NCBI GenBank assembly: GCA_947178215.1
Contig: CAMWXJ010000021.1
Span: 1-40,581, forward strand
Reading direction: 5' to 3'
DNA length: 40,581 nt
DNA from: an uncultured Porphyromonadaceae bacterium
GTDB lineage: Bacteria > Bacteroidota > Bacteroidia > Bacteroidales > Muribaculaceae
The notes under the pieces: generated by a model
Database searches by the model: none
What the model was told of the DNA's origin: nothing
The model's input: the letters and a program-made list of their open reading frames with translations, nothing else
Made by a program: the position numbers and the translations under genes
Shown: piece after piece, positions 1-40,581 of the stretch
How positions within the stretch are numbered: the first letter of the stretch is position 1
Layout of the letters: each line of letters opens with the position of its first letter

Positions 1-14
1 TTGGAATTTGGGCG

Positions 15-46
15 CAAAGGTACGAAAAATGTTTGACAGACGCAAA
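15..46 (-). promoter_or_regulatory. Reverse-strand promoter for a gene beyond the left edge
   Basis: On the reverse strand a perfect -7 element TACCTTTG (15-22) lies 20 bases downstream of a -33 TTG (43-45; TTTG at 43-46). This is the Bacteroidota primary-sigma arrangement. Transcription would start near position 8 and run off the window, so the gene it serves cannot be seen. Confidence 0.65.
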
Positions 47-58
47 CAACGTTGTATA

Positions 59-86
59 TCGGGGATGCCGTGTCGGGGATGCCGTC
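59..86. repeat. 14-bp tandem duplication
   Basis: Two adjacent copies of TCGGGGATGCCGT plus one variable base (59-72 and 73-86) lie between the left-edge promoter and the tRNA-Ser terminator. No coding role is apparent; it looks like a local slippage duplication. Confidence 0.6.
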
Positions 87-145
87 CTACTGGAGCGGAC
101 CGGCGGCCGACTGCTTTCATCGGCGGTCTGGCAGCAGGTGGCCGG

Positions 146-178
146 ATATGAAAAAAGCAGCCACGCGGGCTGCTTTTT
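146..178 (-). terminator. Intrinsic terminator of tRNA-Ser
   Basis: A perfect 11-bp inverted repeat (152-162 and 168-178, loop of 5) sits five bases downstream of tRNA-Ser on the reverse strand. In that direction the GC stem AGCAGCC/GGCTGCT is followed by six T residues, the standard intrinsic terminator form. Confidence 0.85.
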
Positions 179-182
179 CTGC

Positions 183-266
183 GGAAAGAGAGGGATTCGA
201 ACCCCCGGAGGTGTGACCCTCGTCGGTTTTCAAGACCGATGCAATCGACCACTCTGCCATCTTTCC
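183..266 (-). tRNA. tRNA-Ser (anticodon UGA)
   Basis: The reverse complement starts GGAAAGA and ends TCTTTCC, forming a 7-bp acceptor stem. The T-arm reads GGGGGTTCGAATCCC. The anticodon stem-loop has loop CTTGAAA, so the anticodon is TGA, decoding UCA and other UCN serine codons. The long variable arm between the anticodon and T arms is typical of a class II serine tRNA. CCA is not encoded. It has its own promoter and terminator and appears monocistronic. Confidence 0.95.
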
Positions 267-324
267 GGGCTATTGAATCTTGAATAACACTGCTCTTTGC
301 TGATGTTATTGCCGATTGTGAGTG

Positions 325-355
325 CAAAGGTAAGACTTTTCCTCGGCATGTGCAA
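325..355 (-). promoter_or_regulatory. Promoter of tRNA-Ser
   Basis: Reverse-strand -7 element TACCTTTG (325-332) with -33 TTG (353-355) and a 20-base spacer. The predicted start near 318 gives a leader of about 50 bases before the mature tRNA. Confidence 0.75.
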
Positions 356-395
356 GCGTAGTGGCGGTTTTTTTATCTTCATGGAGCTACGTGGC

Positions 396-845
396 TCACT
401 TTTGCCGCATTTCGGGGTAGGTGAGTTCGTCAGTCTGATTGTTGTATGTGAAATAGCTGTCGCTTAGGGTAACGGTGTAGAGGTGCCACGAGCGTTGCAG
501 CCTATACACTTCGGTTGTCAGTTCCATGTCTTTCAGGTAGTCGACAACGCGGGTAGGACATTGGTCGGTGATGAGCATCTGCGGAAGTGTGGCTCCGCGT
601 CCGTTGATGTCGGTCCAGTCGTTCTGACTGTCGAAGGTGATTTGCGGGCCGTTCTTAAACGTGACAACAAAGCCGGTGGATGTTTTTGTCGCCGATTCGA
701 CCTCACCCTCATTGAAATATGTGTCAACGAAAGTAGCTACGGAGTCGGGCATGTCGTCCCACGGTGAGTCGCCGCATGCGGCAAGCATCACCAGGGCTGC
801 GAATGAAGCTATGATGGCCGAAAGACGGTGGATAAGTTGTGGCAT
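396..845 (-). CDS. Small lipoprotein, PepSY-like (BLIP-like) fold
   Basis: A 149-residue exported protein. The N-terminus is a short basic stretch, a hydrophobic core and a lipobox LAAC with the lipidated Cys at residue 24, so it should be anchored to a membrane facing the periplasm or outside. After the Cys come an acidic region and a repeated strand/helix pattern (for example TGFVVTFKNGPQITFD, then Tyr-rich strands near the C-terminus). This resembles the PepSY-like putative beta-lactamase-inhibitor proteins common in Bacteroidales. The family match is by pattern only. It is convergent with tRNA-Ser's promoter region and divergent from the acyltransferase. No function is assigned; ligand or inhibitor binding is a family-level guess. 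Confidence 0.75.
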   Translation of the reverse strand: MPQLIHRLSAIIASFAALVMLAACGDSPWDDMPDSVATFVDTYFNEGEVESATKTSTGFVVTFKNGPQITFDSQNDWTDINGRGATLPQMLITDQCPTRVVDYLKDMELTTEVYRLQRSWHLYTVTLSDSYFTYNNQTDELTYPEMRQK

Positions 846-902
846 AGTGTGTATTGGCGGGATAAATCAACTGTCATTATAACGCACAAAGGGGCGCCGG
901 AG

Positions 903-933
903 TTGCAGGTGTGGAGCGGATTTGTTATCTTTG
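903..933 (+). promoter_or_regulatory. Promoter of acyltransferase, apparently leaderless
   Basis: -33 TTG (903-905), a 20-base spacer and a perfect -7 TATCTTTG (926-933). Start sites in this promoter class usually lie about 7 bases after the -7 element, which falls on the A of the ATG at 940. The mRNA would then have no 5' leader. Confidence 0.75.
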
Positions 934-939
934 TGCGTT

Positions 940-2133
940 ATGAATACTGATAATGTGACTATTGCAGCGGCGCCCGCGACAGTGGCGCCCGCGACCCGTG
1001 GCGAGCGTGAGCATTACGCGTGGGTCGACCTTTTACGTGTGGTGGCATGCTTCATGGTGGTGCTGTCGCATGCGTGTGACCCGTTCGTGGGGCAGTTTGA
1101 GACCGACCGCACGGCGTTCCTCTCGGGAGTGGCCGTGGGAAGCCTCATGCGCGCTTGTGTGCCGTTGTTTGTGATGATGACGGCGGTGGTGCTGCTGCCG
1201 TTGCGTCAGCCGGCCCCTGTCGGCGTATTCTATCGCAAACGTATCGGGCGTATAGCGTTGCCGCTTCTGTTTTGGTCTCTTGCTTTGCCGGTAATCATGT
1301 GGGCCTACTATAACTTTGTCAATCCGTCGACGGCCAATGCGCTGCTGTCGGCCGAGGCCTACACCGTGCCGGCTCTCACGGCCAAGCTTACTACTTGGAT
1401 ATGGAATTTCAATTTCGACACCACGCCGCTCTGGTATCTTTATATGCTTGTAGGGCTGTATTTTGTCATTCCGGTGATTGATGCGTGGCTTCAATCGGCC
1501 TCGAAGAGCGATGTGCGCACGTTGCTTATAGTGTGGTTGTGTTCCATGCTGCTGCCATGGTTCAGAATGGCCGCTCCGCTTCTCGGCTATGAAGGCAATT
1601 ACGGCCATATGGGGCTTTGGGGCGAGTGTGACTGGAATCCCTACGGCATGCTTTACTATGTGTCGGGCTTCGCGGGATATATCGTGCTTGCGTATTACAT
1701 GAAAAAATGGCCGCTGACATGGTCGGCGGGCAAAATGTGGGCCGTGTTCGTTCCGATGTTTGCCGTGGGTTATGCCATTACCTTCACAGGTTTTGTTACC
1801 ATTCAGAACTATTATCCCGGCAATTACGCTTATCTCGAAATAATATGGTACTTCTGCGGCCTCAACGTGTGGATGATGACGGTGAGCGTGTTTGCTGTGA
1901 TGCAGCGTGTCAAAGGTACTTCCGGAAGATGGCTATCCAAGCTCGCCGGCCTCACATTCGGCATCTATCTCTGTCATTTCCCATTTGAGTACGTGGCCTA
2001 CGATATGCTCGACTTCGCCGTGCTCCCCTCGTTGGTGCGTATCTTTGCCGGGGCGTTCATCACGTTTGCTATGGCGGTGGTAGTGTGTCGCGTGCTGAGT
2101 ATCTGGCGTCCTACACGACACCTGATAGCCTGA
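940..2133 (+). CDS. Acyltransferase 3 family integral membrane protein
   Basis: A 397-residue protein with about ten hydrophobic segments spread over its whole length, typical of acyltransferase-3 (OafA/WecH-like) enzymes that move acetyl or succinyl groups onto surface sugars or lipids. The family signature is in the first membrane segment: a DLLRVVACF stretch followed by the conserved His of VVLSHA. Further conserved features are the aromatic loop TPLWYLYMLVGLYF and, near the C-terminus, GIYLCHF. A TTG-initiated extension to 922 is possible but would overlap the -7 promoter element, so ATG 940 is preferred. It is monocistronic. No sugar-biosynthesis gene is adjacent, so the acceptor is unknown. 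Confidence 0.85.
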   Translation: MNTDNVTIAAAPATVAPATRGEREHYAWVDLLRVVACFMVVLSHACDPFVGQFETDRTAFLSGVAVGSLMRACVPLFVMMTAVVLLPLRQPAPVGVFYRKRIGRIALPLLFWSLALPVIMWAYYNFVNPSTANALLSAEAYTVPALTAKLTTWIWNFNFDTTPLWYLYMLVGLYFVIPVIDAWLQSASKSDVRTLLIVWLCSMLLPWFRMAAPLLGYEGNYGHMGLWGECDWNPYGMLYYVSGFAGYIVLAYYMKKWPLTWSAGKMWAVFVPMFAVGYAITFTGFVTIQNYYPGNYAYLEIIWYFCGLNVWMMTVSVFAVMQRVKGTSGRWLSKLAGLTFGIYLCHFPFEYVAYDMLDFAVLPSLVRIFAGAFITFAMAVVVCRVLSIWRPTRHLIA

Positions 2134-2174
2134 GCGGCATCCGTTACGTTGCTTCCGTCAACGCTGTGGCGGCG

Positions 2175-2780
2175 TCAGTCTACGGCCACTTCGTCGAGGG
2201 TGACGAGCTTTTGCGCAATGGCGTAAATAGTCAGGCCGGCGGGTGAGTGGATCTTGAGCTTTGCCGCGATGTTTCGGCGGTGGGTGGTGACGGTATTGAC
2301 CGACACGGCCATTGCCGTGGCAATCTCCTTGTTGGATAACCCTTTGGCGACGCCAATCACGACATCTCTCTCACGCGGCGACAGCTCGCGTCGGTCATCG
2401 CCCGACAGGTCGTCGTTGCGTCGTGTCATCGATGCGGTGTCGGCGATGAGATTTTTAAGCTCGTCGGGCGTGGTATAGACCGATATTATGGAGTCGTAGG
2501 CGGCCGCTATTGCCGGCGGCACTGCTGAAGCGGAGATGGCGACAAGGCGCATCCGTGCGGGGCCGGCGGAGCGGAGCGGGGCGATGTCGTCGGGATGCAG
2601 TGTCAGCGGGTCGGCCAATATCAGTGCGGGTGAGATACGTGACGCCAGTTCGGGTGCGGCCTCCGGTTCTGCTGATGCTACTGTCACGTCCCACTCGTCG
2701 AGCGTCGCGGCGAGCGCCTTGACACCGGCCACGATTATGGCCGACGGCACTATGACGATAATGGATGTGGAGCGTTTCAC
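2175..2780 (-). CDS. LuxR-family regulator with degenerate receiver
   Basis: A 201-residue DNA-binding regulator. Residues about 130-190 form a LuxR/NarL-type helix-turn-helix: LSPRERDVV, then GLSNKEIA, then SVNTVTTHRRNI. Residues 1-115 look like a response-regulator receiver domain. An Asp at residue 57 (LILAD) sits where a phospho-acceptor would be. The acidic pair expected near residues 10-13 is replaced by VPSA, so normal Mg-dependent phosphorylation is doubtful. The start codon overlaps the stop of the hemerythrin-like gene by four bases (ATGA), so the two are translationally coupled. The inference is that the hemerythrin-like protein provides the signal and this protein the transcriptional output. 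No histidine kinase is adjacent. Confidence 0.85.
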   Translation of the reverse strand: MKRSTSIIVIVPSAIIVAGVKALAATLDEWDVTVASAEPEAAPELASRISPALILADPLTLHPDDIAPLRSAGPARMRLVAISASAVPPAIAAAYDSIISVYTTPDELKNLIADTASMTRRNDDLSGDDRRELSPRERDVVIGVAKGLSNKEIATAMAVSVNTVTTHRRNIAAKLKIHSPAGLTIYAIAQKLVTLDEVAVD

Positions 2781-3463
2781 TGCTTTTCTGCTTTTTTGCG
2801 GTCCTCCATTTTCTGGGTAAGCGGTATCAGGATGAGGTTCTCGATATCGTTGTGGCTTTTCAGGTCCTTTTCGGCCGTGAAGAGGTCGACCAGGACGTCG
2901 TACATGAGATTGGGGACCGACGTGGTATAGTAGCGCAGGATGATGTTTTTCAGTTCCGACAGCTTTTCGGCTATGCGGTCGTGATGTATGCGGAAGCGCT
3001 CTATCGTGTAGGTGGTAGCGATGGGACGCCCTGCGGCGAGGTCGCGCACATAAGGGAACACGTTGCGCTCTTCGTAAGCGAAATGTTTGCGCACATGCTC
3101 CACATAGTCGTCAAAAAACTGCACTATCGCCGGGTTTATGTCGCTGTGGTGGGCGTCGAGTGCGGCGAGCAGGTTGGCGCGTATGTGTGGAAACTTGTAG
3201 GAGAGGATGTAGGAGTGTGAGTTGAGGAGGAAGTCGACTATGCCGGTGGCATAGCTTTCGTCGGGGAGCGAGAGGTGGCCTGTAAGCGTGAAGTTGACGA
3301 CAAACAGGAATATATCGGGGTCGATGCCGGCCTCGCCACACACCTCGGCTATCGACTTGTCGCCAAAGCCGAGGGGTATGGAAAAGCGGCTCAGTAGAGG
3401 CACCGTGTTATAGTCGCTCTCTATCAGATCGACCACCGTGTCGGTGGCAGTAAACTGTCGCAC
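2777..3463 (-). CDS. Hemerythrin-like protein with cysteine-less DUF542 domain
   Basis: A 228-residue cytoplasmic protein in two parts. Residues 1 to about 60 match the N-terminal DUF542 domain of the ScdA/YtfE/RIC iron-sulfur repair family (TATDTVVDLI, then IAEVCGEAGID). The family's Cys-Cys motif (usually FCCGG) is replaced by PLGFGDK. Residues about 80-210 form a hemerythrin HHE four-helix domain with His/Glu ligand candidates in LDAHHSD, VEHVRKHFAYEE and FRIHHDRI, consistent with a di-iron site that can bind oxygen, NO or peroxide. It lies between DUF5606 (18-base gap) and the LuxR-type gene (4-base overlap). Loss of the cysteines argues for sensing rather than cluster repair; this is an inference. 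Confidence 0.85.
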   Translation of the reverse strand: MRQFTATDTVVDLIESDYNTVPLLSRFSIPLGFGDKSIAEVCGEAGIDPDIFLFVVNFTLTGHLSLPDESYATGIVDFLLNSHSYILSYKFPHIRANLLAALDAHHSDINPAIVQFFDDYVEHVRKHFAYEERNVFPYVRDLAAGRPIATTYTIERFRIHHDRIAEKLSELKNIILRYYTTSVPNLMYDVLVDLFTAEKDLKSHNDIENLILIPLTQKMEDRKKAEKQ

Positions 3464-3481
3464 GGATAATCTGTGTAGTCG

Positions 3482-3913
3482 TTACTCTTCGGTTGCGTTC
3501 TCTTCGGTTTCTGCTTTGGGTTCCGGGTCTTTGAACTCGGTCACGCCGGCGCCGATGAGCTGATTATACCAGGTGAGGAGCTTGCGGATGTCGGCGGTGT
3601 AGACGCGGTCGCTGTCGAAGTCGGGGAGGATTTCGCCGAAGTAGTCGCGGAGGTTCTGGTCAGAGCCGATGGCCTTGATGTCGATTTTCTCGCCGCCGGC
3701 TTTGGTCTTGACTTCTTCAAGTACGTCGGCGAGGGGTTTGTCGCCGTTGAGTGTATAGATGGAAATATCTGCGAGGGCCATGACCTTGTCGTGGGCGTAG
3801 GCCGGGCTGCGGCGACCGTCGAGAAGGCTCTCTACGATGAGCATGTTTTTGCCTTGGCTTACGAGACGGAAGAGGCCCTGACGGCCCGAGATGGAAAGGA
3901 TGTCGCGAATCAT
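3482..3913 (-). CDS. DUF5606 family protein
   Basis: A 143-residue soluble protein without signal peptide. The N-terminal block (ILSISGRQGLFRLVSQ, then VESLLDGRRSPAY) is the conserved core of DUF5606, a Bacteroidota family of unknown function with a small beta-barrel-like start. The middle (LADVLEEVKTKAG and LPDFDSDRVY) is helical, and the tail is acidic (EPKAETEENATEE) and probably disordered. It appears to be first in an operon with the hemerythrin-like and LuxR-type genes (gap 18 bases). A -7 element at 3953-3960 would give a leader of about 33 bases. Confidence 0.85.
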   Translation of the reverse strand: MIRDILSISGRQGLFRLVSQGKNMLIVESLLDGRRSPAYAHDKVMALADISIYTLNGDKPLADVLEEVKTKAGGEKIDIKAIGSDQNLRDYFGEILPDFDSDRVYTADIRKLLTWYNQLIGAGVTEFKDPEPKAETEENATEE

Positions 3914-3952
3914 ATTGTTGATGGTTGTGGATAGTTGTCCTGAAATCGTCTA

Positions 3953-3960
3953 CAAAAATA
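3953..3960 (-). promoter_or_regulatory. -7 element upstream of DUF5606
   Basis: Reverse-strand TATTTTTG matches TAnnTTTG. No good -33 TTG is found at the expected distance, so strength is uncertain. Confidence 0.5.
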
Positions 3961-4020
3961 GGAATTTTAGCCCGAATACCCATCCCCGCGACGCTGTTTT
4001 TATACATTGTCCCTTGGGGA

Positions 4021-4060
4021 TATAAAATCGGCAATCGGACTATTGACGCCGATTGCCGAT
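4021..4060 (-). terminator. Intrinsic terminator of tRNA-Thr
   Basis: A perfect 12-bp inverted repeat (4027-4038 and 4049-4060, loop of 10) starts four bases after tRNA-Thr on the reverse strand and is followed there by TTTTATA. Confidence 0.8.
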
Positions 4061-4064
4061 GATG

Positions 4065-4137
4065 AGCCGCGAGTGGGACTCGAACCCACGACCTTTTCGT
4101 TACGAATGAAATGCTCTACCGACTGAGCTATTGCGGC
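4065..4137 (-). tRNA. tRNA-Thr (anticodon CGU)
   Basis: The reverse complement has D-arm GCTCAGTCGGTAGAGC, anticodon loop TTCGTAA (anticodon CGT, codon ACG) and T-arm GTGGGTTCGAGTCCCAC. The acceptor strands GCCGCAA and TCGCGGC pair with one A-C mismatch at pair 6-67, and the anticodon stem also closes with an A-C mismatch. CCA is not encoded. Both mismatches are mild; the conserved arms argue for a working tRNA. Confidence 0.92.
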
Positions 4138-4146
4138 TTGGATGTC

Positions 4147-4185
4147 GGCCCGGGAGCGCCGGGCCTGATTGCGGTTGCAAAGTTA
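4147..4185 (-). promoter_or_regulatory. -7 element and leader hairpin upstream of tRNA-Thr
   Basis: Reverse-strand -7 TAACTTTG (4178-4185) abuts the stop codon of the DUF4270 gene. The predicted start is near 4171. A 7-bp GC hairpin, GGCCCGG (4147-4153) with CCGGGCC (4159-4165), lies in the resulting leader. No T-run follows it, so it is probably not a terminator. The -33 region, inside the DUF4270 gene, is poor. Confidence 0.5.
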
Positions 4186-5613
4186 CTAAAAATTTATCTT
4201 TTCCGAGCTATAAGTGAAGTGGATTTTTGCATTGTCGAGATCAAACTTGCACATTGCCGGTCCTTCGATGTGGGGGCCTACGGCTGTGACAATCGATACG
4301 GAAGATGTATAGTAGGTGGCTTCGGTTGTTTCCGATGTCACTTCCACGGGCACTATTGCGAGGGTCGACAGTTCGTCGATCTCTGCTTCGCTCTTGCCTG
4401 AGTTGATGATGTCCATGATATACGGACGCAAGTTGCTGAAATAATATGACTTTGTTGCCGATGAATAATCGGCGAGGAAAGAGGTCACATTGTCGGGCAC
4501 CTTCTGCTGGTCGAAGAACGCGTCGCGCTGAGAGGCAGGAATAAGCAACACGTGTGAGGGAGGATTGATGCCGTAGTCGTTGGCTATCGTATCGACGGGG
4601 AGGCGCAGGGTGAGCGAGTTGACAACCACCATTGAGCTTGACGAGGCGTTGCGATAGGAGGAGAGAATCTCTCTAACGGGGAGTGTTATCTGCGGTTCGT
4701 AGCCCAGAGGCGACACTGCTATCGTGTTGTCGGCGGCAAGAGATGAGAGCTCCGGGGCGATGTTGAACCGCATATTGTTGTTGGTGAGCACCTCGGGTGT
4801 AGCCATAGCTATCGTACTCAGAGTATAGTACACCGTGTCGCGCTCTTCGTCAAGGGTGTTGGTGTATTTGGCCGGGTAGTGATAGTAGATGTCGAGTCGC
4901 GTGTTGAATATGTTGGTCACGCGGCCGCTGCCAAACGAGTTTGACACATAGATGCCGGGGAAGAAGTCGGCAAAGCCGTAAGGCGTGGTGAATGTGGCGG
5001 GATTGCTGTTGTACTCCGTTATGAGGTCGCGGCCTATGCTCACGGGCAGTTTGGTGACGATGCCGTGTGTGGCATTGTTTTCAAGCGAGTCGGAGTAAAG
5101 CAGGTTGGAGCTATAAATCGTGGAGCTGAGCGGCTTCGACGAGTCGTAATATCCGGAGGGGTCGAATGAACTTGAAAGTACCGACGGGAGCTGGCGATTG
5201 AGTGCAAACACCTTTATTCCCATAGGAGTCATGGAGTCGCCCGTTATGGTGTTGCCGTAGAAACTTAGCAAGAGTTTTATTGAGTCGACGTTGGCCGGGT
5301 CGATCTTTACGGTGTCGATGTTGGCTGCGGGCATGAACTGGGTCACGAAGTCGCTTGTGAGCGAGCCATAGTTGCGAGCGTCGATGTTGCCGATGAGCTG
5401 GCTGAGTGTTCGTGCGCGCAGTTCGGTGGTGGCTACCGACTTGCCGGTGATGGTAAAGGCGGAATCAACCGTAATTTCGCTTTTGTCGGTAACAAGTGAC
5501 GAGCCTATGCCCGAAACGTCGTTGCTGCACGATACGTTTGCGGCGACGGGTGCGAGTACAAGAAGACCGCGAAACAGGAGAGAGCGCAGCTTCTGTGACT
5601 TTGTGGATTTCAT
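4186..5613 (-). CDS. DUF4270 family lipoprotein
   Basis: A 475-residue exported protein. The ATG at 5613 gives a basic N-terminus (MKSTKSQKLR), a hydrophobic stretch and a lipobox-like ANVSC, followed by SNDVSGIGSSLV, the usual start of mature DUF4270 proteins. An upstream-extended reading to 5811 would overlap the preceding gene and carry a low-complexity basic segment, so it is rejected. The body is rich in beta strands with many Ser/Thr/Asp, no TM segments and no catalytic motif. It ends in a strand-rich stretch, KIHFTYSSEKINF. In Bacteroidota this family commonly sits directly after the short GlgA-like gene, as here (gap 58 bases). Function is unknown; a surface or periplasmic role is inferred. 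Confidence 0.85.
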   Translation of the reverse strand: MKSTKSQKLRSLLFRGLLVLAPVAANVSCSNDVSGIGSSLVTDKSEITVDSAFTITGKSVATTELRARTLSQLIGNIDARNYGSLTSDFVTQFMPAANIDTVKIDPANVDSIKLLLSFYGNTITGDSMTPMGIKVFALNRQLPSVLSSSFDPSGYYDSSKPLSSTIYSSNLLYSDSLENNATHGIVTKLPVSIGRDLITEYNSNPATFTTPYGFADFFPGIYVSNSFGSGRVTNIFNTRLDIYYHYPAKYTNTLDEERDTVYYTLSTIAMATPEVLTNNNMRFNIAPELSSLAADNTIAVSPLGYEPQITLPVREILSSYRNASSSSMVVVNSLTLRLPVDTIANDYGINPPSHVLLIPASQRDAFFDQQKVPDNVTSFLADYSSATKSYYFSNLRPYIMDIINSGKSEAEIDELSTLAIVPVEVTSETTEATYYTSSVSIVTAVGPHIEGPAMCKFDLDNAKIHFTYSSEKINF

Positions 5614-5671
5614 TAGCTGGGGATGAATGTGGTAATCGGTGGAGAGTTGCCGGAGGGATGTGAAGAGGTAA

Positions 5672-6508
5672 TCAGTCCTCTTCCGTTTCCTCGCCGAGGA
5701 GTGAGCGGTAAAGAGCGTTGTTGGCGTCGGAGAATGCCTCGAAGTCCGGATTATAGGCCACGAACGGTTTGCCTGTCGCCTTGGCTTTCTCGATAAGCTC
5801 GGGATCGACATCGGCGTCGCCCTGCACTATGGCGTCGGCATATTCGATGGCGATGCGGTGAAGGTCGGCCGCAGTGACGGGACCGTCGCCGAGCGCGTCA
5901 ATATCCTCGTGGGCGAAAGATGCGGTGAGAAGCTCGCGGAGCGACTGGTCGAGTGCGCCCTCGAAGCTCTCGCTGCGGAGGGTGTAGATGACTTTGGAGT
6001 CGGTAAACGACGGGTCGTCAGCCATCATGCGTTTCAGGAAGAGGGGCGCGAGGGCGGTGAGCCAACCTATGCACTGAACCACGGCGGGCTCCCAGCGCAG
6101 CTTCTTGACGGTCTCAACGACGCCGCGCACATAGAAGAGCATGCGCTCGTGGTTCTCCTCGGGGAGCGACACGGTTTCGAGAGGAGACGAAGCTCCGGTC
6201 GATGAGTTGAAATAGTCGTCGGAGTCTATGAAATAGACCTGCATGCGGGATGGTTGCAGTGTGGCCACCTTAATAATAAGGGGATGGTCGGTGTCGTTGA
6301 TGATGATGTTCATTCCCGACAGGCGTATAACCTCGTGTAGCTGGTTGCGACGCTCGTTGATGCAGCCATATTTGGGCATGAAAGTACGGACCTCGAAGCC
6401 GCGTTCCTGCATGCTTACGGGTAGCTGCTTGCCGAGGACCGACAGAGGGGTCTCGGCGAGATACGGTGTGATTTCCTGGGAAATAAACAGGAGTTTGTTG
6501 TTCTTCAT
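5672..6508 (-). CDS. GlgA-like protein, N-terminal GT5 domain only
   Basis: A 278-residue protein matching only the N-terminal half of glycogen/starch synthase. It starts with KLLFISQEITPYL and continues with GFEVRTFMPKYGCINERR, the typical GlgA order. A full synthase has about 480 residues and a second GT-B domain, absent here. The ADP-glucose-binding KTGGL motif after the first strand is replaced by AETPL, so catalysis is unlikely. The acidic tail (GEETEED) is a natural end, not a frameshift remnant: no continuation is found downstream, where DUF4270 begins. Short GlgA-like proteins of this kind are widespread in Bacteroidota, so it is probably a functional non-catalytic protein. It shares an operon with DUF4270. 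Confidence 0.8.
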   Translation of the reverse strand: MKNNKLLFISQEITPYLAETPLSVLGKQLPVSMQERGFEVRTFMPKYGCINERRNQLHEVIRLSGMNIIINDTDHPLIIKVATLQPSRMQVYFIDSDDYFNSSTGASSPLETVSLPEENHERMLFYVRGVVETVKKLRWEPAVVQCIGWLTALAPLFLKRMMADDPSFTDSKVIYTLRSESFEGALDQSLRELLTASFAHEDIDALGDGPVTAADLHRIAIEYADAIVQGDADVDPELIEKAKATGKPFVAYNPDFEAFSDANNALYRSLLGEETEED

Positions 6509-6541
6509 TGTCGAGTGATGGTCGGGAAATGGAGAGATGGC

Positions 6542-6573
6542 GATTCATGCGCCCGCGCTCGAGCGCATGAATC
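6542..6573 (-). promoter_or_regulatory. Perfect palindrome at the predicted mRNA 5' end
   Basis: An 11-bp perfect inverted repeat, GATTCATGCGC (6542-6552) and GCGCATGAATC (6563-6573), loop of 10. The outer end coincides with the predicted transcription start (about 6573) of the GlgA-like operon. No T-run follows on either strand, so it is not a terminator. It could be a 5' stabilising stem-loop or an operator. Confidence 0.55.
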
Positions 6574-6579
6574 CCGTTG

Positions 6580-6610
6580 CAAAGTTACAAAAAAATTCCC
6601 GAACGGCAAA
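6580..6610 (-). promoter_or_regulatory. Promoter of GlgA-like/DUF4270 operon
   Basis: Reverse-strand -33 TTTG (6607-6610), a 19-base spacer and perfect -7 TAACTTTG (6580-6587). It lies in the 293-base divergent region shared with topA. Confidence 0.8.
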
Positions 6611-6721
6611 ATCGGCTCCGAGCGTCCGCAGATAAAGACGTCGAAGCGCGGTCAAACCGCATCAAAGGGGGATTAGTGCAGTTTTAGGAGCCAAATGTCG
6701 GATTATTGAAAAACTTTTTTC

Positions 6722-6729
6722 TAAATTTG
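6722..6729 (+). promoter_or_regulatory. -7 element upstream of topA
   Basis: TAAATTTG matches TAnnTTTG; only a weak TCG occupies the -33 position. The predicted start near 6736 leaves a leader of about 65 bases. Between 6611 and 6721 nothing else is recognised. Confidence 0.5.
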
Positions 6730-6801
6730 CCGATTGATACACGTGACGGTGTAAGGCCGCCACAGCTTACCAACACCATCTACACACATTATTAATAGTT
6801 A

Positions 6802-9171
6802 ATGGCAAAGAACCTCGTTATAGTCGAGTCGCCTGCAAAGGCAAAGACCATTGAAAAATTTCTCGGGCCCGACTTCAAGGTGATGTCGAGCTACGGACAC
6901 ATACGCGACCTTGCGAAGAAAGACTTTGACCTTGCCGACGGAAAGGATTTTACGCCCGACTACGAGATCCCCGAGGACAAGGAGGAACTTGTGGAGAAGC
7001 TCCGGGCTGCCGCCAAGCAGGCCGACACAGTGTGGCTCGCGTCTGATGAAGACCGTGAGGGTGAGGCCATAGCATGGCATCTCGCGGTTGTGCTCGGTCT
7101 TGACCCGGCTACCGCCAAGCGCATAGTATTCCACGAAATAACCAAAAACGCAATACTCAACGCTCTCAAACATCCGCGCGAGATAGACCTGCGTCGCGTC
7201 GACGCCCAGCAGGCCCGTCGAGTGCTCGACCGCATAGTAGGCTTCGAGCTGTCGCCGGTGCTGTGGCGCAAGATACGCCCCGCGCTGTCGGCCGGCCGCG
7301 TTCAGTCGGTAGCCGTCCGCCTTATTGTGGAGCGCGAGGAGGAGATAAAGAAATTCAAGCCCGCGCCATACTATCGTGTGGCAGCCGGCTTCACCACTCC
7401 GTCGGGGGTGGCCGTAGGTGCGTCGCTCGGCGAGCGTCTGCCCGACCGCAAGGCTGTGGAGTCGCTTCTCGGCAAATGGAGCGTCGCTGCATGGCGTGTG
7501 GCCGACATACAGACCCGACCGCTGAAAAAGAGCCCGGCCGCACCGTTCACAACTTCGACGCTCCAGCAGGAGGCGGCCCGCAAGCTCGGCTTCTCGGTAA
7601 GCCAGACCATGCGCGTGGCCCAGCGCCTGTATGAGTCGGGCCATATAACATATATGCGAACCGACTCGCTTAACCTTTCCGACGAGGCCATGGCCGCTAT
7701 CTCATCGGAGATAACGGGCCGCTTCGGCAAAGAATATCTCGAGCCGCGCCGCTACCACACCAACTCCAAGGGTGCGCAGGAGGCCCACGAGGCCATACGC
7801 CCCACTTACATTTCGACAACCAAGCTGGCAGGCGTCACAGTTCAGGAGTCAAGGCTGTACGAGCTTATATGGAAGCGCGCCGTGGCCTCGCAGATGGCCG
7901 ACGCCGTGATAGAGAAAACCACCGCCGAGATTGCGTCCGATGCCGCCGGCACTCCCGTGCTCACCGCCTCGGGCGAAGTGATAAAGCACGACGGCTTCCT
8001 GCGCCTCTATATCGAGGGCACCGACGACGACGAGCAGCAGGGCACCGATGGCGAGAGCCGTCTGCCTCAGCTCACCGTTGGCGAAGTCCTCTCGCCGATA
8101 GAGATAACTGCAACCGAGCGCTACACTCAGCATCCCCCGCGCTACACCGAGGCCACTCTCGTCAAGAAGATGGAAGAGCTCGGTATAGGCCGCCCGTCGA
8201 CATATGCCCCGACCATCTCGACCATACAGCAGCGTGAGTATGTGACAAAGAGCAACATCACCGGAGAGAAGCGCGAGCTGACAAATGTGACCCTCGACTG
8301 CCGCACCGGAAAGATAACCGACTCGGTGCGCACCGAGACCGCCGGCGCCGACAAGGGCAAGCTGATGCCTACCGATACCGGCACGATTGTAAACGAATTT
8401 CTCACCGACTTTTTTCCAAACATCCTCGACTACAACTTCACGGCACGTGTGGAGGAGCGTTTCGACGAAATCGCGTCGGGCGCCACTCCGTGGAAAGAAG
8501 AAATCTCAGGCTTCTACGAGGTGTTTCATCCGGAGGTAGAGAAAGCCGTTGAGACACGCTTCGACCACAAGCCGGGCGAGCGCGAACTCGGCATCGACCC
8601 CGCCACGGGTCGCCCCGTGGCTGTGAAGATAGGCCGCTTCGGTCCCGTAGTGCAGATAGGACTGTCGACTGACGACGACAAGCCTCAGTTTGCCTCGCTG
8701 CGCCCTGACCAGAGCATGTTTGATATTACTCTCGAAGAGGCCCTCAAACTGTTTGAGCTACCGCGCACGATAGGCGAGTACAACGGCTCCCCCCTCGTGG
8801 CTTCGACAGGCCGTTTCGGCCCCTACATCCGCTACGACAAGAATAAGTTCGTGTCGATACCCGACGATCTGGCTCCCCAGACCGTTACAGCCCAACAGGC
8901 GATAGAGCTTATCGAGGCTAAGAAAGAGGCCGACGCTAAAAAGGTGCTCAAAACCTTTGACGAGGATGAGGATCTGCGCGTGCTCAACGGCCGCTTCGGT
9001 CCCTATCTCGTGTCGGGCGGCAAAAACTATAAGTTGCCTCGCGCCCTCGCCAATGACAAAGAGGCTATCGAAGCCCTGACAATCGACGAGTGCCGACGCA
9101 TTATCGCCGAAGCCGACGCCGCCCCCGCAAAAACGAAATCACCCCGCCGCTCCTCATCCAAAAAACAATGA
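6802..9171 (+). CDS. topA: DNA topoisomerase I (type IA)
   Basis: A 789-residue enzyme that relaxes negatively supercoiled DNA through a 5'-phosphotyrosine link. The Toprim domain starts at residue 1 (VIVESPAKAKTIEKFLG, then DEDREGEAIAWH with the acidic metal site). The catalytic Tyr is residue 284 in TYMRTDS. The signature PPRYTEATLVKKMEELGIGRPSTYA is split across residues about 440-465. The C-terminus carries three GRFGP repeats (near residues 610, 670 and 730) instead of zinc fingers and ends in a basic tail. It begins the forward block. Its stop overlaps the start of the pseudouridine synthase (ATGA), so the two are coupled. Confidence 0.97.
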   Translation: MAKNLVIVESPAKAKTIEKFLGPDFKVMSSYGHIRDLAKKDFDLADGKDFTPDYEIPEDKEELVEKLRAAAKQADTVWLASDEDREGEAIAWHLAVVLGLDPATAKRIVFHEITKNAILNALKHPREIDLRRVDAQQARRVLDRIVGFELSPVLWRKIRPALSAGRVQSVAVRLIVEREEEIKKFKPAPYYRVAAGFTTPSGVAVGASLGERLPDRKAVESLLGKWSVAAWRVADIQTRPLKKSPAAPFTTSTLQQEAARKLGFSVSQTMRVAQRLYESGHITYMRTDSLNLSDEAMAAISSEITGRFGKEYLEPRRYHTNSKGAQEAHEAIRPTYISTTKLAGVTVQESRLYELIWKRAVASQMADAVIEKTTAEIASDAAGTPVLTASGEVIKHDGFLRLYIEGTDDDEQQGTDGESRLPQLTVGEVLSPIEITATERYTQHPPRYTEATLVKKMEELGIGRPSTYAPTISTIQQREYVTKSNITGEKRELTNVTLDCRTGKITDSVRTETAGADKGKLMPTDTGTIVNEFLTDFFPNILDYNFTARVEERFDEIASGATPWKEEISGFYEVFHPEVEKAVETRFDHKPGERELGIDPATGRPVAVKIGRFGPVVQIGLSTDDDKPQFASLRPDQSMFDITLEEALKLFELPRTIGEYNGSPLVASTGRFGPYIRYDKNKFVSIPDDLAPQTVTAQQAIELIEAKKEADAKKVLKTFDEDEDLRVLNGRFGPYLVSGGKNYKLPRALANDKEAIEALTIDECRRIIAEADAAPAKTKSPRRSSSKKQ

Positions 9172-10142
9172 TAAGCATGATACAGCAGCCGGACGCTGAA
9201 ATGCAGCTCCCGGCCCCCCGCAAGCCGCAGGCTCCCGACGTGATACGTCGCTTTCCCGTAATTGAAGGCGACCCCGCCACCCTTCTTGCCTTTGTGCAGG
9301 CCAAGTTGCCGGAGATGAAGCGTACGCGTCTAAAACAGATGTTGCGTCACGACCAGATAGCTCTTGACGGTGTTCCCGTCACCGACGCCCTCTCACCTCT
9401 TGACCCCGGCGACGAGGTGGCCGTCAATTTCACCCGCGAATTTCGCATATTTCGTCACCGTCGCCTGAAACTCATATATGAAGACGACGACATCCTCGTG
9501 GTAGAAAAAGGTTACGGCTTGCTGTCGATGGGCAACGAAAACTTCCGCCCCGGCACCGACATGCACGGCGCTCCGCGTGAGACGGCCTACTCAATCATGC
9601 GCGACTATCTGAAATGGAAAGACCCCTCTGCCAAACTCTTCATAGTGCATCGTCTCGACCGCGACACCTCGGGCCTCATGATGTTTGCCAAAAATGTCGA
9701 GGCCAAGGAGACGCTTCAGCATAATTGGAACCAGATGGTGCTTGAACGCAAATATGTCTGCGTAGTGGAGGGATGCCCCGAAGAGCCGGCGGGCTCCGTG
9801 TCGTCGTATCTCAAAGAGAACTCCAAGTTCGAGGTATTCTCCCTCGACAAGCCGGAGCCGGGAGCAAAGCTCGCGGTGACACGTTACCGCACGCTTCGTC
9901 AGGGAGCCGGCTACTCGCTCGAGGAGGTGGAGCTTGACACGGGCCGAAAGAATCAGATTCGCGTACACATGAAGCAGCTCGGCACCCCGATAGCCGGCGA
10001 CCAGCGCTACGGCGGACACTCATGTCCGGCACACCGCCTATGCCTCCACGCTCAGACGCTCCGCTTCGTGCATCCTGTCACACGCCGCATGATGTCGTTT
10101 ACCACTCCTATTCCCTCGCCATTCCTGAAGCTCGTCAAGTAA
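9168..10142 (+). CDS. RluA-family RNA pseudouridine synthase
   Basis: A 324-residue enzyme converting uridine to pseudouridine in rRNA or tRNA. An S4-like RNA-binding region occupies residues about 28-90 (KRTRLKQMLRHDQIALDG). The catalytic motif HRLDRDTSGL is at 161-170 with Asp 164 as the catalytic residue. Later family motifs RKNQIRVHMKQLG and GDQRYGG are intact. The ATG at 9168 overlaps the topA stop and is preferred; an in-frame ATG at 9177 is the alternative, and a longer reading from 9090 overlaps topA with basic low-quality sequence. The exact RNA target (RluA, RluC or RluD-like) cannot be decided from sequence alone. Confidence 0.92.
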   Translation: MISMIQQPDAEMQLPAPRKPQAPDVIRRFPVIEGDPATLLAFVQAKLPEMKRTRLKQMLRHDQIALDGVPVTDALSPLDPGDEVAVNFTREFRIFRHRRLKLIYEDDDILVVEKGYGLLSMGNENFRPGTDMHGAPRETAYSIMRDYLKWKDPSAKLFIVHRLDRDTSGLMMFAKNVEAKETLQHNWNQMVLERKYVCVVEGCPEEPAGSVSSYLKENSKFEVFSLDKPEPGAKLAVTRYRTLRQGAGYSLEEVELDTGRKNQIRVHMKQLGTPIAGDQRYGGHSCPAHRLCLHAQTLRFVHPVTRRMMSFTTPIPSPFLKLVK

Positions 10143-10169
10143 GCGTTTCATCCCAATCATAACCAATTC

Positions 10170-12053
10170 ATGCATCGCCTCTTTCTTGCCTCACTGTTTT
10201 TCCTCTCTTTGATAGTAATGCCCGTAACATCTCATGCGCGCGCCGCCGGAAAGACTTCCAAGCAGAGCGTAGAACGCATCGACCCGCCTCATTGGTGGGT
10301 AGGCATGGCCTCCGACACACTCCAGCTCATGGTCTATGGCCCGGGAATAGGCAATGCCGAAATGACCATCGCCGGCAGTCATCCCGGTGTGGAGATAGCT
10401 GAGACAGTGAAGCTCGACTCGCCCGATTATCTTGTAGCCTATCTCACGGTGGCACCCGACGCCGAGCCTCAGACCGTTGGCCTCGATTTCAGGATGCCGG
10501 GCAAGAAAGGCGCCGTGGCGCATGTTGATTATCAGCTCCGTGAGCGTCACACCACCGGTGCCGCAGGATTCGACACCTCAGATGCCCTGTATCTGATAAT
10601 GCCCGACCGCTTCGCGAAAGGCCATGCAGCCAACGAGGGGCATGAGCGCGACGGCTTGCAATATCCCGCTCCCGACGACCCCGACAACCCCAATGCCCGC
10701 CACGGCGGCAATATCGCCGGCATGACGGAACATCTCGACTACATCGACTCGCTCGGTGTGACGGCGGTGTGGGTTAATCCCGTGCTCGAAAACGATATGC
10801 CGGGCGGCTCATATCACGGATATGCCACCACCGACTATTACGCCATTGACCCGCGACTCGGCACCAACGACGAGTGGAAAGCGTTTGTCGACTCATGTCA
10901 CGAGCGCGGCATCAAGGTGGTTATGGATATGATTTTTAACCATTGCGGCTCAAACCACAGGTGGATGACAAATCCGCCGTGCCGCAACTGGTTCAATTTC
11001 CCCGACTCGTTTGTCGTGACCAACCACCGCCTGTCGACACTCTACGACCCTTACGCCTCCGACTTCGACCGCAAGCGCGCAACCGACGGCTGGTTTGTCA
11101 AGGAGATGCCCGATCTCAATCAGCGCAACCCGCACCTGAAACGCTATCTTATCCAGAACTCAATATGGTGGATAGAGGAGAGCGGTATCGACGGCATACG
11201 CATGGACACATATCCCTATGCCGACTTCAACGCAATGGCCGAGTGGTGTCGTGATGTTGAGCGCGAGTACCCCGACTTCAACATCGTGGGCGAGTGCTGG
11301 TATGCCCACGAGGCGCCCGAGGGATTCTGGCAGCGCGGCTCGCGCATCAACCGCCTCGGCGACCCCGGGCTCCCCACAGTAATGGACTTCAAGCTGATGA
11401 CGATAGCCCGCGACGCGTTCACTCAGGAGACCGGCCCTTGGACTACCAACGGCCTCAACGAGATATACAATCATCTCGGTTTTGACTTCATGCTCGCCGC
11501 CCCGAAGCGCATCCTCACTTTCCTTGACAACCACGACACCGACCGCTTCCTGCTTGAAATGCCCGACGACCTTTCGCAGTGGAAGCAGGCGCAGACATTC
11601 CTGCTCACTTCGCGTGGCATTCCTCAGATATATTACGGCACAGAACTGCTAATGCACGGCTCCAAAGAGGGGAGCGACGGATTTATCCGTCTTAATGTGC
11701 CGGAAGCCGAATTTACCAGCGAGGGGCGCACCGACATCCAGAACGAGGCTTACGATTTTATGTCGACTCTTCTCAACTGGCGCAAGGCCCACCGCGACTT
11801 TTTCAAATCGGCCTCGCTTAAACACTTTGCACCTGTCGGCACCGTATATGCCTACTCGCTTACCTCTGACGCCGCTCCGGGTGAGCTGTTCGTAATACTC
11901 AACGGTTCTGACGAAGAGGCTGAGGCCGACACGTCGGCATGGAGCGAGGCGCTGAAAGGGCGCACTCATTTCACCAATGCACTGACGGGTGAGGAGGTGG
12001 AGGTCACACCTGTGATGACACTTGCTCCGCGCGCGTCGCTTATCCTGCAATAA
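10170..12053 (+). CDS. Secreted GH13 neopullulanase/cyclomaltodextrinase, SusA-like
   Basis: A 627-residue alpha-glucan hydrolase. A signal peptide covers about residues 1-25. Next is an N-terminal cyclomaltodextrinase-type immunoglobulin-like domain (ERIDPPHWWVGM, LQLMVYG; about 35-125). A GH13 barrel follows with all catalytic residues: nucleophile Asp 346 (GIRMDTY), acid/base Glu 375 (IVGECW) and Asp 456 (LDNHDTDR). A C-terminal beta domain ends at ASLILQ. The architecture is that of periplasmic SusA-type neopullulanases that cut pullulan, cyclodextrins and maltooligosaccharides. It sits 27 bases after the pseudouridine synthase, without a visible promoter, and no SusC/SusD pair is nearby. 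That is unusual for a glycan-utilisation enzyme. Confidence 0.92.
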   Translation: MHRLFLASLFFLSLIVMPVTSHARAAGKTSKQSVERIDPPHWWVGMASDTLQLMVYGPGIGNAEMTIAGSHPGVEIAETVKLDSPDYLVAYLTVAPDAEPQTVGLDFRMPGKKGAVAHVDYQLRERHTTGAAGFDTSDALYLIMPDRFAKGHAANEGHERDGLQYPAPDDPDNPNARHGGNIAGMTEHLDYIDSLGVTAVWVNPVLENDMPGGSYHGYATTDYYAIDPRLGTNDEWKAFVDSCHERGIKVVMDMIFNHCGSNHRWMTNPPCRNWFNFPDSFVVTNHRLSTLYDPYASDFDRKRATDGWFVKEMPDLNQRNPHLKRYLIQNSIWWIEESGIDGIRMDTYPYADFNAMAEWCRDVEREYPDFNIVGECWYAHEAPEGFWQRGSRINRLGDPGLPTVMDFKLMTIARDAFTQETGPWTTNGLNEIYNHLGFDFMLAAPKRILTFLDNHDTDRFLLEMPDDLSQWKQAQTFLLTSRGIPQIYYGTELLMHGSKEGSDGFIRLNVPEAEFTSEGRTDIQNEAYDFMSTLLNWRKAHRDFFKSASLKHFAPVGTVYAYSLTSDAAPGELFVILNGSDEEAEADTSAWSEALKGRTHFTNALTGEEVEVTPVMTLAPRASLILQ

Positions 12054-12110
12054 TGGCAGCGAATTCACTCCGCGCATAATAAACGGAACTAAGGTGTCGT
12101 TAACCCTTAT

Positions 12111-13193
12111 ATGGCTACCGTATCACTCCCAACCGACGCGTCGATAATACTGACCTACCGTTGCCCGATGCGTTGCGTTATGTGCAACATCTGGCAGAAC
12201 CCGACCGACAAGGATCGTGAAATCACGGCGGCCGACCTCAGGTCGTTGCCACGCCTGAAATTTATCAACCTCACCGGCGGCGAGCCTTTTGTGCGCGAAG
12301 ACCTGGCCGAGATAGTAGAGGAGTGTTACCGACACACCGACCGTATCGTAATATCTACCTCGGGCTTTTTCAGCGACAGGGTCATCGAACTGGCCCGCCG
12401 TTTTTCCAAGATAGGCATCCGAATCTCTATCGAGGGGCTGTCGGAGAAAAACGACGAGCTACGCGGCCGCAGGGGTGGATTTGACCGCGGCCTGGCGACA
12501 TTGCTGCAATTAAAGGATATGGGGCTGAAAGATATTGGTTTTGGCTGTACGGTGTCAAACCACAACTCCACCGATATGCTGTCGCTCTACCGGCTGTCAA
12601 GGTCGCTCGGCATGGAGTTTGCAACCGCGGCGTTTCACAATTCTTTTTATTTCCATAAGGATGACAACGTCATCACTAACCGCGACCGCGTGGTCAACGA
12701 CTTCAAGCAGCTTATAGAGTGGCAGCTCAAGGAGCCGCATCCCAAGTCGTGGTTTCGCGCGTGGTTCAACATGGGCCTCATCAACTATATCGAGGGGCGT
12801 AAGCGCATGCTGCCGTGCGAGGCCGGCATTACCAATTTCTTCATAGAGCCTTACGGCGATGTGTATCCCTGCAACGGCCTTGAATTGAAGTACTGGAAAG
12901 AGTCGATGGGCAACATACGCACCACGCCGTTTGACGAGCTGTGGAGCAGCAACCAAGCCGAGCACGTGCGTGCGCTTGTGCGCTCGTGCCCCAAAAACTG
13001 CTGGATGGTAGGCACCGCTTCGCCGGTGATGAAAAAGTATATCACTCATCCTGCCCGCTGGGCGCTTGCCAACAAGCTGCGCACCCTGTGTGGACTGAAA
13101 CCGTGTCTCGACATGACGCGGGCCGATGTAGGGCAGGATTCGCGGCAGGGCGACCTGCGCATCCCCTCGGAGGAGGAGAGGACAGGCCGATGA
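12111..13193 (+). CDS. Radical SAM protein with SPASM-like C-terminus
   Basis: A 360-residue radical S-adenosylmethionine enzyme. The 4Fe-4S site is C18-x3-C22-x2-C25 in TYRCPMRCVMCNIW. The SAM-binding glycine motif is NLTGGEPF. The C-terminal part carries further cysteines in LPCEAG, VYPCNG and CPKNCW, as in SPASM/twitch domains that bind auxiliary clusters. The substrate is not evident; relatives modify peptides, or act in polysaccharide clusters. It follows the GH13 gene by 57 bases, and its stop overlaps the GT4 glycosyltransferase start by four bases, so the two are probably co-translated and functionally linked. Confidence 0.88.
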   Translation: MATVSLPTDASIILTYRCPMRCVMCNIWQNPTDKDREITAADLRSLPRLKFINLTGGEPFVREDLAEIVEECYRHTDRIVISTSGFFSDRVIELARRFSKIGIRISIEGLSEKNDELRGRRGGFDRGLATLLQLKDMGLKDIGFGCTVSNHNSTDMLSLYRLSRSLGMEFATAAFHNSFYFHKDDNVITNRDRVVNDFKQLIEWQLKEPHPKSWFRAWFNMGLINYIEGRKRMLPCEAGITNFFIEPYGDVYPCNGLELKYWKESMGNIRTTPFDELWSSNQAEHVRALVRSCPKNCWMVGTASPVMKKYITHPARWALANKLRTLCGLKPCLDMTRADVGQDSRQGDLRIPSEEERTGR

Positions 13194-14311
13194 GGGTAGT
13201 GGTGACAGGCACACGCGGTATTCCGTCGATTCAGGGTGGTGTAGAGACTCACTGCGAGCAGCTTTATCCGTTGCTTGCTGACCTGGGTGTCGACGTCACA
13301 GTAATCCGACGCCGCAGATACGCTGCCGCCGTAGCCGATGCCTCAGGTCTTACGGCGTGGCACGGCGTTCGGCTTCGCGACATTTACGCTCCGCGACGCA
13401 AAAGCCTTGAAGCAATAGTGCATACTTTTCTGGCCGTCGTCGAGGCGCGCCGTCTTGACGCCGATATAATGCATATCCATGCCGTGGGGCCGTCGCTAAT
13501 GGTGCCATTCGCACGTCTGCTCGGCATGAAAGTTGTGATGACAAACCATGGGCCCGACTACCGGCGCGCCAAGTGGGGCAGGGCGGCAGCTGCCGTACTT
13601 CGGCTCGGCGAGCGGCTCGGCAGCCGTTTTAGCAATCGCGTCATTGCAATATCGCCGGCTATCGCTGCCGACGTCAAGGAGAAGTATGAGCGCGAGTGTG
13701 CTTTGATTCCCAACGGTGTGGCGACGCGGAGCATTCCTGCCGGCAGCGACACACTCATCGCTCCTTTCGGACTTATCCCGGGGCGCTATATAGTGGCGGT
13801 AGGTCGGTTTGTTCCAGAAAAGGGGTTCGACAGGCTTATTGACGCGTTTGCCTTGTTGCGGCGGAGTGGTCGTATTACCGATGATTTACGACTTGTAATT
13901 GCCGGAGACGCCGACCATGAAAGCGAGTATTCTCGGCGTCTGCGACGCATGGCGTCCGCAACTGAGGGAGTGGTGCTGACAGGATTTATCACAGGCGACA
14001 TCCTCGCCGCCATTACCGGCAGCGCCGCCCTGTTTGTGATGCCGTCGACCCACGAGGGGTTGCCCATAGCGCTGCTTGAAGCGATGAGCTACGGCCGTGA
14101 TGTGGCGGTGAGCGACATTGAGGCGTGTCGTCTTCCGGAGCTATCCCGAGGAGATTTTTTCGATGCCGCCAACACGGAATCAATAGCCGACCGTATCGCA
14201 TCGAAACTGGCGGCGCCTGCAACCCCACGACGTTACGATCTAACGCGCTACCGTTGGCCCGACATAGCAAGAGCCACGCTGAATCTCTATCGGGAATTAT
14301 GTAGCAACTGA
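13190..14311 (+). CDS. GT4 family glycosyltransferase
   Basis: A 373-residue GT-B fold glycosyltransferase, probably using a nucleotide-sugar to extend a surface or secreted glycan. The N-terminus TGTRGIPSIQGGVETHCEQL carries the glycine-rich acceptor-side loop of GT4 enzymes. The linker region GRFVPEKGFDRLIDAF and the retaining-GT motif E-x7-E (EGLPIALLE) in the second domain are intact. The ATG at 13190 overlaps the stop of the radical SAM gene (ATGA); the longer reading upstream is antisense-quality sequence inside that gene and is rejected. No membrane segment is seen. Donor and acceptor are unknown. Confidence 0.9.
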   Translation: MRVVVTGTRGIPSIQGGVETHCEQLYPLLADLGVDVTVIRRRRYAAAVADASGLTAWHGVRLRDIYAPRRKSLEAIVHTFLAVVEARRLDADIMHIHAVGPSLMVPFARLLGMKVVMTNHGPDYRRAKWGRAAAAVLRLGERLGSRFSNRVIAISPAIAADVKEKYERECALIPNGVATRSIPAGSDTLIAPFGLIPGRYIVAVGRFVPEKGFDRLIDAFALLRRSGRITDDLRLVIAGDADHESEYSRRLRRMASATEGVVLTGFITGDILAAITGSAALFVMPSTHEGLPIALLEAMSYGRDVAVSDIEACRLPELSRGDFFDAANTESIADRIASKLAAPATPRRYDLTRYRWPDIARATLNLYRELCSN

Positions 14312-14328
14312 CAAAAACTATTATTAAC

Positions 14329-14357
14329 CGAGTGCTTGAAACCTCGTAAAAAACAAG
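14329..14357 (+). promoter_or_regulatory. Candidate preQ1-I riboswitch upstream of queuosine-precursor transporter
   Basis: A compact H-type pseudoknot can form. P1 is CGAG (14329-14332) with CTCG (14343-14346). P2 is CTTG in the loop (14335-14338) with CAAG (14354-14357), joined by an A-rich strand TAAAAAA. This matches the layout of class I preQ1 aptamers: the first loop base is U (14333), the base before the 3' side of P1 is C (14342, the expected preQ1-pairing position), and an A-rich tail precedes P2. P2 ends four bases before the ATG, so ligand binding would block translation initiation. P1 is short (4 bp) and loops are one base shorter than in the Bacillus example as I remember it. The assignment rests on this fold and on the downstream gene. 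Confidence 0.6.
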
Positions 14358-14361
14358 AATC

Positions 14362-15054
14362 ATGACAAAAAAACTTCACGACGTCAGCAAGGCGTCAGGT
14401 TCAGTAAAGGAGCCGCCAATCACAGTGACTTTCCTTGTGCTCACTGTACTTTTTTGCGTGTGTCTTATCGTCAGCAACATCATGGAGATAAAGACCGTGA
14501 TGATAGGACCGCTCACGCTCACAGCGGGAATCGCGGTGTTTCCTGTGAGCTATATCATCAACGACTGTATTACTGAAGTCTATGGCTACTCCCGCGCCCG
14601 ATTGGTGATATGGACCGGCTTTGCGGCCAATCTGCTTGTGGCGCTACTGCTTCAAATAGGCATCATGCTTCCGGGAACTCCCGACTGGCAGGGTCAGGAG
14701 GCCATGGAGTTGATTTTCGGTGCCGTGCCACGTATTCTGCTCGCAAGCTTCACCGCATTTGTGTGCGGCTCTCTCGCCAATGCCAAGGTGATGAGTGTGA
14801 TGCACCGCGCCTCGGGTGGCGCGCGAGGCTTTTCGCTTCGCGCCGTTGTCTCGACGCTCGTAGGCGAGAGTATCGACTCGGCCATATTCTTTCCTATCGC
14901 TTTCGGCGGCAATCTGCCGTGGAGCGTCATTGTGACGCTCATGATTACACAGGCCGTCACCAAAACTCTTTACGAAATACTCGTGCTTCCGCTCACAATA
15001 TTGATTGTGAAACGGATGCGCCGCTTTAACCCGCTTCCCCATGAACTCTATTGA
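14362..15054 (+). CDS. Queuosine precursor transporter, YhhQ (VUT) family
   Basis: A 230-residue inner-membrane protein with about six hydrophobic segments. Diagnostic family stretches are LIVSNIMEIKTV, FPVSYIINDCITEVYGY and the later VGESIDSAIFFPIAF. The family imports preQ0/preQ1 (or queuine) for synthesis of queuosine, the modified base at position 34 of His, Asn, Asp and Tyr tRNAs. A preQ1-I-like element lies just before the start codon, which supports the substrate. No queC/D/E/F genes are in the window, so the cell may salvage or synthesise the base elsewhere. The gene overlaps the YjjG-like gene by 14 bases and may be read from the upstream GT4 operon, as no -7 element is seen in the 50-base gap. 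Confidence 0.9.
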   Translation: MTKKLHDVSKASGSVKEPPITVTFLVLTVLFCVCLIVSNIMEIKTVMIGPLTLTAGIAVFPVSYIINDCITEVYGYSRARLVIWTGFAANLLVALLLQIGIMLPGTPDWQGQEAMELIFGAVPRILLASFTAFVCGSLANAKVMSVMHRASGGARGFSLRAVVSTLVGESIDSAIFFPIAFGGNLPWSVIVTLMITQAVTKTLYEILVLPLTILIVKRMRRFNPLPHELY

Positions 15055-15766
15055 CATGTCACCGGTACGCGTAGTGTGGATAGACCTCGACGACACTATC
15101 ATCGACTTTCACGCAAACTCGCGCGCCGCTCTCGCCAACCTGTATCATCAGCGTCGCTTCGATATCCTGTGGCCTACCGTCGACAACTGGATTGCCGCCT
15201 ATGAGCGGCACAACATATCGTTGTGGGTCGACTATTCGGTAGGAATCATCGATAATGCAACGTTGCGTCTTGAACGCTTCCGGCGTCCGCTTACCGAAGC
15301 CGGTGTTGCCGACGCTGATGCAAGGAAGCTCTCGCCTGACCTCGATCCGCAATATCTTGACCTACTCGCTCAGGAAAAAAAGCTTATTCCCGGCGCTATT
15401 GAGCTACTTGATGCATTACGCGGCCGCAGCCTCACCATCGGCGTGCTGTCAAACGGTTTTGCCGACGTGCAGCACCGCAAAATAGCGAGAGCCGGACTTA
15501 CCGACAAGATAGATATAACGGTGCTGAGCGACGATATTGGAGTCAACAAGCCCGATACGCGCCTGTTCCGTTACGCGCAGAGCCGCACGCCGTGGCCCGA
15601 CAATCCATCGGCACACTTGATGATAGGCGACAATCCCGCTACCGACATAGGAGGCGCGTTGAAGGCCGGTTGGCAGGCTGTATGGTTCAACCCTAAGCGT
15701 CAACCCGATTGCCCGGAGGGCGCGGCCGAGTTTGCGTCGCTCGCCGACATAATGCGTGCTCTGTGA
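15041..15766 (+). CDS. YjjG-like HAD phosphatase (pyrimidine 5'-nucleotidase type)
   Basis: A 241-residue HAD hydrolase. Motif I is IDLDDTIID (two catalytic Asp), motif II is VLSNGF, the motif III lysine is in NKPDTRLF, and motif IV is IGDNPATDIGGA. The helical cap lies between residues about 20 and 105, which places it in subclass I. The closest match in pattern is the YjjG/YfnB group, which dephosphorylates pyrimidine nucleotides including non-canonical ones. The ATG at 15041 overlaps the transporter; a second ATG at 15056, one base after the transporter's stop, is equally possible and would remove five residues. Confidence 0.85.
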   Translation: MNSIDMSPVRVVWIDLDDTIIDFHANSRAALANLYHQRRFDILWPTVDNWIAAYERHNISLWVDYSVGIIDNATLRLERFRRPLTEAGVADADARKLSPDLDPQYLDLLAQEKKLIPGAIELLDALRGRSLTIGVLSNGFADVQHRKIARAGLTDKIDITVLSDDIGVNKPDTRLFRYAQSRTPWPDNPSAHLMIGDNPATDIGGALKAGWQAVWFNPKRQPDCPEGAAEFASLADIMRAL

Positions 15767-15811
15767 CCGGCGGAGTTTCACCCTCTGTGCGACAGTTTCA
15801 CATTTTCTCCT

Positions 15812-15819
15812 TACCTTTG
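15812..15819 (+). promoter_or_regulatory. -7 element upstream of the Fsr-type MFS gene
   Basis: TACCTTTG is a perfect -7 match, with a predicted start near 15826 and a 22-base leader. The -33 position lacks TTG. Confidence 0.55.
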
Positions 15820-15847
15820 CAGGAAATTTCCCGATAGGTAAGTAAAA

Positions 15848-17065
15848 ATGACTTTAAAGATTGACGCATTATATCGCCGACTGAGGTCGGTAAGCAACAT
15901 CCATGTACTACTTGCGCTCTGCGCCGCCCACTGTCTCAATGACTTGTTGCAGTCGGTGGTTACGGCGGTATATCCGATGCTTAAAAGTGAGCTGAACCTC
16001 GATTTCACTCAGATAGGTCTGATAACGCTGGTGTATCAGATAGCGGCGTCGATATTTCAGCCGGTGGTGGGTTATGCTTTCGACAAGCGTCCATTCCGTT
16101 TCAGCCTGCCTGTCGGAATGACATCCACCGCCATAGGAATCACTCTCTTTGCTACATGCAGTTCGCTTGCCGGTATTCTGGTAGCCGTGTTTCTTATAGG
16201 CATGGGCTCTGCCACGCTTCATCCGGAAGCTTCGCGCATTACGTCGCTTGCCGGACGCGGGCATCGCGGTTTCGCCCAGTCGGTGTTTCAGGTGGGCGGC
16301 AACTTCGGCGGTTCAATCGGCCCGTTGCTTGTAGCAATAATTGTAGCTCCTCATGACCGCCTGTATGTGCTGTGGTTTCTTGTGGCGTCGGCTCTGTGCT
16401 TTGCCGCAATGAAACCGATAGTGAAATGGTATGGCGGCTATATACGCGTCCTGAAAACTCTGTCGAAAGAGGAAGCGCACATACCGCTGCCGCTGTCGAG
16501 GCGACGCACTGTGCTTGCGATATGCGTGATTGTGGTGCTTATTTTCTCGAAGTATATCTATATGACGAGCCTGCAAAGCTACTACACCTTCTATCTTATC
16601 GAGCGTTTCGGTGTGAGCGTATCACAGTCGCAGATGCTTCTCTTCGTGTTCACGTTTGCCACGGCTGCCGGAACATTGGTTGGCGGCCCGGTCGGTGACA
16701 GGATTGGGCGGAAGGCGGTGATATGGGTGTCGATTCTCGGCACGGCTCCATTCAGCCTTCTTATGCCTCATGTGTCGTTGCCGGTGACGGCTGTGCTGAG
16801 CTTTGGGTCGGGCTTCATGCTGTCGTCGGCGTTCCCGTCGATTCTGCTTTATGCTCAGGAGCTGTTGCCCAACAAGCTCGGCCTTGTATCAGGCCTGTTT
16901 TTCGGCTTCGCTTTCGGAGTAGGAGGCATATGTGCCGCCATTCTCGGCGAGTTTGCTGACCACTACGGCATTATCACTGTGTATAACTGGTGCGCCTTTT
17001 CGCCGCTTCTCGGTATCGTGGCCGCGTTTCTGCCCAATCTGCGCGGTAAGACCGGGCTGAGATAA
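15848..17065 (+). CDS. MFS exporter, Fsr (fosmidomycin resistance) family
   Basis: A 405-residue major facilitator with about twelve hydrophobic segments. The N-terminal AAHCLNDLLQSVV segment, QIGLITLVYQIAAS, and the GxxG-rich LIGMGSATLHPEASR and FQVGGNFGGSIGPLL are characteristic of the Fsr branch of drug/H+ antiporters. The central inter-domain loop contains the usual basic cluster (LSRRRTVLA), and the second half has the repeated motif GGPVGDRIGRK. It is preceded by its own -7 element and is convergent with the ion-channel gene, with only 7 bases between stops and no clear bidirectional terminator. Fosmidomycin or another small molecule is a family-level guess for the substrate. Confidence 0.9.
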   Translation: MTLKIDALYRRLRSVSNIHVLLALCAAHCLNDLLQSVVTAVYPMLKSELNLDFTQIGLITLVYQIAASIFQPVVGYAFDKRPFRFSLPVGMTSTAIGITLFATCSSLAGILVAVFLIGMGSATLHPEASRITSLAGRGHRGFAQSVFQVGGNFGGSIGPLLVAIIVAPHDRLYVLWFLVASALCFAAMKPIVKWYGGYIRVLKTLSKEEAHIPLPLSRRRTVLAICVIVVLIFSKYIYMTSLQSYYTFYLIERFGVSVSQSQMLLFVFTFATAAGTLVGGPVGDRIGRKAVIWVSILGTAPFSLLMPHVSLPVTAVLSFGSGFMLSSAFPSILLYAQELLPNKLGLVSGLFFGFAFGVGGICAAILGEFADHYGIITVYNWCAFSPLLGIVAAFLPNLRGKTGLR

Positions 17066-17072
17066 CAACAGG

Positions 17073-17816
17073 CTACTTTTTGTCGCCGTCGTGGGCGTTC
17101 TGCACCATTTGCTGCACAAAGTTGGTGATGTAGACGGTGAAGAGCGGAAACACTACCATGCCCAGCACAGGGAGGATTACGGCTACTATCTTGCCCACAG
17201 CCGTCACCGGCTCGATGTTGCAGCCAACAGTGACAATATTCATGCAGCTCCACCAGAGAGCGTCCCAATATGTCGTGACGAGAGGATTGGCCGGGTGTTC
17301 CCACTGGAAAAATATCAGTGAGCCGAAATAGCCCACGAGCACCACTATTGAGATGTAGCTTATAAGCAGCGAGGATATGGCGTTGGAAGAGAGGTAGCCG
17401 AATACTATCGCTATCGCAAGCGCGCCGCGGGCGAGAGGTACGAAGCGGATGAGGTACATCGCGTTGTGGCTGAGGTCGATGCCGAGCCAGTCGATGATGT
17501 TGAGATAGGGAATGGAGAGCAGCAGAAAAAGGAGGTGGGAGGTGAAATAGTGGCGGCGCTTCTCTGCAAAGGCGAGCGATACAAAGAAGTCGGCAATAAA
17601 AAAGATGCACACCCATAGCTGAAAGTGCATGAACTGTGGGGAGGTGAGTAGATTTATCTCTCTGAATGTATCGCGTGAAATCCATACTATCAGAATGACC
17701 GACAGAATGAGTACGACAAGATTGAAGAGCCGTACGATGAGGAAGCCGTGCGGATGCTGCTTTTTAGGATTGTTTGCACTTGACAGAGGGGATGTTACGG
17801 CATCTGGGTTTGACAT
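17073..17816 (-). CDS. Ion channel protein with TVGCN filter
   Basis: A 247-residue membrane protein laid out like a six-segment voltage-gated-type cation channel: hydrophobic segments at about 24-47, 66-84, 94-110, 120-141, 146-171 and 204-231. The pore helix YWDALWWSCMNIV precedes the selectivity-filter position, TVGCN (196-200), in place of the potassium signature TVGYG. The fourth segment (YLIRFVPLARGALAI) carries only two arginines, so voltage sensing is doubtful. ATG 17816 (MSNPDAV) is chosen over an upstream start at 17870, which would run into the Wzz terminator hairpin. Selectivity cannot be predicted with confidence. Confidence 0.8.
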   Translation of the reverse strand: MSNPDAVTSPLSSANNPKKQHPHGFLIVRLFNLVVLILSVILIVWISRDTFREINLLTSPQFMHFQLWVCIFFIADFFVSLAFAEKRRHYFTSHLLFLLLSIPYLNIIDWLGIDLSHNAMYLIRFVPLARGALAIAIVFGYLSSNAISSLLISYISIVVLVGYFGSLIFFQWEHPANPLVTTYWDALWWSCMNIVTVGCNIEPVTAVGKIVAVILPVLGMVVFPLFTVYITNFVQQMVQNAHDGDKK

Positions 17817-17859
17817 GATGAAAATGGCGTTGTGGTGACGGAGAGAGGATATAATCACC

Positions 17860-17905
17860 AAAAACAACAATCCGGAGCGACGGATAGTTCCTGTCGCTCC
17901 GGATT
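17860..17905 (-). terminator. Intrinsic terminator of the Wza-like/Wzz-like operon
   Basis: A perfect 13-bp inverted repeat (17869-17881 and 17893-17905, loop of 11) lies 31 bases after the Wzz-like stop on the reverse strand and is followed by TTGTTGTTTTTGG. Confidence 0.85.
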
Positions 17906-17936
17906 GTGTATGAAATGTATGGCGTGATGCCTTTTG

Positions 17937-19049
17937 TCAGGCCTTGGCTTCGGGATGCTTGAAGTTATGGACTATGTCGCGTCCGAAGAGAATCCATGCC
18001 GAGGCTCCCACTGCTGCAAGGAAGATGAAGCCGACAAGAATAAGTGCTTTCGACGGCTTGCTTGGACGCAAAGGTACCGTGGCGGGCTGGAGTACGGTGT
18101 AGACCGGGGTAATCTCCTGCACCTTGGCTTTTGCGGCTTGGAGTCGCTGTGAAGTGGTGTTGTAGAGGTTGAAGGCGAGAGCCGACTCGTTTTGCAGTCG
18201 TTCCTGTTCCGTGCGACCGGAGCGGAGCACTATGCCCTGGTTCTTGTCCATGTAATCGGCATAGCGTTGCTGAGCCTCGTAATAGTCTTTTTGAGCCTCG
18301 TCGTTGAGCATCTTGGCATATTTCAGATCCTCGCGCGCCTTGTTGGTGCGGTAGGATGTCACGTAAGCTTTAAGACGCTCGGCCACGGTGTCGGCGAGCA
18401 TTGCCGACACCATAGGGTCCTGCATTGTCACGGTAAGGGTGATTATGGAGGTCTTGGTATCTACGTCGGCCGATACACGCTCGGTGAGTGCCGTTACAAT
18501 ATCATCTTCTTCCTTGCTGAGGTTGAACATGTTGATTGTGTCGGACGGAGCTACTTCATCCTCGCTGACAAGGATTGACTTGATGCCGCCAATGACAGTG
18601 CCCGGAAGTCCGATTACAGCGCTCCACCAGGGAGCTGATGTCTCCTCTTCGATAAACTTTCTCACCGTAGTGGGAATCTGCTCCTTGTCGTAGGTTACAG
18701 GAACATCGAACAGTCCTACCGTGAATGGCACCGACGACACAATGTCGGGATACAGCATGGGCTGTACGGCTTCGGCTCCTGACGCCCCTGTTGAAAGTCC
18801 GGCCATAGAGGCAAGTGCGCCCAGGCTGCCTGTTGTCTTGCTGCCGTCGGCAAACTCGGGGGCAAGTTTGATTGTGGTGGTGTATTCTTTGGGTATCGAG
18901 AATGCGACTATGAGGCCTACCACGAGTCCTATACCCATGACTTTGAGTATCAGCCTGCGCGAGTCCCAGAGCTTGCGTGCAAGTTCAAGCAGGTCGATTT
19001 CCTGTTCGTTGTCGGCATCTGAGGGTTGATGTTCCAATTCTTCTCTCAT
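17937..19049 (-). CDS. Wzz-type polysaccharide chain-length/co-polymerase protein
   Basis: A 370-residue inner-membrane protein. It has a cytoplasmic N-terminus rich in acidic residues, a first TM segment at about 36-54 (MGIGLVVGLIVAFSIP), a large periplasmic domain with a long coiled-coil stretch (AREDLKYAKMLNDEAQKDYYEAQQRY), the Pro-rich PLRPSKPSK before the second TM, and a short cytoplasmic tail. This is the Wzz/GumC layout for proteins that set polymer length. No tyrosine-kinase domain follows the second TM, so it is the short form. It lies 36 bases after the Wza-like gene in the same operon. Confidence 0.88.
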   Translation of the reverse strand: MREELEHQPSDADNEQEIDLLELARKLWDSRRLILKVMGIGLVVGLIVAFSIPKEYTTTIKLAPEFADGSKTTGSLGALASMAGLSTGASGAEAVQPMLYPDIVSSVPFTVGLFDVPVTYDKEQIPTTVRKFIEEETSAPWWSAVIGLPGTVIGGIKSILVSEDEVAPSDTINMFNLSKEEDDIVTALTERVSADVDTKTSIITLTVTMQDPMVSAMLADTVAERLKAYVTSYRTNKAREDLKYAKMLNDEAQKDYYEAQQRYADYMDKNQGIVLRSGRTEQERLQNESALAFNLYNTTSQRLQAAKAKVQEITPVYTVLQPATVPLRPSKPSKALILVGFIFLAAVGASAWILFGRDIVHNFKHPEAKA

Positions 19050-19085
19050 TGCGATGTAGTGTTATGTGGTGGGTATATGACTGAC

Positions 19086-21518
19086 TTATTTGAGTAGTGT
19101 GGCTATTGCCGCCGCCATAGTGCCGAGTGTGCCGCCGATAGAGGTCATCGACATTATGGCCTGCCAGTTGGGTCCGTTGCTCGGAGCCTTTGACGGTACG
19201 ATTATCTGGCATCCAGGCTCGATGCGGACACTGCCCTTGGCTTTGGCTACGGTGCCGTTCATATACACTACGTAGGCTTTGCCTTTCTTGGCGCTTGTTC
19301 CGTAGCCGCCGGCCTGGTTGATGTAATATTTGAGTTTTGCACCCTTCTTATAGACAACGGTGTTGGGATACATCACATCGCCGTGTACTCGTACTGTGTT
19401 GACCATTTGGGGTATGAAGAGCACGTCGCCTTCTTGAAGCACGAGGTCTTCTTCGCAGCCGGGGTTGGCAAGAGCCTTTTCAAGTTCGATGCCGACGTTG
19501 TATCGGTTGGAGGAGATTATCTTGTCCATTGAAATGGAATCGGACTGTTCGCCGTTTTGCATCATGCGTGCAAGGCGAACGCTCTCGTCGCGCGCCTGAA
19601 TCTCGCTTTCCGAAAGCTCTCGGCTGAGATGTGCGCCTCGGGCGTATGCTGCTGAGGTAAGACCACCGGCACGGGCTACGAGGTCGGAGATGCGCTCGTT
19701 GCGCTTGGCAATGGTGTATGGGCCTTCAAATATTACTTCACCGCCAATTGCCACACGTTGTTGCACAACATAGCTGGGGCTCTTGCGCACGGTAACAATG
19801 TCGTAGGGTTCGAGCGTGAAGCCGGTGCCGATATTGCCGTTGTCGTAGGAGAAGGTATAAATCTGAGCCGTAGCATTGTCGGTGGTCATCGCCTGCGGGT
19901 CATTAACTCGGCGAGCCACTTCGATGCGCGCCGTCGATGCACCGTAGAGCAGGCCTCCCGCTTGAAGCACGAGGTCTTCGATAGTGGTGTTTTCGGCGAA
20001 GGGGTATGTGCCCGGATCGGCCACAAGACCGCGGATTGTGAATCCGCCACGGTCAAGTATCTCATGGATACCGGCTATTTCCACTATATCGTTGCGTTGA
20101 AGCTGTATGTCTTCCGTTGTGCCGGCCATGAGCGCGCCGAGATTGACGGGGATTACCTGCATGGTAAGGTCGGGACCTTCGCGGAAAATGAGTGCGCGTT
20201 CGAGGTAAGCGTCCTCTTTGAGGCCGTCGGCTTTATTTATGAGTTGAAGCAGGGTGTTGATGTCGTTGCCGAGTGCAAACATGCCGGGGCGCATTACCTG
20301 ACCGCGAATCTGCACGCGGTTGGTGTAGCGGTCGAGGAGTTCGCCGACAGTCACCACGTCTCCGTCTTTAAGGCGATAGGTGACAAACTCGGCTGCCTCC
20401 ACGTTATGGAGTTCATTCTCACGGTCGTTCTCGCGCTTCACTCTCACGGCATCGGTATATGCGTCGCTCTTGAATCCGCCTGCATATTTTACGAGGTCGG
20501 TAATGGTCTCGTCGTTCTTAATCTCGTAGTTCATGGGGCGCTTTACATTGCCGTCAATCTTTACGAGGTTCTCATATGCCGGTACTATGATTACGTCGCC
20601 CTCTTGCAGACGGAGATTGTCGTTGCTGTCGCCGCCGAAGAGAAAATCGTAGAGGTCGACGGTGGCAATCTTACGTCCGTTGCGGAGCACTTGGATATTG
20701 CGTAACGAACCTATTCCGCTCACACCTCCCGAACGGTATATAGCGTGGAAAACGGTCGAAAAAGGCGACAGGCGGTATGTGCCCGGAGTGGATACTTCGC
20801 CGATAATGTTGACCTGAATGGTACGGATGCCTCCGAGGGTGAGGTTGATATCGGTCTCGCCTTCGTCGATGCCGGCATATTTGTAGGCGAAAAGACCGCG
20901 GAGATGGTCATTGGCCTCGTCGATTGTCATGCCATTGAGGAATATCGGTCCGAGCTGCTCGACCACGATGTTGCCCTCAGGCGAAATAGTCTGGCGCAAC
21001 CGCTCTTCGCTGGCGCCCCAAATCTCTATTATGACCTCGTCGCCAGGACCAAGACGGTAGTCCTTGGGTGTAGCCTGATTTTCGTTAGGCTCAAATGAGA
21101 GAGCGGATGATGAAAACACGTCGCGGCCAAAAATATTTCTCCCTCCGGCGCCTGTGACAGGTGCCGGAGAGGCTACTTCCGGCATATAAGTCTCTCCTTG
21201 AGCAACGGCGATGTTGCGGGATTCCTGCGGAGCGGTCTCGTTTGAGGTGCGCTTAACATCGCGCGATACTTCGGCCACCACTTTCTGAGTGTTCTCGGAA
21301 GCCTCGGAGTATTTGGAGCGAAGCCGTTCGAGTTGTTCCTTTGTCACTCCCTTAGCGATAAGTTCCTTGCCAATCTGTCGTTCTGTCTTTCCGAGCTGCT
21401 TTTGTTGCTTTACATACTCAATAACCTGATTGTCGGTCATTTCGGCTGTGGCCACCGATGAGATGACCATCATGGCTGTGCAAGCCAGAAGCACACGAAA
21501 GGATCTTTTCAGATTCAT
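19086..21518 (-). CDS. Wza-like outer-membrane polysaccharide export protein with SLBB repeats
   Basis: An 810-residue secreted protein. The ATG at 21518 gives a clean signal peptide (MNLKRSFRVLLACTAMM and on to SSVATA); an upstream start at 21587 overlaps the promoter leader. After it come a short helical module (EYVKQQKQLGKTERQIG), a Pro/Ala linker, and the PES domain (YRLGPGDEVIIEIWG, about 155-240). Several SLBB domains then follow, each with a VRVxGxVxxPGxY-like start (for example IIGEVSTPGTY, IRGQVMRPGMF, IRGLVADPGTY, IGGEVIFEGPY, VHGDVMYPNTV). It forms the outer-membrane channel for capsule or exopolysaccharide. It is longer than E. coli Wza (379), as is common in Bacteroidota. A hydrophobic Gly-rich C-terminus (SMTSIGGTLGTMAAAIATLL) may insert in membrane. 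Confidence 0.92.
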   Translation of the reverse strand: MNLKRSFRVLLACTAMMVISSVATAEMTDNQVIEYVKQQKQLGKTERQIGKELIAKGVTKEQLERLRSKYSEASENTQKVVAEVSRDVKRTSNETAPQESRNIAVAQGETYMPEVASPAPVTGAGGRNIFGRDVFSSSALSFEPNENQATPKDYRLGPGDEVIIEIWGASEERLRQTISPEGNIVVEQLGPIFLNGMTIDEANDHLRGLFAYKYAGIDEGETDINLTLGGIRTIQVNIIGEVSTPGTYRLSPFSTVFHAIYRSGGVSGIGSLRNIQVLRNGRKIATVDLYDFLFGGDSNDNLRLQEGDVIIVPAYENLVKIDGNVKRPMNYEIKNDETITDLVKYAGGFKSDAYTDAVRVKRENDRENELHNVEAAEFVTYRLKDGDVVTVGELLDRYTNRVQIRGQVMRPGMFALGNDINTLLQLINKADGLKEDAYLERALIFREGPDLTMQVIPVNLGALMAGTTEDIQLQRNDIVEIAGIHEILDRGGFTIRGLVADPGTYPFAENTTIEDLVLQAGGLLYGASTARIEVARRVNDPQAMTTDNATAQIYTFSYDNGNIGTGFTLEPYDIVTVRKSPSYVVQQRVAIGGEVIFEGPYTIAKRNERISDLVARAGGLTSAAYARGAHLSRELSESEIQARDESVRLARMMQNGEQSDSISMDKIISSNRYNVGIELEKALANPGCEEDLVLQEGDVLFIPQMVNTVRVHGDVMYPNTVVYKKGAKLKYYINQAGGYGTSAKKGKAYVVYMNGTVAKAKGSVRIEPGCQIIVPSKAPSNGPNWQAIMSMTSIGGTLGTMAAAIATLLK

Positions 21519-21591
21519 AATGATAAAATTGCTGCGTAAATTGGTTATTATAGCCTGATTGTTGTTTCTCTCAGTTCCGGTTATCAATCTG

Positions 21592-21623
21592 CAAAATTAC
21601 ATATTATTCCGCTCATTGTCAAA
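21592..21623 (-). promoter_or_regulatory. Promoter of the polysaccharide export operon
   Basis: Reverse-strand -33 TTTG (21620-21623), 20-base spacer, -7 TAATTTTG (21592-21599). The predicted start near 21585 gives a 67-base leader before ATG 21518. Confidence 0.8.
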
Positions 21624-21647
21624 TTTTGAGGTCACATGTGAGCATAT

Positions 21648-21699
21648 TTCAACAAATATTACACCCGGAGTCGCGACTGGTAGCGTGACTCCGGGTGTA
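21648..21699 (-). terminator. Intrinsic terminator of the DUF4091 gene
   Basis: A perfect 13-bp inverted repeat (21660-21672 and 21687-21699, loop of 14) lies 21 bases after the DUF4091 stop on the reverse strand, followed by the T-rich AATATTTGTTG. Confidence 0.75.
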
Positions 21700-21720
21700 T
21701 TTGACTGAACGGGGTATGTG

Positions 21721-23379
21721 TCAGAGAAGCTCTGAGATGGCTGAAATTTCGTTTTGAAGATTCTCGACTATGTCGGCTGTGGTGACATTATGGTTGGTCA
21801 CGCCCATCTGAAGCGGCAGTAGGGCGGCATTGAAGCGCTCCATAAGCTGCATGTCGCCTTTTGCGGCGACAAGGGCGCGGAGGGCCTTAATCTTCTCGGC
21901 GAGTTCGATGCCTTCCACCATACGCTCATAGCGGATTGAGGTACGTCCGTCGGGGTAGATGAAGTAGGTGTCGCCCGGGGCGAAGAGCTTGAAACGGGTG
22001 TCGGCGAGAGGGGCGTCGGTCCAGTTCTGGAAGCTCCAGTGGAGATAGCCGTCGGTGCCGGTGGCGATGCAGTAGGCAGGGAGATAAGCGGCGTCGGCCG
22101 GTTCGGAGTTACTGAAAAGATTGGGTGCGGCCGAAGAGCAGCAGGTGTAGTAGGTTGTGGCGAGGCCTTTTTCGTGACGGCTTTTAAGTGCGTCGGCAGG
22201 CCACGGCTCACCCTGGGTGATAGAGTAGGTGTAGAGCTTGTCGACGAGAGGCTTGTGATAGTTGCCCGCGAGTGATACTTTGAGCTTGGGGGCGTATTTG
22301 TCAACGATGCCTATGGCGCGCTGGATGTCTTCGAGACCGCGTTCGTCCATGGCCATTACGGTGCGGTCGGTCCAGCCTTTCTTGTCGAGGTGTTTCTGGA
22401 ACGATGAGAGGAAGTTGCCCCACAGGTCGACGTATTCCGGAGTGTCGGTTGTGGTGTGGACAAACTTGTATTCGCCGGTAGCCTCGTCGAAATAGCGGAA
22501 GTTCATCTCCCAGGGAATCATGGAGAAGCACTCGATAATCGGGCCTACGCCGTTTCGGTCCATGAACTCCACATATCGGTCGAATATAGTGTAGTCATAT
22601 TTCCATTTGCCGTCTTTTGTCTTGACGGTTTCAATCATGGGAGCGAACTTGTCGTTGCTCTGTACGCCCCATGGTTCGTAGAACATTATGGCTGTGATGG
22701 TTTTCTGGCCGGCGCGTGAAAGCATCTGTGCATACGGTTCAAGCAGTGCGAGATGCTTTTTGCTCCATGGCTCCACGTTGTAATAGCGGCTTATTGCGTA
22801 AGGCTGCTGCCAGAGGTTGAGGTGGAAGTAATCGGGTGAGGTGGGTTCGGGAAGTGTCTTGTCCTGCACCTTGATGACTGCGGGAATTTCGGTTACCACT
22901 TTGCCTGTGGCTTCGTCGACGAGTTCAAGCGCGAGGGCGTCGGCGCCAACGGAAGCATTGCGCGCCACTTCGACAGTGACCCACAGGGGATAGTTGCGTC
23001 CGCTCTCGACGGTGAGGGCGGTGTCGATGTCTATGATGTCGTTGACCGACCAGGGTTTGAGGTCGGGAGCGTCGCCGCAGGCGCGGAAATCGGTGGTGAG
23101 AGTATAGCGCATAAAACGAGCCTGCGGGTCGATGCCTTTGGCAGATGTCCTGATGCGCGGACGCAATGTCTTGCCGTTGATTGTGGCATCGGGAGTGAGA
23201 AGGGCTTGAAGGCCTACGCGCTGGCCTCGCCACGCCGAGAGAGTGGTATCGGCACGGAGTTCGCATTTCACTGCGCCTTCCTGAGGGATATGGGCCGACG
23301 CGTCGGTCCATTTCAGCGGAGCTGCTGCCCACGATGTGCCGGTTACGGCGAAAGTGGCTATGAGTGTGGCAAGTTTCAT
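21721..23379 (-). CDS. Secreted DUF4091 (GH123-like) glycosidase-like protein
   Basis: A 552-residue exported protein with a signal peptide at residues 1-19 (MKLATLIATFAVTGTSWA, cleaved near AAA). An N-terminal beta-sandwich region (about 20-175) ends at IPAVIKVQDKTLP. A TIM-barrel-like domain follows (HLNLWQQPYAISRYYNV, then MFYEPWGVQ, GPIIECFSMIPWEMN, VMAMDERGLEDI, WSFQNWTDAP). This matches the DUF4091 catalytic domain found in GH123 beta-N-acetylgalactosaminidases. The adjacent acidic pair DE in MAMDERG is a candidate for the catalytic Asp-Glu. ATG 23379 is preferred over 23475 because of the signal peptide. A -7 element TACTTTTG at 23405-23412 gives a short leader. The substrate is probably a host or mucin-like glycan, an inference. 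Confidence 0.82.
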   Translation of the reverse strand: MKLATLIATFAVTGTSWAAAPLKWTDASAHIPQEGAVKCELRADTTLSAWRGQRVGLQALLTPDATINGKTLRPRIRTSAKGIDPQARFMRYTLTTDFRACGDAPDLKPWSVNDIIDIDTALTVESGRNYPLWVTVEVARNASVGADALALELVDEATGKVVTEIPAVIKVQDKTLPEPTSPDYFHLNLWQQPYAISRYYNVEPWSKKHLALLEPYAQMLSRAGQKTITAIMFYEPWGVQSNDKFAPMIETVKTKDGKWKYDYTIFDRYVEFMDRNGVGPIIECFSMIPWEMNFRYFDEATGEYKFVHTTTDTPEYVDLWGNFLSSFQKHLDKKGWTDRTVMAMDERGLEDIQRAIGIVDKYAPKLKVSLAGNYHKPLVDKLYTYSITQGEPWPADALKSRHEKGLATTYYTCCSSAAPNLFSNSEPADAAYLPAYCIATGTDGYLHWSFQNWTDAPLADTRFKLFAPGDTYFIYPDGRTSIRYERMVEGIELAEKIKALRALVAAKGDMQLMERFNAALLPLQMGVTNHNVTTADIVENLQNEISAISELL

Positions 23380-23404
23380 GTGTTTAAGGTTGAAATTTGT
23401 AGAG

Positions 23405-23412
23405 CAAAAGTA
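23405..23412 (-). promoter_or_regulatory. -7 element upstream of the DUF4091 gene
   Basis: Reverse-strand TACTTTTG matches TAnnTTTG; predicted start near 23398, leader about 19 bases. No convincing -33. Confidence 0.5.
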
Positions 23413-23455
23413 ATGAGTTGCAAATATAGGTATTTTTTTCGAATATGCCGCAGTG

Positions 23456-24304
23456 TCACATGGTGTCGTCGGCAATGAAGCGCGCCACCGATGATTCGGT
23501 GTTAGGACCTATTACTATATGAGCGGCTGCCTTTACGTCATCGGCTGCATTGGCCATCGCGACGGCGGTGTCGGCTACTGAGAGCATGGCGAGGTCGTTG
23601 TGGCTGTCGCCAAACACTACGAGCCTGTCGGCTCCGAGTCGCTCTTTAAGTTTGAGCGCCGCATGGCCTTTGCTCACACCAGATGCAAATACTTCTATGA
23701 AGCCTTTGTCGTGGTTAAATACGTCGCCGTATACGGAGACGGCACAGTCGGTCGACGCTCTCACTGTCCGGGCGGCGCGGTCTACCTGTTCCTTTGTGCC
23801 GATGCCGAATACGAGCAGGGGAGGGTAAATGCGTTCTGCCCTGTCGTCGATAATAATCTTTTTGAGCGGCAGTTCGCGGCGTTCGTCGACAAAAGCCCGC
23901 TCGGCCGGAGTGAGAGGGTCAAATGCTGATCTCCCGTGAGGGATGCGCCCGAAAGCGTAAAGCATGCCGCCGTTCTCGTCTATGGTGTAGGTGAACGGTG
24001 CAAGCCCCTGAGCGAGCATCGCTTCCTCGGCAAAAAGCGCGTCGGCGGTATTCATCAGCTTGACATCGGAGTAGCGGCGTAGGTCGTGATGCCACAATGC
24101 GGCGCCGGTAAGCACTATTGCCGGGATATGTGGGCCTATTTCCGGAGGCAGGATAAGGTCGACGGTGGCCGGGGTGCGGGCGGTGGCGATAGTAAACAGT
24201 TTGTTGGCCGGAAGAGCGTTGATGAGGCGTACCGATTCGTCGGAGACGCGGCTGTCGGCTCCGAACAGTGTGCCGTCAAGGTCGGTGATATACAGTGTAG
24301 TCAT
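23456..24304 (-). CDS. Cof-type HAD phosphatase
   Basis: A 282-residue HAD hydrolase of the IIB/Cof group. Motif I is YITDLDGTLFG, motif II is TIATARTP, the motif III lysine lies in GVSKGHAALKLKERLG, and motif IV is VVFGDSHNDLAML. The cap domain sits between motifs II and III, as usual for sugar-phosphate and pyridoxal/flavin-phosphate phosphatases. The start codon overlaps the stop of the histidine kinase by four bases, so it is the last gene of the PHP - kinase - HAD operon. The substrate is not predictable. Confidence 0.88.
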   Translation of the reverse strand: MTTLYITDLDGTLFGADSRVSDESVRLINALPANKLFTIATARTPATVDLILPPEIGPHIPAIVLTGAALWHHDLRRYSDVKLMNTADALFAEEAMLAQGLAPFTYTIDENGGMLYAFGRIPHGRSAFDPLTPAERAFVDERRELPLKKIIIDDRAERIYPPLLVFGIGTKEQVDRAARTVRASTDCAVSVYGDVFNHDKGFIEVFASGVSKGHAALKLKERLGADRLVVFGDSHNDLAMLSVADTAVAMANAADDVKAAAHIVIGPNTESSVARFIADDTM

Positions 24305-25494
24305 GTCAGTGGTAGTAAAATGGTGAATGTGGTGCCGCGTCCGGGAGTTGAATCTGCTACGAAAATGCGGCCGCCGTGATATTGCTCCACTATCCGCTTG
24401 GCGAGAGTGAGGCCAAGCCCCCAGCCGCGGCTCTTGGTGGTGTAGCCGGGGCGGAAGATTGCGGAGAAGTCGCGACGTGTAAGGCCTTTGCCGGTGTCGG
24501 TAACGTTAATGCGCGCCATATCCGTCCGATGTTTGGCAGGCGCCACGCGTGAGGTGGTGATTGTGATTGAGCCGGCGCCGTCCATGGCGTCGACGGCGTT
24601 CTTGATGAGATTTTCCATAACCCATTCAATCAGCGGCTCGGAAACGGAAGCAGTAAGCGGCTCGGTCGATTCGTTGACGCTAAGTTTTACGCGAGATGAG
24701 ACACGCGTAGACATATAGGCGGTGATTCGGCTCACTGTGTTGTTGATGTCGGTAGGTTCAAGCGCCGGCTTTGAGCCTATTTTGGAGAAGCGCGAGGCTA
24801 TGGAGGCCAGTCGCTTGACATCCTTGTCCATTTCGACGGAGACTTCCTTGTCGACCCCGTAGGATGGCAGCATCTCAACCCAAGCCATGAGCGATGAAAT
24901 GGGGGTGCCGAGCTGATGTGCGGTCTCTTTCGACAGGCCGACCCACACTTTGTTCTGCTCTGCGCGCTTGGCTGATGATACCGCGATGTAAACCACTACT
25001 ACAAAAAGTATCATCACGCCAAGCTGTATGTAAGGAAATACCGACAGCAGTCTGAGTGTGCGGCTCTCTTCGTAATAGAGATGCTGCACAAGGCCCGGCG
25101 CTATATTTATTGCTATTTCACGCCCCGATGACCGCAATGACTGCAACTTGTCGATAAGAAAAGCCCTGTTGGCGTCGGAGATATACAGCGGCTGCGATGA
25201 GTCCACCGGCTCGGGTAGCATGAAGTTGCGGTGGTCCACGATATTTCCGTCGGCATCGGTGAGAAGCACCGGAATAGTAGTGTTGGCCTGAATGATAGCA
25301 AGTGGCAACTCTATATCGGCACCGGGGGGCGACGATACGATTTCGCGCGTAGCGTCGGCCCATAGCTGCATGCGGGCGCGCTCCTGTGCCGCGAGGTCGG
25401 TCACAATATGGTTGGAGACAAACAGAAACACGCCGACCACAGCGATAGCTATGATAAGAAACGCTACTTTGCTGTATCGCCTGTATCGGTCCAT
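24301..25494 (-). CDS. Membrane sensor histidine kinase without adjacent response regulator
   Basis: A 397-residue sensor kinase. TM1 at about 10-28, a periplasmic sensing region of about 125 residues, TM2 at 154-173, then a short linker without a clear HAMP domain. The H-box is SKETAHQLGTPISSL with the phospho-accepting His at 193. The ATPase domain has the N-box NLIKNAVDAMDG, G1 VTDTGKGL and G2 GWGLGLTLAKRIVEQYHGG. No response regulator gene flanks it; the neighbours are a PHP phosphoesterase (47-base gap upstream) and a HAD phosphatase (4-base overlap). The partner may be encoded elsewhere. Confidence 0.9.
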   Translation of the reverse strand: MDRYRRYSKVAFLIIAIAVVGVFLFVSNHIVTDLAAQERARMQLWADATREIVSSPPGADIELPLAIIQANTTIPVLLTDADGNIVDHRNFMLPEPVDSSQPLYISDANRAFLIDKLQSLRSSGREIAINIAPGLVQHLYYEESRTLRLLSVFPYIQLGVMILFVVVVYIAVSSAKRAEQNKVWVGLSKETAHQLGTPISSLMAWVEMLPSYGVDKEVSVEMDKDVKRLASIASRFSKIGSKPALEPTDINNTVSRITAYMSTRVSSRVKLSVNESTEPLTASVSEPLIEWVMENLIKNAVDAMDGAGSITITTSRVAPAKHRTDMARINVTDTGKGLTRRDFSAIFRPGYTTKSRGWGLGLTLAKRIVEQYHGGRIFVADSTPGRGTTFTILLPLT

Positions 25495-25541
25495 AGTGTG
25501 ATTTCGGTTGGTTGAGCGACGGTGGATTTAGAGCTGCCGGG

Positions 25542-26264
25542 TCAGGGGAGCGTTACGCCGGTAAAGGAGGTGAACAGTTCGGGATGATAATTCACAATCA
25601 ACTCTTCGGGGAAATCGGCTTCGCGGATAACGGGCGCGAGGTGAGTATAGTCGGCTATCGAAAAGGATATATGGGCATCGCTTCCGAGAATGACAGGCAC
25701 TTCTTTGTTGCGGCACAGGGTGAGCAGCCTTAGGGTGTTGGGGCCGGCAACTGTCTTGTGACGTGCCGGGTTGAGAGAGCTGTTGTTGGCTTCGAGCAGC
25801 GTGGAGGTGTCGCGCGCCTCGTCGACAAGCGCCTCTATATCTACCTCGCCCGTGCCGTCGACGGGATGGGATATGATGTTGACTTTCGGGTTATGCATGG
25901 CGCCCAGTATTGCCGACGTATTCTGCGCGACGGTGCCGGCCCGGTAACACAGCGAGTGGAGGCCGGCAATGACAATGTCCATGTGTCGGATGTAGTCATC
26001 ATCAAGGTCGAGAGTGCCGTCATAGTCGAGTATGTTGAGTTCGGCACCGAGGATAAGCTTTATGCCGTTTATTTCGCGTGGCACCACATGCAGGTTTCTA
26101 AAATATATGGGATGGCATGAGCCGGGGAGTGCAGGACCGTGTTCGGTGATGCCGAGCCATTCGAGCCCTTTGTCTGCGGCTGCGGCGGCCATCTCCTGTA
26201 ATGTCGAGAATGCGTGGCCCGACACCACGGTGTGAGTGTGTAAATCGAGCTTGGGCGTTGTCAT
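25542..26264 (-). CDS. PHP-domain phosphoesterase, YcdX-like
   Basis: A 240-residue metal-dependent phosphoesterase. The PHP metal-binding motifs are visible: LDLHTHTVVSGHAFS at the N-terminus, GITEHGP, ILGAELNI, VIAGLHS, NIISHPVDG and LGSDAHISFSIADY. This order matches the YcdX/YcsE branch of PHP hydrolases (trinuclear zinc enzymes). ATG 26264 is used because the longer frame overlaps tRNA-Glu and its terminator. The start codon is only 17 bases after that terminator, leaving no room for a normal promoter, so transcription probably depends on read-through from tRNA-Glu. Confidence 0.88.
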   Translation of the reverse strand: MTTPKLDLHTHTVVSGHAFSTLQEMAAAAADKGLEWLGITEHGPALPGSCHPIYFRNLHVVPREINGIKLILGAELNILDYDGTLDLDDDYIRHMDIVIAGLHSLCYRAGTVAQNTSAILGAMHNPKVNIISHPVDGTGEVDIEALVDEARDTSTLLEANNSSLNPARHKTVAGPNTLRLLTLCRNKEVPVILGSDAHISFSIADYTHLAPVIREADFPEELIVNYHPELFTSFTGVTLP

Positions 26265-26281
26265 GATAGCTGGATTAAAAT

Positions 26282-26312
26282 AAAAAAAAGGAGCTACAAG
26301 GTTGTAGCTCCT
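26282..26312 (-). terminator. Intrinsic terminator of tRNA-Glu
   Basis: Inverted repeat AGGAGCTACAA (26289-26299) and TTGTAGCTCCT (26302-26312), directly followed on the reverse strand by eight T residues. It lies three bases after the mature tRNA end and directly before the PHP operon. Confidence 0.88.
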
Positions 26313-26315
26313 GAG

Positions 26316-26388
26316 TAGCGAATTCGGGATTCGAACCCGAGTCTCCACCTTGAGAGGGTGGCGTGCTAGACCCCTACACTAAATCGCC
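26316..26388 (-). tRNA. tRNA-Glu (anticodon CUC)
   Basis: The reverse complement shows acceptor strands GGCGATT and ATTCGCT (one T-T mismatch and a G-T closing pair), anticodon stem CCACC/GGTGG with loop CTCTCAA (anticodon CTC, codon GAG), and T-arm TCGGGTTCGAATCCCGA. CCA is not encoded. It has a strong promoter and terminator. The slightly irregular acceptor stem is not enough to call it a pseudogene. Confidence 0.92.
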
Positions 26389-26438
26389 GTTTCTGTCTCA
26401 GATTTTATCAGGACCGCTGTCCTTTTCTTTTGACGTTG

Positions 26439-26471
26439 CAAAGGTAGTCATTTTTTCATATACGCTCCAAA
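26439..26471 (-). promoter_or_regulatory. Promoter of tRNA-Glu
   Basis: Reverse-strand -33 TTTG (26468-26471), 21-base spacer, -7 TACCTTTG (26439-26446). The leader of about 44 bases contains a short hairpin AGGAC/GTCCT (26410-26423). Confidence 0.75.
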
Positions 26472-26544
26472 TATTTTCGAGAAAAAATTCGTCGAGGAGC
26501 GATTTTTTTTGGTTTTTGGCCCTGAACGGGTATAAAACCCGGTG

Positions 26545-27993
26545 TCAGTTGGCCAAAATTGCTGCTTCTATCTTGTCGAGGTCGTCGCGCAGCGTTTTCT
26601 CTATCGACAGGCGCTGCTCTATGTTGGTACAGCCGTGGAGTACGGTGGCGTGGGTGCGGTCGAGGCGGTGGCCTATCGCCATGAGCGACATGCCGGCGTG
26701 CTTCTTCGCCATATACATTACTATCTGGCGTGCGTCGCTTATTTCGCGCTTGCGTGTCTTGGCGAATATCTGTTCGGGCGTGATACCGTAGTGTGCACTC
26801 ACAGCCTGGGTCACCATCTCGAAGTTGATGACCTTACGGCGAACCTTGACACTGTTGCCGAGGACACGTCGGGCAAGGTCGAGGTCAACCTCGTGGTTGA
26901 GGACGGTGGCGTGGGCAAGCAGGCTCACTACAATGCCTTCGAGCTCGCGCACGGTGTCGGTGACATTCGACGCGATAAAGCGGAGTACTTCGTCGGGAAT
27001 CGTAAGGCCGTTTTGAGCGGCAAGCTGATTGAGCACGGCCATGCGAAGCTCATAGTCGGGCTTGTCGAGTTGGGCGGTCATACCCCACTTGAAGCGCGAC
27101 AGCAGGCGTTCTTCCATTCCCTCCATCTGTGACGGACAGCAGTCGCTCGACAGTATGAGCTGTTTCTGGTTCTGGTGCAGGTGGTTGAATATATGGAAGA
27201 ATGTATTCTGGGTGCCTTTTTTGCCTATGAGGTCCTGAATGTCGTCGATTATCAGTACATCGATGCTCTGATAAAAGGCGATAAATTCGTTGATGAGGCT
27301 TTCAGGCTTGTGGGTTACCGGGTTCTTGTGGTTGACAGCCGAGGTGTACTGGCTCTCAAAGAGGCGTGCGGTGACATAGAGAACGCGTGTTTCGGGGCGC
27401 TTCTCTTTGATGCGTATGCCTATGGCCTGGATGAGGTGGGTCTTGCCCACACCCGGAGGGCCGAAAACAAACAGCGGGTTAAACGTCTTGCATCTCGGGT
27501 CCATGGCTATCGCTTCGCCTATCGAGCGGGCAACCTGGTTGCTCGAACTGCCACAGTAGTTCTCGAAGGTATAGCGAGGGTTGAGCTGCGGGTCGATGTC
27601 GGCCTGCGGCATGGTCTGGAAGGGGTTGGAGGTCGCGCCTGGACGCGGCGCAACAGCCGGCGACGGGTGACTGTCGGCCATGCGGACGGCAGTAGACGGA
27701 TCGTTGGCAATCTGGTAGAACTCGTAACTGAGCTTGATGCCCGCGCCATAGATTTTCACGAGCGTGCGCCCGATAAGATTGGCGTAGTTGGCTTCGAGCT
27801 GCTCCATAAAGAAAGGAGAGGGGATGCGTAATATCAGCTCTGAATCGGTGCAACTAACGCAAGTTATCGGCTCAAACCAGGCCTTGAACTGCTCGGGCGA
27901 CAGATTGTCGCGGAAAATATCAAGGCATCTGTCCCAGAGCGCGAGGCGTTCCGGTGATGACGTGGTTATTATAGAGGAGGATTGCGGGTTCAT
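26545..27993 (-). CDS. dnaA: Chromosomal replication initiator protein DnaA
   Basis: A 482-residue AAA+ initiator that melts oriC and loads the helicase. Domain I covers residues about 18-95. A Pro/Ala/Gln-rich linker follows. Domain III begins near YTFENYCGSSSNQVA with Walker A GPPGVGKT (178-185) and Walker B VLIIDDIQ. The C-terminal DNA-binding domain IV has EISDARQIVMYMAKKH and DRTHATVLHG, where the usual signature is GRDHTTVLHA. ATG 27993 (MNPQSSS) is chosen because 28020 lies beside the -7 element. It is monocistronic. No cluster of DnaA boxes was found by eye around it, so the origin need not be here. Confidence 0.95.
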   Translation of the reverse strand: MNPQSSSIITTSSPERLALWDRCLDIFRDNLSPEQFKAWFEPITCVSCTDSELILRIPSPFFMEQLEANYANLIGRTLVKIYGAGIKLSYEFYQIANDPSTAVRMADSHPSPAVAPRPGATSNPFQTMPQADIDPQLNPRYTFENYCGSSSNQVARSIGEAIAMDPRCKTFNPLFVFGPPGVGKTHLIQAIGIRIKEKRPETRVLYVTARLFESQYTSAVNHKNPVTHKPESLINEFIAFYQSIDVLIIDDIQDLIGKKGTQNTFFHIFNHLHQNQKQLILSSDCCPSQMEGMEERLLSRFKWGMTAQLDKPDYELRMAVLNQLAAQNGLTIPDEVLRFIASNVTDTVRELEGIVVSLLAHATVLNHEVDLDLARRVLGNSVKVRRKVINFEMVTQAVSAHYGITPEQIFAKTRKREISDARQIVMYMAKKHAGMSLMAIGHRLDRTHATVLHGCTNIEQRLSIEKTLRDDLDKIEAAILAN

Positions 27994-28017
27994 GATAGTT
28001 GTGGTCGAAATGCGATG

Positions 28018-28048
28018 CAAAATTGATGATAATTTTTTGAAAAAACAA
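28018..28048 (-). promoter_or_regulatory. Probable dnaA promoter
   Basis: Reverse-strand TTG (28046-28048), 20-base spacer, CAATTTTG (28018-28025), one mismatch from TAnnTTTG. The predicted start near 28011 gives an 18-base leader. The -33 element abuts the terminator-like hairpin just upstream. Confidence 0.5.
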
Positions 28049-28077
28049 GCCCCGAAATATTTGCTTTTTTCAGGGCT
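28040..28077 (-). terminator. Terminator-like hairpin just upstream of dnaA
   Basis: Arms AGCCCCGAAA (28048-28057) and TTTCAGGGCT (28068-28077). In the reverse-strand RNA the one imperfect position becomes a G-U pair, so the stem is complete only in that direction. It is followed there by TTGTTTTTTC. It would stop transcripts coming from the ddl side before dnaA. Confidence 0.65.
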
Positions 28078-28197
28078 ATTACAACTATGCTGAATCTCAG
28101 AGTCTTATGAGGCTGTCTGTATTTTGACGAGGAGCGTCGGAAATTGTAATGTGCAACACCTTGGAATGCAGCGTCTTGCTGAGGGGTGAAAATTGAA
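28078..28197. other. Intergenic stretch with no recognised gene
   Basis: About 120 bases between two reverse-strand terminator-like hairpins, in the 330-base gap between dnaA and ddl. No ORF of note, no clear TAnnTTTG promoter in either direction and no DnaA-box cluster were seen. It might be ddl-operon 3' trailer or hold a small RNA. Confidence 0.4.
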
Positions 28198-28231
28198 GAG
28201 CCTCTTGCGCCCGGTCGGGATGCAAGAGGCT
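28190..28231 (-). terminator. Probable terminator of the ddl operon
   Basis: Strong two-part hairpin: AGCCTCTTGC (28199-28208) with GCAAGAGGCT (28222-28231), and an inner CCCG/CGGG pair in the loop. It lies about 90 bases after the ddl stop on the reverse strand, followed by TTCAATTTTC, a weak U-tract. Confidence 0.6.
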
Positions 28232-28323
28232 AGATATAGCTCTGAGGCGGTTGATGAGCCGATTACACTCTCAAAAAGCCGATTTTTATTATTTTAAAAA
28301 CTTTAAGATTGGGGAACGGCGTG

Positions 28324-29535
28324 TCAGCGAGGAGACTTTGCGCCATTTACTCCGCCCTTTACTCCGCCGCCCATGGCGAAGATGTTCTGGTCGTAGCTCA
28401 CAGTCTTGCGTTCTTGTTCGCGTTTGCGTTTCAAGGCAAGCTTCACAAGGCGGTCCATGAGCTTGTCAAACGGTATGCCTGCCGCCTCCCACAGATAGAA
28501 TGACAGCGAGCCGGGGATAGTGTTGATTTCGTTGACGTAGATGTTGCCGTTGTCGGCGTCTATCATTACGTCGACGCGACTTACGCCGTGGCACGACAAT
28601 ACGCGGAATGTCTCGCCGGCAAGATGACGTATGCGGTCGCTTACCACGGCGGGCAGGTCGGCTGGTATACGCTTGGCCGACGATGCCATGCCCTGGCGAT
28701 TGCTTCCCTTGGTGCATCCCTTAGTGCCTCCGCAGCCGTATTTTTCGTTGTAAGTAAGGAAGTCGCCGCTGTGAAGAGGCTCTTCACACACTGATGTTTC
28801 GTACTCGTCGCAGTCGCCGAGAACCGAGCAGTTGATTTCACGCAGATTGTGTATCATGTGCTCCACTATTATGCGCGACGAGTAGCGCTCGGCATCGTCT
28901 ATGCGTTCTACAAGCTCCTCGCGGTTGGCAGCCTTGCCTATTCCCACCGATGAGCCGAGGTTGGCCGGCTTGACGATGACGGGGTAGCCCAGACGGCTCT
29001 CCACCTCGTCGATGATGCTGTCGCGCTTGCTATACCACTGCTTGTCGGTAAACCACACATAGTCCACCACCGGTATGCCGCACGCCGCCATAATCATCTT
29101 CATGGTGATTTTGTCCATGCCATTGGCGCTCGCCAAGGTATTGCATCCTGCGTAAGGTATGCCGATAGATTCAAGCACGCCCTCGAAGATGCCGTCTTCT
29201 CCGTTGGAGCCGTGGAGTACCGGTATCACAACGTCGAGCTTCGTCACTATGGGATTGCCGAACACCGAACGTTTGCGGCGGTAGAGGTTGTAGTCGCCGT
29301 AGGCAGGCTCCATATACACCTCCTCCACTTTTTTGAGCAGCGCAGGGATGTCGCGGTAGTTTTTGAGGTCGAGCAGCGCTTCGCCGGTGTACCAGTGTCC
29401 CTGCTTGCTTATATATATAGGTGTGACGTCGTAGGTGTCGCGGTCGATTGCCGCCATAGCCTGCGATGCCGAGATGACCGAAATCTCGTGTTCGGTGGAG
29501 CGCCCGCCGAAAAACACGCCGATATTTGTCTTCAT
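28324..29535 (-). CDS. D-alanine--D-alanine ligase family protein with Gly-rich insertion
   Basis: A 403-residue ATP-grasp ligase of the Ddl family, joining two D-alanines for peptidoglycan stem peptides. Family motifs: FFGGRSTEHEISVISA at the N-terminus, PVLHGSNGEDG, VKPANLGSSVGIGKA and the C-terminal YVNEINTIPGSLSFYLW. The substrate-specificity motif reads EKY (264-266), the form seen in D-Ala-D-Ala rather than D-Ala-D-lactate ligases. Directly after it lies a Gly/Lys/Cys-containing insertion (267-289) absent from standard Ddl proteins of about 310-360 residues, and there is a C-terminal extension. It ends the operon alpha/beta hydrolase - MurF-like - Ddl. A canonical ddl may exist in the division cluster elsewhere, so the symbol is left open. 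Confidence 0.87.
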   Translation of the reverse strand: MKTNIGVFFGGRSTEHEISVISASQAMAAIDRDTYDVTPIYISKQGHWYTGEALLDLKNYRDIPALLKKVEEVYMEPAYGDYNLYRRKRSVFGNPIVTKLDVVIPVLHGSNGEDGIFEGVLESIGIPYAGCNTLASANGMDKITMKMIMAACGIPVVDYVWFTDKQWYSKRDSIIDEVESRLGYPVIVKPANLGSSVGIGKAANREELVERIDDAERYSSRIIVEHMIHNLREINCSVLGDCDEYETSVCEEPLHSGDFLTYNEKYGCGGTKGCTKGSNRQGMASSAKRIPADLPAVVSDRIRHLAGETFRVLSCHGVSRVDVMIDADNGNIYVNEINTIPGSLSFYLWEAAGIPFDKLMDRLVKLALKRKREQERKTVSYDQNIFAMGGGVKGGVNGAKSPR

Positions 29536-29558
29536 ATCTGTTTGGTTAATGAGTTTGC

Positions 29559-31157
29559 TTATTTGAATGTATCGGGCAGGTCGTTTTCGTATAGCACGGT
29601 ATCGCCCTGACGTGCTATTGCGGTGAGCAGCTCCTGCGCCTCACTAAACGATTCAACGGCGTGGACGGCCGATTCGTTCAGTCCGCCTTCGGTAATACCC
29701 GACAGTATTGCATCGCGGTTGTAATGTCCGACCACGATAGCTACGTCGACCGACGAGGCTATCTTTTTGCCGAAGTCCCTGTTGAGTTCCTCCTGACGGT
29801 CGCCGAGCTCAATCATGCCGGGAGTGATGACTATGCGCTTTCCGCCGGTCATGGAGGCGAGCACGTCAAGAGCCATGGCAGAGCCGGTTGGGTTGGAGTT
29901 GAAAGCGTCGTCGATGATGGTGATGCCGCCGGGAGTGCGCTTGAGGTTCAGGCGGTGTTCCACCTGCTCGATATGCTCCACGGCAATGCGTATCTTCTCG
30001 TCGGGCACGCCGAGATGACGGGCCACGATTACGGCAGCCATGAGGTTGGAGATGTTGCACTCGCCCACGAGGCGTGTGCGCAACCTCATCACCCAGTCGG
30101 GGCCGGCTATGGTGAAAGTGGTGCCAAAAGCGTCGTAAGTTATGTCGCGGGCAGTTACCTGGGCGCCATTAATGTCGCGCACGGCATAGCGTACGACAGG
30201 TACATTGGTGACCTTGCGGGCCGCTGCGGGGGCGAAGTCGTCGTTGATTACGCCGAGACCGTCGGCCGGCAGAGCATCGATGAGCTCGAATTTGGTGCGG
30301 CACACATTGTCTATTGTCTTGAACGATTCGAGATGTTGCGGACCAACGGCAGTGACAATGCCAATTGTGGGGTTGACTATGTCGCATATCTCCTTGATGT
30401 CGCCTAAGTTTTTTGCGCCCATTTCCACGATGAACACCTCATTGTAGGGTTTGAGATGTTCGCGCACGGTGCGCACCACGCCGAGCGGCGTATTGAAGCT
30501 GCCGGGTGTCATGAGAGTGTCGTACTTTTCCGAGAGTATGCGTTGGAGGTAATGCTTTGTAGAGGTCTTGCCGTAGCTTCCTGTCACGCCTATTATAGTC
30601 AGGCCCGGCATGGAGCGGAGTATGCGCTTTGCGTCGTCAATAAAGCCTTGATTGATGTGCTTCTCGACCGGACCGAGGATAAAGAGCGCCGAGAGCGTGA
30701 CGAGGTGCGAGGCGCAGTAGAGCCCTTGGAGCGCGATGGTGATGGCAAAGAGGGTGGTGAGCAGGTCCCGGTGTCCGAATATTGCCGCTGCGGCCGCGGC
30801 CACTATGAGGCTTATTAGACACATCACGGTCATAAGCCTTTTCACGCGGGGTGTCCACACCAGCGGTTTCTTGTATTTGGCTTTGGCGAGCATCATTGTG
30901 TTGCACACACAGAAGATGAGTACCATAGCCATGGCCCAGTCCGTAGTGGCCCATGTGACCATTGTCACGAGAAACACGGCCATGCCGAGAAGCCGTGTCA
31001 CTGATGTGGTGTCGCCGCTCTGTCGCAGCCAGCTGCGATAGCGCTCGCTGCGATATGAGTTCTGTTGCAGCATCATGAGGTCGCGGGCATATTCCATGCC
31101 TACGTTGGCTGCGGCTATTACCGCGCAGGCGCAGAAAGCTATGATGAGTAGTGTCAT
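29559..31157 (-). CDS. Membrane-anchored MurF-like Mur ligase
   Basis: A 532-residue protein. Residues 1 to about 170 hold four or five TM segments (1-19, 56-75, 77-91, 108-127, 133-165). The rest is a Mur ligase: P-loop VTGSYGKTSTK (Walker A at 192-199), MTPGSFNTPLGVV, VEMGAKNLGDIKEIC, TAVGPQHLESFKTI, IIDDAFNSNPTGSAMALD and GMIELGDRQEELNR. These match MurF, which adds D-Ala-D-Ala to UDP-MurNAc-tripeptide. Standard MurF is a soluble enzyme of about 450 residues with an N-terminal UMP-binding domain; here that domain is replaced by the membrane region. It could act on lipid-linked or otherwise modified precursors, an inference. It is 23 bases from ddl and 26 from the hydrolase, so they probably form one operon. 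Confidence 0.85.
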   Translation of the reverse strand: MTLLIIAFCACAVIAAANVGMEYARDLMMLQQNSYRSERYRSWLRQSGDTTSVTRLLGMAVFLVTMVTWATTDWAMAMVLIFCVCNTMMLAKAKYKKPLVWTPRVKRLMTVMCLISLIVAAAAAAIFGHRDLLTTLFAITIALQGLYCASHLVTLSALFILGPVEKHINQGFIDDAKRILRSMPGLTIIGVTGSYGKTSTKHYLQRILSEKYDTLMTPGSFNTPLGVVRTVREHLKPYNEVFIVEMGAKNLGDIKEICDIVNPTIGIVTAVGPQHLESFKTIDNVCRTKFELIDALPADGLGVINDDFAPAAARKVTNVPVVRYAVRDINGAQVTARDITYDAFGTTFTIAGPDWVMRLRTRLVGECNISNLMAAVIVARHLGVPDEKIRIAVEHIEQVEHRLNLKRTPGGITIIDDAFNSNPTGSAMALDVLASMTGGKRIVITPGMIELGDRQEELNRDFGKKIASSVDVAIVVGHYNRDAILSGITEGGLNESAVHAVESFSEAQELLTAIARQGDTVLYENDLPDTFK

Positions 31158-31183
31158 GTGGATGATGATATGTTGTCGGCGGT

Positions 31184-31954
31184 TTATTTCGATGACAGGA
31201 ACGACGCAAGCACAGCAGCAAAGCGCGCCGGCTCGTCGAGAAAGCTGAAATGGCCAGCTCCGGGGAACACCACGAGGCCGGTGTCGGGGATTAGCTTGTC
31301 CATGATGCGGGCATCGCGCAGGGGAGTGGCTGTGTCGAGTTCACCCCACATAAGCAGGGTAGGGGCCTCGATTGATGGCATGAGGTGGCGCAAGTCGTCG
31401 TTGATGCTTACGCTCATGGTGGAGCGCATGACGGGGGATGCGGCGCGATAGTCGGCGCTTCCGCGGCGCGCGCGCTCCTCGTTGATGCGTAGCTCGGCTT
31501 TTTCTCGGCCGAGAGTGAGTCTAAGCCACTGCTTGTAGGCTTTGAACGAATATACTTTGAGGTAATATTTCAGCGAGCGCCGTGGTTTGATGCCAGCGGC
31601 GTCGATGAGTATCAGCTTGTCGACCTCGGCAGGATGACGTGACGCGTAGACTATGGCCACGCGGCCGCCATAGGAGTGTCCGGCGAGCGACGGTTTGCTG
31701 ATGCCGACTGCCTTGACAAACTTTTCGAGCATGTCGGCATAGTCGGCCGGGCGCCATGGCACGGGCGGCTCTGTCGACTGTCCGAAGCCGGGCAGGTCGA
31801 GCGAGTAGACGGTGTGGGTCTGTGACGCGACGGCCGCAATTGACGCGACTGTGGTGTGGTCGCAACCCCAGCCGTGCATGAGGATGAGGGGGGCGCCGTT
31901 GCCCGTAGCCTCGTAGGCCACGTTCATGCCGTCAATTATGATGCTTTTGAGCAT
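31184..31954 (-). CDS. Alpha/beta hydrolase
   Basis: A 256-residue serine hydrolase. The oxyanion HG motif is in LILMHGWGCDH, the nucleophile elbow is AGHSYGG (Ser), the catalytic Asp is probably in WGELDTATP and the His in FPGAGHFSFLDEP. There is no signal peptide, so it is cytoplasmic. The cap region (about 125-190) is basic and helical. It is first of the operon with the MurF-like and Ddl proteins, suggesting it acts on a cell-wall precursor or related ester or amide; this is an inference from position only. Confidence 0.85.
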   Translation of the reverse strand: MLKSIIIDGMNVAYEATGNGAPLILMHGWGCDHTTVASIAAVASQTHTVYSLDLPGFGQSTEPPVPWRPADYADMLEKFVKAVGISKPSLAGHSYGGRVAIVYASRHPAEVDKLILIDAAGIKPRRSLKYYLKVYSFKAYKQWLRLTLGREKAELRINEERARRGSADYRAASPVMRSTMSVSINDDLRHLMPSIEAPTLLMWGELDTATPLRDARIMDKLIPDTGLVVFPGAGHFSFLDEPARFAAVLASFLSSK

Positions 31955-31984
31955 GATGAGAATAGGGGAGTGTGTGATTTGGCC

Positions 31985-32036
31985 GAAACGCCTTTACCCG
32001 CCGCCATAATGTCGTAAAGACACCGTTGGCGGCGGG
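31985..32036 (-). terminator. Hairpin after trxA
   Basis: Perfect 10-bp arms CCCGCCGCCA (31997-32006) and TGGCGGCGGG (32027-32036), loop of 20 with an inner GTC/GAC pair. The reverse-strand tail TAAAGGCGTTTCG is only mildly T-rich, so termination strength is uncertain. Confidence 0.5.
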
Positions 32037-32057
32037 ATGTATGCGGTGGCAGCCGTG

Positions 32058-32387
32058 TCAGAGAGCGAGAAGTTTCTCTACGTGTTCGCGCAGTGTTTCG
32101 ATGCTCTGAGAGCCGGCGAGGCGGAGTTCGCGCACCTGCTTGCCGTTCTTGAAGAAAAGGAACGCGGGGATCGACATTACGCGACATTCTGTGGCAAGGT
32201 CGGTGTTTTCGTCGACGTTATACTTGCCGATAGTGATGTCGGCGCCGGCATACTCTTCGGCCAGCTGGGTGTAGACGGGCACCATGCCCATGCAGGGGCC
32301 GCACCATGTGGCCCAGAAATCGATTACGACAGGCTTACCCGATTGGATGGCTTCCTGTGCGGTGGCGTCGGTTAATTCGATTGCCAT
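32058..32387 (-). CDS. trxA: Thioredoxin
   Basis: A 109-residue cytoplasmic thioredoxin without signal peptide. The redox motif is FWATWCGPC, and the cis-proline loop MSIPAFLFFKNGK and the end LREHVEKLLAL are standard. It reduces protein disulfides, including those of ribonucleotide reductase. It follows dnaE by 38 bases on the same strand, and no promoter is seen between them; the dnaE-trxA pair is a known Bacteroidota arrangement. Confidence 0.95.
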   Translation of the reverse strand: MAIELTDATAQEAIQSGKPVVIDFWATWCGPCMGMVPVYTQLAEEYAGADITIGKYNVDENTDLATECRVMSIPAFLFFKNGKQVRELRLAGSQSIETLREHVEKLLAL

Positions 32388-32425
32388 AGTAGGTAGATTG
32401 TTTATGTTATATTAAGAATGAGGGG

Positions 32426-35400
32426 TTAGTTAATGCTGTTGGTGTCGACGTCAAATTCCACTTCCATCTCTTTGAGGGAGTCGGTGAGCCGGCGGTTGAG
32501 GTTGATGCGTTGCTGGCTTGTCAGCGTGAGCCAGCGGCGGCTGCGGGGCTCGAGTAGTTTGACGGTAAGGGTGCCAGCCACCGCTCCGGCTGTATCTTCG
32601 GTGCGCTGGCCGCCCTGTTTCACCGCGTCGGTTATGAGGGCGTGGAGCGAGTCGTCGAGCTGGTCGGGGCTGAGGCGCAGGGTGATGCCGGTACAGAGCT
32701 TGCCCTTAACGTCGTCGAGGGGCTGAATAGAGCTGATGTTGAAGCGTAGTTCCTGCGAGTTGAAGCGGTGGCCATAACTGCCGCGTATGAGTATCTTGGT
32801 GCCCACGTCGCAATAAGGCTGATAGGTGTAGTAGTCGCGGCCAAACAGCGCGAACTCGTGTGCGGCCGAAAAGTCCTCGACCTTGATGCGCAGGAACGGA
32901 TCGCCTTTGCGGGTTGTGGCTTTGTCGTTTTTTACCACCATTCCACCAAATGTCATCGGCACGCCCTCGGCTATGACAGCGTCCTCGTCGGAGAAATGCT
33001 TGAGTGGTATGCAGCCGAAATTGAGGTCGAGGTAATAGGGGTCGAGCGGGTGGGCTGAGAGATATAGGCCCACAAGGTCGCGCTCCTGGTCGAGGCGGTA
33101 TGCGTCGGTCCAGGGTATGGCGACGGGGACTTCGGGACGCCCCGCAGTCGACATGGCTGTGTCGTCGTCGCCAAACAGGCTCATGCTTTGTGTCTGCTTG
33201 TCGTCCTGATAGAGGCGCCCGTAGCGTATGAGCGCTTCCGTGAACGTGTCGCCTTTGGTGGTCTGGGCCGAGAAACTTTCACGGGAAATTTCGGGCGCAA
33301 AGCAGTCGAAAGCGCCCGCCAGTGCAAGGGATTCGATGATACGGCTGTTGACCGCCGTCATCGGCACACGCTCCACGAAGTCGTAAATCGACTTGAACGG
33401 CCCCTCTTTGTCGCGGGCCTTGATTATTTCGTTGACAACGCCCTCGCCCACGCCTTTTATGGCGGCGAGGCCGAAGCGTATCTCACCCTTTTTGTTCACG
33501 CCGAACGCTACTACCGATTCATTGACGTCAGGGCCTTTGACCGGTATGTGCATCTTCTTGCACTCCTCCATGAAGCTGGTCATCTTGGTGACGTCGGTCA
33601 TGTTGCGGGTCAGTACGGCCGCCATGTACTCAGCGGGATAGTTGGCTTTGAGGTATGCGGTCTGATATGCCACCCACGAATAGCAGGTGGCGTGGCTCTT
33701 GTTGAACGCGTAGGAAGCGAACTTTTCCCAGTCGGCCCATATCTTTTCAAGCACCTTGGGGTCGTGGCCGTTGGCCTGTCCTCCGGCAAGGAACTTGGTT
33801 TTTAGAGCCATCATCTTGTCGATGAGCTTTTTGCCCATCGCCTTGCGGAGGGTATCGCTCTCGCCGCGGGTGAAGTTGGCAAGCAGACGCGACAGCAGCA
33901 TGACCTGCTCCTGGTACACGGTTACGCCGTAAGTGTCTTTGAGATAAAGCTCCATCTCAGGGATGTCGTAGACGATGGGGCTACGGCCGTGTTTGCGGGC
34001 GATAAAGTCGGGGATGTAGTCCATTGGGCCCGGGCGGTACAGGGCGTTCATGGCTATAAGGTCTTCGAACGTCGAGGGTTGTAGCTCGCGGAGATATTTC
34101 TGCATGCCGGCCGATTCAAACTGGAATGTTCCGGTGGTGCGTCCCTCACAATAGAGCTGGTAGGTCTTCGGGTCGTCGATAGGTATGGTGTCGGTGTCAA
34201 TCTCTATGCCGCAGGTGCGCTTGATGTTGGCGACGGCCTCTTTGAGTATGGACAGGGTTTTGAGACCGAGGAAGTCCATCTTGATAAGTCCCGTCTCCTC
34301 AATCACTGAGCCTTCGTATTGGGTGACAATGATTTTTTCTTTGTCGCCCGAGGCTTTGTCGATTGCGGTGCTGACCGGCACCCAGTCGGTAATGGCATCG
34401 CGGCAGATGATGACGCCGCACGCGTGCACGCCGGTGTTGCGCATGTTGCCTTCGAGCTCCTTGGCGTATTTGAGCGTTTCACGCACAAGCGGATTGGGGC
34501 TGTTGAGCTCGGCCTCGAACTCAGGCACATACTTGTAGATGTTGCTCAGGGTGGGCTTGAGGTCCTTGCCGTTGACCTGGGGCATGCGCTTCGGGATGAG
34601 ATTGGTAATGCGGTTGCTCTCCGAGAGCGGGAGCTGCTCCACGCGCGCCACATCCTTGATGGCGCTTTTGGCCGCCATCGTGCCGTAGGTTATGATATGT
34701 GCTACTTTTTCCTCACCGTATTTATCTGTGACGTAGCGGAGCACCACGGCGCGGCCGTCGTCGTCGAAGTCTATGTCAATATCAGGTAGCGAGATACGGT
34801 CGGGGTTGAGGAAACGCTCGAACAGTAGGTCGTATTTTACGGGGTCGATCTGGGTGATGCCAAGGCAGTAGGCCACGCAACTGCCGGCGGCAGAGCCACG
34901 TCCCGGACCAACGCTGACGCCGAGCTTGTTGCGGGCCACGTTGATAAAGTCCTGCACGATGAGGAAGTAACCCGGGAAGCCCATTGTCTTCATAATGTGG
35001 AGCTCAAACTTGATGCGCTCCTGCATCTCGGCCGAGAGTGGTGAACCGTAGCGGCGCTCCGCTCCCTCGTAGGCGAGTTTCGACAGATAGTCGGCTTCAA
35101 ACTTTATGCGGTAGAGCTTGTCGTAGCCGCCGAGCTTCTCGATTTTCTTGTTGGCTTCCTCGGGGCTGAGCACCACATTGCCGTTCTCGTCGCGCGTGAA
35201 CTCGTTGAATAGGTCCTCTTCAGTGATGCGGCTGCGGTATTCCTCTTCCGTACCGAATTCGGCCGGAATCTCGAAAAAGGGCATAATAGGCCCGTGGTCG
35301 ATGGAGTAGGTCTCTACTTTGTCGAGGATTTCAAGCGTGTTGGAAAGCGCCTCCGGGATGTCGCCGAATATGGCGTTCATCTCCTCGGTGGTCTTCATCC

Positions 35401-36271
35401 ACTCCTGCTTGGTGTAGTGCATGCGCTTCTCGTCCTTGAAGTATGAGCCGGTAGATATGCAGATGAGGCGGTCGTGTGCCTCGGCGTCTTCTGCGTTGAC
35501 AAAGTGTACGTCGTTGGTGGCTATGAGCTTGATGTCAAGCTCTCGGGCTATCTTAATCAACTCTGCGTTGACAATCTGCTGGCTCTCATACACGTCACGT
35601 GGCGCGAGCGGGTCGGTGGTGCGGTGGCGTTGAAGTTCGATGTAGTAGTCGTCGCCCATGGTCTCTTTCCACCAGCGTGCTGCCTCGCGGGCTCCATCGA
35701 TATCTCCGTTCATGATGAGGCGGGGGAGTTCGCCACCCAGACATGCCGACGCTATTATCAGGCCCTCTTTGTGTGCGGCAATCTGCTTCTTGTCGGTACG
35801 GGGGTGGGAATAGAATCCCTCGGTGAAAGCCTGGCTCACAATCTTAATAAGGTTGTTGTAGCCGGTCTTGTTTTTTGCGAGCACTATGAGGTGACGTCCG
35901 GTGTCGCGCTTGTCGGTCTGCTCGTGCAAATCCTTGTTTGCGACATACATCTCGCAGCCGAAGATTGGCTTGAAAATCTTGGCGCGAAGCTTGGCGGCTT
36001 CGGCTTCGGCCTCGGCGGCGGCGGTAGCGTCGCCCTCTTCACGTGCCTTTGCGGCAGCGGCTTCGGCTTCCTTGATAGCGCCTGTGGTCTTGCCGTTTTT
36101 CTTTTTTACGAGGTTGAAGAACTCCTTGATGCCAAACATATTGCCGTGGTCTGTTATGGCCAGGCCGGGCATGCCGTCGGCCATGGCCTTGTCAACAAGG
36201 TTGGCGATAGATGCTTGTCCGTCGAGCAGGGAGTACTGCGTGTGTACGTGGAGATGTATAAATGGGGTCAT
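32426..36271 (-). CDS. dnaE: DNA polymerase III alpha subunit
   Basis: A 1281-residue replicative polymerase. The N-terminal PHP domain begins FIHLHVHTQYSLLDG. The catalytic palm has the GPGRGSAAGS loop and the triple-acid motif PDIDIDFDDDGR. The thumb and tau-binding regions follow, with an OB-fold near VPMTFGGMVVKNDKATTRKG. ATG 36271 (MTPFIHL) is used: the longer start at 36322 lies inside the -7 promoter element. An Ala/Glu-rich insert (about residues 60-97) interrupts the PHP domain. It is first gene of a dnaE-trxA operon. Confidence 0.97.
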   Translation of the reverse strand: MTPFIHLHVHTQYSLLDGQASIANLVDKAMADGMPGLAITDHGNMFGIKEFFNLVKKKNGKTTGAIKEAEAAAAKAREEGDATAAAEAEAEAAKLRAKIFKPIFGCEMYVANKDLHEQTDKRDTGRHLIVLAKNKTGYNNLIKIVSQAFTEGFYSHPRTDKKQIAAHKEGLIIASACLGGELPRLIMNGDIDGAREAARWWKETMGDDYYIELQRHRTTDPLAPRDVYESQQIVNAELIKIARELDIKLIATNDVHFVNAEDAEAHDRLICISTGSYFKDEKRMHYTKQEWMKTTEEMNAIFGDIPEALSNTLEILDKVETYSIDHGPIMPFFEIPAEFGTEEEYRSRITEEDLFNEFTRDENGNVVLSPEEANKKIEKLGGYDKLYRIKFEADYLSKLAYEGAERRYGSPLSAEMQERIKFELHIMKTMGFPGYFLIVQDFINVARNKLGVSVGPGRGSAAGSCVAYCLGITQIDPVKYDLLFERFLNPDRISLPDIDIDFDDDGRAVVLRYVTDKYGEEKVAHIITYGTMAAKSAIKDVARVEQLPLSESNRITNLIPKRMPQVNGKDLKPTLSNIYKYVPEFEAELNSPNPLVRETLKYAKELEGNMRNTGVHACGVIICRDAITDWVPVSTAIDKASGDKEKIIVTQYEGSVIEETGLIKMDFLGLKTLSILKEAVANIKRTCGIEIDTDTIPIDDPKTYQLYCEGRTTGTFQFESAGMQKYLRELQPSTFEDLIAMNALYRPGPMDYIPDFIARKHGRSPIVYDIPEMELYLKDTYGVTVYQEQVMLLSRLLANFTRGESDTLRKAMGKKLIDKMMALKTKFLAGGQANGHDPKVLEKIWADWEKFASYAFNKSHATCYSWVAYQTAYLKANYPAEYMAAVLTRNMTDVTKMTSFMEECKKMHIPVKGPDVNESVVAFGVNKKGEIRFGLAAIKGVGEGVVNEIIKARDKEGPFKSIYDFVERVPMTAVNSRIIESLALAGAFDCFAPEISRESFSAQTTKGDTFTEALIRYGRLYQDDKQTQSMSLFGDDDTAMSTAGRPEVPVAIPWTDAYRLDQERDLVGLYLSAHPLDPYYLDLNFGCIPLKHFSDEDAVIAEGVPMTFGGMVVKNDKATTRKGDPFLRIKVEDFSAAHEFALFGRDYYTYQPYCDVGTKILIRGSYGHRFNSQELRFNISSIQPLDDVKGKLCTGITLRLSPDQLDDSLHALITDAVKQGGQRTEDTAGAVAGTLTVKLLEPRSRRWLTLTSQQRINLNRRLTDSLKEMEVEFDVDTNSIN

Positions 36272-36319
36272 ATCAGGCAGAAAGAGAGGCCGGAGATTTG
36301 TTGTGTCAATCTCCGGCCT

Positions 36320-36327
36320 CAAAGTTA
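36320..36327 (-). promoter_or_regulatory. -7 element of the dnaE promoter
   Basis: Reverse-strand TAACTTTG is a perfect -7 element. The start near 36313 gives a leader of about 42 bases and excludes the upstream ATG at 36322 as a start codon. Confidence 0.65.
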
Positions 36328-36386
36328 GTAATTTTTTGCGACTTTGGCGCTTGGATGTAGATAACTTCCGCAGTGTGTCGCACTAT

Positions 36387-37055
36387 TCAGATTCGCCACT
36401 CCGTGACCTTGATTTCCGTGGATCCGGCGTAGGTGCTCAGCAGGCGTTGCATCATTGAAATGACCTTTTCCGATGGAATCTCCCCTTCGCGGTATATATT
36501 GATTGTCATGAAGATGCGTCGTGTTTCAGGCGATAGTTTCGTGCGCTCGTTGTCGGATGTCGGGGTGCCGATGCCTCCTGTGGCATCTCTGAACACCGGC
36601 ATGGCGGCTATGTTGAGCTCACCGCGCCCGATGCCCTCATACGGCTCTCCTTCGCGTCCGGCCCCGAGCGTGAGCGAAGAGCCGTCGATTTTGTCGGCGT
36701 CGAAGCCGCCTATCGAGTGGCCGCTGACGAGCGACACAAGGTTGATGAGGTCGATGCATGTGAGCGAGCGGTATAGGTTGAGGCCCTTTACGACGCGGCG
36801 CATAAGCGACTCTGAGCTCGGGCGATAGCGGTTTGGCTCCTTGCCAAGCTCCTTGTAGGTGTTGCGGATGGCGTCGATAGCGGGACGATGACGTATGTCG
36901 GCCAGTTCGTAGCGCGTGCGTATTTCGCGGCAGGCGTCCAGAATCTCTTCCCAGAGCCGGTCGGAGGTGGGAGGGTTTATAATGTCGGCCTCTACGGTGT
37001 ATACTTTCAGCGCCGGGGCCGCGCGGCGTATCTCATCTTCAAAGATGATTTTCAT
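36387..37055 (-). CDS. B3/B4 tRNA-binding domain protein
   Basis: A 222-residue soluble protein made of one B3/B4 domain, the editing-site module of the PheRS beta chain. Typical stretches are IDAIRNTYKELGKEPNRYRPSS, split here by helices, then LTCIDLINLVSL and the later GGFDADKIDG. Free-standing copies are proposed to hydrolyse mischarged tRNA or bind amino-acid derivatives; the true role is unknown. It follows the second beta-barrel gene by 26 bases and may be the last member of the ECF sigma operon. Confidence 0.85.
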   Translation of the reverse strand: MKIIFEDEIRRAAPALKVYTVEADIINPPTSDRLWEEILDACREIRTRYELADIRHRPAIDAIRNTYKELGKEPNRYRPSSESLMRRVVKGLNLYRSLTCIDLINLVSLVSGHSIGGFDADKIDGSSLTLGAGREGEPYEGIGRGELNIAAMPVFRDATGGIGTPTSDNERTKLSPETRRIFMTINIYREGEIPSEKVISMMQRLLSTYAGSTEIKVTEWRI

Positions 37056-37066
37056 GTCAGGGTATA

Positions 37067-37094
37067 ATCAGTAAAAGAATATCAGTAAAAGAAT
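37067..37094. repeat. 14-bp tandem duplication across a stop codon
   Basis: ATCAGTAAAAGAAT occurs twice in direct succession (37067-37080, 37081-37094). The repeat encodes the last residues and stop (IFFY-stop) of the outer-membrane protein, so the reading frame ends at the first copy and the second copy is untranslated. Confidence 0.7.
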
Positions 37095-37927
37095 ATCAGA
37101 CCTGTCGACAGCGATTTGAGGTCGGGCTGTCCGGCCCCTCTGAGTATGCTCTGAGGCTGATAGCGCATGTAGACGCCCACTTGCGACGATACGCCGAGCA
37201 TCACCGTGATGTCGCAGCTCCAACGGCGATGGCCTATCTTGTTGCTCGTGGTCTTTATCTCCTTTCCTGAGGTGTCGCGCCATCGGGTAAGCATCGAGGC
37301 ATGTGGCGCGTAATTAGCTGTCACACCCGCCGCTATCCACTGCTTGAAGCCAAACATCCGTAGCGGAAGCTTCTGCTTGATGGTGAAAGGGAGCGAGAGG
37401 TTGAACACTTTTAGGCGTGAGTTGCGTGGTGCTGCGTCGGCCGGGTATGGTTCGCCGGTCACTACGCGGTCGTCGCCTACGCTGAAACGGTAGTCGGGAG
37501 TGGTGATTTTGTAGTTGCGCCAGTCCATGCCGAAGCCGAGCGATATACTTGTCGACGTCGTGGGTTGGTATGATATGCCCAGAATCTCGTACCATCCTAT
37601 CTCCCACGATTTACCCATCTCGACGGGCATGGTCGACGGATGAGCGGGAGCTGCAACCCACCCGATGTTGAATCCTCCGCTCGTCACCTTCCAGCGGCTG
37701 TTTTTGAAGCCGATTGATTTGTCCTTGATTATTACAGACGATTTATTCGTATAGTACACCGTTGTGGCCGTTTGGGTGGATTTAGGCGCGGTGCCGTCGG
37801 GGTAGTATGTTGTGACAATCACTCCGTCGGGGCGTGTTTCGGTGATTACTGTGTCGGGGCGCTCGGAGGCGTTTATGGCGGTTGTCAGGATTGCTGCAAG
37901 CGCGACTATTGCTGATATACGTTTCAT
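37082..37927 (-). CDS. Outer-membrane beta-barrel protein
   Basis: A 281-residue exported protein with a signal peptide (MKRISAIVALAAILTTAINA). A Thr-rich spacer (about 22-60) is followed by alternating hydrophobic/polar strands with many aromatic residues, and the chain ends in LIFFY, the C-terminal aromatic typical of barrel insertion signals. It resembles the following upstream gene in layout (signal peptide, Thr-rich linker, barrel; the motifs WEIGWYEILGIS and WEIGYNNLLCA correspond), so the two are probable paralogues. It is 13 bases from that gene and belongs to the sigma-factor operon. The cargo or role is unknown. Confidence 0.8.
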   Translation of the reverse strand: MKRISAIVALAAILTTAINASERPDTVITETRPDGVIVTTYYPDGTAPKSTQTATTVYYTNKSSVIIKDKSIGFKNSRWKVTSGGFNIGWVAAPAHPSTMPVEMGKSWEIGWYEILGISYQPTTSTSISLGFGMDWRNYKITTPDYRFSVGDDRVVTGEPYPADAAPRNSRLKVFNLSLPFTIKQKLPLRMFGFKQWIAAGVTANYAPHASMLTRWRDTSGKEIKTTSNKIGHRRWSCDITVMLGVSSQVGVYMRYQPQSILRGAGQPDLKSLSTGLIFFY

Positions 37928-37940
37928 GACCGTGGAAGTG

Positions 37941-38744
37941 TTAGAATGTGAGTGTTGCGCCTGTGGCGATTGTCTTGTACTGAGGGCCGTAACCGTCCAT
38001 CCAGGGGTTCATGGGTGCGAAGGTCACATAGAACCCGATAGTGTTGCGCCAGCCTATCGTTGCGGTCAAGTCTACGGTGGCTATTTTCTGATGCAACCCT
38101 TTGAATGAGTGTTTGACATGCTCGCTATTGTCGAGACGCCATTGTGATGACGCGGTGGTGTAGGTGTTGAGATGCAGCTCGCCCGAGAGTGAAAGGCCAA
38201 AGCTGCCATCCATGGGGATGAACACACAGAGTGGCACGGTGAAGTGAAAGTGTTTTATGCGGCTACTCACGTCGTGGGCGTTCTCGGGTGCCGGAGCGAT
38301 AGCGAGCACGCCGTTCTGGCAGGTCAGGATGTTGCTGTGGCCCACGTTCTGAAATTCCCAGCCGAAGCCGGCGCCGATGCTCACCTTGGGCAGTCCGGAG
38401 CCGCTCGACCACTCGGCGCAAAGAAGATTGTTGTAACCTATCTCCCAGCCGCCGGTGATTCCGGCGTGCGAGCCTACGGGGATAAGTCCGCCGGCATATA
38501 TTCCCGAAGAGCCAATCTTAGTCGACGAACGCCGGCTCTTGCTTGTCTTGTTGAAAAGACGGCTTAGGTCCCAGCGGCCTGGATTGATGCCGTCAATCAT
38601 CGGCTCGACGTCGCCTTTGATTACTGTGACGGTCTCGGTTGTGGTAGTGGTAGTAGTAGTGACTCTGGTTGTGGTTGTCTGTGCAGCGCACGGTGCTATC
38701 GCCGTCAACGCGGCTATGGCTGTTGTAATTAATATCTTGTGCAT
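37941..38744 (-). CDS. Outer-membrane beta-barrel protein with Thr-rich linker
   Basis: A 267-residue exported protein. The signal peptide ends near APCAAQ. Next comes a Thr-rich run with few other residues (about 23-42), encoded by GTA/GTG-type trinucleotide repeats at 38622-38680. Barrel-like strands follow (KVSIGAGFGWEFQNV, FGLSLSGELHLN, FYVTFAP), and the end GATLTF has a terminal Phe. It appears paralogous to the gene downstream. Trinucleotide repeats change length in frame, so they would vary the linker rather than switch expression. Confidence 0.78.
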   Translation of the reverse strand: MHKILITTAIAALTAIAPCAAQTTTTRVTTTTTTTTETVTVIKGDVEPMIDGINPGRWDLSRLFNKTSKSRRSSTKIGSSGIYAGGLIPVGSHAGITGGWEIGYNNLLCAEWSSGSGLPKVSIGAGFGWEFQNVGHSNILTCQNGVLAIAPAPENAHDVSSRIKHFHFTVPLCVFIPMDGSFGLSLSGELHLNTYTTASSQWRLDNSEHVKHSFKGLHQKIATVDLTATIGWRNTIGFYVTFAPMNPWMDGYGPQYKTIATGATLTF

Positions 38745-38772
38745 AATGTAATGTTGGGGCGTGGGATAATGC

Positions 38773-39240
38773 TCACTTAGTCTTGTCAGATGTCATCTGC
38801 TTAATTATTTGCTTGATTTGCTCCGGTGTGGCTTTGCCTTCGAGGTAAATCACGATTGCTTCATTGCCACCCGCAGGAAAGCTGTTGAGAAACAGCACGT
38901 AGCGATGACGCTTTTTGTCGCCCGAGGCCAGCTCGTAGACGGCCGATTGCAGTTTGCCTCCGCGCGTTACTGTCTGAATCCATTCGGTTGTGGCGGCGTC
39001 GGCCTTTACCGCCTTTTCAATAGCGGTAGCCATTTCCGGCTTTCCCTCTATTGATAAAGAGTGAAACAGGCTTAGTCTGAGCGATTTTAGCGCATCTCCG
39101 GTAATTATGGTCTCTGTGGCTGCCGGATTGTTGCGATAGGGCCCGTCGAATAGGCTCGCTATCGCGGTCGGCACCTGAGCCGAGGCTGCCAGAGCGGCGA
39201 CAAGCAGTGTTGCCGTCAGGATTATTAATCTATGTGTCAT
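38773..39240 (-). CDS. Small secreted protein, DUF4252/DUF6108-like
   Basis: A 155-residue protein with a signal peptide (RLIILTATLLVAALAASA, cleaved near QVP). The mature part has an amphipathic start, a central conserved-looking block (EWIQTVTRGGKLQSAVYEL) and an end IVIYLEGKATPEQIKQIIK. That tail resembles the ends of DUF4252-type proteins that follow ECF sigma and anti-sigma genes in Bacteroidales. The family assignment is tentative. Its start overlaps the anti-sigma-like gene by four bases (ATGA). Confidence 0.7.
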   Translation of the reverse strand: MTHRLIILTATLLVAALAASAQVPTAIASLFDGPYRNNPAATETIITGDALKSLRLSLFHSLSIEGKPEMATAIEKAVKADAATTEWIQTVTRGGKLQSAVYELASGDKKRHRYVLFLNSFPAGGNEAIVIYLEGKATPEQIKQIIKQMTSDKTK

Positions 39241-39704
39241 GGCTCATTGTCGTTTGATAGGTAGAGATTGTCGAGTATGTCATTTATTGTATTGTTTTCG
39301 GTTGAGCGTCCGAGAGCGCCGAGCTGATGGTTCATGATTGCGAGCGCGTCTTCGGTGGAGTGGCTTATCTTGCCCTGTGCGTAGATAGTGACGTCAGGCT
39401 GCTGCCCTTCTGGGGCGAGGAAATGTACACTTATTGCTATGACGACTGCTACTGATGCGGCAATTGAAACTATTGTGCGCCATGGCACAGTATGGTGGCG
39501 AAGTGCCGCAGGCCTGAGTCTGGCCTTTTGTAATGTGGTGTAGCCCATGACGGCGCGTGCTTCCTCCACCTCGCGTGTGACCGGAGTAGAGGGGTCGGCG
39601 AGAATGGCCCGCAGACGTCGCTCTTCGGCCTTGGTGGCTGTTGCGTCGAAGTAGCGCTCTATGAGTATTTCGGTTTCTGTTTTCATATAATGGTGTGGAG
39701 ACAT
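39237..39704 (-). CDS. Membrane anti-sigma-like protein
   Basis: A 155-residue single-pass membrane protein. The cytoplasmic N-terminal part (about 1-70) is charged and helical (ILIERYFDATATKAEERRLRAIL), with no HxxxCxxC zinc motif. A TM segment covers about 75-93 (IVSIAASVAVVIAIS), followed by a short periplasmic tail. Position, five bases after the ECF sigma stop, and topology fit an anti-sigma factor. An alternative start at 39686 (MKTETE) would shorten it by six residues. Confidence 0.7.
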   Translation of the reverse strand: MSPHHYMKTETEILIERYFDATATKAEERRLRAILADPSTPVTREVEEARAVMGYTTLQKARLRPAALRHHTVPWRTIVSIAASVAVVIAISVHFLAPEGQQPDVTIYAQGKISHSTEDALAIMNHQLGALGRSTENNTINDILDNLYLSNDNEP

Positions 39705-39708
39705 GGGG

Positions 39709-40218
39709 TTATCTTTTGTTTCGGAGGCGATACGCTTCGCGTACTGCCTTGCGTGCCCTCGAGAGTATCACGCGGCAGTTGGATTCTGTTATGTCGAGGC
39801 GGGCTGCTATCTCGTCGTAATCGTAGTCGAGCGAGTCGTGCAACATAAGTATCTCTCTTGCACGCGGGTCAAGAGTACGGTCGATGAGCTCCTTTACTTC
39901 CTCGGCGAGGTAGGCCCGGTGTTCGGCTTCGTTCTCTGTTGCGTTCTGCTCGGCTCGTTCAAGCGGCTCGGCTAATCTGACTTTTCTGCGGCGCAGCGAG
40001 TCGATGCATGCGCTCTTCACGGCGATGACGCTGTGTGAGTCGATTGCCTCCGTCTTGTAGTCAGCGTCACGGTCGGTGCGCCACAGCCTGAAAAACGCTT
40101 CCTGCAATGCATCGTCAGCGTCATCTTCGCTGCCGAGCATACGGGCTGCCCATGCTTTCAGGCGAGGTCTTAGAGCCTCGAAGCGTCCGGTGAGGTTGTT
40201 GGTGTCGTTGCGTCTCAT
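39709..40218 (-). CDS. ECF-type RNA polymerase sigma factor
   Basis: A 169-residue sigma factor. The sigma-2 region has SEDDADDALQEAFFRLWR (-10 recognition and core binding). The sigma-4 region has RAREILMLHDSLDYDYDEIA followed by DITESNCRVILSRARKAV (helix-turn-helix for -35). It heads the operon with the anti-sigma-like protein, a small secreted protein, two beta-barrel proteins and perhaps the B3/B4 protein. The promoter at 40229-40259 is of housekeeping type, and autoregulation is not evident. Confidence 0.92.
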   Translation of the reverse strand: MRRNDTNNLTGRFEALRPRLKAWAARMLGSEDDADDALQEAFFRLWRTDRDADYKTEAIDSHSVIAVKSACIDSLRRRKVRLAEPLERAEQNATENEAEHRAYLAEEVKELIDRTLDPRAREILMLHDSLDYDYDEIAARLDITESNCRVILSRARKAVREAYRLRNKR

Positions 40219-40228
40219 ATCGTTCTGT

Positions 40229-40259
40229 CAAATATACGCACGTAGGTCCTGGTTTGCAA
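40229..40259 (-). promoter_or_regulatory. Promoter of the sigma-factor operon
   Basis: Reverse-strand -33 TTG (40257-40259), 20-base spacer, -7 TATATTTG (40229-40236). The predicted start near 40222 leaves only about four bases before ATG 40218, a nearly leaderless mRNA. Confidence 0.7.
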
Positions 40260-40530
40260 CAGATGTGTGTCATTTTTTTTGAGGTTAGTGTGATTGTCAT
40301 GACGGGAAGGTCTGGAAAATGGAGATGAGCATGACGTAAGATGTTTTTTTAAATTTCTATGGTCGCGCGTATATAAATAATGTGTAGCGGTCAGGAGGTA
40401 GCAAGACATAAAAAGCTAAGCGTTAAGAGATGTTAATTCTATAAACCGTTTCAGGCCGAATATTGTATTAAATTGTAACCACTTAAAGGGCTCTTTAACA
40501 TTTGAGGTCATGAAAAATATTTGCGTCAGG
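40260..40530. other. AT-rich intergenic region without recognised gene
   Basis: The stretch between the sigma operon promoter and the right-edge promoter is AT-rich, with several A/T runs near 40341-40380. No credible ORF, hairpin terminator or conserved motif was recognised; it may act as an upstream activating region for the right-edge promoter. Confidence 0.4.
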
Positions 40531-40531
40531 A

Positions 40532-40563
40532 TTTGGTGGGAAACGAAAAAGTCTCTACCTTTG
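40532..40563 (+). promoter_or_regulatory. Strong promoter, probably of a stable RNA operon beyond the window
   Basis: -33 TTTG (40532-40535), 20-base spacer, perfect -7 TACCTTTG (40556-40563), followed by CACTCGCTTTTCGGGAAT. The start near 40570 has no ORF before the edge. Leaders of this kind (TTTGCAC-CGCTTT) precede rRNA operons in related Bacteroidales as I remember them; this link is an inference. Confidence 0.65.
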
Positions 40564-40581
40564 CACTCGCTTTTCGGGAAT

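Follow-up and report, generated by a model that had tools for sequence, protein, structure and literature searches.

What does a 29-base element sense when it lies directly before the gene of a queuosine precursor transporter in a Muribaculaceae genome, and how would so small a structure act on translation in a bacterium whose ribosomes generally do not use an SD sequence? A first-pass annotation of the window, that is of the whole 40,581-nucleotide stretch of DNA analysed here, had proposed a preQ1-I-like knot that gates translation of the importer. As a prediction, this is the best explanation of our data. We consider it very probable that the element is a class I type II preQ1 aptamer, of a compact kind seen in Bacteroidales whose P1 has 4 bp, and that it lowers translation of the importer when preQ1 is plentiful. 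PMC numbers refer throughout to the available portions of the cited articles.

On the forward strand the element occupies positions 14329-14357 and reads CGAG UGCUUGAAAC CUCG UAAAAAA CAAG, followed by AAUC and an AUG at 14362. Its parts and the gene that follows are:

14329..14332, + strand: 5' strand of P1, CGAG, pairing with 14343-14346
14333..14334, + strand: L1, UG; U14333 is the counterpart of the pocket uridine
14335..14338, + strand: 5' strand of P2, CUUG; G14338-C14354 is the expected ceiling pair
14339..14342, + strand: L2, AAAC; C14342 is the counterpart of the preQ1 specificity base, and AC is the type II signature
14343..14346, + strand: 3' strand of P1, CUCG, partner of CGAG; G14332-C14343 is the floor of the pocket
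14347..14353, + strand: L3, UAAAAAA, A-rich, with adenines -12 (14350) and -13 (14349)
14354..14357, + strand: 3' strand of P2, CAAG, with adenine -6 (14356)
14358..14361, + strand: spacer AAUC from P2 to the AUG, with adenine -3 (14359)
14362..15054, + strand: yhhQ / QPTR queuosine precursor transporter; Vut_1 163.9 bits (cut-off 27.2), TIGR00697 120.7 bits (cut-off 50.95)

The sequence agrees with the description first given of it: an H-type pseudoknot of 29 bases, with four canonical pairs each in P1 (CGAG/CUCG) and P2 (CUUG/CAAG), a U as first loop base and a C before the 3' P1 strand. The distance of four bases to the start codon was likewise correct, as was the assignment of the downstream gene to the YhhQ family, for which both profiles scored above their curated cut-offs. 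That the element is one of the smallest variants holds for P1, which is reduced to 4 bp, but not for the loop of 10 bases, which is not unusually short for type II. The type II aptamer of Tte also has a loop of 10 bases. Neither is it an isolated minimal oddity, but the Muribaculaceae form of an element that is present in 20 other Bacteroidales families. A pattern describing the geometry occurred at one place on both strands of the window and nowhere in 100 mononucleotide shuffles of one strand; as it was designed with the target in view, this is not independent evidence. The independent evidence is conservation, namely 62 loci found with the strict pattern and two covarying P1 pairs in 40 family elements.

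We expect yhhQ (14362..15054) to be the gene under control of the element. Upstream, a glycosyltransferase ORF ends at 14311, leaving 17 bases to the element; on the other side, the 3' end of yhhQ and the beginning of a YjjG-type HAD ORF overlap at 15041. A sigma-70-like match at 14336-14363 represents a promoter type not expected in this host. No exact TAnnTTTG box was present on the + strand from 6722 to 15812, so that yhhQ is probably co-transcribed with the genes upstream, which favors translational control within a longer transcript. The genome of the window contains matches to queF, queC, tgt and queA, all over cut-off, and the importer would therefore be turned down when preQ1 suffices. 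The genome scan gave one match to the element model there. In the same genome, queF and queC are adjacent (G000:C12:66259-67266, L272), with no recognisable copy of the element in the stretch examined, and there are two queA-like genes (G000:C20:30417-31463 and G000:C1:31166-32374), the second inside a longer open frame of 477 aa.

Within Muribaculaceae, 106 of 149 genomes gave a yhhQ match. In 93 genomes the gene was a close one (at least 190 bits), and in 58 of them, two weak matches included (G065, E 0.003; G007, E 0.03), the element model matched before the gene, these genome counts being lower bounds since stricter filters let the scans score 15 to 42 candidates per genome and not all of them. 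The other 35 had no placed match, which indicates that the control is dispensable; on inspection, several of these loci proved to be internal to an operon or preceded by a short leader, and in one (G018, L094) there is a divergent candidate. The strict pattern returned 62 family-type loci, or 60 after removal of the duplicates L031 and L034; three of the 60 (L032, L033, L035) come from outside the family sample, the pattern omitted L067 and L094, and L219 is a repeat of L019.

In 40 aligned family elements, P1 pair 1 was C-G in 26, A-U in seven, U-G in four, G-C in one and unpaired in two, P1 pair 3 was A-U in 35 and U-A in five, and P2 was invariant. Neither the covariation score nor the pairing of this alignment was reached by any of 500 shuffles, and pairing was 99.4% vs 27-53% in slid controls. 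The number of covarying pairs (equalled in 212/500 shuffles) and that of pair types (60/500) did not stand out.

Some family members depart from the common form. In one genus (L013, L050 and L067, from G024, G065 and G045) a hairpin is inserted in the loop between the P2 5' strand and AC, with P1 and P2 kept. In G007 (L023, the same locus as L034) L3 has grown to 40 bases, and P1 could gain a fifth pair (G-C). The divergent candidate of G018 (L094 / L267) lies before yhhQ, with queC next; it has P1 UCGUG/CACGA and a loop ending in AC, and its possible P2, UUCC/GGAG, contains an SD-like strand.

Beyond the family, a scan of 395 genomes of the class gave nine matches at E<=1e-4, all of them in Bacteroidales and the window copy among them; the best match outside the order had E=0.002. 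At E<=2e-4, a scan of 344 genomes of the order gave 55 matches, of which three belong to the own family and the other 52 to 45 genomes from 20 further families. Together with G526 of the class scan, this makes 53 order-level copies in 46 genomes, and the first gene downstream was yhhQ in 44, queC in eight and queD in one, where queE follows queD. One QueC (TIGR00364, 249.9 bits) and one QueD (TIGR03367, 97.8 bits) were over the NCBIfam cut-off and QueE was the best NCBIfam match below it (149.9 vs 240); the remaining genes were assigned by BLAST to the checked QueC and QueD and to the window protein. Seven genomes (G255, G318, G487, G597, G655, G698, G788) carried copies on two separate preQ1 loci. 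Three weaker order-level matches (L264-L266, 4e-4 to 8e-4) had no yhhQ, queC, queD or queE downstream, and neither, on inspection, had the weak model matches L207, L208, L216 and L217; among the weak matches without such a gene, the inspection covered these seven, and a further seven order-level matches lie at 1.4e-3 to 1.9e-3.

Among the 113 Bacteroidales elements, the second L1 base was G in 98, A in 12 and U in three. P2 was CUUG/CAAG in 109, AUUG/CAAU in two, and GUUG/CAAA and GUUG/CAAG in one each. L3 had seven bases in 105 of the 113 and 40 in one, and the loop 10-13 bases, with 27 and 33 in two parsed cases.

Another observation concerned a hairpin upstream of P1. Its 3' strand ended 0-1 base before P1 in 30 of the 53 order-level elements (score at least 10), compared with a mean of 7.9 and a largest value of 13 in shifted controls and a mean of 5.8 in shuffles; the stem sequences of these hairpins differ. 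In the second clade described below, such a hairpin abutted P1 at gap 0 in 23 of 30 elements (shifted 3.9, shuffled 4.0). These counts are not independent, since the rows are partly near relatives (39 and 24 distinct elements). In the own family the abutting hairpin was found in 2 of 60 elements, rarer than in the control (7.4), and a leader hairpin was looked for in the window and not found. Where present, the hairpin may stack on the short P1.

This second clade came with L038 (Xinfangfangia, Rhodobacterales), a distant relative with the same geometry and a different P2. The transporter is present in 115 of 120 genomes of its family, and the element preceded yhhQ in 30 of 30 loci, which are the best 30 of 116 places, chosen as best transporter matches and not as a random draw. 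All 30 elements have a P1 of the CAAG/CUUG kind, 24 of them exactly, and a loop of 10 or 11 bases with AC at its end; P2 is UCCG/CGGA in 23 and of close form otherwise, and an ATG lies 6-10 bases downstream in 29. The P2 strand CGGA is SD-like, from which it follows that the same aptamer may suit the start mechanism of each host. The region just downstream of yhhQ matched the CC2171 sRNA of Rfam below cut-off (19.8-46.2 bits) in L038 and in 16 of 18 loci of its family (L274 to L298). In L038, this region contains GAAAGGAGGUGAUCC, which we take to be complementary to the 3' end of 16S rRNA.

Taken together, we parsed 143 elements (60 from the family, 53 order-level and 30 from the Rhodobacterales family; 86 distinct within groups). 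P1 pair 4, the floor corresponding to G14332-C14343, and P2 pair 4, the ceiling, were G-C in 143/143. The U at the first loop position, the AC at the loop end and the A before the P2 3' strand were each present in 143/143 as well. The invariance of pairs and bases is partly by construction, the parsing patterns having asked for U, for AC and for some of P2, but every order-level and Rhodobacterales locus fitted its pattern. Pairs 1-3 of both stems varied with compensation, the exceptions being three elements unpaired at P1 pair 1 and, at P2 pair 1, five G.G and one G.A. An alignment of 30 sequences contained 18 cells with changes on both sides, against a shuffle mean of 5.5 and with 0/500 shuffles as high; the number of pairs with both-side changes (equalled in 472/500) and of pair types (167/500) did not stand out. 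In alignment A3, where row L253 is out of register in P2, the corresponding values were 45/500 and 10/500. A MAFFT alignment of both clades was set aside because differences in L3 length shift P2, and pairs were counted from the parsed parts. The covariation that had been named as a check among relatives is thus present: P1 covaries in the family, and P2 changes on both sides of a pair in 2 of 113 Bacteroidales elements and as a block between clades. As P2 is nearly invariant in the order, its covariation rests on the two AUUG/CAAU rows and on the difference between the two clades. Published structures assign the contacts with preQ1 to the floor pair, the specificity C, the U and the A (PMC10622847, PMC11625349), and the G-C pair topping P1 was called invariant across subtypes (PMC10622847).

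By the tests that can be computed, the Rfam score excepted, the element classifies as a preQ1 class I riboswitch: it combines a predicted H-type pseudoknot with the invariant floor G-C, the specificity C, the pocket U and A, and a gene of preQ1 synthesis or uptake downstream. Type II is defined by AC before the 3' P1 strand and type I by UC (PMC11625349), and the AC seen in the window and in 143/143 elements thus indicates type II. The window has AC and UG, not the UC and UU of type I, and UG and CAAG, not the UU and AAGG of type III. Since class I types I and II are already on record for Bacteroidota (PMC11625349), finding type II in this phylum is no novelty by itself.

The Rfam check proposed in the first-pass annotation turned out negative. 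RF00522 had no match in the window, nor at E<=10 in 14200-14450, and its gathering score (39 bits) was reached neither in the window nor anywhere in its genome. At E<=10, it matched at the element in 0/35 loci, comprising the window, L022, L030, L050, L086, L091, L094 (divergent), L095, L038, eight order-level and 18 Rhodobacterales-family loci. The model, whose consensus has UU and UC, did find B. subtilis among the controls, and in a filtered scan of the class it was over cut-off in one of 395 genomes. Membership of the element in the class rests accordingly on structure and context. The sole copy over cut-off (L215 in G484, 50.7 bits) lies directly before a yhhQ-like ORF, and a sub-threshold match (L214 in G399, 27.1 bits) lies about 110 bases upstream of a queC-like ORF, both genes being judged by eye.

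The element shares with the type II aptamers of Tte and Bsu the H-type pseudoknot, the AC, the first-loop U, the A-rich L3 and the G-C floor and ceiling pairs. Unlike these, it has a 4-bp P1, a 3' strand without SD and no RF00522 match, and in 30 of 53 copies from other Bacteroidales families a hairpin abuts P1. P2 (CUUG/CAAG) forms four canonical pairs here vs two of four in Tte, whose riboswitch controls translation (PMC11625349). With the type III element of E. coli yhhQ, it has in common the very small size, the AC specificity base and, as predicted here, the control of yhhQ via the start region. Type III carries UU after the 5' P1 strand and AAGG as SD strand (PMC11625349), whereas we found UG, UA and UU in 98, 12 and 3 of 113 elements, and CAAG. 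The general fold and the A-rich tail are those of type I and of the RF00522 consensus, in which, however, UU and UC flank P1 in place of the AC seen here.

How the element would act is suggested by its position. In Bacteroidia, SD sequences are generally unused, and A at -3, -6, -12 and -13 together with low structure governs initiation, as worked out in Flavobacterium johnsoniae (PMC9976891, PMC6847099). The window has A at all four positions, and -6, -12 and -13 lie within P2 and L3. In 108 elements adjoining a start codon, A was found at -3 in 66, at -6 in 88, at -12 in 99 and at -13 in 93, and the spacer to the AUG was 4 in 63, some spacers of 0-1 in this set being due to an ATG inside the spacer. 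Without the knot, the leader of the window folds weakly (-2.5 kcal/mol). As P2 and L3 end four bases before the AUG and hold the start adenines, SD-independent translational repression is likely.

From the observed sequence, conservation, covariation and association with preQ1 genes we infer the ligand, the direction of control and the ribosome block. When plentiful, preQ1 would sit between the G14332-C14343 floor and the G14338-C14354 ceiling pairs where C14342, U14333 and the adenine preceding P2 would recognise it. Binding would close P2 and pack the A-rich L3 into the groove of P1, and the closed knot would hide the adenines at -6, -12 and -13, so that translation of the importer drops. 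At low preQ1, there would be a weak P1 hairpin, and the A-rich strand would be free for initiation. The lack of an RF00522 match, the near-invariant P2 and the 35 of 93 genomes without a match count against this explanation, as do the rows with mispaired or unpaired cells, the shuffle measures that did not stand out and four queC copies distant from their start codon.

A class I aptamer that in the cell mainly binds preQ0, or a different 7-deazaguanine, instead of preQ1 seems to us unlikely, but it is the alternative that fares best. YhhQ transports both preQ0 and preQ1, the affinities of the Tte type II aptamer for the two are only 17-fold apart (PMC10622847), and the genome encodes QueC, which produces preQ0. 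It also encodes QueF, which converts preQ0 to preQ1, and the pocket positions are those of preQ1 aptamers, yet preQ1 and preQ0 are not separated by this.

We give a still smaller chance to an action on transcription, by pausing or termination, instead of translation. The type II aptamer of B. subtilis controls termination (PMC11625349), and in four queC copies (L241, L246, L248, L251) some 70-170 bases separate the element from the start codon, a distance at odds with occlusion of the AUG region; on inspection of these four loci, no common terminator or ORF was evident. The knot of the window, however, ends four bases before the AUG, and 14200-14500 contains no terminator-like site.

A DNA operator, in which the CGAG...CTCG inverted repeat is bound by a dimeric repressor of preQ1 genes, is very improbable. 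The two halves of P1 do form an inverted repeat, and TAnnTTTG occurs within 60 bases upstream in 38/53 and 30/60 copies (shuffled means 1.9 and 1.6). This box lies anywhere from 5 to 52 bases ahead of P1, however, whereas the spacer from the element to the AUG is 4 in 63/108, and the window copy has no such box nearby. The loop varies from 10 to 13 bases (27 and 33 in two cases), L3 has 40 in one, and conservation of the asymmetric parts (CTTG, AC, AAAAACAAG) is on a par with that of the repeat itself. Just as improbable is a merely conserved, ligand-free, A-rich SD-less start region, which the tail UAAAAAACAAGAA would suit given the start-region preference of Bacteroidia, but which accounts neither for the covariation in P1 and the conservation of loop bases nor for the confinement to preQ1 genes and the four copies distant from a start codon.

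The translational preQ1 aptamer thus being preferred, what appears new about it is that it sits at a start region lacking SD, that a hairpin abuts P1 in part of the copies, and that the 4-bp form occurs in two phyla. The type II model reportedly stems from McCown 2014, and the published type II alignment is said to hold 521 sequences; an earlier listing of these elements there is possible. In the available portions of the literature, which exclude supplements and subscription papers such as McCown 2014 and include PMC11625349, PMC10622847, PMC2258182, PMC3766115, PMC11089507, PMC11130926 and PMC9495176, we found no description of the element for either Bacteroidales or Rhodobacterales. For B. 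thetaiotaomicron, PMC7366714 names three TPP riboswitches, and preQ1 is absent from its main text as available. The title of one of its references speaks of Bacteroides TPP riboswitches regulating transcription or translation, so that the general idea is not wholly new for this group.

In conclusion, we tentatively propose a distinct class I subclass in Bacteroidales and the Rhodobacterales family, a grouping that may turn out slightly more readily wrong than right. It would be marked by a 4-bp P1, against which a hairpin usually abuts and could stack, and by a P2 fitted to the host, with an SD-like CGGA in one clade vs an SD-less A-rich start signal in the other. If this is true, Bacteroidales would have a translational preQ1 switch that works independently of SD, of a kind predicted by a 2024 review, in which a knot of 29 bases covers the adenines used by Bacteroidia ribosomes in place of SD. 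It would link the uptake of queuosine precursors to a regulator and mean that a preQ1 switch is widespread in one of the major orders of gut bacteria, within a class where RF00522 was over cut-off in 1/395 genomes of the filtered scan.
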